From Prevotella sp. (GTDB lineage Bacteria > Bacteroidota > Bacteroidia > Bacteroidales > Bacteroidaceae): a stretch of 38,968 bases of DNA. The notes below the pieces were generated by a model. That model was not told the DNA's origin, did not search any database, and saw only the letters and a list, made by a program, of their open reading frames with translations. The stretch is from positions 1 through 38,968 of the forward strand of contig JAGCPK010000053.1 in NCBI GenBank assembly GCA_017965725.1, written 5' to 3'. The position numbers and the translations under genes were made by a program. Shown here in pieces: positions 1 through 38,968 of this stretch (within the stretch, counting starts at the first letter, position 1; every line of letters begins with the position of its first letter).

Positions 1-492
1 CAGCGTACCCACAGACCCGACCTCACTACAACGGCTGCAATCTGTTATCTGCTGAGATATGCGGCTAATGTCGATGAGGCCCTCGAATTGCTTCGTTCCA
101 TCGACATGCATTCCGACATCGGTGCTGCCCACCATTACGCCATGGCTGATGCCACAGGCAGAAGTGTCGTTGTGGAATATGTGGATAACCAGATGGTTGT
201 CACCGAGTCGCCCGCTGTCGCCAATCACTATCTGTGCGATGCCAAGCACAATGTGGGACTTGTTGAGGGCGACAATCGCTATGATATACTCTGCCAACGT
301 TATGACAATTCAAATGGTGTCATGGACGAGAAGGCACTGACAGAAGCTATCAAGTCCGTGTCGCAGCCTGAGACGAAAGGGAAATTCCTCGGTACTGCCT
401 GGACCATGGTGATGGACCTCTCCCATCCATCCGTCACCTATTTCTCCCGTCGCCATTTCGACAAACCCTTCCACTTCGAACTAAAACACTGA
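1..492 (+). CDS. Choloylglycine hydrolase / linear amide C-N hydrolase family protein (3' part)
   Basis: Only the C-terminal 163 residues are present; the frame is open from base 1 to a TGA at 490-492. The fragment has features of the Ntn-hydrolase family that includes bile salt hydrolases, penicillin V acylases and related linear-amide hydrolases: a HHYAMADATGRSVVVEY strand pair, a following VANHYL segment, and a FLGTAWTMVMDLSHPSVTYFSR ending in which the residual chain forms the last beta strands. The catalytic N-terminal Cys lies outside the window, so activity and substrate cannot be judged. A hairpin with a T-rich tail follows 66 bp after the stop. No partner gene is visible upstream. 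The family call is fairly firm; bile salt versus other amide substrate is not decidable. Confidence 0.75.
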   Translation, partial: QRTHRPDLTTTAAICYLLRYAANVDEALELLRSIDMHSDIGAAHHYAMADATGRSVVVEYVDNQMVVTESPAVANHYLCDAKHNVGLVEGDNRYDILCQRYDNSNGVMDEKALTEAIKSVSQPETKGKFLGTAWTMVMDLSHPSVTYFSRRHFDKPFHFELKH

Positions 493-558
493 ATTATCAC
501 CGGTACGCCACATACTGATTCCTCGTGCTTTCCAGTCTGATCAACTCATAAAATCAGT

Positions 559-600
559 GAATTATCCGACAAATTTTGAAATTGTCGGATAATTCTTTTA
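559..600 (+). terminator. Hairpin followed by T-rich tract; probable terminator overlapping an operator-like dyad
   Basis: A perfect 14-bp stem (559-572 with 582-595) encloses a 9-nt loop, and the RNA after it is U-rich (TTTTATCG then a T run). It would end transcription of the hydrolase gene. The core of the stem is also the inverted repeat CGACA-N11-TGTCG (567-587 region), which recurs at 2351-2371, so the sequence may do both jobs. The termination role is inference from shape. Confidence 0.5.
567..587. promoter_or_regulatory. Operator-like inverted repeat, copy 1 (CGACA-N11-TGTCG)
   Basis: CGACA at 567-571 and TGTCG at 583-587 form an inverted repeat with an 11-bp spacer. Its last base lies 44 bp before the first base of the TATCTTTG box at 631. 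An identical pair of half-sites with identical spacing and identical distance to a TATCTTTG box lies at 2351-2371. No -33 TTTG is seen in the promoter that follows, which would suit an activator-dependent promoter. Binding by the adjacent AraC-type regulator is inference. Confidence 0.55.
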
Positions 601-630
601 TCGTTTTTCTTTTTTCTAACGGTTTTTGTC

Positions 631-638
631 TATCTTTG
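631..638 (+). promoter_or_regulatory. -7 box TATCTTTG of the Kelch-AraC regulator gene
   Basis: Exact match to the Bacteroidota TAnnTTTG consensus, 37 bp before the ATG at 675. No TTG/TTTG element is found about 20 bp upstream (the region is a T-rich run), so the promoter may need the upstream dyad and an activator. Confidence 0.6.
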
Positions 639-674
639 TATCCGGTAATCTAAAAATAGATTGTTTGGTTAGAC

Positions 675-2345
675 ATGAGACAGCCATTTCAACTCATTCT
701 ATTATTCATAGCCTTGCTAACTACATCGCATACAGATGGTGCTGATAAGGTGAAATGTCCTGTTGTCAAGGTGGAGGTTGAAAGGTTGCCTGACATGAAC
801 GTTCCCCGTAGTGGACATTCTGTTTTCGTGGCGAATGGAGAGGTAACCGTTGCGGGTGGTCATACTTCTGGCTTCGTACTTACGCCCACGGCGGAGTATT
901 TCAAGGAAGGCGAATGGCATCTGTTGCATACCGTCTATACTCACGATGGCGGAATATCGATTGAGATGAAGTCGGGAAAGGTGCTGTTAGCCGGCGGATT
1001 CAAGGACAATCTGGGTATCGGACAGAGTTTCGAGGTTGAACTATACAATCCTGCGACGCATCAGTTTATGGGCTTTGGCTGTCTTGATCAGAAGCGCGCC
1101 TCTGGTGCTGCAATGGAACTCGACAGCGGACGTGTGGTGATAGCAGGCAACTGGTATGCTGACGATGCCATTGAAGTTTTCGATGGTAAGACTACATTCT
1201 CGCATGCCAGAAATGTATCACAATCACGTAGTCTTCCCCATATTTTCCGTACCTCGGATGGCGATGCAATGATTCTTGCTGGCTACGATAATCATGGAAG
1301 CCATATCGATACGATTGTCATCGACAGATTTTATGGAGATCCTTTCACTAATGAGTTGTTTGATAATTGGAAACCACTGCAATATGACTTGGCGCAACAC
1401 AGTGATGACAGTTTTATCGGTGACGAGTCAAAGGGGGAGTGTCGTTATCTGATGCCTGTAGAGAATAAAGAAGGGCAATTGGCTATCGTTGATGTACGTG
1501 ACACTATCTTCACTCCTTTGCCTACAATATGTTCCGTGCCGACGGAAAGTCAGTGGGGACGAATCAAATACATCACTCCTGTGTATGTCGATCGTCAACA
1601 TCAACGTGGCTATGTCGTCGGCTTCGACGAGACAAACCGTTTGTATGCGCTCAGCATCGATTACGCAAAAACCCCAGCCCCCTTAGTCCTCTATTATACT
1701 GACCCTCTGCCTGAGGCTGGCATGAGAACCATCCCAGTATTGACGACAGAAGGCAATCTGATGTTGACAGGTGGTATCGGCACAGAACCGAATAGCAATT
1801 TCTCGCCACTGGCTTCTGTATGGCTACTGCGATTCAATGATATGGACTCCAGCGCAACGGGTGGTTTTAATAAATGGATGTGGAGTATTTGTGCTTTACT
1901 ATTATTGACGATCCTTATTGCTTGTCTCTTATGGTGCAGAAAGCCAAAGGAGCTTCCCGTGTCCGAGGAACCTGCTGTATCCGCTCCTGCAAAAGGTAAT
2001 GCCAGATTGATGCAGCGAATATGTGAACTGATGGAGAATCAGCATATTTATCTTCAGCAAGGCCTGAAGGTTTCGGATATTGCATCAGCCCTTGGTACCA
2101 ATAGCCGGTATATCTCAGATTGTATAAGGGCGGAAAGAGGTTGTTCATTGACGAAGTTTGTCAATGAGTTCCGTGTGGAACATGCCAAACGCTTGATGAT
2201 TGAACATCCGGAAAAGAAGATGTCGGCTGTTGCGATGGAGTCAGGATTTTCCAACGACAAGGCCCTTGCACGTTGTTTTAAGGAACTGACCGACCTTACC
2301 CCGACGGAGTGGAAGACACAAAGCATGAGCACCCCAAAACAGTAA
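675..2345 (+). CDS. Membrane-spanning regulator: periplasmic Kelch-like propeller, TM helix, cytoplasmic AraC-type HTH
   Basis: 556 aa. Residues 1-22 form a signal peptide or first membrane anchor. Residues about 35-390 carry Kelch-type blades, seen as recurring Gly-Gly or Ala-Gly turns followed by an aromatic strand (VTVAGGHTSG near 57, KVLLAGGF near 102, RVVIAGNW near 153, AMILAGY near 198, NLMLTGGIG near 361). Residues about 402-421 are a hydrophobic helix ending in CR, giving a stop-transfer. Residues about 447-547 are an AraC/XylS DNA-binding domain with both helix-turn-helix motifs (LKVSDIASALGTNSRYIS; MSAVAMESGFSNDKALARCF) and the typical TPTEW end. There is no kinase or receiver domain, so sensing and DNA binding sit in one chain, unlike the hybrid two-component systems common in the phylum. 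The ligand is unknown. It lies upstream of, and probably controls, the secreted-protein pair that follows, because both promoters carry the same dyad. Confidence 0.8.
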   Translation: MRQPFQLILLFIALLTTSHTDGADKVKCPVVKVEVERLPDMNVPRSGHSVFVANGEVTVAGGHTSGFVLTPTAEYFKEGEWHLLHTVYTHDGGISIEMKSGKVLLAGGFKDNLGIGQSFEVELYNPATHQFMGFGCLDQKRASGAAMELDSGRVVIAGNWYADDAIEVFDGKTTFSHARNVSQSRSLPHIFRTSDGDAMILAGYDNHGSHIDTIVIDRFYGDPFTNELFDNWKPLQYDLAQHSDDSFIGDESKGECRYLMPVENKEGQLAIVDVRDTIFTPLPTICSVPTESQWGRIKYITPVYVDRQHQRGYVVGFDETNRLYALSIDYAKTPAPLVLYYTDPLPEAGMRTIPVLTTEGNLMLTGGIGTEPNSNFSPLASVWLLRFNDMDSSATGGFNKWMWSICALLLLTILIACLLWCRKPKELPVSEEPAVSAPAKGNARLMQRICELMENQHIYLQQGLKVSDIASALGTNSRYISDCIRAERGCSLTKFVNEFRVEHAKRLMIEHPEKKMSAVAMESGFSNDKALARCFKELTDLTPTEWKTQSMSTPKQ

Positions 2346-2350
2346 TCGTG

Positions 2351-2371
2351 CGACATTTTCCGAATTTGTCG
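2351..2371. promoter_or_regulatory. Operator-like inverted repeat, copy 2 (CGACA-N11-TGTCG)
   Basis: CGACA at 2351-2355 and TGTCG at 2367-2371 with an 11-bp spacer, starting 6 bp after the stop codon of the regulator gene. The distance from its end to the TATCTTTG box at 2415 is 44 bp, the same as at copy 1 (567-587 to 631). The 11-bp spacers differ in sequence and this copy cannot form the long hairpin of copy 1, so it is not simply a duplicated terminator. Confidence 0.55.
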
Positions 2372-2414
2372 TAGAGTTTTCCTTAAATAGTACTTACATA
2401 TTACTTCTTTTCCT

Positions 2415-2422
2415 TATCTTTG
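2415..2422 (+). promoter_or_regulatory. -7 box TATCTTTG of the secreted-protein operon
   Basis: Matches TAnnTTTG, 31 bp before the ATG at 2454. The expected -33 position (about 2392-2395) has no TTG. The dyad at 2351-2371 lies 44 bp upstream. Confidence 0.6.
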
Positions 2423-2453
2423 TGGCGTAAATAATGCTAAAACTACAAAGATT

Positions 2454-2927
2454 ATGAATAGAAAGAGACTATTAATGCTGATGTTTCTGGCATTGCCGAT
2501 AGGAGTGCTAGCAGACAATCTCAACACACTCATCGTCAAGATGAAAAATGGTAACGAGACGATGTTCTTCCTGAAAGATAAACCAAAGGTCACATTCGAA
2601 GGCACTGACCTTAAGATTGTCTCAGATAATAAAACTGTAACAATTGCCCTTAGCGACGTGCTCCGTTTCGGTTACGCCAAGAAAGATCCTGCTGGCATTA
2701 ACGAGACAGTCATTGACCCCACGGATGTTTCTTTTCAGGATGGTGTACTCGTCATTAGTCAACTCAAGGTTGGAGCCTCCGTTTGCATCTATGCCTTAGA
2801 TGGAAAATTGCTTCGCCAACTTACTGCTCAACGCTCAGGCACCTATCGCCTCAGCCTCTCCGAACTGCCCACAGGGCTGTATCTCGTAAAGGCCGACAAC
2901 GTCACTTATAAAATCACAAAGCAATGA
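2454..2927 (+). CDS. Small secreted protein with C-terminal sorting-domain-like module
   Basis: 157 aa. Residues 1-20 are a signal peptide ending GVLA. Residues about 23-75 hold a strand-rich unit (NTLIVKMKNGNETMFFL, then VTIALSDVLRFGY) of a kind often found at the N-terminus of Bacteroidota secreted proteins. Residues about 107-157 (SVCIYALDGKLLRQL, then LPTGLYLVKADNVTYKITK) match the pattern of type IX secretion C-terminal sorting domains, with the usual G-[LV]-Y-[LIV] strand and a Lys-rich end. The stop overlaps the next start (ATGA at 2924-2927), so the two are translationally coupled. Export by T9SS is inference; no T9SS gene is in the window. Enzymatic function is not evident. Confidence 0.65.
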   Translation: MNRKRLLMLMFLALPIGVLADNLNTLIVKMKNGNETMFFLKDKPKVTFEGTDLKIVSDNKTVTIALSDVLRFGYAKKDPAGINETVIDPTDVSFQDGVLVISQLKVGASVCIYALDGKLLRQLTAQRSGTYRLSLSELPTGLYLVKADNVTYKITKQ

Positions 2928-5900
2928 AGACACATTACACATTATTATATTTACTGACAGCCTTTCTGTCAGTATTTGCGTTGCCAGCCGACGCGCAGCA
3001 GACGCAGGATGCGCTTTACATTTTCCGCAATGATGGAGGCTTTAATGCCTTCTTCTATGCCGACATCGACCGTATCGAGTATTCTAAGATCGACACGTTT
3101 GGCGTTGAGCAAAGCGATTATGTGGTACAAGAGGTCTATGCCCTCGACAGTTGTTTCCGCATCCCCATTTCTGCCATCGATTCAGTGGCCTTTGTCACAC
3201 CTGAGACGGAGTACAAGGCTGACGTCAACCTTATTGACAGGAGCATAAGTGACTATATCGTGGCCTCAGACTCATCATCCTGGTTCCGTCTGTCTTCGAG
3301 TACCCCGTCATCGCTCATCCCGAAGAAGGGCGATAAGATGGTTATTAAAGACCGTAGCATTTACTTGCCCTACGGTATGGGAGGCATTGTGGCTTCGGTA
3401 GATAATGGCAGCGAGGGGGTTACCGTTACAATAGAAAAGGCTGAACTTAGCGATATCTACGATCGGCTTGTGTTAAAGTTTGCAGGTGGCGAAAATGGCA
3501 ACAATACTCGTGCCATAAACCGTATAGCATTCGAAGACGTCGATTTACCAAAAGTATCTGGAACCTATCAGATAGAAGGTTCTATAGAAGCCATCAAGGC
3601 TCTTAAGGAAACAACCTCCGTTTCAATTGACGGTATGGGCAGTTTGTCATGCAGCATTAAACCACACATCAATGCCCTCCGTGCTTTTCTTGTCTTAGAG
3701 AAAGGATCCCTGTCCCCCATATCGGATTTCTTTTTAGATAGCCAGTTTGAAAACAATATTCAACTCAATCTTAAAGGAGGCTTCACCGCTCGAATAGAAG
3801 TACCGCTCGGAGGGAAAGAGTATTCCTATGAAAACTGTGAAATGAATACTTCTTATGGCCCGTTCATTGAGGTCAGCAAGTCAGGCATGCTGAATTACGA
3901 ATGGTCTAACACAACGGGATACACTGTCTCCTTAGGCTATTCCAAAGGTCATCCATCATTTATATTTGAATCCGAAACACTCAATGGAATTTCATCTTTC
4001 AAGAACATTGAAAGTGAGATTACGGCCACTATCGGCAACTATGGAAAAGTAGAGATCGAACTCAAAGACGTGGAAAACCTGGGATTCAAATTCGTATTAG
4101 GCCTCGACTTCGGCATTAAAGCAGAAAGTCATGATCCCGTTACAGCGAAGAACATCGCCGACATGGATTTTGAGGATACTTGGAAGCTGTACGAGAAACT
4201 CAATAAAGACACGCTCATCTATATAAACAACCCCATCGTCAATTACCAGTGTACATGGGCGGTAGGGCCCTATACCAATGGCTCCCCCAAAACGCTGGGA
4301 AGCAAGCAACTCTTCATCTTCGGGCGTGTGCCGAACTTTAGCGATATCGATTGGGAATTGGACGAGAAATGCCCGTGGCGGGGAAAGTTAAAGTCGAAAA
4401 TCAAGAATCGCAATATGTGGGAGCCTGTGCCCTATGGCTTTATCGTCCAAGAGCAGGAAACAGGCAAGACTGTCGATATCTGGTATGATGATAAAGGATA
4501 TGAGGGTGGTGAGTTCACGATGGAGTACACCTTCGAAGGATTGGATCCTGACAAGAAATATGTGGGCACGCCCATCATGGAGCATCGTGGCATGCCAATG
4601 ATGGCCGATATAGAAAAAGAGTTCACCCTCGGTCCACCAATGATTCTGATGGATAATCGCAAGATAGAGCTACCAGAGGTTGAAGGTACTAAGACCCTGC
4701 CGCTTAAGACCAACATCAGCGACCTGCGCTATACGTCGGATGCTGATTGGTTTGAGTTCACCTATTATAAGGAGCTTGCGGAGATTCACATTATCTACGA
4801 CGCGCTGCCAGATCAATTGGAGTTGCGCGAGGCAACCATCGTTGGCGTGGGATACGACAGCGAGGGCAACGAGATAGGCCGCGACGAGATTACCGTCATT
4901 CAAAAGCGCCTTAATATCAACAATCTCAAACTATCGCCTGCGGAATTCAAGATTGGAGTCAAGGGTGATACCAAGACCGTGACTGTCAGCTCTATCAATG
5001 TCAGCAACATTCAGGTATCTACGAAGCAAAACTTCATTCATCCGACTATCAAGGACAATATCATCACCATCGTCACAGACGAAAACCCAGGAGAGGATGA
5101 AAGAGAAGGTGAAGTGGAGGTAAGCGGCATATTGACTGACACTAACCAGAAGATAGAGCGCTACATCTATATTACCCAAGACGGTACTGAAGACGGCAGC
5201 AGAAACGGCGAGGGACTCTTTACGAGCGGAATGGCTGCCACGAATCTGACACCCCTTGGAAGTAATTACAGTACAATCCACATGTCTGCTCCTGGAACAC
5301 AGGAGTTACACAAGGATATCGGTTACACATTGGAAAATGGCGACCAACTGCAATACCGCTCTGTCGGCTCTTGGACTGACGCTTCAAGTAGCAGTAGAAC
5401 AGACCATGCATGGAGGATTTACCTGAATATTGACAAGGGTGACGACAAATCTATCTACAGTTACAAACTGAAAGACGGAGCAGTATCTGAGCAACACCGT
5501 GTCTATAAGAAAGACTACGAAATGGATATGTTTGTACCTGATTACACCGTCACCTCTGTCTATTATCTGAAGGATCTCGACGAGACCAGGATAAGAATTG
5601 AAGAAGACGGCAGTGCAACTATTATCTTTGAGCCAGACATCGATGTAACCAAATTGGCTAATTATAAGCTGACTGATTATATGACAGAGCTGAGTTACGA
5701 AAAGACTGGCGAACACCCAGAGTCTTACACGCTGAATGATGTCGTCAAGCAGAAATACGCAGGTGAATTCAATTTCGAGGCCTGGACAACCCGTATTGAG
5801 TTGAAACTTGCCGATGGAACTCCATTGTTAGAGCCAAAAGAGACGCATGTGGAGTTTGAAGACGGCTATCATTATAACCATACCATCTTCTACACCAGTA

Positions 5901-6670
5901 ACTATCTGGTATCAGACATCACCGTTACCAGCAGCGTGGACTGGATTACTATTGAAACAGTAGAAAATGCGAGATTTATCTTCAGAGTTCCTATCAATGA
6001 CAGCCAGAGTGACCGCGAGGGCTATATCTATCTCTCAGGCAAATTGCCCAACGGCCAAACTATCACACGCACTATACCAGTGAAGCAGCCCTATACCAGA
6101 ATCTTTGATGATCGTTGGGAAACATCGGAGGACGAAAAGGCTGAACTCCCCAGCGAGGCGATACTCTCCGAGTTAGCCAATCACGGCATGCAACTTCATA
6201 TTGAAGCCACTCCTCCTGCCATCAACGGTGTATTTGAGATGCATCCTGCCATCCTGCTATACACCAACAAGCCAGAGGCAGGCCAGGCAGGCGACATCTT
6301 CGAGGGATCCTATATCTTCAAGATTGCCACCCAAAACGAAGGGGAACCACGCGCCAAGCTGGGAATCTATCAGGAAGCAGGTGAATATACTGCACCAGCT
6401 GATGAGTACGTCTGCTACCTCGGGGGCTCAGGCAATAAGTTCACCATCTCAAACATCAAGACTTTAACAAACGACGATCCGTTAGGAACATATACTATCA
6501 CCTACGTAACGGTAGTCTCAGGAGAGGTGGACGGTAACAACATCAAGAACCTGCAATATGGGGTAGTCTATCTCAATGAGGACGGCACCATCGACGAAGT
6601 CTATCTCAGTGAAGATCAGGATGGTGTGAGTGGGCCTGCGAGTTGGAATCCAGGTGAGCCTTGGGATTAA
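2924..6670 (+). CDS. Large secreted protein with BACON-like beta-sandwich modules
   Basis: 1248 aa with a clear signal peptide (residues 1-25, ending ADAQ). Residues about 28-95 repeat the strand unit seen in the upstream gene (ALYIFRNDGGFNAFFYADID). The middle (about 95-560) is beta-rich and I do not recognise it. Three stretches look like BACON or related Ig-type modules: about 585-665, 663-752 (ending IERYIYITQDG) and 964-1056 (SSVDWITIE, then TRTIPVKQP). The C-terminus (GPASWNPGEPWD) lacks a sorting domain and there is no lipobox. BACON modules usually sit next to carbohydrate-active or mucin-binding parts, but no catalytic domain can be named here. Translation is coupled to the 157-aa gene by a 4-bp overlap, and both are probably driven by the promoter at 2415. 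Confidence 0.65.
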   Translation: MKTHYTLLYLLTAFLSVFALPADAQQTQDALYIFRNDGGFNAFFYADIDRIEYSKIDTFGVEQSDYVVQEVYALDSCFRIPISAIDSVAFVTPETEYKADVNLIDRSISDYIVASDSSSWFRLSSSTPSSLIPKKGDKMVIKDRSIYLPYGMGGIVASVDNGSEGVTVTIEKAELSDIYDRLVLKFAGGENGNNTRAINRIAFEDVDLPKVSGTYQIEGSIEAIKALKETTSVSIDGMGSLSCSIKPHINALRAFLVLEKGSLSPISDFFLDSQFENNIQLNLKGGFTARIEVPLGGKEYSYENCEMNTSYGPFIEVSKSGMLNYEWSNTTGYTVSLGYSKGHPSFIFESETLNGISSFKNIESEITATIGNYGKVEIELKDVENLGFKFVLGLDFGIKAESHDPVTAKNIADMDFEDTWKLYEKLNKDTLIYINNPIVNYQCTWAVGPYTNGSPKTLGSKQLFIFGRVPNFSDIDWELDEKCPWRGKLKSKIKNRNMWEPVPYGFIVQEQETGKTVDIWYDDKGYEGGEFTMEYTFEGLDPDKKYVGTPIMEHRGMPMMADIEKEFTLGPPMILMDNRKIELPEVEGTKTLPLKTNISDLRYTSDADWFEFTYYKELAEIHIIYDALPDQLELREATIVGVGYDSEGNEIGRDEITVIQKRLNINNLKLSPAEFKIGVKGDTKTVTVSSINVSNIQVSTKQNFIHPTIKDNIITIVTDENPGEDEREGEVEVSGILTDTNQKIERYIYITQDGTEDGSRNGEGLFTSGMAATNLTPLGSNYSTIHMSAPGTQELHKDIGYTLENGDQLQYRSVGSWTDASSSSRTDHAWRIYLNIDKGDDKSIYSYKLKDGAVSEQHRVYKKDYEMDMFVPDYTVTSVYYLKDLDETRIRIEEDGSATIIFEPDIDVTKLANYKLTDYMTELSYEKTGEHPESYTLNDVVKQKYAGEFNFEAWTTRIELKLADGTPLLEPKETHVEFEDGYHYNHTIFYTSNYLVSDITVTSSVDWITIETVENARFIFRVPINDSQSDREGYIYLSGKLPNGQTITRTIPVKQPYTRIFDDRWETSEDEKAELPSEAILSELANHGMQLHIEATPPAINGVFEMHPAILLYTNKPEAGQAGDIFEGSYIFKIATQNEGEPRAKLGIYQEAGEYTAPADEYVCYLGGSGNKFTISNIKTLTNDDPLGTYTITYVTVVSGEVDGNNIKNLQYGVVYLNEDGTIDEVYLSEDQDGVSGPASWNPGEPWD

Positions 6671-6756
6671 AAGATACTAACCTCATCATTTGCCCAATTC
6701 GTAGAAGGAGTAATATTATCCGTCGGTGATGATAACGTGATGCGCCACAGATTCGG

Positions 6757-7036
6757 TTCATACCTTACCCCAGGGGGGTGAATGATGCCTGAAATTCAGT
6801 TCATATTTTACCCCGCTGGGAATTTCATGTCTGAAATCTGGTTCATACCTTACCCCAGGGGGGTGAATGATGCCTGAGATTCAGTTCACACTTTACCCCG
6901 GTGGGAATATCATGCCCGAAATCTGGTTCAAACTTTACCCCAGGGGGAATATCATACCTGAGATTCGGTTCATACTTTACCCCAGGGGGGTATATGATGC
7001 CTGAGATTCAGGGCTGCTTTTACCCCGGTGGGATGA
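6757..7036. repeat. Minisatellite of 42/43-bp units between convergent genes
   Basis: Six full units start at 6757, 6800, 6842, 6885, 6927 and 6969, followed by a partial one from 7012; a degenerate tail of an earlier unit (GTGATGCGCCACAGATTCGG) precedes them. Each unit reads approximately TTCATACTTTACCCC, a G-run, then ATGCCTGARATTCAG. Units 1 and 3 differ by one base, while units 2 and 4 share a different G-run (GCTGGG/GGTGGG) and end in AAATCTGG, so there is an 85-bp higher-order period. Each unit contains a CCCC/GGGG dyad and many also a CTGAAATTCAG-type dyad. Most of the 383-bp gap between 6670 and 7054 is this array; 6671-6737 holds nothing I recognise. Confidence 0.85.
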
Positions 7037-7053
7037 AGAAAGAACCAATCGTA

Positions 7054-9432
7054 TCACATACGAGCCTTCTGCTTTTCGCCTGCACCAGAGCCACGGTACT
7101 TCGAGCGGGCCTCGTTGAATTTCCACGTCAAGTCGAGTGAGAACGTTCGACGGGCCGGGTTACGGACGGAGATTTCGCGGAAGCCGTAGAGGGTGGCGTC
7201 AGTCTTACTCATATTGAGGATATCATCACAGCGCAGGTCAGCCGTCAGCGTACCAAGGCTCTTGAGGTTGAAGTCGCGCTGGATGCCTATGCTCGTATAA
7301 AAGCGGCAGGCAGTGATGCGGTTATTATTGTAATCGCCGTGCGAAGCCCACTGCATGTAAGCATTCAGGCGGAAGTTCTTGGGCAGTTCGATGTCGTTCT
7401 GCCACGTGAGGGTCAGATACGGCTTATTGAGGGTCAGGATAGAACCGTCAGCCGTAGGCGACTTATAATTCTGGAAGATGGTATAGACGTACCACATGGG
7501 GTGCCAGCAGCCAATGGTAGGACGGGCAGAGAGGCTGACGGCAAACTGGTTGTAATCCTCTGTGCTGTTGATGGGGCGCACGAGGCTCACAAGGGGATCG
7601 TCAGAGCCAGGATAGGGTTCTGTTGACATGGTGACCGCGTTCTTGATACGACCATAGTTCAGCGAGAGGTTAGCCCATTTGTAGCCGACATTCAGCACGA
7701 GGCTGTGCGTATAGGTAGGCAACAGGTAGGGGTTACCGCTCTGGAACGTATAACGGTTCAGATAGATCGTCGAACTGGTGAGGTTGCCATAGGCGGGGCG
7801 CTGGATGTCACGACGATAAGAAAGTGACATCTGTATCTTGCCTATAGGGGCTGAGATGACGGCAGTGGGGAACCAGTCGCCATAGTCGCGACAGACCTCA
7901 TTCTCTTTCTTACCGAAGTTAAAGTAGTCGTTTGTCAGATGCTCATAGCGCAGTCCTGCCTGCACAAAGACCTTGCCGAAGAGACGTCCATACTCCACGA
8001 AACCAGCAGCCGACTCCTCGTTGATCTCCGTATCCGTAGTCTTCACGGGGATGGCCTCCGTCGATGTGAAGTCATAGGCATCTGTGCGATGGTTGTAGGA
8101 GTACTCACCACCCACGGAGAGGTTTCCATTCAACACGGGATAAGAGAAGATGAGTTTCGAAGCCCAGAAATTATTGCCGCTGATGGTGTTGCTCTCCATC
8201 TTACGGGATGTTTGCTGTTGTGGCACAGCAACAGACTGAACGGAAGAGGTTTGCTCTGTGGTGCTGCCAGGAGTCTTCGTATCGTCGAAGAGACCATCGA
8301 TGTTGAGGTCGATACCTAGTTGTCCCACCTTACCATTATAATAGGCGTTGAAGATATGCTTCTTGAAACTCTCGTCCTGCCAGATATTACTCTCGGAACG
8401 CTCTTTAAATTTGCCGTTCTCGTAGGTGTCGGTACAGAAGAAACTCTTCAGTTCGCCACTAGGACGACGGTCGTACTTGTAGAAGGCACCAAAACTGTGG
8501 TTCTCGTTCACCATGTAGTTGATCTGGATTTGTGGCGACCAACCCTTCCAGTCGTGCGTCGTCTCCTGCGTGGTATAGCCATCGATACGGTCTGGACCCA
8601 CGTAATAGAGCAGGTCGTTGTCCTGCAGACCTTTGTAGTGGCGATCATCTCCAGCCCACAGCGAGGCGGTGACGTCGAGACCACCCGTGCGGTAGTTCAC
8701 GTCGAGGTTGTTGGTAAACGCGTTTCCGTACTGGTAGAGGTAACCAGCATTATCACGGAAACTGAAGCCATCACCCTGTGCCTTCTTCAGTGTGATACGC
8801 ACCACAGCCTTCGTGGAGGCAGCATAGCGGGCACCAGGATTCTGCACCACATCGACATGCTGTATCTGTTCGGAGCGCAGACGGGTGAGTTCACTGAGAT
8901 CCTGCACCCTACGACCGTTGATATACACCTCGGCATCGCCGCGCCCCAGCACCTTGACGGCACCGTCGCGTTCGGCTTCCAATGATGGGATACGCTTCAG
9001 AGCATCGCTCACGGTTCCGGCCTTCTCCAAGATCGTTCCTGCGACAGTGGTACGCATGGCGTCGCCCTTCACGTGGGTTTTGGGTAACTGTCCCTTTACC
9101 ACCACCTCGCCCAGCAGTTGGGTGTCTTCCTTCATCTGGATGGTCAGATCCTGACCTGCCTTCATATATAAGGTCTGATAACCGACACTCGTCACCTTGA
9201 ACAGACCTTCATTAACATCTGTCACAATCTTAAACACACCCTGATCATCTGTCATGGCACCCTGCACGAAGGCAGAGTCGGGCAGCGACAGGAGCACCAC
9301 GTTTACAAACGGCATGGGCTCACCCTTTTCATCTATCACCTTACCGCCCCAATCCTGGGTCTTACCCTGTGCCGTCATGGACATCATCAGGGCTGTTAAT
9401 AATGCTACTGACCAAAAAATAATTCTTTTCAT
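7054..9432 (-). CDS. TonB-dependent outer-membrane receptor with carboxypeptidase-regulatory-like N-domain
   Basis: 792 aa from the ATG at 9432. A longer open frame reaches 9537, but its extra 35 residues lack signal character and overlap the promoter, while the chosen start gives a good signal peptide (MKRIIFWSVALLTALMMSMTAQG). Residues about 25-105 are a CarboxypepD_reg-like domain (GGKVIDEKGEPMPFVNV), residues about 110-215 a plug domain (VSDALKRIPSLE, VYINGRR, IQHVDVVQNPGARY), and the rest an outer-membrane beta-barrel of the type that ends in a Phe-rich strand (FSLDLTWKFNEA) followed by a short basic tail. There is no SusD-like partner, so it is not a classical glycan-utilisation pair; the cargo could be a peptide, metal chelate or vitamin. 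Two GTTGCAAC palindromes flank its -7 box. Confidence 0.85.
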   Translation of the reverse strand: MKRIIFWSVALLTALMMSMTAQGKTQDWGGKVIDEKGEPMPFVNVVLLSLPDSAFVQGAMTDDQGVFKIVTDVNEGLFKVTSVGYQTLYMKAGQDLTIQMKEDTQLLGEVVVKGQLPKTHVKGDAMRTTVAGTILEKAGTVSDALKRIPSLEAERDGAVKVLGRGDAEVYINGRRVQDLSELTRLRSEQIQHVDVVQNPGARYAASTKAVVRITLKKAQGDGFSFRDNAGYLYQYGNAFTNNLDVNYRTGGLDVTASLWAGDDRHYKGLQDNDLLYYVGPDRIDGYTTQETTHDWKGWSPQIQINYMVNENHSFGAFYKYDRRPSGELKSFFCTDTYENGKFKERSESNIWQDESFKKHIFNAYYNGKVGQLGIDLNIDGLFDDTKTPGSTTEQTSSVQSVAVPQQQTSRKMESNTISGNNFWASKLIFSYPVLNGNLSVGGEYSYNHRTDAYDFTSTEAIPVKTTDTEINEESAAGFVEYGRLFGKVFVQAGLRYEHLTNDYFNFGKKENEVCRDYGDWFPTAVISAPIGKIQMSLSYRRDIQRPAYGNLTSSTIYLNRYTFQSGNPYLLPTYTHSLVLNVGYKWANLSLNYGRIKNAVTMSTEPYPGSDDPLVSLVRPINSTEDYNQFAVSLSARPTIGCWHPMWYVYTIFQNYKSPTADGSILTLNKPYLTLTWQNDIELPKNFRLNAYMQWASHGDYNNNRITACRFYTSIGIQRDFNLKSLGTLTADLRCDDILNMSKTDATLYGFREISVRNPARRTFSLDLTWKFNEARSKYRGSGAGEKQKARM

Positions 9433-9477
9433 AACTTTTATCTTTTTACCTTTATTGACGTTACTAAATCCGAAATA

Positions 9478-9538
9478 GTTGCAACAGTTTTTATTTTTCG
9501 ACGATGCAAAGTTATGGCGAAGTTGCAACATTTGCAAA
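9478..9538 (-). promoter_or_regulatory. TonB-receptor promoter with two GTTGCAAC palindromes
   Basis: On the minus strand there is TTTG at 9538-9535, a 20-bp spacer and TAACTTTG at 9514-9507, a good Bacteroidota promoter. The 10-mer AGTTGCAACA occurs at 9521-9530, inside the spacer, and again at 9477-9486, downstream of the -7 box; the copies are 44 bp apart. The core GTTGCAAC is a perfect palindrome, and TTTGCAAA at 9531-9538 is another, overlapping the -33 element. The position suits a repressor that blocks the core promoter; the protein is unknown. Confidence 0.6.
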
Positions 9539-9612
9539 TATTTGGGATATTCTGCGCGGTTTTGTGACGAGCGGTGTCATAAATGGTAAAAATGTGACGA
9601 ACGGAAGAAATA

Positions 9613-9633
9613 ATTGATTATTGATTATTGATT
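9613..9633. repeat. Heptamer tandem repeat (ATTGATT x3)
   Basis: Three perfect tandem copies of ATTGATT upstream of the DUF59 gene; the TTG at 9621-9623, within the array, is at the right distance to serve as the -33 element. Confidence 0.8.
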
Positions 9634-9650
9634 ATTTTTTTGTACCTTTG
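9621..9650 (+). promoter_or_regulatory. Promoter of the DUF59-lpxH-kdgK cluster
   Basis: TTG at 9621-9623, 19-bp spacer, TACCTTTG at 9643-9650, 26 bp before the ATG at 9677. Confidence 0.6.
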
Positions 9651-9676
9651 TCGGCTGTATAAGCAAAGGTCACAAA

Positions 9677-9997
9677 ATGACACAAGAAGAAAAGACACTG
9701 CTTGAAGAGCGGATCGTGGATGTGCTGAAGACCGTCTATGACCCCGAGATTCCCGTCAACATCTACGACCTGGGAATGATCTATAAGATTGACGTGCAGG
9801 ATGACTACACGGTGGAGATGGAAATGACATTTACAGCCCCCAACTGTCCTGCCGCCGACTATATATTAGAAGATGTACGTACGAAGGTGGAGAGCGTCGA
9901 GGGCATCAAGGGTGCCAACGTCAACCTTGTCTTCGAGCCTGCCTGGGATCAGAGTATGATGAGTGAGGAAGCCCGTGTCGAATTGGGGTTCGACTAG
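9677..9997 (+). CDS. DUF59/MIP18-family metal-sulfur cluster assembly protein
   Basis: 106 aa, a single DUF59 domain. Visible hallmarks are DPEIPVNIYDLGMIYKI (about residues 22-38) and the conserved Cys in APNCPAAD (about residue 55), with a C-terminal FEPAWDQSMMSEEA segment typical of the SufT/PaaD-like branch. Members help mature iron-sulfur proteins in the cytoplasm. No suf operon genes are adjacent; the next genes are lpxH and a sugar kinase. The stop TAG is the start of a period-7 repeat that runs to the next start codon. Family assignment is firm; the specific partner is not known. Confidence 0.85.
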   Translation: MTQEEKTLLEERIVDVLKTVYDPEIPVNIYDLGMIYKIDVQDDYTVEMEMTFTAPNCPAADYILEDVRTKVESVEGIKGANVNLVFEPAWDQSMMSEEARVELGFD

Positions 9998-10031
9998 TTT
10001 AGAGTTGAGAGTGTAGAGTTGAGAGTTATGA
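9997..10031. repeat. Heptamer repeat joining DUF59 gene and lpxH
   Basis: Five consecutive 7-bp units (GTTTAGA, GTTGAGA, GTGTAGA, GTTGAGA, GTTATGA) cover the whole intergenic gap, beginning at the last base of the TAG stop and ending within the second codon of lpxH. Confidence 0.8.
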
Positions 10032-10792
10032 AGCCGATTTATTTTATATCCGATGCCCACCTTGGGTCGCTGGCCATTCCGCACGGACGGATGCAGGAGC
10101 GGCGGTTAGTACGCTTCCTCGACAGCATCAAGGAAAAAGCGGCTGCCATCTATCTGCTGGGCGACATGTTCGACTTCTGGTACGAATACAAATACGTGGT
10201 GCCCAAGGGCTTCACCCGTTTCCTCGGCAAACTCTCCGAACTGACGGACATGGGTGTCGAGGTGCATTATTTCACGGGCAATCACGACATCTGGGCCTAC
10301 GGATACTTAGAGAAGGAGTGTGGCGTCATCCTTCACAAGAAGCCTGAGACCACTGAACTCTACGGCAAGATATTCTTCTTGGCGCATGGCGATGGTTTGG
10401 GCGATCCCAACAAACAGTTCAAACTCATCAAGAGCATTTTCCATAACCGCGCCTGTCAGTGGGCCTTCTCTGCCCTGCATCCTCGCTGGGGCATGTGGTT
10501 TGGCCTGAACTGGGCGAAGCACAGCCGACTGAAGCGTCCCAATAACGAGGAGCCTGCCTATATGGGTGAGAACCGCGAACACCTCGTGCTCTTCACGAAG
10601 AAATATATCCAATATCACTCCAACGTGGATTACTTCATCTACGGGCACCGTCATATAGAGGTCGATCTGCAACTGACAAAGAAGACCCGCATGATTATCC
10701 TCGGCGACTGGATCACCCAGTTCTCCTATGTCGTATGGGACGGTGAGCACCTACTGATGTCGCAGTATATCGAGGGCGAAAGTCAACCGTAA
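10028..10792 (+). CDS. lpxH: UDP-2,3-diacylglucosamine diphosphatase-like metallophosphoesterase
   Basis: 254 aa from the ATG at 10028; an in-frame TTG at 10019 lies inside the heptamer repeat and is less likely. The calcineurin-like metal-binding motifs appear in order: SDAHLG (8-13), GDMFDFW (45-51), GNHDIW (84-89), HGDGLG (about 123) and GHRH (about 205). Length and spacing fit LpxH, which cleaves UDP-2,3-diacylglucosamine to lipid X in lipid A synthesis at the inner-membrane face. No other lpx gene is nearby. A less specific metallophosphoesterase of the same family remains possible. Confidence 0.75.
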   Translation: MKPIYFISDAHLGSLAIPHGRMQERRLVRFLDSIKEKAAAIYLLGDMFDFWYEYKYVVPKGFTRFLGKLSELTDMGVEVHYFTGNHDIWAYGYLEKECGVILHKKPETTELYGKIFFLAHGDGLGDPNKQFKLIKSIFHNRACQWAFSALHPRWGMWFGLNWAKHSRLKRPNNEEPAYMGENREHLVLFTKKYIQYHSNVDYFIYGHRHIEVDLQLTKKTRMIILGDWITQFSYVVWDGEHLLMSQYIEGESQP

Positions 10793-10809
10793 AAAAACTA
10801 CTAGATTAT

Positions 10810-11871
10810 ATGGACAAGCAAAAGATTGTTACTTTCGGAGAACTGCTACTGAGGTTCTCGAAGCCAGGAACCTTGCGCCTGACGCAGGGCGATATGTTTA
10901 CCAGCAAGTATGGTGGCAGCGAAGCCAACGTCGCCGTGTCGTTAGCCTCGCAGGGAGAGGACGTGACCTATATCACCCGTCTGCCAGACACCCCCGTAGG
11001 TCATGCGGGAGCGATGAATCTGGCACAACTCGGCGTGGATACAAGCCACGTGCTGTATGGTGGACAGCGCATCGGCACCTATTACTTCGAGCCTGCTGCC
11101 GGTATGCGTGCAGCCAAGGTGATCTACGACCGTAGTGGCTCAGCCTACTACGACCTGAAGCCTGGCATGATTCCCTGGCGCGAGATATTGAAGAACTGTG
11201 CCTATTTCTGTGTGTCAGGCATCACCGCTGCCATCTCCCCACAGGCTGCCGCCGCCACCTTCGAAGCCCTCGATATCGCCGACGAACTGGGTGTGACAGT
11301 ATGCTTCGACATCAATTACCGCAAGAACCTGTGGAAATACGAGGGTGCCAATCCCCGCAAGACGCTGAGCACGATGCTCTCCCGCTGCGACATGATGTTT
11401 GGTGATGCCATTGAGTTTGAATGGCTCAGCCAGCACCCACAGCCTCCCTTCACCGCCACCGACTCCAACTTCCAGATGCAGATGAAGGAATATGGCGAGT
11501 GGTTCGACGAACTGCATGCCCAGTACCCCCGTCTGAAGCACTGGCTGATGGGCATGCGTAACATCGTGGATTCGAAACACCACACGCTGACAGGTCTGAT
11601 GTGGACGGAGGGCCGTCTGCTACAGTCGCCTATCATCGACATCCCCGACGTGGTGGATCCCGTCGGCGTGGGCGACGCTTTCATGGGAGGCTGGCTACAT
11701 GCCGTGAGAATCTTCCCCGACGACAGACAGAAACAGTTGAACTACTCGCTCGCTGCTGCCGCCCTAAAGAATACCATCCCTGGCGATTTCAACCTCTCAT
11801 CGGAAGAAGAGATACTAGACGTGATGGAGGGTCGTCACAACGCCACGACCCTCTACAAAACAATTGCATAA
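10810..11871 (+). CDS. kdgK: PfkB-family sugar kinase, probably 2-keto-3-deoxygluconate kinase
   Basis: 353 aa. The N-terminus (VTFGELLLRFS, then KYGGSEANVAVSLA) matches ribokinase/PfkB enzymes. The C-terminal signature is DPVGVGDAFMGGW, where the usual GAGD is GVGD but the catalytic Asp is kept. Overall sequence resembles bacterial KdgK, which phosphorylates 2-keto-3-deoxygluconate in hexuronate degradation. It lies 17 bp after lpxH and ends at a strong bidirectional terminator. No uronate-pathway aldolase is adjacent, so the sugar substrate is inferred from family resemblance only. Confidence 0.7.
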   Translation: MDKQKIVTFGELLLRFSKPGTLRLTQGDMFTSKYGGSEANVAVSLASQGEDVTYITRLPDTPVGHAGAMNLAQLGVDTSHVLYGGQRIGTYYFEPAAGMRAAKVIYDRSGSAYYDLKPGMIPWREILKNCAYFCVSGITAAISPQAAAATFEALDIADELGVTVCFDINYRKNLWKYEGANPRKTLSTMLSRCDMMFGDAIEFEWLSQHPQPPFTATDSNFQMQMKEYGEWFDELHAQYPRLKHWLMGMRNIVDSKHHTLTGLMWTEGRLLQSPIIDIPDVVDPVGVGDAFMGGWLHAVRIFPDDRQKQLNYSLAAAALKNTIPGDFNLSSEEEILDVMEGRHNATTLYKTIA

Positions 11872-11872
11872 A

Positions 11873-11899
11873 AAAAGCCGCTCGATCTGAGCGGCTTTT
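11873..11899. terminator. Bidirectional intrinsic terminator
   Basis: Stem AAAAGCCGCTC / GAGCGGCTTTT (11 bp) with a GATCT loop. It carries T-runs on both strands and serves kdgK on the plus strand and the lipoprotein gene on the minus strand. Confidence 0.9.
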
Positions 11900-11903
11900 C
11901 TCT

Positions 11904-12470
11904 TTATTTATTCTTCAGTTCCGGATTCACAAAGCGCTTCGGCTTCTCAGTGACCTTTGTGCTGTCGGCATCACCAGAGCGGGTGCGTGCCCAGTAGTAG
12001 TCACCGTACCAACTGCTATAGCCCCAGCGATAGTCGTCCCAGTAAGTGTAAGGATGGCTGGTGTTGTAGAGTTCGAAATCAACAGCGTGGCCGTCCTCGT
12101 AGATGGTGCCATAGAAGCGGGAAGAACTGAGATGATAATCGCGGATCTCCAACGAAGTATCCTCCTCAACGAAATAGACGTAGATGACGCCGTTCTTCAC
12201 TCTCCAGTCGATATGATTGGCCACGTAGTCCCAGGGAGCGTTGCTGTAGTAATCTACCCAGTAGCCTGCGCCGCTGGCATAGGTATATGGATCCCTCAGG
12301 AACGTCACCTCGGTATAGGTGGCATCGTAGGTCCGACCATCCCAATAAGAGGAAATATACATGTTACCTTTCCAGGTTCCTTCCAAGGTCTCGGCGATAT
12401 ATTCATCCTCGCAAGAGGTGAAGGCCAGTGCCATCATCGCCATCATCAGTATTGTGTAGATCTTCTTCAT
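11904..12470 (-). CDS. Small exported lipoprotein of unknown function
   Basis: 188 aa. Signal peptide with lipobox ending FTSC (Cys20), followed by EDE. The mature part is rich in Tyr and Trp and begins LEGTWKGNMYISS, which resembles the opening of lipocalin-like lipoprotein domains; the following strands (TEVTFLRD, IYVYFVEED, FYGTIYEDG, HAVDFELY) suggest a small beta barrel. Polar Lys-rich tail. It has its own promoter (TACTTTTG at 12530-12523) and shares a terminator with kdgK. I do not recognise a specific family. Confidence 0.75.
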   Translation of the reverse strand: MKKIYTILMMAMMALAFTSCEDEYIAETLEGTWKGNMYISSYWDGRTYDATYTEVTFLRDPYTYASGAGYWVDYYSNAPWDYVANHIDWRVKNGVIYVYFVEEDTSLEIRDYHLSSSRFYGTIYEDGHAVDFELYNTSHPYTYWDDYRWGYSSWYGDYYWARTRSGDADSTKVTEKPKRFVNPELKNK

Positions 12471-12522
12471 AATTGTACCCTTTCTATATCTTTAGTTCGA
12501 CATTTGTTTATTATTCACACTG

Positions 12523-12530
12523 CAAAAGTA
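12523..12530 (-). promoter_or_regulatory. -7 box TACTTTTG of the lipoprotein gene
   Basis: Matches TAnnTTTG on the minus strand, about 53 bp before the ATG at 12470. No -33 element is seen. Confidence 0.5.
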
Positions 12531-12545
12531 AGGATATTCCTGCAT

Positions 12546-12587
12546 AAAAAAAAGGGAAAATCCCGAATCCTACAGCGGGATTTCCCT
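12546..12587 (-). terminator. Intrinsic terminator of ackA
   Basis: Read on the minus strand, AGGGAAATCCCG pairs with CGGGATTTTCCCT (one bulged base) and is followed by eight T residues, 22 bp after the ackA stop. Confidence 0.85.
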
Positions 12588-12608
12588 AAACGTATGTAGA
12601 GGTTTGGG

Positions 12609-13802
12609 CTACTTCAGCAGATTCATCGTGTCGGTGGCAATCATCAGTTCCTCGTCGGTAGGAATGACAACCACCTTCACCTTCGAGTCGTCGGCAGAGA
12701 TGATGGCTTCCTCGCCACGGATATTGTTCTTCGCCTCGTCGAACTTGATGCCGAGGAACTCCATGTTTTTACAGACCTCTGAACGCATGGACACCTGGTT
12801 CTCACCCACGCCAGCGGTGAAGACAACGACGTCGAGACCACCCATGGCAGCCGCATAGGCACCGATGTACTTCTTGATACGATAGAAATACATGTCCTGA
12901 GCCAGTTTGGCACGCTTGTCGCCAGCCTTGGCAGCAGTCTCCAAGTCACGCATATCGCTGGAGCCGCCTGTAAGACCAGCCACACCACTCTTCTTGTTGA
13001 GCAGGTTCGACATGCCGTCGGCATCGAGACCCAGTTTCTTCTCAATGAACGTCACTGCGCCACCGTCGATATCGCCGGCACGGGTACCCATCATCAGGCC
13101 CTCCAACGGCGTGAGACCCATCGAGGTGTCGATGCACTTGCCATCGACGACGGCAGCGATGGAGCCACCATTACCCACGTGACAAGTCACCATCTTCGTA
13201 CCCTCTGCTGGGATGCCTAAGAACTCACAGGCACGGGCCGACACATAACGATGGCTGGTACCATGGAAACCATAGCGGCGGATGCCGTACTTCTCGTAGA
13301 GTTCGTAGGGGATGGCGTACATGAAAGCCTTCGGCGGCATGGTCTGGTGGAAGGCGGTATCAAACACACCCACCTGGGGCAGACCTGGCATCAGTTCCTT
13401 CACGGCATTCACACCCTTCAGGTTGGCGGGGTTGTGCAACGGCGCCAGGTCGGAGCACTCCTCGAAGGTCTTCAGCACCTCGTCGGTGAGGATGACAGAC
13501 TTGTTGAACTTCTCGCCACCATGCACCATACGGTGACCTACGGCGTCGATTTCATCGAGACTCTTGATGACACCAATCTCAGGATCAGTGAGGAGGGAGA
13601 AGATGAACTTCACGCCTTCTGTATGCTCGGGGATGTCGTGCATGATCTGTTTTTTCTCGCCATTGGCCAGTTTCACCTTCACAAAGGCACCGTCCAAGCC
13701 CACACGCTCAGCACCGCCACTGGTCATCACACTCTTGTCGTCCATGTTGTACAGGGCGTACTTGATAGACGATGAGCCACAATTCAATACAAGGATTTTC
13801 AT
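12609..13802 (-). CDS. ackA: Acetate kinase
   Basis: 397 aa, full length. Begins MKILVLNCGSSSIKY (phosphate/Mg-binding acetate kinase signature 1), has the HRMVHGG motif, the FDTAFHQTMP and GFHGTSHRY motifs, and VTCHVGNGGSI, all family signatures. It converts acetyl phosphate and ADP to acetate and ATP. It lies 35 bp downstream of pta in the same direction, forming the usual acetate-producing pair, and is followed by a good terminator. No anomalies. Confidence 0.98.
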   Translation of the reverse strand: MKILVLNCGSSSIKYALYNMDDKSVMTSGGAERVGLDGAFVKVKLANGEKKQIMHDIPEHTEGVKFIFSLLTDPEIGVIKSLDEIDAVGHRMVHGGEKFNKSVILTDEVLKTFEECSDLAPLHNPANLKGVNAVKELMPGLPQVGVFDTAFHQTMPPKAFMYAIPYELYEKYGIRRYGFHGTSHRYVSARACEFLGIPAEGTKMVTCHVGNGGSIAAVVDGKCIDTSMGLTPLEGLMMGTRAGDIDGGAVTFIEKKLGLDADGMSNLLNKKSGVAGLTGGSSDMRDLETAAKAGDKRAKLAQDMYFYRIKKYIGAYAAAMGGLDVVVFTAGVGENQVSMRSEVCKNMEFLGIKFDEAKNNIRGEEAIISADDSKVKVVVIPTDEELMIATDTMNLLK

Positions 13803-13812
13803 GTCTTAATTC

Positions 13813-13840
13813 TCAATTATCAATTGTCAATTATCCATTA
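13813..13840. repeat. Heptamer repeat between pta and ackA
   Basis: Four 7-bp units (TCAATTA, TCAATTG, TCAATTA, TCCATTA) fill most of the gap; the last unit contains the pta stop codon. Confidence 0.75.
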
Positions 13841-14848
13841 TTTCTTTGCGTCCATAGCCTGACAGGCGGTGATGGCAATCATGTAGTAGATGTCATCAAC
13901 AGAACAACCACGGGAGAGGTCGTTGACAGGACGGGCAATACCCTGGAGCACCGGACCGATAGCGATGGCGTCGCCCAGGCGCTGCACCATCTTATAACCG
14001 ATATTTCCTACCTCGAGGTTGGGGAAGACGAGAACATTGGCCTTGCCAGCAATATCAGAGTCAGGCGCCTTCTTGGCACCAACACTGGGAACAAGGGCAG
14101 CATCAGCCTGCAGTTCACCGTCAATCTTCAAATCAGGAGCCATCTCCTTAGCCAGACGGGTAGCCTCAATCACCTTGTCGCAGACTTCGTGCTTGGCAGA
14201 ACCTTTAGTGGAGAAACTCAACATGGCAACACGGGGCTCCTTGAAACCAGCAACAGCCTTCGCCATCTGAGCCGTGCAGACGGCAATCTGGGAGAGTTGG
14301 TTGGCATCTGGCATCGGTGTGACAGCCACATCAGCCACCACGAGCACACCATCCTCACCATATTGTTTCTGCTTGGAGATAAGTAGCAGACCACCACTGA
14401 CACAAGTGATTCCAGGTTGGCACTTGATAATCTGCAGGGCGGGGCGCAGGGTGTCGCCAGTGGTAGATAGCGCACCGGAGATCTGACCATCAGCACCCTC
14501 GGTCTTGATGATCATACAACCGTAGTACAGCGGGTTCTTCACCAGTTTACGGGCCTCCTCAATGGTCATACCCTTGCTCTTGCGGAGTTCTGCCAACTTC
14601 TCGGCATATTCCTCAGCCTTCGGGCTGTTCTCGGGGTCGATGATGGTGGCCTTGCCGATGTTGGTCAGTCCCCACTCAGCAGCAAGTTTATTGATCTCTG
14701 CAGGATTTCCTAACAAGATGATGTCTGCAATGTCATCACCCAAAGCCCTGTCGGCTGCACGAAGTGTACGCTCCTCAGTAGCCTCTGGGAGCACGATGCG
14801 CTGCTTGTCACTCTTAGCACGCGCCACAATTTGACTCAATAAATCCAT
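13838..14848 (-). CDS. pta: Phosphate acetyltransferase
   Basis: 336 aa, the short form containing only the catalytic PTA_PTB domain. Visible are QRIVLPEATEERTL at the start, GALSTTGDTLRPALQII, SFSTKGSAKHE, and the C-terminal DAALVPSVGAKKAPDS / NVLVFPNLEVGNIGYK / GPVLQG segments. It interconverts acetyl-CoA and acetyl phosphate. It lies directly upstream of ackA and 28 bp downstream of cdaA; no TAnnTTTG box is found in the cdaA-pta gap, so it may be transcribed from the folP promoter. Confidence 0.97.
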   Translation of the reverse strand: MDLLSQIVARAKSDKQRIVLPEATEERTLRAADRALGDDIADIILLGNPAEINKLAAEWGLTNIGKATIIDPENSPKAEEYAEKLAELRKSKGMTIEEARKLVKNPLYYGCMIIKTEGADGQISGALSTTGDTLRPALQIIKCQPGITCVSGGLLLISKQKQYGEDGVLVVADVAVTPMPDANQLSQIAVCTAQMAKAVAGFKEPRVAMLSFSTKGSAKHEVCDKVIEATRLAKEMAPDLKIDGELQADAALVPSVGAKKAPDSDIAGKANVLVFPNLEVGNIGYKMVQRLGDAIAIGPVLQGIARPVNDLSRGCSVDDIYYMIAITACQAMDAKK

Positions 14849-14876
14849 AATAGTTCTTTATATAATTATTAATGTA

Positions 14877-15659
14877 TTAATCCAGTTCCTTCGTCAGGAT
14901 GCTTTCCAGTTCCTCAGCCGACAGCCGTAGGCGGAACTCTCCCTTAGTAGATACGGAGATGGAGCCCGTTTCCTCGCTGACAACAATGGCCAGAGCATCG
15001 CTCTCCTGCGTGATACCCAAGGCAGCACGATGGCGCAGACCCAGTTCTTTGGGAATATTCAGGTCGTGGCTGACGGGCAGAATACAGCCTGCCGCCTTGA
15101 TACGACGGTTAGAGATAATCATCGCTCCGTCGTGCAACGGTGCGTTCTTGAAGAAGATGTTCTCTATCAATTGTTGGTTGATATTCGAGTCTATCAAGTC
15201 GCCCGTCGAGATAATATCATTCAATGGCACACTCCGTTCATAGACGATCAATGCCCCCACCTTTCCTCGGCTCATGTTCAGCGACGCCATCACCACAGGG
15301 ATAATCTGCACCATCTTCTCCATTGACACCTCACGACTGCTCTTGTCCTTCGACGTGAAGAACTTCTTCAAGGCTCGCATACGCTGGTGAGCGCCAAGGT
15401 TGTAGAGGAACCGGCGGATATCCTCCTGAAAGATGACAATCATAGCCAGCACACCCACCGACACCAGTTTGTCGAGGATGGAGCCTAACAGTCGCATCTC
15501 TATGATCTGAGAGACGAACAGCCAGATGACGACAAACACCATAATGCCGATGAACACGTTCAATGAACGTGACTCACGCATCAGCCGATACACGTAGTAG
15601 AGCATCAGGGCGACAAGGATAATGTCGATGACATCTTTTATGCTAAATTCGAAGAACAC
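14877..15659 (-). CDS. cdaA: Membrane diadenylate cyclase (CdaA type)
   Basis: 260 aa. Three hydrophobic helices in residues about 10-80 are followed by a DisA_N catalytic domain with GALIVYERS, the DGAMII motif and RHRAALG, the residues needed to form c-di-AMP from two ATP. Architecture and length match CdaA (YbbP). It follows folP by 30 bp, an order common in Bacteroidota (established knowledge), rather than the cdaA-ybbR-glmM order of Firmicutes; no ybbR or glmM is present here. Confidence 0.95.
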   Translation of the reverse strand: MFFEFSIKDVIDIILVALMLYYVYRLMRESRSLNVFIGIMVFVVIWLFVSQIIEMRLLGSILDKLVSVGVLAMIVIFQEDIRRFLYNLGAHQRMRALKKFFTSKDKSSREVSMEKMVQIIPVVMASLNMSRGKVGALIVYERSVPLNDIISTGDLIDSNINQQLIENIFFKNAPLHDGAMIISNRRIKAAGCILPVSHDLNIPKELGLRHRAALGITQESDALAIVVSEETGSISVSTKGEFRLRLSAEELESILTKELD

Positions 15660-15689
15660 CTTTTAATCTACTATTTGATAATTTGAAAT

Positions 15690-16478
15690 TTACGCTTTTA
15701 ACAGACTCACAATCTTACAACACTCCACCGCCTCGCGCACATCATGGACACGAAGGATGGATGCGCCCTTCATCAAAGCCAACGTATTGAGCGCCGTAGT
15801 GCCATTGAGGGCTTCATTGGGCGTGCAATCGAATGTCTTATATATCATGGACTTGCGGGAGACGCCCACGAGTACCGGCAACTCCATCACCAGCAACTGC
15901 TCCAGGCAATTCATCATCTGATAGTTCTGCTCCAATGTCTTGCCGAAGCCGAAACCCGGGTCGAGGATGATGTCCTTCGTCCCAAAGTCGCGCAGTTGCT
16001 GCACCTTCTGGGCAAAAGCCAACAAGGTGTCGCGCATCGTGGGCTGTACAGACATTAAGATATATGGAACACCGAGACGAGCCACCATACGGAACATCTC
16101 CTGACCACCCTCGCTCACATCGTTGATGATGTCAGCACCAAACTCCTCCACCATCATTCTGGCCACATCCGGACGGAAGGTATCCACCGACAGGGGGGTA
16201 TGAGGGAACTCATGGCGTACGACAGACAATCCAAAACGCAGACGCTCCATCTCTTCGGCTTCAGAGACCTCCGAGGCACCAGGCCTGGTGGAACAGGCCC
16301 CCACATCGATGATAGTGCCGCCCTCATCAATAATCTGGTGACAACGTTCGACAATCTGTGCCTCCGTCTGCTTACGACTACCAGCATAGAAAGAATCGGG
16401 TGTCACGTTGAGGATACCCATCACCTGAGGCTCGCTTAAGTCCATCAGATAACCATGCAGATTAAGCGTATAGTCCAT
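15690..16478 (-). CDS. folP: Dihydropteroate synthase
   Basis: 262 aa from the ATG at 16478. A TTG 12 bp further upstream overlaps the -7 box and is rejected as start. Signatures are VMGILNVTPDSF, IIDVGACSTRPGA, PLSVDTFRPDVA, DIINDVSEGG, ILDPGFGFGKT and GVSRKSMI. It condenses p-aminobenzoate with the pterin pyrophosphate in folate synthesis. First gene of the folP-cdaA-pta-ackA run. The -7 box ends about 10 bp before the ATG, so the transcript would have only a few nucleotides of leader. Confidence 0.96.
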   Translation of the reverse strand: MDYTLNLHGYLMDLSEPQVMGILNVTPDSFYAGSRKQTEAQIVERCHQIIDEGGTIIDVGACSTRPGASEVSEAEEMERLRFGLSVVRHEFPHTPLSVDTFRPDVARMMVEEFGADIINDVSEGGQEMFRMVARLGVPYILMSVQPTMRDTLLAFAQKVQQLRDFGTKDIILDPGFGFGKTLEQNYQMMNCLEQLLVMELPVLVGVSRKSMIYKTFDCTPNEALNGTTALNTLALMKGASILRVHDVREAVECCKIVSLLKA

Positions 16479-16487
16479 ATTCGCCCA

Positions 16488-16495
16488 CAAAGATA
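16488..16495 (-). promoter_or_regulatory. -7 box TATCTTTG of folP
   Basis: Matches TAnnTTTG on the minus strand, ending 9 bp before the folP ATG, which implies a leaderless or nearly leaderless mRNA. Confidence 0.6.
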
Positions 16496-16501
16496 CAACA
16501 A

Positions 16502-16529
16502 TTTTACGATTTACGATTTACGATTTACG
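16502..16529. repeat. Heptamer repeat (ATTTACG x4) between folP and murF promoters
   Basis: Units TTTTACG, ATTTACG, ATTTACG, ATTTACG lie between the two divergent -7 boxes. Its reverse complement, AAATCGT, is the unit repeated at 22445-22479. Confidence 0.85.
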
Positions 16530-16538
16530 ATTTTTTTG

Positions 16539-16546
16539 TATCTTTG
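16539..16546 (+). promoter_or_regulatory. -7 box TATCTTTG of murF
   Basis: Matches TAnnTTTG, 14 bp before the ATG at 16561. Confidence 0.6.
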
Positions 16547-16560
16547 CAGCAAAAATAGTG

Positions 16561-17904
16561 ATGTTTATGGATATTAAGGAACTATATAGGCTCTATCAGC
16601 AGCATCCCTGCATCACGACAGACAGTCGTGATTGTCCTGAGGGGAGCATCTTCCTCGCGTTGAAAGGTGAGTCATTTGACGGCAACAAGTTTGCCTTGCA
16701 AGCCCTTGAAAAAGGCTGCAGTTATGCCATAGTCGATAGTGTAGAGTTTGGAACTCTAAACTCTAAACTAATCCTCGTGGAGGATTGCTTGCAGACCTTT
16801 AAGGATCTGGCACGGGAACACCGGAGGCAGTTCGACATCCCGGTCATCGGTATCACCGGCACCAACGGCAAGACCACCACGAAGGAACTTATTGCTGCTG
16901 TGCTCTCCGAGAAATATAATGTGCTCTATACCCAGGGCAACTTCAACAACGACGTGGGCGTACCAAAGACACTCTTCCGTCTGACGAAGGAACATGAGAT
17001 TGCCGTCATCGAGATGGGAGCCAGTCATCCTGGAGATATCAAGACACTCGTGGAAACGGCAGAGCCCACCTGTGGCCTGATTACCAATGTGGGGCGTGCC
17101 CACCTGCAGGGCTTCGGCAGTTTCGAGGGAGTTATCAAGACAAAGTGCGAACTCTACGACTTCCTCCGCACCCGTGAGGATGGTCTTATCTTCATCAATG
17201 CCGATAACGAGCATCTCATGGATCAGATTAGCGATGATGAAGAAATCTGGCTCACACCCTACTCCACCGACCCCGAAAACCAATACACTTGCATCAGCGG
17301 CGAGGTGATAGAGTGTAATCCCTTCCTGAAGTTCCGTTGGCGCGAGCCGTTGATGACCCTCGAGGAAGAAGGTCGTAGTACCAAGTGGCACAAGGTACAG
17401 ACTCATCTCATCGGGGCCTATAACATCGACAACCTCCTCGCCGCCATCTCCGTGGGCATCAACTTCGGCGTAGATAGGAAAAAGATCTGTGCAGCCCTGG
17501 AGAACTATATACCCTCAAACAACCGCAGTCAGATGACGGTGACGGAGAAGAACCACCTCATCGTGGATGCCTACAATGCCAATCCCACCTCTATGCAGGC
17601 AGCCTTGGAGAACTTCAGCCTCATCCAAGCCGACAGGAAGATGGCCATCCTCGGACAAATGGGAGAACTGGGCGAGGAGAGCGACATGGAGCACCGTAAG
17701 ATGGTGAGTTATCTGGAACAGGCAGGTTATGACGAGGTGTGGCTCGTGGGCGATAACTTCAAAGATATACCCTGCCCCTTCCGTAAGTTCCATGATGTGG
17801 AGGAGGTGAAGGCAGCCATCCAGGAACAGTGTCCTGAAGGCTACTATATCCTCATCAAGGGCAGCAACAGTAATAAATTGTTTCAATTACCAGAAATGCT
17901 TTGA
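16561..17904 (+). CDS. murF: UDP-N-acetylmuramoyl-tripeptide--D-alanyl-D-alanine ligase
   Basis: 447 aa from the ATG at 16561; the in-frame ATG at 16567 is equally plausible, and the GTG at 16558 is less so. N-domain with TDSRDCPEGSIFLALKGE (substrate binding), then the ATP-binding loop GITGTNGKTTTKE (about 97-109), NNDVGVPKTLF, EMGASHPGDI and the C-domain DAYNANPTSMQAALENF, all MurF signatures. It adds D-Ala-D-Ala to the peptidoglycan precursor in the cytoplasm. Residues about 62-70 are encoded by a heptamer repeat (16742-16770). The stop overlaps the TTG start of the next gene. Confidence 0.96.
   Translation: MFMDIKELYRLYQQHPCITTDSRDCPEGSIFLALKGESFDGNKFALQALEKGCSYAIVDSVEFGTLNSKLILVEDCLQTFKDLAREHRRQFDIPVIGITGTNGKTTTKELIAAVLSEKYNVLYTQGNFNNDVGVPKTLFRLTKEHEIAVIEMGASHPGDIKTLVETAEPTCGLITNVGRAHLQGFGSFEGVIKTKCELYDFLRTREDGLIFINADNEHLMDQISDDEEIWLTPYSTDPENQYTCISGEVIECNPFLKFRWREPLMTLEEEGRSTKWHKVQTHLIGAYNIDNLLAAISVGINFGVDRKKICAALENYIPSNNRSQMTVTEKNHLIVDAYNANPTSMQAALENFSLIQADRKMAILGQMGELGEESDMEHRKMVSYLEQAGYDEVWLVGDNFKDIPCPFRKFHDVEEVKAAIQEQCPEGYYILIKGSNSNKLFQLPEML
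16742..16770. repeat. Heptamer repeat and small hairpin inside murF
   Basis: TAGAGTT at 16742-16748 and AACTCTA at 16752-16758 form a hairpin with a 3-nt loop; AACTCTA is then repeated at 16759-16765 and followed by AACTA. The unit is the reverse complement of the TAGAGTT-type unit in the 9997-10031 array. It encodes part of SVEFGTLNSKL. Confidence 0.65.
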
Positions 17905-18797
17905 GACTTAAGGGATTCATCATAGGGATTGGCCTGGCATTGGGGTTGTTGACAATTGAATGCAGCCAACAGGAGCGGGAGATGTTGCCAGAGGGTAATG
18001 CCGTCTATTATTGGCGCACGGACCTGAGGCTCGACTCCACGGAACGGGCCTTCCTGAAACAGTATCATATTAATAAAGTGTATTGTCGCTACTTCGACGT
18101 CGTGATGAGCGATGACAGTGTAGCGGAACCGAGACCCAATGCCACGATTACCTTCAGCGATACCCTGCCCGATAATATCGAGATTATTCCTACCATCTAT
18201 ATCACCGAGGATTGCATGCACCAGCCACATAAAGGGTTGGCAGAAAAGATTGTGAAGCGCATCCAACAGATGAACGAGACGAATGACATCCATGGCGTGC
18301 GAGAAATACAGATTGACTGCGACTACACCTACAAGAGTCGCAAGACCTACTATGCATTCCTCGATGAAATCGATAGATTTTGGAAACAAGGTAATCCTAA
18401 TCATCCTAGGATATCCACCACCATTCGCCTCCACCAACTCTCGATGGATACCCCGCCAGTGGATTACGGTGTGCTGATGATATACAACACCGGCGACCCC
18501 CGCAAGTGGGAAGAGCGCAACCCCATCCTCGATTACCGTGATGTCTATCCCTATCTGGCGCGACTCGACCAATATCCCCTTCCCCTTGCTGCCGCCTACC
18601 CTGTCTATCTGTGGGTCCGCGACATCCAGGGTGTCCATGTGGAGCATCTCGTAGAGGCAGAAGAGATTCTCCGCGTCAAGAAGGCGATGGAACAAGAGCG
18701 TCAGGACCTCAGACGCGCCATCATCACCTATCACCTAGACAAAGATAATATTAACAGATATAAACCAGAGACCTATGAAGAGATTTATCATCATTAG
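17901..18797 (+). CDS. Exported protein of unknown function, weakly DUF3142-like
   Basis: 298 aa from a TTG at 17901 that overlaps the murF TGA by two bases; no ATG exists upstream in frame, and the TTG gives a proper signal peptide (KGFIIGIGLALGLLTIEC). Cys21 could be lipidated, but Glu at -1 is unusual for a lipobox. The body has a pattern like a TIM-barrel sugar-binding fold: EIQIDCDYTYKSRKTYYAFLDEI (about 134-156), STTIRLHQL, and DYGVLMIYNTGD. This resembles DUF3142-type proteins, though I cannot confirm membership. It overlaps the next gene by 23 bp, so the two are probably made together. Confidence 0.65.
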   Translation: MRLKGFIIGIGLALGLLTIECSQQEREMLPEGNAVYYWRTDLRLDSTERAFLKQYHINKVYCRYFDVVMSDDSVAEPRPNATITFSDTLPDNIEIIPTIYITEDCMHQPHKGLAEKIVKRIQQMNETNDIHGVREIQIDCDYTYKSRKTYYAFLDEIDRFWKQGNPNHPRISTTIRLHQLSMDTPPVDYGVLMIYNTGDPRKWEERNPILDYRDVYPYLARLDQYPLPLAAAYPVYLWVRDIQGVHVEHLVEAEEILRVKKAMEQERQDLRRAIITYHLDKDNINRYKPETYEEIYHH

Positions 18798-20829
18798 CCT
18801 GATGTCGGTAATGACATTGCCGATACTGGCCTGTGCGTGGGTAGAATCCTACAATTGTTACCTTTTTAAAGTCTGTGATGTCACTGACTTCAACCAAAGG
18901 ACTGACGAGATCACCCGCAACAACTGGAAGGCTTACCTCGGGCTACCAGAGGACAATTATTACTATTTCGATGCCGAAGAGGTCATCAAGGCTGCGCAAC
19001 AGAAGGGCGATGACCTGATGGTGACTTACGTGAAGAACCTGGAGAAATACCTGAAGTGCGTAGGTATTGAACGGGACAAGCAGAATGAGTGGAGTTATCC
19101 CTCGAAGGAAGACATCACTGCCCAGAAGAACGACCTGCAGACTGTCCGTGTCTATGCCCTTGGCAAGATTAGAAGTAAACTGCGTTCCCAACACGCCCTG
19201 CTATACATGCGCTGTAACATGATGCTCGGCAATCATCAGGAGAACGTCACCTTCTGGGAAAGGACTGCCAGCGAGTTCATCGAGACGGTCTATAAAGATA
19301 TGATGAAGAATATCTACGCCGGTGCCCTCTACAAGACCGGGAGAGAGGCTGAGGCAGGAGAACTGTTTGCTGAGATGGGCGACTACAACAGTCTGATGAC
19401 GCAGTTCTACAAGAAACGCTCTTATATGGCCATCCGCCAGCACTACAAGCAGAACCCACAGTCGAAGGCACTGCTCTTCCTTTTGCAGGACTTCGTGAAC
19501 AACACCCAGGAGGCCATCGATGCCACTCATGGCATGTTGGGTGGAAAACTCTTTATCCGTGACATCACCAAAGAGGAAGCCTGGCAGATGTCTAACTTCT
19601 GTGAAGAAGTGCTTCGTGAGAACAAAACTGATGTTCCTATCATGTGGAAGAGTGCCAAAGCATGGATAGAGTTCCTTTATGACAAGAAAGAGGAAGCCTT
19701 CAATGATATCGTAGCCGCTATGAGTCTCGCTGGAACAGACCGCATGAAAGAATGCACCCGTGAACTGATGCTCTACATCACTGCAGGTCAAGCCAAGTCG
19801 GGTGAAGGCTTCGACGACTATCTGGCCAATGAACTGCAATGGCTCATAGAGAGAGAGGACGAACAGTCCACCCGAGTGATCAATCGTCTCACCGAGCAAA
19901 TCCTCTTGAAACGGTATGCAGATAGTCCTGAGCGACTTGCAGCCATCCTAAATGTGACTCGTTATTATAATAACTACTATCTTGACACGATGCGTGTGGA
20001 GCAGTTGGAGAAATACCTGTCCTACACCAACACCCCCGCCAAGAACAAACTCGACAAGTATCTGAAGGCTAACGTCAATGAGAATGACACTGTGCTCTCA
20101 GAACTCATCGGTACGAAGTACATGCGTCTCTGTCAGTGGGACAAGGCCATCCAGTGGCTCAAGGATATCCCCATCTCCTTCTACAATGTACATTTCAGCA
20201 AGGAATACCTTTATTATTCCGTTCTTCGCCAGTACGACGTGGAACCGTGGATGAAACGCCAGTGGCTCAAGAGCAGCGAGGCATGGGAAAAAGACGTGAA
20301 ATGGTGGAAGCACATCAAACTCGACTTCTGTAAGGAGATGCAGATGATGGAGTCGTCTGTCAACATCCTTAACGGCAAGGCACAGGAGCAGCGTTACTAC
20401 AACCTCGCCGTGCGCTATGCACAGGCCAGTGTCCACGGTGACTGCTGGTGGCTGTTGCGCTACAGCAAGAGTGCCTACGATAACGTGCGTGTCAACGAAG
20501 CCGACTTAGGTCAGAAGGCCTTAGACTGTCTGCAGAAGGCAGCGGTGTCATCCGATCAGGCCCTGAAGTGCAAGGCTCTCTTCGCCATGGGCTGGCGCGA
20601 ACTCTACGGCCTCCTTCCCTACGGCGAGAACAACGGTAAACTATGGCGTGAGAAATATTGGGATTCACAGAAATCCGATTATGTGGAATCAATTAATACG
20701 AATGGTCCACAATACCGTGCGTTCCAAGCGCTCTATGAGTTGACAGGCGAGCAGCCGCAGGAGGATTACATCCGGAAATGCGACACGTACGACGAGTTCC
20801 GCAGGTACTACCGTCAGCATAAAAAATAA
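18775..20829 (+). CDS. Exported helical-repeat protein of unknown function
   Basis: 684 aa. Residues 1-19 are a signal peptide and Cys20 (LPILAC) may be lipidated. The rest is almost entirely alpha-helical with paired helices of about 34 residues (for example LFAEMGDYNSLMTQFYKKRSY, MRLCQWDKAIQWLKDIP, and DLGQKALDCLQKAAV), suggesting TPR/SEL1-type repeats, with many Trp and Tyr residues. No catalytic motif is seen. It overlaps the preceding gene by 23 bp, and the pair follows murF directly, so expression may depend on the murF promoter. A cell-envelope scaffold is possible but unproven. Confidence 0.65.
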   Translation: MKRFIIISLMSVMTLPILACAWVESYNCYLFKVCDVTDFNQRTDEITRNNWKAYLGLPEDNYYYFDAEEVIKAAQQKGDDLMVTYVKNLEKYLKCVGIERDKQNEWSYPSKEDITAQKNDLQTVRVYALGKIRSKLRSQHALLYMRCNMMLGNHQENVTFWERTASEFIETVYKDMMKNIYAGALYKTGREAEAGELFAEMGDYNSLMTQFYKKRSYMAIRQHYKQNPQSKALLFLLQDFVNNTQEAIDATHGMLGGKLFIRDITKEEAWQMSNFCEEVLRENKTDVPIMWKSAKAWIEFLYDKKEEAFNDIVAAMSLAGTDRMKECTRELMLYITAGQAKSGEGFDDYLANELQWLIEREDEQSTRVINRLTEQILLKRYADSPERLAAILNVTRYYNNYYLDTMRVEQLEKYLSYTNTPAKNKLDKYLKANVNENDTVLSELIGTKYMRLCQWDKAIQWLKDIPISFYNVHFSKEYLYYSVLRQYDVEPWMKRQWLKSSEAWEKDVKWWKHIKLDFCKEMQMMESSVNILNGKAQEQRYYNLAVRYAQASVHGDCWWLLRYSKSAYDNVRVNEADLGQKALDCLQKAAVSSDQALKCKALFAMGWRELYGLLPYGENNGKLWREKYWDSQKSDYVESINTNGPQYRAFQALYELTGEQPQEDYIRKCDTYDEFRRYYRQHKK

Positions 20830-20870
20830 AAAAAAACATCGTTTTATGCACGTATTTCGAAAAATAGCAG

Positions 20871-20878
20871 TACCTTTG
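20871..20878 (+). promoter_or_regulatory. -7 box TACCTTTG of the tRNA-Pro gene
   Basis: Matches TAnnTTTG. It overlaps one arm (20873-20884, CCTTTGCAGGCG) of a 12-bp perfect inverted repeat whose other arm is at 20898-20909. A second hairpin, GCCTGC-AAAG-GCAGGC (20899-20914), would form in the tRNA leader. Confidence 0.6.
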
Positions 20879-20918
20879 CAGGCGATTTCTGAAAGAACGC
20901 CTGCAAAGGCAGGCTAAT

Positions 20919-20991
20919 CGGGATGTAGCGCAGTTGGTAGCGCACTACGTTCGGGACGTAGGGGTCGGGCGTTCGAGTCGCCTCATCCCGA
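20919..20991 (+). tRNA. tRNA-Pro (anticodon CGG)
   Basis: 73-nt cloverleaf: acceptor CGGGATG/CATCCCG, D stem GCGC/GCGC with an AGTTGGTA loop, anticodon stem CTACG/CGTAG with loop TTCGGGA (anticodon at 20952-20954, G37), 5-nt variable region GGGTC, T stem GGGCG/CGCCT with loop TTCGAGT, discriminator A. The C1-G72 pair and G37 are typical of bacterial tRNA-Pro. CCA is not encoded. It is followed by a strong terminator. Confidence 0.95.
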
Positions 20992-21000
20992 CAGATTCAG

Positions 21001-21038
21001 AAAGAGTAAGGGCAGCCAATTGGCTGCCCTTACTCTTT
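21001..21038. terminator. Bidirectional terminator, 38-bp perfect palindrome
   Basis: Two 19-bp arms are exactly complementary (AAAGAGTAAGGGCAGCCAA and its reverse complement), giving a 17-bp stem with an AATT loop. It lies between the tRNA (+) and the end of the aldo/keto reductase gene (-). Confidence 0.85.
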
Positions 21039-21049
21039 TATGATTTGTC

Positions 21050-22444
21050 CTATGTCGGATTGCGCTTGAGACTCTCAATCATCTCGTCAATCTTACGGAG
21101 TTCACGGGGGATGCGGATGTTCTGCGGACAATGAGGTTCGCACTGACCACACTGGATGCAGTGGTCTGGCTGACGATCCTTGGGTACAGCCCGATCCAAC
21201 GAAATCAGATATTGACGGCGCTGCCTGCGGTATTCCGCGTCGCCAGTGCCCATCGGCAGCGAACCTTCGTTCTTACATTTATTATAATGTACAAAGATGG
21301 CGGGGATGTCGATGCCGTAGGGACAAGGCATACAATATTTACAATCATTACAAGGAATATTCTCCAAACCCACAATCTTCTGTGCGATGTCGCCATGCAG
21401 ATATTCCATCTCTTCGTCGGTCAACGGCTTGAGCGGACAGAAAGAGAGCAGGTTGTCCTTCAGGTGTTCCATATAGGTCATGCCGCTGAGCACCGTCAGC
21501 ACACCCTCTGGCGTACCCGCATAACGGAAGGCCCATGAGGCCACGCTACGCTCAGGGTCGCGGCTCTTCAACTCCGTCATCAGATACTGCGGCAGATTTG
21601 CCAGACGTCCTCCCAGCAAGGGTTCCATGATGACAGCAGGGATGCCTTTCTTCTGAAGTTCATCATAGAGATACGAGGCATCCACGTTGCGGTCATTGAT
21701 CTCGTTGGCAAAATCCCAATCGAGGTAGTTGAGTTCTATCTGCACGAAATCCCAGTGGTATTTGTCGTGCATAGCAAGCACTTCGTCGAACACTTCCTGC
21801 TTCCCGTGGAACGAGAAACCGAGGTTACGGATACGTCCTGCCTCGCGCTCTGCCATCAGGAAGTCCATGATGCCATTATTACGATAGCGGTTGTCGAACT
21901 CATCCATACCACCACCTATGGCGTGCAACAGATAGTAGTCGATATAATCAACCTGCAACTCCTTCAGCGAATTACGGTACATCTCGATGGCTTTTTCGCG
22001 CGAATGATATTCGGGATTGAAGTTGGAAAGTTTCGTGGCGATGAAGTACTCGCTACGCTTGTGGCGACTGAGGGCAATACCTGTGCAGTGCTCCGACTTA
22101 CCCTGACAATAGACGGGAGACGTATCGATGTAGTTCAGTCCGTGCTCCAGCGCATAATCAATCTGTTTGTTGATCATGTCCTGGTCGAACTCATCACTAT
22201 TGTCCACCTTTGTCGGCAGACGCATCATACCATAGCCCAACAGCGACACTTTCTCTTTCGTCTTGGGGTTCTCGCGATAGGTCATCTGACCTGTAGGCGG
22301 CTCCACCTGATTCTTATACTCGTCGGCAGCCTGCTGCCCTGCCTTGTTAACGTTCTTGCAGCCTGCCAGCGTGGCGGCAGTACCTACTGCTCCTGCTCCA
22401 AACACCTTCAGGAACGAACGTCGTGATATATTCTTCTTTTCCAT
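21050..22444 (-). CDS. Tat-exported aldo/keto reductase with two C-terminal [4Fe-4S] motifs
   Basis: 464 aa. The N-terminus has a twin-arginine signal (SRRSFLKVFGAGAVG, Arg8-Arg9) followed by LAGC (Cys29), so the product is probably a Tat-exported lipoprotein. The aldo/keto reductase barrel begins at GYGMMRLP, with DTSPVY, ATKLS and the YYLLHA segment supplying Asp, Tyr, Lys and His. Two ferredoxin-type motifs follow: CNDCKYCMPCP (from about 365) and CIQCGQCEPHCP (from about 429). Substrate unknown. It is the last gene of the tatA-tatC operon, 28 bp after the polyferredoxin gene, so transporter and likely client are encoded together. Confidence 0.9.
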   Translation of the reverse strand: MEKKNISRRSFLKVFGAGAVGTAATLAGCKNVNKAGQQAADEYKNQVEPPTGQMTYRENPKTKEKVSLLGYGMMRLPTKVDNSDEFDQDMINKQIDYALEHGLNYIDTSPVYCQGKSEHCTGIALSRHKRSEYFIATKLSNFNPEYHSREKAIEMYRNSLKELQVDYIDYYLLHAIGGGMDEFDNRYRNNGIMDFLMAEREAGRIRNLGFSFHGKQEVFDEVLAMHDKYHWDFVQIELNYLDWDFANEINDRNVDASYLYDELQKKGIPAVIMEPLLGGRLANLPQYLMTELKSRDPERSVASWAFRYAGTPEGVLTVLSGMTYMEHLKDNLLSFCPLKPLTDEEMEYLHGDIAQKIVGLENIPCNDCKYCMPCPYGIDIPAIFVHYNKCKNEGSLPMGTGDAEYRRQRRQYLISLDRAVPKDRQPDHCIQCGQCEPHCPQNIRIPRELRKIDEMIESLKRNPT

Positions 22445-22479
22445 AAATTGTCAAATCGTAAATTGTAAATCGTCAAATC
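22445..22479. repeat. Heptamer repeat (AAATYGT type)
   Basis: AAATTGT, AAATCGT, AAATTGT, AAATCGT and a partial AAATC fill the gap between the reductase start and the polyferredoxin stop, with single C insertions after the first and fourth units. Confidence 0.75.
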
Positions 22480-23948
22480 TTACGGTGCACCTCGTGGCCC
22501 TCGACATAGATGGCCGAGAACGGACGTGCAGGACAGACATACTCACAGGCACCGCAACCAATGCAGGCAGCCTCGTTGACGGCAGGAACCATGGGTGACT
22601 CCTCATCGTTCTCATCGAGCATCACCATCTCAATGGCTCCCGTAGGACAGTGACGGGCACAGTTGCCGCATTCCACCTCATCAGTGATCGCCACACAGTT
22701 CTTCTTGATAAAGACGGCATGACCGATTTGTATCGATGACTTCTCGATATCATCAAGAGGTTTGATAGCGCCCGCAGGACAGACATCCGAACAACGGGTA
22801 CACTCTGGGCGGCAATAGCCATGCTCGTACGACATCGTAGGCTGCATCAGGTGCATCAGGTCAGAAGAGGGACGGAGCACGTCGTTAGGACACTCCGACA
22901 CACAGAGTTGACAACCCGTGCAACGCGTGGAGAGGTTATCATAGGACAACGAACCCGGAGGTGTCAACGGTGTCTGACGCTCAGGTGCCACCTTATCCTC
23001 TATCTCTGCCAGACCACCATCCATCAGTTTCTCCTTCTTCTGAGCGAGGGCTGCAGTAGAGACGAGGGCCGAAGCCACGAGGAAGGAACGCTTTGAGGCA
23101 TCGACGGAGTCAGAAGAGCCGGCTTTCCTAGAAGATCTAGAAGGGCCAGTATATTTCAGCGCCCCGGACTTACACTTATCGATGCAATTGCCGCAGACCA
23201 CACAGCGACTATAATCGACAGTGTGTGTCTTAAAGTCGATACAGGCCGCCTTACAGTTCTTCGAACAGAGCGAACAGTTCTTGCACTTATCCTCATCGAA
23301 ACGGATCTTCAGCCACGAGAAGCGTGCGAAGAACGAGAGGATGGTGCCCACAGGACAGATGGTATTGCAATAGGTTCGTCCTCCGCGCCAGGCCAGCACC
23401 ACTAAGACAACCAATGTCACCAACGCAATGAGGAAGACTGGCAGCGACTTCATCCACACATCGACGGAATAGAAGGCATAACTGTCGGCCCTTTCTGCCA
23501 AGGCTGCCAGTACGTTATTGCCCAACATCCATATCGGTTGGAAGATCATCGTGGCGATACGGCCATAGGAACTATATGGTGCCAGCAACTGGAATAGCGA
23601 GCCGATACCCACCACCCCAGCGATGACAAACAGTACCAACACAGGATAGCGCAGCCATTTCACTTCTTTCGAATAACTGTACTTGTTCTTCTTCCGACGG
23701 ATGCGTGCCAGAATATCCTGGAAGATACCCAACGGACAGATGACAGAACAGTAGATACGTCCGAAGATAAGCGTCAGCAACACCAACGCCACAACGACAA
23801 TCACGTTAAGAGCCATCACTGCGGGCAGGAACTGGATCTTAGCAAGCCAGCCCAGCCAGTGGTGCAGTGTTCCCGTGAAGTCGAGAAACAACAGGGTGAT
23901 CAGTACAAAAACCACCACTGCAAGGATCGTTCTGATTTTCTTTAGCAT
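22473..23948 (-). CDS. NapH/NapG-like fused membrane polyferredoxin
   Basis: 491 aa. Residues 1-210 have about five TM helices with the two CxxxCP motifs of NapH/NosR-type quinol dehydrogenases (C67-C71, C194-C198). Two ferredoxin motifs follow (C222/225/228/232 and C249/252/255/259). A Ser-rich linker leads to SKRSFLVASALVSTAALAQ (285-303), which looks like a Tat signal with Lys-Arg in place of Arg-Arg. After it come four more Cys clusters (from C343, C379, C418 and C462), as in NapG-type ferredoxins. Likely an electron-transfer route from quinol to periplasmic partners such as the reductase encoded next. Lies 24 bp downstream of tatC. Confidence 0.85.
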   Translation of the reverse strand: MLKKIRTILAVVVFVLITLLFLDFTGTLHHWLGWLAKIQFLPAVMALNVIVVVALVLLTLIFGRIYCSVICPLGIFQDILARIRRKKNKYSYSKEVKWLRYPVLVLFVIAGVVGIGSLFQLLAPYSSYGRIATMIFQPIWMLGNNVLAALAERADSYAFYSVDVWMKSLPVFLIALVTLVVLVVLAWRGGRTYCNTICPVGTILSFFARFSWLKIRFDEDKCKNCSLCSKNCKAACIDFKTHTVDYSRCVVCGNCIDKCKSGALKYTGPSRSSRKAGSSDSVDASKRSFLVASALVSTAALAQKKEKLMDGGLAEIEDKVAPERQTPLTPPGSLSYDNLSTRCTGCQLCVSECPNDVLRPSSDLMHLMQPTMSYEHGYCRPECTRCSDVCPAGAIKPLDDIEKSSIQIGHAVFIKKNCVAITDEVECGNCARHCPTGAIEMVMLDENDEESPMVPAVNEAACIGCGACEYVCPARPFSAIYVEGHEVHRKI

Positions 23949-23972
23949 ATATTATCTGTTTAGTTGTTCACT

Positions 23973-23997
23973 TTACTTATCACTTTTCACTATCAAT
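23973..23997. repeat. Heptamer repeat at the 3' end of tatC
   Basis: On the plus strand, CTTATCA, CTTTTCA and CTATCAA follow each other at 7-bp period within the last tatC codons. The unit matches the one in the 33852-33879 array. Confidence 0.55.
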
Positions 23998-24719
23998 ATG
24001 CTCACCTCATAGAGCAACCATATCGGCAGAGCCACGATGAAGAGCGTAAAGGCATCTGTCGTTGGCGTGATGATGGCCGACACCATCAGGATTGCCACGA
24101 TGGCGTGCTTGCGCCACGTCCTCATCATCGCTGCATTGATCAGGCCCATCTTGCCTAAGAGCCAACTGACGACGGGCAGTTCAAAAACAATGCCCATCAC
24201 AAGACTCATCATCAGCAGCGTATCCATATACGACTGCAACGTCAGCATGTTCGCCACATCCTCGCTAACCTGATACGTTCCCAGAAACTTCACCGTCAGT
24301 GGGAAGATAAGGAAGTAATTGAGCAGTGTACCCAGCATGAACATCAGGTAGCCGCTCCCCACGAGAGCCGTGGCATATTTCTTCTCATTGTCATAGAGCG
24401 CCGGCGAGACAAAACGGAAGAGCAGATAGATGATATAAGGTGAGGCCACCAGTACACCCGCATACATCGCTGTCCTCAGATGGATCATAAACTGTTCCGT
24501 CAGTCCCGTGTTCATCAAGTGAATCGAGAACGTTTCCACGCCCAAGAGTCTGAAAGTGATGAACTCACTCGTCCGGGGAGCCAGTACGATGGCAAACAAC
24601 TGTTCCTTCAGACAGAAGGCCACTGCCGCCGCCAACACCGAGATGACAAGGCTACGGATGATGACAGAACGGAGTTCGTCGAGGTGATCCCAGAACGTCA
24701 TGGGAGAAGGTTCACTCAT
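23973..24719 (-). CDS. tatC: Sec-independent protein translocase TatC
   Basis: 248 aa with six hydrophobic segments. The N-terminus [17 protein letters not shown] is the diagnostic TatC cytoplasmic motif, and [15 protein letters not shown] and [15 protein letters not shown] are further conserved parts. It binds twin-arginine signals in the inner membrane. It overlaps tatA by 8 bp and precedes the polyferredoxin and the Tat-signal reductase. Its last codons (ending VKSDK) lie in a period-7 repeat. Confidence 0.97.
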
Positions 24720-24906
24720 CCTTCTTTTCTTCGTCCTTCGTGATATCTGTCACCTCGTTCATTCCATCCTTGAAACTCTTCACGCCCTTACCCAGGCCTT
24801 TCATCAACTCAGGAATCTTCTTGCCACCGAACAACAGGAGGACAATCAACGCAATAACTAGTATCTCCTGCATTCCAAGTCCAAACAACAACAATGATTC
24901 AAACAT
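24712..24906 (-). CDS. tatA: Sec-independent protein translocase TatA
   Basis: 64 aa, the typical TatA/TatE size. One N-terminal TM helix ([21 protein letters not shown]), then the [21 protein letters not shown] hinge and amphipathic helix, and an acidic/basic tail. Forms the protein-conducting assembly with TatC. First gene of the operon; overlaps tatC by 8 bp. Confidence 0.95.
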
Positions 24907-24938
24907 ATTACTTTAGTTTTCAGTTTCTTCTTTCGCTG

Positions 24939-24970
24939 CAAAGATAAGCATTATTTGGCAAACCACCAAA
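24939..24970 (-). promoter_or_regulatory. Promoter of the tatA-tatC-polyferredoxin-reductase operon
   Basis: On the minus strand, TTTG at 24970-24967, a 20-bp spacer and TATCTTTG at 24946-24939, 32 bp before the tatA ATG. Best consensus promoter in the window. Confidence 0.75.
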
Positions 24971-24984
24971 TTTTTCGTCATTTT

Positions 24985-25695
24985 TTAGAACTCCACATAA
25001 GGCAACAGTCGGGCGATGACTTCTGGTGGAAAGTCTTTGGAGAGACGAAGGTCATTGAGACTCTTGAGGGGTCCATGCAGCCGACGGTAATCTGTGATGG
25101 CGCGAGCCTGATAGAAATTGATATAAGGGTGTTTTTTCAGGTCATTGAGCGAAAACGTGTTGACATTCATCTTATGCGGTTGGGCATTCTCAATGACCAG
25201 GTAGTCCTTGGCATCAAGAGGAAAATTCTCGATTTCATCGAGTTGATCGACACTGACATAGCCCCCCAGACGTTGTCCGTACTGCACCACCTTCCGTGCA
25301 AAATAGGAGCCGATGCCTGGTATAGTCTTCAGTTGGGTGGTGTCGGCGGTATTGAGGACGATATGTTCGCCCGCCTTGATTTTCGGCTGATAATGTGCCA
25401 CCACCGAGTCATGTTCAATGTCAGGGAGTGCCTTTCCCCGACTGAAGGCAGTATCGCGATAAACCACCTTGGTACGGACATAGACCGTCCTGTCACGATA
25501 GGACTGGCGACGGGCAGAGTCACGGTCGTTATGCTTTGCAGGGATACTGTCCACTGCCACCAACGTATTCGAGGTGTCATTCTCGTTTCCCGTCAGGAAG
25601 ATGACGACGAGGGCAATAGCAATCACGCAGAGCAAGGTAAGAATCACCTTACGATCCGATTTCCTCAAATAGAAGAACTCATTTAATATTATCAT
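24985..25695 (-). CDS. Helix-hairpin-helix (ComEA-like) membrane-anchored protein
   Basis: 236 aa. One TM helix at about 17-36, a polar linker, then two helix-hairpin-helix units: NTADTTQLKTIPGIGSYFARKVVQY and NVNTFSLNDLKKHPYINFYQARAI, each starting with the N-[AT] lead of ComEA-type DNA-binding repeats. Likely binds DNA outside the inner membrane; ComEA has this role in DNA uptake, but no competence genes are near and the function here is inference. The gene follows the NSS transporter by 48 bp with no clear promoter between. Confidence 0.8.
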   Translation of the reverse strand: MIILNEFFYLRKSDRKVILTLLCVIAIALVVIFLTGNENDTSNTLVAVDSIPAKHNDRDSARRQSYRDRTVYVRTKVVYRDTAFSRGKALPDIEHDSVVAHYQPKIKAGEHIVLNTADTTQLKTIPGIGSYFARKVVQYGQRLGGYVSVDQLDEIENFPLDAKDYLVIENAQPHKMNVNTFSLNDLKKHPYINFYQARAITDYRRLHGPLKSLNDLRLSKDFPPEVIARLLPYVEF

Positions 25696-25743
25696 AGTTT
25701 ATAAGGTAATAACAATTCTTTATTCTACATTTATTTTTATATT

Positions 25744-27102
25744 TTATATGAATCCAAACTGATGCATCAGGATTAGGAAGATACAGACGGGTACGATAAA
25801 ACGGACACAGACCATATAGATATTGAACAACGACTTTGCCCCATTCGCCTCCCTGTCCGTGAACTCCTCGCGTACCATTGCTTTCGAGGCAAACCAACCC
25901 ACAAGAATACTCGTCAGGAGGGCTCCTGCAGGCAACATGATCTGTGCTGTCAGGTAGTCACAGAAGTCCATGAGTGGTTTGCCGAACAGTTGGATGTCTG
26001 GTTTCCCCACCGACAGGGAGCAGAAGATGGCAATCACGCTGCATACCACCGTCAGGATCCAGGCCGCATACGACCGTTTCATCTTCAGTTCCTCATGGAA
26101 GAACGCCGTCCCAATCTCGTGCATCGAGATGGTAGAAGTGAGGGCGGCGAATACCAACAGGGCATAGAACATGATGGAGATGACGTAGCCCAAAACAGGC
26201 ATAAACGCAAATGCCTGTTGGAACACATTTGGCAAGGTGATGAAGATGAGCGATGGACCGCTGTCTGGCTGCACCCCCACAGAGAAGGCAGCAGGGAAGA
26301 TCATCAGGCCAGCCAACAAGGCGATGAAGAAATCTAATATGGCTATCTGAGTGGCTGACTGTAACAGACGGGTCTGTTTCGTGAAATAACTGGCGTAGGT
26401 GCAGAGACAGGCCGTGCCTAGACTCAGCGAGAAGAACGCCTGTCCCAAGGCCTCGAGGAACACGCTGTTGGTGACTTTCGTGAAGTCGGGTTTCAATAGG
26501 AACTCAATACCCTTCGAGGCATTTGGCAGCGTACAAGAGGCGATGACGATGACCAGTAACAATACGAAGAGCAGAGGCATCAGCAGTTTCGAGGCCCGTT
26601 CGATGCCATTCTGTACACCCCGTACGATGATGAAATGCGTGATCAGGATAAAGGCGATGCCTAAAACGGCTGGTTTGATCGGATCACCCGAGAACTCCTG
26701 GAAATATTGTTGTACATAAGCCGAATCACCCTTCAGTCCGCCAACAATGGACGTTCCCAGATATTGCAGACACCAACCCGCTACCACCGCATAGAATCCG
26801 AGAATGATAGTAGAGGTAATGATACCGAGGATGCCAACCAGTCCCCAGCCCTTCCCTTTGGTGAAACTGGCATAGGCACGGAAGGCATTCGCCTGGGAGT
26901 GACGTCCCACGATGAACTCGCTGACCATCCCGGGGATGCCCAGCATCAGGATGCACCCCAAATAGATGAGGATAAAGGCTGCACCACCGTTGTGTCCCGT
27001 CATATACGGGAAACGCCACACATTGCCCAGTCCTACAGCCGAGCCTGCCGTTGCCAGCACAATGCCGAGCCTGCTTCCAAAATTACCTCTCTCCGTCGCC
27101 AT
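25744..27102 (-). CDS. Sodium-dependent transporter, NSS/SNF family (downstream copy)
   Basis: 452 aa with 11-12 hydrophobic segments. The N-terminus has the NSS signature FGSRLGIVLATAGSAVGLGNVWRFPYMTG (sodium and substrate site in TM1), followed by GGAAFILIYL. LeuT-fold amino-acid or amine symporter of the inner membrane; the substrate cannot be told. It starts 1 bp after the stop of a clearly paralogous gene, so the two are a tandem duplication and probably co-translated. Confidence 0.93.
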   Translation of the reverse strand: MATERGNFGSRLGIVLATAGSAVGLGNVWRFPYMTGHNGGAAFILIYLGCILMLGIPGMVSEFIVGRHSQANAFRAYASFTKGKGWGLVGILGIITSTIILGFYAVVAGWCLQYLGTSIVGGLKGDSAYVQQYFQEFSGDPIKPAVLGIAFILITHFIIVRGVQNGIERASKLLMPLLFVLLLVIVIASCTLPNASKGIEFLLKPDFTKVTNSVFLEALGQAFFSLSLGTACLCTYASYFTKQTRLLQSATQIAILDFFIALLAGLMIFPAAFSVGVQPDSGPSLIFITLPNVFQQAFAFMPVLGYVISIMFYALLVFAALTSTISMHEIGTAFFHEELKMKRSYAAWILTVVCSVIAIFCSLSVGKPDIQLFGKPLMDFCDYLTAQIMLPAGALLTSILVGWFASKAMVREEFTDREANGAKSLFNIYMVCVRFIVPVCIFLILMHQFGFI

Positions 27103-27103
27103 C

Positions 27104-28468
27104 TTACAACAAACCTAACTGATGCAGGAAGATAAACAGGATACAGAGCGGGCAAACGTACTTCACCAAAAAGAGGTAGATATGGAAGAAACGCTTCACT
27201 CGCAGCGTACCGTAGTTCGTAAACTCGTCGTGTACCAACTTATGCGGCACAAACCAGCCAATCAGGATACACGTCAGGAACCCCGCGATAGGCAAGAATA
27301 TCTGTCCCGTCACGAAGTCGAAGAGGTCGAAGAGCGTCTTGCCCAAGAAATGCATGAACTGTCCCGAAGGTCCCAACGACAGAGAGCAGAAAGCGCCGAT
27401 GATACAACACGACACCGTGACGATGAGTGCCGCCGTCTTTCGCGTGATACGAAACTCCTCCTGAAAAAACGACGTGCTCACCTCATGGAGCGACATCAGA
27501 GAAGTCAGTGCTGCCAATGACAAGAGCAGATAGAATAGCAGTGAGATGACATATCCCACCATCGGCATACCACTGAAAGCCTGTTGGAACACGTTCGGCA
27601 GGGTGATGAAAATCAGTGATGGACCACTGTCGGGATTCACACCAACGGAGAAGGCCGCCGGGAAAATCATCAGACCCGCGAGAATCGCCACCAAAGAGTC
27701 GATGACACCTATCTGGACGGCAGAACTCGTCAGGTTTGTGGATTTCGAGAAATAACTGGCATAGGTACAGATGCATCCCATGGCGATACTCATCGAGTAG
27801 AACGACTGTCCGAGCGCCCCGAGGAACACATCACCGTTGATCATTTTCCAGTCAGGTTTGAATAAGAACTCAATGCCCTGAGAGGCACCAGGTAGCATAC
27901 ACGCCGCCCCGACGATGATCAGTAATAATATAAATAAGGTGGGCATCAGCAGTTTCGAAGCCCGTTCGATACCGTTGCGCACTCCATGCTCGATAATCAG
28001 ATAAGTGGCCAGGAGCATCAGGAGTGTCCAGAAGATAGGTTTCACGGGGTCTTCAGAGAACTGCACGAAATACTCTTTGAAGTAAGTCGGGTCACCGCTG
28101 TTCAAATGTCCGAGAATAGATGCCCAGATATACTGGAGACACCAACCTGACACCACGGCGTAATAGCCTGTAATAAGGAAGCCCGTAAGTACACTCATGT
28201 AGCCGATGAGGGAGAGCGGGTTTTTGCCACCCACCTTAAGATAGGCCCGTGCGGTGTTGGCTTGGGCATGGCGTCCGATGATAAACTCGCTGATCATACA
28301 GGGGATGCCCAGCAACAGCACGCACCCCACGTAGATCAGGATGAACACGGCCCCGCCGTTCTGGCCTGTCATATAGGGGAAGCGCCACACGTTACCTAGT
28401 CCCACTGCAGAACCGGCAGTAGCCAGTATGACACCAAGTCTGCTTCCGAAACTTGCTCTTTCCATCAT
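27104..28468 (-). CDS. Sodium-dependent transporter, NSS/SNF family (upstream copy)
   Basis: 454 aa (or 453 from the second ATG at 28465). Same TM1 signature (LATAGSAVGLGNVWRFPYMTG) and the same internal segments as the downstream copy, such as MIFPAAFSVGVNPDSGPSLIF against MIFPAAFSVGVQPDSGPSLIF. The two differ considerably elsewhere, so the duplication is not recent. It has its own -7 box at 28496-28489. Substrate unknown. Confidence 0.93.
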   Translation of the reverse strand: MMERASFGSRLGVILATAGSAVGLGNVWRFPYMTGQNGGAVFILIYVGCVLLLGIPCMISEFIIGRHAQANTARAYLKVGGKNPLSLIGYMSVLTGFLITGYYAVVSGWCLQYIWASILGHLNSGDPTYFKEYFVQFSEDPVKPIFWTLLMLLATYLIIEHGVRNGIERASKLLMPTLFILLLIIVGAACMLPGASQGIEFLFKPDWKMINGDVFLGALGQSFYSMSIAMGCICTYASYFSKSTNLTSSAVQIGVIDSLVAILAGLMIFPAAFSVGVNPDSGPSLIFITLPNVFQQAFSGMPMVGYVISLLFYLLLSLAALTSLMSLHEVSTSFFQEEFRITRKTAALIVTVSCCIIGAFCSLSLGPSGQFMHFLGKTLFDLFDFVTGQIFLPIAGFLTCILIGWFVPHKLVHDEFTNYGTLRVKRFFHIYLFLVKYVCPLCILFIFLHQLGLL

Positions 28469-28488
28469 GAAATGTCTATTTTCGGATG

Positions 28489-28496
28489 CAAAAATA
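28489..28496 (-). promoter_or_regulatory. -7 box TATTTTTG of the NSS pair
   Basis: Matches TAnnTTTG on the minus strand, about 20 bp before the ATG at 28468. No good -33 element. Confidence 0.5.
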
Positions 28497-28502
28497 CAAA
28501 TA

Positions 28503-28537
28503 ATTATGCATTATACATTATGAATTGTGAATTATTT
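28503..28537. repeat. Heptamer repeat between divergent promoters
   Basis: Five units, ATTATGC, ATTATAC, ATTATGA, ATTGTGA, ATTATTT, with exact 7-bp period between the NSS and VanZ-like promoters. Confidence 0.8.
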
Positions 28538-28539
28538 TG

Positions 28540-28547
28540 TACTTTTG
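28540..28547 (+). promoter_or_regulatory. -7 box TACTTTTG of the VanZ-like gene
   Basis: Matches TAnnTTTG, 20 bp before the ATG at 28568. Confidence 0.55.
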
Positions 28548-28567
28548 CGCCATAATTACAAGCAAAG

Positions 28568-28963
28568 ATGAGTATTATCCATCATATAGTCAAGAAATAT
28601 CCGTTTTCCGTCGTCTGTATCACCTTGATATGGATCCTGTCACTGACCCCTTTCTTCCCCGAGACACCCCTCGACAATGTGAAGTTTATCGACAAGTGGG
28701 TGCATATCGTGATGTACGGCGGTACCTTCACCGTCCTCTGGCTGGAATATTGTTTAAAGCACCGTAAGCCCGATTACAAGAAACTGTTCCTCTGGGCTTG
28801 GCTCGCCCCCATCCTGATGAGCGGCATTCTGGAACTGTTGCAGGAATATTGCACATTTGGTCGCCGAAGCGGTGACTGGCTTGACTTTGCCGCCAACGCC
28901 ACAGGTGTCACTGTTGCAGCCGTTATCGGGATGCTGATTCTGGTTCTTTTCCCCAGACGCTGA
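28568..28963 (+). CDS. VanZ-like family membrane protein
   Basis: 131 aa with four hydrophobic helices. The family marks are DKWVHIVMYGGTF (about 45-57), ILELLQEYCTFGRRSGDWLDFAANATG (about 88-114), that is, the E-x-x-Q and D-x-x-x-N pattern of VanZ proteins. VanZ itself gives low teicoplanin resistance, but most chromosomal relatives have no known role, and no van genes are present. The 3' end overlaps the convergent CYTH gene by 41 bp. Confidence 0.85.
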   Translation: MSIIHHIVKKYPFSVVCITLIWILSLTPFFPETPLDNVKFIDKWVHIVMYGGTFTVLWLEYCLKHRKPDYKKLFLWAWLAPILMSGILELLQEYCTFGRRSGDWLDFAANATGVTVAAVIGMLILVLFPRR

Positions 28964-29423
28964 AAGGATTCTTTCTCAGATGTGAATTATAATATCTTCG
29001 GTCACCTGTCACTTCTTGACCGATGAAATCGGGTTTTTCATAGGATTCGTCCTCTGAGCGGAGTTCCACTTCGGCTATTACCAACCCTTCGTTCTCACCA
29101 TAGAACTCATCCACTTCGAAGGTATGGTTGCCACTCTTCACGAGCCAACGGGTCTTGTCGATGATGCCAGGTTCACAGAGTCTCATCAACTGCTCCGCCT
29201 CTTCCTTCGTGATCTCCTTCTCGAACTCATAACGGCTCAGGCCACCATTCTCTGAGGGACCTTTAATTGTGAGATATCCGCATGTATCACGGAGTCGTAC
29301 CCTGACGGTACGTCCGTGACTGCTGCAGATATAACCTTGCATAATACGGCTGCTAGAAAAAGCCTGCCGTTTGTAGTCGTCACCGACGACGAGGAACTTG
29401 CGTTCTATCTCCAGTCCACTCAT
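28923..29423 (-). CDS. CYTH-domain protein (triphosphate tunnel metalloenzyme family)
   Basis: 166 aa from the ATG at 29423. The frame is open further upstream, but the family starts at MSGLEIERKFLV, which contains the ExExK motif. Further acidic/basic strands of the tunnel are VRVRLRD, LTIKGPS, YEFEKEI, FEVDEFYGENEGLVIAEVEL. Members hydrolyse inorganic triphosphate or act on nucleotides; the exact substrate is unknown. The start overlaps the stop of a 52-aa membrane-protein gene by one base (TAATG), indicating coupling. Its 3' end overlaps the VanZ-like gene in the opposite direction. Confidence 0.9.
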   Translation of the reverse strand: MSGLEIERKFLVVGDDYKRQAFSSSRIMQGYICSSHGRTVRVRLRDTCGYLTIKGPSENGGLSRYEFEKEITKEEAEQLMRLCEPGIIDKTRWLVKSGNHTFEVDEFYGENEGLVIAEVELRSEDESYEKPDFIGQEVTGDRRYYNSHLRKNPFSVWGKEPESASR

Positions 29424-29581
29424 TAAGAAACGATGAAGACGGAATAGACCACGAAGAGGATGGCCAACAAGACGAGTACAGCGAAAATCCACTTCACGAC
29501 ATTGTTACCACTATCCTTCTGTTTCTGTTGGAAGGCTACTTTCTTCCCTGTAGCCTTTGATGCTTTTGCAATCTGTGCCAT
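29423..29581 (-). CDS. Small single-pass membrane protein (52 aa)
   Basis: Frame from ATG at 29581 to TAA at 29425-29423. The N-terminal half is polar and basic (MAQIAKASKATGKKVAFQQK), followed by WIFAVLVLLAILFVVYSVFI, a clear TM helix, and ends VS. It lies 27 bp after prfB and its stop shares one base with the start of the CYTH gene, which supports real translation. The positive-inside rule places the N-terminus in the cytoplasm. I do not recognise the family. Confidence 0.7.
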   Translation of the reverse strand: MAQIAKASKATGKKVAFQQKQKDSGNNVVKWIFAVLVLLAILFVVYSVFIVS

Positions 29582-29608
29582 AATGCTTTGTTTTTATTTT
29601 ATTATTGA

Positions 29609-30733
29609 TTATTGTTCATCGTCGTTAACTGGGAATTCCATCAAATACGCCTTGATGAAGTCATCGATCTTTCCGTTCATGACGGCATCGACATCGGTAG
29701 TCTGGTAGTTGGTACGGTGGTCCTTCACGCGTCGGTCATCGAAGACATAGGAACGGATCTGACTGCCCCACTCTATCTTCTTCTTGCCAGCCTCAATCTT
29801 CGCCTGCGCCTCCAAGCGTTTCTTCATGGCGCGGTCGTAGAGTTGCGACTTCAACAGCGTCATGGCCCGCTCCTTGTTCTTGGGTTGGTCACGCGTCTCC
29901 GTGTTCTCGATGAGGATTTCCTCCTCCTCACCTGTATCAGGATCCGTGTACCAGTAGCGCAGACGTACACCCGATTCCACCTTGTTCACGTTCTGTCCAC
30001 CTGCACCGCTGCTGCGGAACGTGTCCCATGAGAGTTTGGCGGGATCGACATACACCTCGATGGTATCATCCACCAACGGTGATACAAACACCGAGGCGAA
30101 AGACGTCATACGCTTTCCTTGGGCATTGAAAGGCGACACACGCACCAGACGGTGCACACCATTCTCAGACTTCAGGTAGCCATAGGCATACTCCCCACCC
30201 TCTATCTGCATCGTCACACTCTTGATACCAGCATCGTCGCCTTCGAGCAGGTTGGAGATGGTTACCTTATGACCATGCGCCTCCGCCCAGCGTATATACA
30301 TGCGCATCAGCATCTGTGCCCAGTCCTGTGCCTCGGTGCCGCCAGCACCGGAGTTGATCTTCAGCACGGCATCCATGGGATCTTCCTTCTGACGCAGCAT
30401 ATTCATCAGTTCGAGGTCCTCGATGGCTTGGATGGCTTTGGCGTAGGTCTCATCCACCTCTTCCTCTGACACCATCTCATCCTTGTAGAAATCGAAGGCC
30501 AGTTGCAGTTCATCTGCCATAGTACGAACCTCCTGATAACCGTCGAGCCATTTCTTGATGCCCTTCACCTTCTTCATCTGTTCCTCGGCCCGTTTGCGGT
30601 CCTCCCAGAAGTCAGGTGCCTGAGTACGAAGATCCTCCTCCTCGTACTCCATCTTCTTTTTATCTATTTCGAGGTATCGGTGCAGTGCATCCGCCCTCTC
30701 CAACACATCCTTTAATTGGTCTTGGGTAATCAT
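29609..30733 (-). CDS. prfB: Peptide chain release factor 2
   Basis: 374 aa, continuous frame. Stop-codon recognition motif SPF (in RLVRVSPFNAQGKRMTSF) and the catalytic GGQ (SSGAGGQNVNKVES) are both present, identifying RF2, which ends translation at UGA and UAA. The usual programmed frameshift (CTT TGA C near codon 25) is absent: the codons there read CAC CGA TAC CTC GAA ATA GAT, in frame. It starts 3 bp after the acyl-CoA ligase stop. Confidence 0.97.
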   Translation of the reverse strand: MITQDQLKDVLERADALHRYLEIDKKKMEYEEEDLRTQAPDFWEDRKRAEEQMKKVKGIKKWLDGYQEVRTMADELQLAFDFYKDEMVSEEEVDETYAKAIQAIEDLELMNMLRQKEDPMDAVLKINSGAGGTEAQDWAQMLMRMYIRWAEAHGHKVTISNLLEGDDAGIKSVTMQIEGGEYAYGYLKSENGVHRLVRVSPFNAQGKRMTSFASVFVSPLVDDTIEVYVDPAKLSWDTFRSSGAGGQNVNKVESGVRLRYWYTDPDTGEEEEILIENTETRDQPKNKERAMTLLKSQLYDRAMKKRLEAQAKIEAGKKKIEWGSQIRSYVFDDRRVKDHRTNYQTTDVDAVMNGKIDDFIKAYLMEFPVNDDEQ

Positions 30734-30736
30734 AAT

Positions 30737-32545
30737 CTATTCAGCGTACATCGCATCTATTTCGCGCTTGTAATTCTCGTTGAGTACACGGCGCCTGATC
30801 TTCAGCGTATTTGTCAGTTCACCCTTCTCCATCGAGAAGTGATGCGGCAGCAAGGTGAAGCGCTTGATCTGTTCATAGTGCGCCAACTGCTGCTGCAAGG
30901 TGTCGATACGATCTTTCATCATCTCGTTGATCTTTGAATCAGCACAGAGTTGTTCACGGTTCTCAAACGGGATATGATGCTCACGGGCATATTCCTCCAA
31001 GAGCGGATAGACGGGGATGATAAGGGCCGACACGAACTTACGCTGGTCTGCGATGATGGCAATCTGGTCGATGTACTTATCGACGAGCAGTTTCGACTCA
31101 ATCATCTGCGGGGCGATATATTTGCCATTCGAGGTCTTATAGAGATCCTTGATACGCTCCTTCAGGAACAACTCGCCATCTTTCAGGTAGCCAGAGTCGC
31201 CTGTCTTGAAGTAACCATCCTCCGTAAACGACTCACGGGTCAGGTCGTCGCGGTTGTAGTACCCGATGGTGATTGTGGGACCTTTCAACAGCACCTCACC
31301 CTCATCGCTGATCTTGATGTCGATGCCTTCGATGGGGATACCTACACCACCCACGGTGAAAGGTTCGCCTAAGTGGTTGCATGATACCGTAGCCAGACTC
31401 TCCGTCAGACCGTAGCCCACCACCATATTGATACCGATGGCATGCACAAACTCCTCCACCTTTGGGTTCACTGTGGCACCAGCCGTGGGGAAGAAATGTG
31501 CATTCTCCAGTCCCAGTTCCTTGCGAACGAGAGAAAAGACTGTCTTGTTCAGCACCTCATACTCCAGATGCAGGGCCAATGGCGGACGTTTGCCCTTAGA
31601 GAGATAGTCGATGTTGTGTCTCTTGCCAACTTTCAGTGCATGTAGGAAGAGTTTGCGCTTCGGGACACTCGCCTTGTCAATCTGTTCCAATACACCCATA
31701 TAGACCTTCTCCCAGAAACGGGGTACCGATGACATACAGGTGGGATGCGTCTCCTTCATCGACTGCTGTACCTCCAGGGGATAGGTGTTCACAATCAGTT
31801 TGGCCCCTTCCGTAAGACAGAGGATCTTCCAACCCTTCTCAAAGATATGGGTGAAGGGCAGGAAGTTCAGCACTCGGTCATTCTCACCGACAGGTACACA
31901 TTTGTTGTTGGCTTCCATAGCGGCATGATACTGTCCGCAGGTTAGGATGACACCCTTCGAGTCGCCTGTCGTACCACTGGTATATAAGATGTTCGCGACG
32001 TCATCCATCGAAGCCTGCGCCTGCAGTGACTCCACCTCCGTCTGACGGGGCAGGTTCTCACCCAGTTTCAGGAAGTCGTCGAAGTACATCGCATTAGGAT
32101 CATGAGTAGAGATACGTACGTTCTTGTCGAAGATGATGATGCGCTCCAAGGTCTGGCACATCGACACCACCCGGCGGGCCTTGTCGTACTGTTCCTGTTC
32201 ACCGACGAAGAGGAAACGGATCTTCGCGTCGCTCACCATGAACTGTATCTGTTGCTCCGACGAGGTAGCATAGAAAGGGATGGTCACTGCACGGATACCC
32301 CACGCACCGAAGTCGCTGAACAGATACTGGATAGAGTTCTGCGAGAACACGCCCACATTCTCCTGCACTTTCACGCCGAGGTTGAGCAGTGCGTTCGACA
32401 CCTGCTTGACCGTCTGAGAGAACTGATTCCACGACAAGGTCTTCCATTCCGTTCCACCGAAGTCCTTATAGATAAGCACCTCGCGATCTCCGTATTTCTT
32501 GGCCTGGTCGTGTATCAATCGTGATAAATGGCTGTTTGTCTGCAT
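30737..32545 (-). CDS. Long-chain fatty acid-CoA ligase (AMP-forming)
   Basis: 602 aa. AMP-binding signature ILYTSGTTGDSKGVILT (about 185-201), then GYGLTESLATVSCN, the A8-type TGDSGYLKDGELFLKERIKDLYKTSNGKYIAPQ and the catalytic-Lys end LTNTLKIRRR. Activates fatty acids with ATP and CoA, probably at the membrane face. It has a consensus promoter at 32601-32571 and is followed by prfB after 3 bp, so prfB, the small membrane protein and the CYTH gene may share its transcript. Confidence 0.92.
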   Translation of the reverse strand: MQTNSHLSRLIHDQAKKYGDREVLIYKDFGGTEWKTLSWNQFSQTVKQVSNALLNLGVKVQENVGVFSQNSIQYLFSDFGAWGIRAVTIPFYATSSEQQIQFMVSDAKIRFLFVGEQEQYDKARRVVSMCQTLERIIIFDKNVRISTHDPNAMYFDDFLKLGENLPRQTEVESLQAQASMDDVANILYTSGTTGDSKGVILTCGQYHAAMEANNKCVPVGENDRVLNFLPFTHIFEKGWKILCLTEGAKLIVNTYPLEVQQSMKETHPTCMSSVPRFWEKVYMGVLEQIDKASVPKRKLFLHALKVGKRHNIDYLSKGKRPPLALHLEYEVLNKTVFSLVRKELGLENAHFFPTAGATVNPKVEEFVHAIGINMVVGYGLTESLATVSCNHLGEPFTVGGVGIPIEGIDIKISDEGEVLLKGPTITIGYYNRDDLTRESFTEDGYFKTGDSGYLKDGELFLKERIKDLYKTSNGKYIAPQMIESKLLVDKYIDQIAIIADQRKFVSALIIPVYPLLEEYAREHHIPFENREQLCADSKINEMMKDRIDTLQQQLAHYEQIKRFTLLPHHFSMEKGELTNTLKIRRRVLNENYKREIDAMYAE

Positions 32546-32570
32546 ACGTATCTATGTTTATATTTGGGTG

Positions 32571-32601
32571 CAAAAGTACAACATTTATCTGAGATTGCCA
32601 A
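32571..32601 (-). promoter_or_regulatory. Promoter of the acyl-CoA ligase-prfB operon
   Basis: On the minus strand, TTG at 32601-32599, a 20-bp spacer and TACTTTTG at 32578-32571, 25 bp before the ATG. Confidence 0.7.
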
Positions 32602-32620
32602 GCATTTCCCGCAACTTTTC

Positions 32621-32651
32621 TTGTTTATATCATTTTTAATGCGTACCTTTG
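32621..32651 (+). promoter_or_regulatory. Promoter of the GNAT-like gene, giving a leaderless mRNA
   Basis: TTG at 32621-32623, 20-bp spacer, TACCTTTG at 32644-32651. The GTG start codon is at 32656, only 4 bp after the -7 box, so the transcript would begin at or next to the start codon. Confidence 0.65.
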
Positions 32652-32655
32652 CAGC

Positions 32656-33795
32656 GTGATTGAGATAAAGAGAGTAACCAATACGCAGCAACTGGAGCAG
32701 TTCATCCAGTTCTACTACGACCTATATCGCGACAACGAATATGCCGTGCCATACGTCTATTTAGATGAAAAGGCAACGCTTCGTCGCGACAAAAACCCCT
32801 CGTTTGAGTGCTGTGAGGCTGAGTATTTTCTGGCCCTTAATAATAATAAGGTGGTGGGACGCGTAGCCGCCATCATCAACCACCGTGCCAACGAACGGTG
32901 GAACCGAAGGGCTGTACGTTTCGGGTGGTTCGATTTCATCGACGATATCGAAGTGAGTACCGCCCTATTGAAAGCCGTCGAGGACTGGGGAAAAGAAAAG
33001 GGTATGACGGAGATTGTTGGTCCGATGGGGTTCATCGACACCGACCGCGAGGGGATGCTCGTTGAGGGCTTCGACCAACTCTCCACGATGTATATCAACT
33101 ACAACCACCCCTACTATCCCCGACATATCGAGCGCATCGAGGGCTTCGAGAAAGACAACGACTACTTGGAGTACAAGGTGAAAGTGCCGGAGGTGGTACC
33201 CGACAAGTTTGCGAAGACCACCCAACTCGTGCAGAAACGTTATGGACTCAGCGTACATAAGTTCACTCGCCACGAACTGTTAAAGGAGGGGTTCGGACGC
33301 GAGGTGTTCCATCTGCTCAACGCCACTTACAAAGACCTCTACGGTTTTTCCGAACTCTCGCAGGCACAGATTGACAAACTCGTCAACGACTATATCAAGA
33401 TTGCCGACCTGAACCTTGTCACCGCCATCATGGACGGCGACAAGATGGTAGGTTTCGGCATCACCTTCCCCTCATTATCCCGCGCCTTGCAGAAGGGCTG
33501 TGACGGCCGGCTCCTGCCTTTTGGCTGGTGGCAGATGCTGAAGGCCCTGAAGTGGCACAAGACGAATATCGTGGATCTGTTGTTGATAGGTGTATTGCCC
33601 GAGTATCGTAGCAAGGGTGCCAATGCCCTTATCTTCGACGATCTCATCCGCCAATTCCAACGCTACGGCTTCGAATGGGCTGAGACGGGACCTCAGATGG
33701 AGTCCAATGAGCATGTCCTCTCGCAGTGGCAGTACTTGGAGTCTACGAACCACCGAAGGCACAGATGTTATAAGAAAGTGATAAATGAGAAATGA
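32656..33795 (+). CDS. GNAT-fold N-acetyltransferase-like protein (YghO-like)
   Basis: 379 aa from a GTG; no ATG occurs in frame near the N-terminus. It begins MIEIKRVTNTQQLEQFIQFYYDLYRDNEYAVPYV, has ALNNNKVVGRVAAIIN (GNAT strand/helix) and a second acyl-CoA-binding pattern, LLLIGVLPEYRSKGANALI, followed by the TGPQMESNEH stretch. This layout resembles the YghO family of uncharacterised acetyltransferase-like proteins. Substrate unknown. Its last codons (VINEK) lie in a period-7 repeat that also contains the start of the downstream kinase; the stop and next start overlap (ATGA). Confidence 0.8.
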   Translation: MIEIKRVTNTQQLEQFIQFYYDLYRDNEYAVPYVYLDEKATLRRDKNPSFECCEAEYFLALNNNKVVGRVAAIINHRANERWNRRAVRFGWFDFIDDIEVSTALLKAVEDWGKEKGMTEIVGPMGFIDTDREGMLVEGFDQLSTMYINYNHPYYPRHIERIEGFEKDNDYLEYKVKVPEVVPDKFAKTTQLVQKRYGLSVHKFTRHELLKEGFGREVFHLLNATYKDLYGFSELSQAQIDKLVNDYIKIADLNLVTAIMDGDKMVGFGITFPSLSRALQKGCDGRLLPFGWWQMLKALKWHKTNIVDLLLIGVLPEYRSKGANALIFDDLIRQFQRYGFEWAETGPQMESNEHVLSQWQYLESTNHRRHRCYKKVINEK

Positions 33796-33809
33796 TGAGT
33801 GGGAAATGT
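33778..33809. repeat. Heptamer repeat spanning GNAT stop and kinase start
   Basis: Units GTGATAA, ATGAGAA, ATGATGA, GTGGGAA and a partial ATGT run across the ATGA overlap. The first unit, GTGATAA, also appears at the end of tatC (minus strand). Confidence 0.75.
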
Positions 33810-36653
33810 ATATATATAAAAAGGTGGTGGTGGTTGAGAATACTGCCACTACTTATCATTTCTCACTTCTCACTTCTCTCTGCACTGGCGCAGAACGTCA
33901 GCGACACCACCCAAACATATACCCAGGAGCATCCTCTTGTCTATGAAGATGTGTGGGATTTGTGGCCGTACGCCTTCCTCAACGACAATGGCGAGCCGGA
34001 AGGCTATAATGTAGATCTCGTGCGCCTCATCATGAAGCGACTCGACATCCCCTATGTCATTAAACTGAAGTCATCAGAGGAAGCCTTCAACGACTTGAAG
34101 AGCGGCAAGTCTGATTTGACACTCGGACTGGCTGTGGGCTACCATGATGAATATGGTCTCTATGGTAAAAATGCCGTAACGCTGTTCACGCAGAGTGTCG
34201 TCACCCCAAAGAGTAAACCTGTAGAGATTAAGACCTTCCGCGACTTAGGCAGACCTGGTATGCAGGTTATCGTCAACCATACGTCTATGTGCTACCACCT
34301 GATGAAGGATTATGGCTGGGAGGAGAACGCCATCCCCCGAAAGGACATCCGTGAGGTCATCCAGCAGGTGAGTGCCAAGGAGGAAGGACAGATTGTGTGG
34401 AACACCCTCACGTTGAAGTGGCTGATGCACCGTTATCTGATAGACAACCTGCAACTGACACCAGTGAACATGCCCCACGGCGAATATAAGTTTATGTCGC
34501 ACGACCAGCACTTGTTGGATCTGCTCGACGAGGAACTGACAAAACTCAATGCCAACGATGAACTGAAACCCCTGCAGGACAAGTGGTTCTACCCCGAGCA
34601 CCTGCAGAAGGTGACGCCAGCGTGGGTAATGTATGCTGTCATCGTCGCCGCCATCCTGTTGCTCATCATGCTGGTCTATCTCATCAGTTACCGCATACAG
34701 AGTTACCGCCTGACACGCGCCAACAACAAGCGTAACCGTCGTCTGGCACTTATCCTACAGACCAGTCAGGTTCATATCTGGACGTACGACATCGCCACCA
34801 ACCAGTTTGCCTGGCGCAACGAGAACGGCCAGGTGGCCTACACCTATACGATGGAGGAGTTCTCGCAACGCTATAGTCCCGAGGATTTTGAGAAACTGAA
34901 GACAGCCCTTGAGGAGTGGGCTGACGACATGCATGAAGCAGACAAACATGAGAAGACCATCACCCTCAACCTGCGTGCAAAGGATACTGAGAGCGGCGAC
35001 AATGAACTGCGTGACTATGTCATCGTGCTCTCCGTATTGCGCCGCGACAAGTATGGCAAACCCTCCATCATTATCGGCACCAAAAAGGATGTCACCCACG
35101 ATCGCGATGAGCAGCGGTTCGATGAAGAGCGCACGCTCCGCTATTGGTCCATCTTCTATTCACCCATCGTAGGAATCATCCTCTTCGACAAGAGCGGACG
35201 ACTCGTCAACATCAACCCCAAAGCCTGTGATATCTTCTGCTGCGAGGAAGACGAGATTATCTGTGAGAAGGTGAATCTTGATGATATCATCGACATTGGC
35301 AACCTGAGTCTCGAAGAAACCGACGGCTACTACGCCAGCCAACTGGTCGATCTCGATAAGATACCCTTTGAGAAGCGCAAGGTCAGAAGCATCCGCAGGC
35401 AGGGAAAACTTTGCAATGAGATACGCCTGATGACCGTCTATGACGATGACAACCAGTTGTTGGGTGTCTTCGCCATCATCCGTGACATCCGCGAGTCGGT
35501 CTATGGCATCGAACAGCATAACACCGAAGAAGCCCGTTTGGAGGCTGTAAAGGCAGTGCTCCGCGAATACGACACCAGTATCGACAACGTACTTCACGAG
35601 AGCGATGTCCGTCTGGCCACCTACTCGCCATCCACCCACACGCTGACCATCCATCGCAGTGTCCATGAGGTACAGCACGCCCTGACACAAACCCGTTGCA
35701 TGACGCTCGTTGATGACCATTCGAAGAAAGTCGCCATGCGTATCCTCAACGATATGGATGAATGCGTCGACAAGGCTGTCAATGTCAATATCCGTACCAC
35801 CCTCCGCGTCAAGGACGGCAAACAGTTGAGACTGCAGTTCTGTCTGATGCCTCTGCACGACAAGCAGGGACACATTGTAGAATACCTCGGACTGTTGCGC
35901 GACCTCAGTGAACTGCGCGATATTGAGCAGCAGTTAGCAGTGCAGACAGCCAAGGTGGAAGAGGTAGAGAGCACGAAGAACAGTTTCGTGAAGAATATGG
36001 TACAGGAGATCCGTACCCCGATGAACACCGTACTTAACTATGTGGAGCAGTTCAATCCCGAGAGCCCCACTCCCAACGAGGCAGAACTCAGTCAGGGCAT
36101 TCTCGACAATGCAGATTATCTGTTACACCTTATCGACAATATCCTCTACCTCTCCCGCTTACAGGCCAGGATGGTGGAGATTGTCAGACAACCCCGTAAC
36201 TTCGCAGAACTCTTCGAGTCGCAGTGCATGACGGGTTGGATGAAATACCAGAACGCCAACACCCGTTATATCGTGGAGAACCCTTATGAGCAACTCATCG
36301 TCGATATCGATGGCGAGAACCTGGGCAATGCCATCGGACAGATTGCCGCCAATGCTGCCCAACATACACAGAGCGGTGTGGTACGTGCCCGCTACGACTA
36401 TATCGGACGTCGTCTGATCATCTCCCTCGACGATACTGGTGAGGGTATGCCACCTGAGGTGCTGGCAGAGGTGAATCGGAATGACACCTACGCCACACCG
36501 AACACGAAAGGTCTCGGTCTTGCCATCACCAAGGAACTGGTCACCCAGATGGGTGGCACTGTCGAAGTCAGTTCCGAACTCGGCTCCGGTACCACCGTCT
36601 ATATCATGATCCCGTGTCATGCGTCTGTCATCAAACGCAAGAAACTGCTGTAG
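33792..36653 (+). CDS. SBP_bac_3/PAS histidine-kinase-like sensor lacking the phospho-acceptor His
   Basis: 953 aa. Signal peptide to about residue 34; SBP_bac_3 (amino-acid-binding-like) domain about 45-270, starting YEDVWDLWPYAFLNDNGEPEGYNVDLV; TM helix 277-300; PAS-like region about 320-440; PAS domain about 450-570; a further PAS-like part to about 715; then a dimerisation helix, NSFVKNMVQEIRTPMN, in which the H-box His is Gln738 (CAG, 36003-36005). The ATPase domain looks intact: N854, D881-T-G-E-G, G907-L-G-L. No receiver or DNA-binding domain follows. It is coupled to the GNAT gene and followed after 3 bp by a second kinase that keeps its His, so a pseudokinase partner role is possible. 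Confidence 0.88.
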   Translation: MMSGKCIYIKRWWWLRILPLLIISHFSLLSALAQNVSDTTQTYTQEHPLVYEDVWDLWPYAFLNDNGEPEGYNVDLVRLIMKRLDIPYVIKLKSSEEAFNDLKSGKSDLTLGLAVGYHDEYGLYGKNAVTLFTQSVVTPKSKPVEIKTFRDLGRPGMQVIVNHTSMCYHLMKDYGWEENAIPRKDIREVIQQVSAKEEGQIVWNTLTLKWLMHRYLIDNLQLTPVNMPHGEYKFMSHDQHLLDLLDEELTKLNANDELKPLQDKWFYPEHLQKVTPAWVMYAVIVAAILLLIMLVYLISYRIQSYRLTRANNKRNRRLALILQTSQVHIWTYDIATNQFAWRNENGQVAYTYTMEEFSQRYSPEDFEKLKTALEEWADDMHEADKHEKTITLNLRAKDTESGDNELRDYVIVLSVLRRDKYGKPSIIIGTKKDVTHDRDEQRFDEERTLRYWSIFYSPIVGIILFDKSGRLVNINPKACDIFCCEEDEIICEKVNLDDIIDIGNLSLEETDGYYASQLVDLDKIPFEKRKVRSIRRQGKLCNEIRLMTVYDDDNQLLGVFAIIRDIRESVYGIEQHNTEEARLEAVKAVLREYDTSIDNVLHESDVRLATYSPSTHTLTIHRSVHEVQHALTQTRCMTLVDDHSKKVAMRILNDMDECVDKAVNVNIRTTLRVKDGKQLRLQFCLMPLHDKQGHIVEYLGLLRDLSELRDIEQQLAVQTAKVEEVESTKNSFVKNMVQEIRTPMNTVLNYVEQFNPESPTPNEAELSQGILDNADYLLHLIDNILYLSRLQARMVEIVRQPRNFAELFESQCMTGWMKYQNANTRYIVENPYEQLIVDIDGENLGNAIGQIAANAAQHTQSGVVRARYDYIGRRLIISLDDTGEGMPPEVLAEVNRNDTYATPNTKGLGLAITKELVTQMGGTVEVSSELGSGTTVYIMIPCHASVIKRKKLL
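33852..33879. repeat. Heptamer repeat encoding the kinase signal peptide core
   Basis: CTTATCA, TTTCTCA, CTTCTCA, CTTCTCT, in frame with the start of the kinase gene, encodes LIISHFSLLS, the hydrophobic core of its signal peptide. Confidence 0.8.
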
Positions 36654-36656
36654 CCT

Positions 36657-38968
36657 ATGAAGAAGATTCTCCTATTGATATTGTTTACGGTTTACGGTTT
36701 ACAGTTTACGGATGCGCAAGCGTTAACTGAGAAATACAATGCTCAGCGACCGGTAGTGATGGTCTGTGACTGGGACAAGCCACCATACGAGTTTTTAAAT
36801 AACGAAGGCGAGCCCACTGGCAGTAACATCGATATCATGCGGGCTGTGATGAAAGAACTTGGTATCCCCATCAAGTTAGTGATGAAGGAGTGGAGTACTG
36901 CCCTGAGGACCTTCGAGCGCGGTGATGCTGATATCATTCTCGCCAATGCCCGTCGTTACCGCAAGGAGCCTTACTATGTCTCCGATAACATCATCAACTA
37001 CAACCGCATTCGCGTAGCCACCCACTCCGACTCCACCGGTATGATTACCTTCAAGCAGTTGGAGCGTGAGGGTGCTGTCTTCAAACCCGGTGACTATTCC
37101 GCCAACTATTTCCTCGACGACGATTCCATGAACACCTCGTTCATGGAGTTCCAGACCCCGAAAGTCGCTCTCATGGGACTACTCAACGGCGACTACAAAT
37201 ACTATGTCTGGGGCGAGGAACCCTTGAAATGGAAAATCAAGGAACTGAACCTCGAAGGTATCATCCTCAACGATGTGGGTATCCCCATCTCCGAGGTACA
37301 TGTGATTGGTACAGACAGGGAACTTGTGGAACGCATCGACGACCAATACTCCCGTCTGAAACAGCGCGGTGAAATTGCCGTCATCCAGGACCGTTGGTTC
37401 CACCCCGAACGCATCCAGGAAGAATCCAACTACCTCTGGCTCTACATCATCATCGGTGCGCTGGCCCTGTTGGCCATCCTTTACTCCTTCAGTCGATTGG
37501 CCCGTCGCCACGTGAAGAACGCCACCCGCTCGTTCACCGAACTCAACGAGATGATGGGACAGGCCCTCCATATGGGCAACTTCATTGTCATGGAGTACGA
37601 TATTGCTCGTAACCGCTTTAACAATAGTTACGGCAATATCCTGCCTGAAGGTGGTCTGACGCTTGAGGAGTTTACCAAACGTATCCACCCCGACCAGCAG
37701 TTGGAGTTCAGACAGAAGATGCGTAACCTGATGGAAGGACGCGAACGCCATTTCGAACTCGACAAACGGTGGAATGCCGGTACCAGTGAGCAACCCGAAT
37801 GGCTCAATTTCAATGGACACGCCATCTCCGAACTCGACAGCAACGGACATCCCGCCTATATCGTCAATGCTATCCACGACGTGACACAGGAGGTGGAAGA
37901 AGACAAGGCTGCCCGTGACCTTATCCATAAGTATCAGGTTCTGTCGAACATCCCGTTCGTCGCCATGTCGTTCTACGACAAGAACGGCTACCTCATCAGC
38001 CTCAACGACAACATGAAGGAACTCTGTGGCATGAGCGACGTCAACGACTCCCAACACTATTGGGAGAATGTAAGTATGTTCGACATTCCCTTTCTCCGTG
38101 GTGTCATGGATCGCAACACTCGCGACGACGTCTTTTTCTGTCAACACATGGTATATCAGGAGTTCGGTATCGACCGCTATATCGAGTCGAACATCCAACC
38201 CCTCTTCAATGCCGAGGGCGACATCGTCAACTACTTCTGCATCGTCTTCGACGTCACCGAAGCCCGCAGAATCAGCAGGGAAGTGCATCTGTTGGAGAAG
38301 GAGTGTGCCACTACTCAGGAACGCATCGATCTGGAGCACGACCAGTTATACTACCTGTTGCTCAACAGCGAACGGTTCCTCATGCGCAGCAATATCGCTG
38401 AGGAGACTATCATTTTCTACCGTTCCCCTGAGACACCTGAATACGAACACAGTTTCTCACGCTTCCACAGAGTACTCGCTCCCGAAGACCGGGAGGCGGT
38501 GATGAATATCCTCTACGACACCAACACCCGTACGCCCCAGGAACACCTCATCCACATCATCCAGTCCTCTGAGGGACAGACAGGCGTGGTGTTCCATACC
38601 ACCTTTAACCCTGTCTTCGACGCAGATGGCAGGATTACAGGTCACGAGGGTATCACCTCCGACATTACGAAGATTACCAACACCCGTCAGCAACTGGTCG
38701 AGGAAACCAAGCGTGCTGAGGACAGTGTCAGGATGAAGAGTGCCTTCATGGCATCGATGACCCACGAGTTGCGTACCCCATTGAACGCCATCGTCGGTTT
38801 CACCAGTGTCATCGAAGCCCTTGGCGACTCCCCTGAACGGGCTGAATATGTACGTATTGTCCGTAACTCAAGTGATATGCTCCAGCGCCTCATCAACGAC
38901 ATCATCGAAGCGTCGAGTATCTCCGACGGACCTGTCAGTATCGAACCTCAGGAGATTGATTTCGCTAC
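36657..38968 (+). CDS. SBP_bac_3/PAS sensor histidine kinase (3' truncated by window)
   Basis: 770 residues are present and the frame runs off the window end. Signal peptide MKKILLLILFTVYGLQFTDA; SBP_bac_3 domain about 30-250 (DWDKPPYEFLNNEGEPTGSNIDIM); TM helix about 260-280; PAS-type segments about 300-410 and 430-535, and a further one about 570-675; then HisKA with FMASMTHELRTPLNAIVGF, whose His703 is the normal phospho-acceptor. The ATPase domain and any receiver lie beyond the edge. It shares its architecture with the gene 3 bp upstream and probably forms an operon with it. It may be a hybrid kinase; the ligand is unknown. Confidence 0.92.
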   Translation, partial: MKKILLLILFTVYGLQFTDAQALTEKYNAQRPVVMVCDWDKPPYEFLNNEGEPTGSNIDIMRAVMKELGIPIKLVMKEWSTALRTFERGDADIILANARRYRKEPYYVSDNIINYNRIRVATHSDSTGMITFKQLEREGAVFKPGDYSANYFLDDDSMNTSFMEFQTPKVALMGLLNGDYKYYVWGEEPLKWKIKELNLEGIILNDVGIPISEVHVIGTDRELVERIDDQYSRLKQRGEIAVIQDRWFHPERIQEESNYLWLYIIIGALALLAILYSFSRLARRHVKNATRSFTELNEMMGQALHMGNFIVMEYDIARNRFNNSYGNILPEGGLTLEEFTKRIHPDQQLEFRQKMRNLMEGRERHFELDKRWNAGTSEQPEWLNFNGHAISELDSNGHPAYIVNAIHDVTQEVEEDKAARDLIHKYQVLSNIPFVAMSFYDKNGYLISLNDNMKELCGMSDVNDSQHYWENVSMFDIPFLRGVMDRNTRDDVFFCQHMVYQEFGIDRYIESNIQPLFNAEGDIVNYFCIVFDVTEARRISREVHLLEKECATTQERIDLEHDQLYYLLLNSERFLMRSNIAEETIIFYRSPETPEYEHSFSRFHRVLAPEDREAVMNILYDTNTRTPQEHLIHIIQSSEGQTGVVFHTTFNPVFDADGRITGHEGITSDITKITNTRQQLVEETKRAEDSVRMKSAFMASMTHELRTPLNAIVGFTSVIEALGDSPERAEYVRIVRNSSDMLQRLINDIIEASSISDGPVSIEPQEIDFA
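36684..36711. repeat. Heptamer repeat encoding the second kinase's signal peptide
   Basis: TTTACGG, TTTACGG, TTTACAG, TTTACGG: four tandem 7-mers in the signal-peptide codons (FTVYGLQFT). Differs by one base from the ATTTACG unit of the intergenic array at 16502-16529. Confidence 0.85.

Follow-up and report, generated by a model that had tools for sequence, protein, structure and literature searches.

Inverted repeats at a fixed promoter distance as probable operators of a membrane Kelch-AraC regulator in Prevotella

This locus raises the question of what an inverted repeat does on both sides of a gene for a membrane regulator. It lies in a stretch of 38,968 nucleotides, here called the window and analysed as a whole, from a Prevotella sp. 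of the rumen gut. The repeat, CGACA-N11-TGTCG, is found at 567-587 and 2351-2371, where the initial annotation had placed it, and a search of the whole window gave no third exact match. The count expected in the shuffled window is 0.05, and two dyads occurred in none of 100 shuffles. The 44-bp gap described earlier is also present, with TATCTTTG starting at 631 and 2415, in each case 44 bp past the end of a dyad (bases 587 and 2371). The Bacteroidetes promoter consensus is TTTG at -33 and TANNTTTG at -7; both window promoters have the -7 element, and by eye neither has TTTG 23-25 bp ahead of the box, so that the missing -33 is borne out as well. The two sites are unequal; the arms of operator 1 (right arm from 582) agree at 11 of 11 positions, or 14 of 15 when the arms are taken longer, and those of the degraded operator 2 (right arm from 2366) at only 6 of 11 and 8 of 15. 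The features, with the two dyads named as putative operators, are as follows.

558..596, + strand: operator 1, with left arm 558-572, spacer of 9, right arm 582-596 (TTGTCGGATAATTCT) and core CGACA-N11-TGTCG at 567-587
631..638, + strand: -7 box TATCTTTG for the promoter of the regulator; the right arm of operator 1 begins 49 bp before it
675..2345, + strand: regulator, 556 aa, with an N-terminal hydrophobic segment, Kelch-type sensor, one transmembrane (TM) segment and AraC helix-turn-helix (HTH)
2346..2376, + strand: operator 2, with left arm 2346-2356, spacer of 9, right arm 2366-2376 and core 2351-2371; weaker than operator 1
2415..2422, + strand: -7 box TATCTTTG for the promoter of the cargo genes; the right arm of operator 2 begins 49 bp before it
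2454..2927, + strand: cargo gene 1, 157 aa, with a Por_Secre_tail match under the Pfam cut-off (24.4 against 27 bits); by eye, its product is probably secreted
2924..6670, + strand: cargo gene 2, 1248 aa, with a BACON domain and a 4-bp overlap with cargo gene 1

Positions 1-492 hold the 3' part of a choloylglycine hydrolase/acyltransferase-like (Ntn hydrolase) gene, interrupted by the contig end. An Rfam search of 400-2700 gave no structured-RNA match at E 0.1. In the 2.66 Mb of the same genome (85% complete), the dyad alone occurs in four places and a reversed control pattern in five, so the exact count is at chance and was dropped as evidence. The geometry, dyad plus box, was therefore used instead; at the window distance and with up to two mismatches, it is found in this genome only at the two window places (control 1).

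The protein encoded between the dyads has the following parts.

780..1844 (approximate limits, residues about 36-390), + strand: Kelch-type sensor region, from phmmer matches of residues 40-214 to SAKe propellers and KEAP1
1869..1937 (about residues 399-421), + strand: single transmembrane segment, a hydrophobic stretch between sensor and HTH, by eye
2079..2318 (residues 469-548), + strand: AraC-type HTH domain, from Pfam and PDB
2250..2282 (residues 526-536), + strand: second recognition helix SNDKALARCFK, located by its resemblance to MarA; within it, N527 and K529 show covariation with positions 4 and 5 of the half-site

The double HTH of the AraC/XylS type is recognised by Pfam past its cut-off (HTH_18, 9.9e-17; HTH_AraC, 4.2e-8). 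The sensor region, expected to be periplasmic, is recognised by phmmer against the PDB, at 3e-16 to the Kelch propellers of the SAKe proteins, which we take to be designed, and at about 3e-7 to KEAP1. The regulator also matches the chain of a hybrid two-component (HTCS) protein at 2.2e-7, and such a protein is the closest PDB match for its HTH. The window regulator has no Pfam Kelch match at E 0.01, and Kelch_1 or Kelch_6 passes the Pfam cut-off in three of seven homologues (L045, L046 and L118). At E 0.01, Pfam gave only the HTH in the window regulator, with neither histidine kinase nor receiver domain, and both were likewise absent from the seven homologues at E 1, where the matches were HTH, Kelch and weak scattered ones.

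Regulators of this kind are common among the relatives. At E 1e-60 a homologue is present in 66 of 200 congeners, at 91 places, and in a family-wide draw at E 1e-40 in 15 of 151 genomes, from 7 of 30 genera. Two uncultured Prevotellaceae, RUG12981 and RUG443, have regulators 89% and 74% identical to that of the window. The comparison was made on 88 loci, namely 80 of the 91 places with their flanks, six loci taken because they hold a window-type site (L140 and L142-L146), L158 and the window. The 82 loci left when these six are set aside amount to 839,303 bases, the window being counted to base 12,000. Many genomes in the sample are incomplete, and the set includes close relatives (e.g. L046/L047, L053/L055, L076/L079, L050/L051 and L080/L084) that are not independent of each other.

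A first scan found related dyads beside most homologous regulators, with right arms spelled TTGTTAGTC, TTGTAAGTC, TTGGCAGTC and others. Picking the best dyad per region with at least 9 of 11 arm positions and TG at right-arm positions 2-3, with the promoter ignored, gave 60 dyads, among which operator 2 of the window (6 of 11) is too weak to be counted. For 57 of the 60, the distance from the first base of the right arm to TANNTTTG is 48-50 bp (49 bp in 39, 50 in 15 and 48 in 3); the figure is 52 of 55 without the six site-selected loci and 48 of 51 when the window clade is removed as well. In two of the three exceptions the box is at 59 and 61, about one helical turn further, and in the third it is missing. 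The upstream operators of L082 and L097 have their -7 box at 61 and 59 bp, respectively. The 44-bp spacing is thus real in the window, but it is one case of a family rule of 48-50 bp from right arm to box. Both dyad and distance are kept beside orthologous regulators, including L158 and L045, which were found through the protein and have window-type sites, and in more distant homologues the half-sites are spelled differently but the geometry is the same. In L158, whose regulator is 89% identical, operator 1 keeps its position and the equivalent of operator 2 is better preserved, with 9 of 11 arm positions in agreement. At the downstream site, the window and L158 have TGTCGT/TGTCGC in place of TGTCGG.

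In the 82 loci, dyad plus box occurs at 76 places on the strand of the regulator and at one on the opposite strand, and 68 of the 76 are directly before the regulator start or directly past its stop. At least one such site is found in 61 of these 82 loci of Kelch-TM-AraC regulators, unselected for site. Across all 88, 42 have a downstream site only, 12 have both, 10 an upstream site only, 3 a site far downstream and 21 none, 3 of the last being interrupted at a 3' contig end. Of 18 family-level loci, none of which served to derive the rule, 11 have a site. In seven loci (L046, L047, L060, L070, L073, L075 and L099) the stop codon of the regulator lies inside the left arm of the operator, as the TRA of the left half-site RACTRACAA, gene end and operator overlapping. 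L118 has two more operators downstream of its first, at 5495 and 9793, with the same TTGTGAGTC half-sites and the box at 49, and here one regulator perhaps has three neighbouring target promoters. In L002 (contig C30 of the genome of the window), at least four similar repeats AAGTATTCCC...AAGGGAATA stand at about 3145-3380, between a paralogous regulator and its operator.

Outside the window clade, in 48 sites, the second half-site has a third one in direct orientation 21 bp after it, scoring 6.6 of 9 matches at offset 21 against a median of 2.8 at other offsets; it was not found in nine sites of the window clade. A search of 200 congeners for the pattern GACTNNCA...TGNNAGTC with box was positive in 48, against none for the reversed control, and the regulator at E 1e-60 is present in 43 of these 48 genomes against 23 of the 152 others (p 2e-21). 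The five pattern-positive genomes without the regulator at this threshold are of several kinds, as G071 has one beside the operator, barely under threshold, G152 and G191 have a match at the level of the HTH only, and G070 and G082 have no regulator match at E 1e-15.

A rival explanation is that each dyad, a hairpin with a T-run behind it, is an intrinsic terminator, one for the gene upstream and the other for the regulator gene itself. TTTTA comes after the near-perfect 15-bp arms of operator 1, a T-run likewise stands behind the right arm in many relatives, and the gene before the site, taken as the longest open reading frame (ORF), points at it in 12 of 15 upstream sites. A terminator, however, needs no promoter at a fixed 48-50 bp, nor a common half-site spelling, a direct third copy at +21 or a link to HTH identity. 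The upstream dyad is kept where the longest neighbouring ORF diverges (L146 and L158; L119 is ambiguous), the dyad is missing after the regulator where the cargo follows close behind (L045, L142 and L143), and in the seven loci with the stop codon within the left arm a ribosome would cover the hairpin. The sites thus have neither the free spelling nor the placement by the upstream gene of an intrinsic terminator. We give hardly any credence to termination as the explanation of the dyads, although they may have it as a secondary role beside that of operator.

If the dyads are operators, their position bears on the direction of control. TTTG is absent 23-25 bp ahead of the box in all 76 operator promoters (68 of 68 without the six site-selected loci), whereas it precedes about 20% of the other boxes (302) in these loci; at that rate the chance of 0 in 76 is 4e-8. 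The second promoter of the window is not among the 76 because its dyad is too weak for the scan. An activator needs just such an arrangement, a promoter without a -33 element and a binding site held at one distance upstream of it, and from this the regulator would be expected to activate. The sites could instead be operators at which the Kelch-AraC regulator represses, since a membrane protein bound to such a dyad can act as a repressor and many regulators control their own genes negatively. Repression is unlikely nevertheless, given that the site stands upstream of a promoter without the -33, the very element an activator would replace, and that the spacing is held within 2 bp at this upstream distance.

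The initial annotation had also suggested autoregulation, and this fits the window clade but not most of the family. The upstream site is present in all nine loci of the clade, of which six entered the set through the site and three (the window, L045 and L158) did not, so that autoregulation is plausible for the clade on the placement of its sites. Among the 79 loci outside it, 42 have the downstream site only and 13 an upstream site. Of the window-clade loci with the whole gene, four of seven have the downstream site too, that of the window being counted by hand. In L045, L142 and L143 the start codon of the cargo is close behind the regulator stop and the second dyad is absent, and the cargo could thus be read from the promoter of the regulator. 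Among 398 congeners, 10 have the exact window-type dyad with box, at 13 places in all (the reversed control gave 2 hits), and 11 of the 13 adjoin a regulator homologue; in G257 and G266 a dyad pair about 1.8 kb apart flanks the regulator gene, as in the window. The other two (G261:C9:145462-145533 and G090:C10:5227-5299) have no regulator homologue in the stretch examined, and they are either distant targets or chance matches.

That the adjacent AraC-type protein is the binder was put forward earlier as an inference, and comparison now supports it. Among 56 regulators, all with a found site, half-site similarity follows HTH identity when sensor identity is allowed for (partial Mantel r 0.344, p 0.0005), and it does not follow sensor identity given the HTH (r -0.10, p 0.89). 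The HTH link stands without the site-selected loci (r 0.33, p 0.0005; 52 regulators), is weaker without the window clade (r 0.21, p 0.014; 49) and is r 0.19 (p 0.03; 43) when near-duplicates are removed as well, the sensor there giving r 0.13 (p 0.08). Cargo has no such effect. For 42 regulators, pairs with unlike HTHs share 6.62 of 9 half-site positions if their cargo is related (133 pairs) and 6.82 if it is not (675 pairs), while pairs with HTH identity of at least 0.6 share 8.15 (53 pairs), as do the 33 of them with unrelated cargo. Without the window clade the values are 7.30, 7.32 and 8.33, respectively. The cargo of L046 is 91% identical over 717 aa to that of L119, but their HTHs have an identity of 0.43 and their half-sites differ. 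Since the spelling tracks the DNA-binding domain and not the secreted genes, the adjacent AraC protein is likely to be both binder and activator.

Another DNA-binding protein might be thought to bind the dyads, in view of the two window-type sites with no regulator in the stretch examined and of the pattern-positive genomes, 2 of 48 without a regulator at E 1e-15 and two more with an HTH-level match only. We consider it very unlikely, as spelling tracks the adjacent HTH and not the cargo, if less strongly without the window clade, and none of the nine other AraC-type proteins of the same genome has such a site beside it. Matched pairs of upstream and downstream sites were rejected as independent evidence, the p value of 0.0002 for 13 loci becoming 0.22 for the nine outside the window clade.

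Within the HTH, the top covarying pair is N527 with half-site position 5; K529 is lower but within the top 18, and when the window clade is left out both still rank among the top four. The recognition helix taken as a block does not covary above the other HTH columns (p 0.12; without the window clade p 0.66) and was discarded as a covarying unit. Helix NETT goes with TTGTAA in 5 of 5 cases, ERS with CA at positions 5-6 in 5 of 5, NEMS with TTGTTA in 4 of 4 and NETS with TTA at positions 4-6 in 10 of 14. All seven NDKA regulators have TTGTCG in one arm or both, four of them having been found through the site; NDKA with TTGTCGG is seen in the window, L045, L158 and the held-out L160 and L161. 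The latter two, from another genus and 62% identical, have NDKA and TTGTCGGTC, and the held-out L177 has ERS and TCAG. L162-L164, also held out, have helix NETS but TCAG in place of the usual TTAG and break a simple code. For the ten held-out regulators of the family-level search, which are few and non-independent, half-site agreement over seven positions is 6.20 with the nearest HTH, 5.70 with the nearest sensor and 5.03 on average, the direction predicted.

The secreted genes are exchanged behind the regulator. In L158 the regulator 89% identical to that of the window, with the same operator type, is followed at 6783-8321 by a secreted protein of 512 aa that is also present in L144. The 157-aa and 1248-aa proteins of the window have relatives in L045, L145 and L107.

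Taken together, the dyads are probably operators of the protein encoded between them, a membrane Kelch-AraC activator. In the model we propose, the sites, their fixed spacing, the missing -33 and the tie between half-site and HTH come from sequence comparison, and binding, dimerisation, activation, membrane topology and signal are what we infer. The regulator would have its Kelch-type sensor outside the inner membrane, one membrane segment and its AraC-type HTH inside the cell. On a signal, two HTH domains would bind the inverted half-sites (clade consensus TTGTCGGACGA), the promoter-proximal one 49 bp ahead of a TANNTTTG -7 box that has no -33, and the bound protein would recruit RNA polymerase. 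One site would raise expression of the regulator itself, and the other would turn on the two secreted proteins.

The individual parts are known ones: operators of an AraC-type activator, a one-component membrane regulator and exchangeable secreted cargo. On balance, and with some reserve, we favour the wider view that Prevotella-like bacteria have a large class of one-component Kelch-AraC membrane switches, with rigid promoter geometry and exchanged secreted cargo, in which the operator stays with its reader and paralogues are perhaps insulated. With operator and reader kept together through changes of cargo, the helix-2 residues would form a partly readable specificity code (NDKA for TTGTCGG, ERS for NCAG, NETT for TTGTAAG, and NETS/NEMS mostly for TTAG). 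Copies in one genome often, but not always, differ in spelling and may be insulated from each other. Sites differ between the window and its paralogue on C30 and between L046 and L061 in G073; they do not between L073 and L119 in G080 or between L055 and L094 in G135. Since such copies can differ in their sites, the family lends itself to asking how paralogous regulators are kept apart. If this view is right, there is a readable link from protein to DNA site for a family of membrane regulators found in 66 of 200 sampled congeners, many secreted proteins can be assigned a controlling switch, and gut Bacteroidetes gain parts for sensing and responding.

A search by title found no literature on Kelch-AraC membrane regulators, most subscription journals lying outside its coverage. 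The closest known systems are of three kinds. AraC/XylS activators have sites that adjoin or overlap the -35/-33 region. The regulator resembles them in its two-HTH domain (HTH_18 and HTH_AraC matches) and in the position of the dyad relative to that region, but it would be anchored in the membrane with an outside Kelch domain, and its family uses inverted plus direct half-sites. ToxR and CadC are membrane-spanning one-component regulators with an outside sensor, one TM segment, an inside DNA-binding domain and no phosphotransfer, a plan that the Kelch-AraC regulator appears to share, although its HTH is of the AraC type and not a winged helix and its domain order is the opposite, sensor first. 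The HTCS of Bacteroides also join a membrane sensor to an AraC-type HTH, and their operators are predicted as direct repeats averaging 21 bp with motifs that cluster with HTH clades (PMC3878776). The grouping of motifs with HTH clades is a further likeness, as is, outside the window clade only, the direct arrangement of half-sites 2 and 3 at 21 bp. Unlike the HTCS, the Kelch-AraC regulators have no detected histidine kinase or receiver domain, carry a Kelch-type sensor in place of COG3292 and have an inverted half-site pair in the operator, in the window clade its only recognisable part, and their targets are secreted proteins and not SusC/SusD loci.
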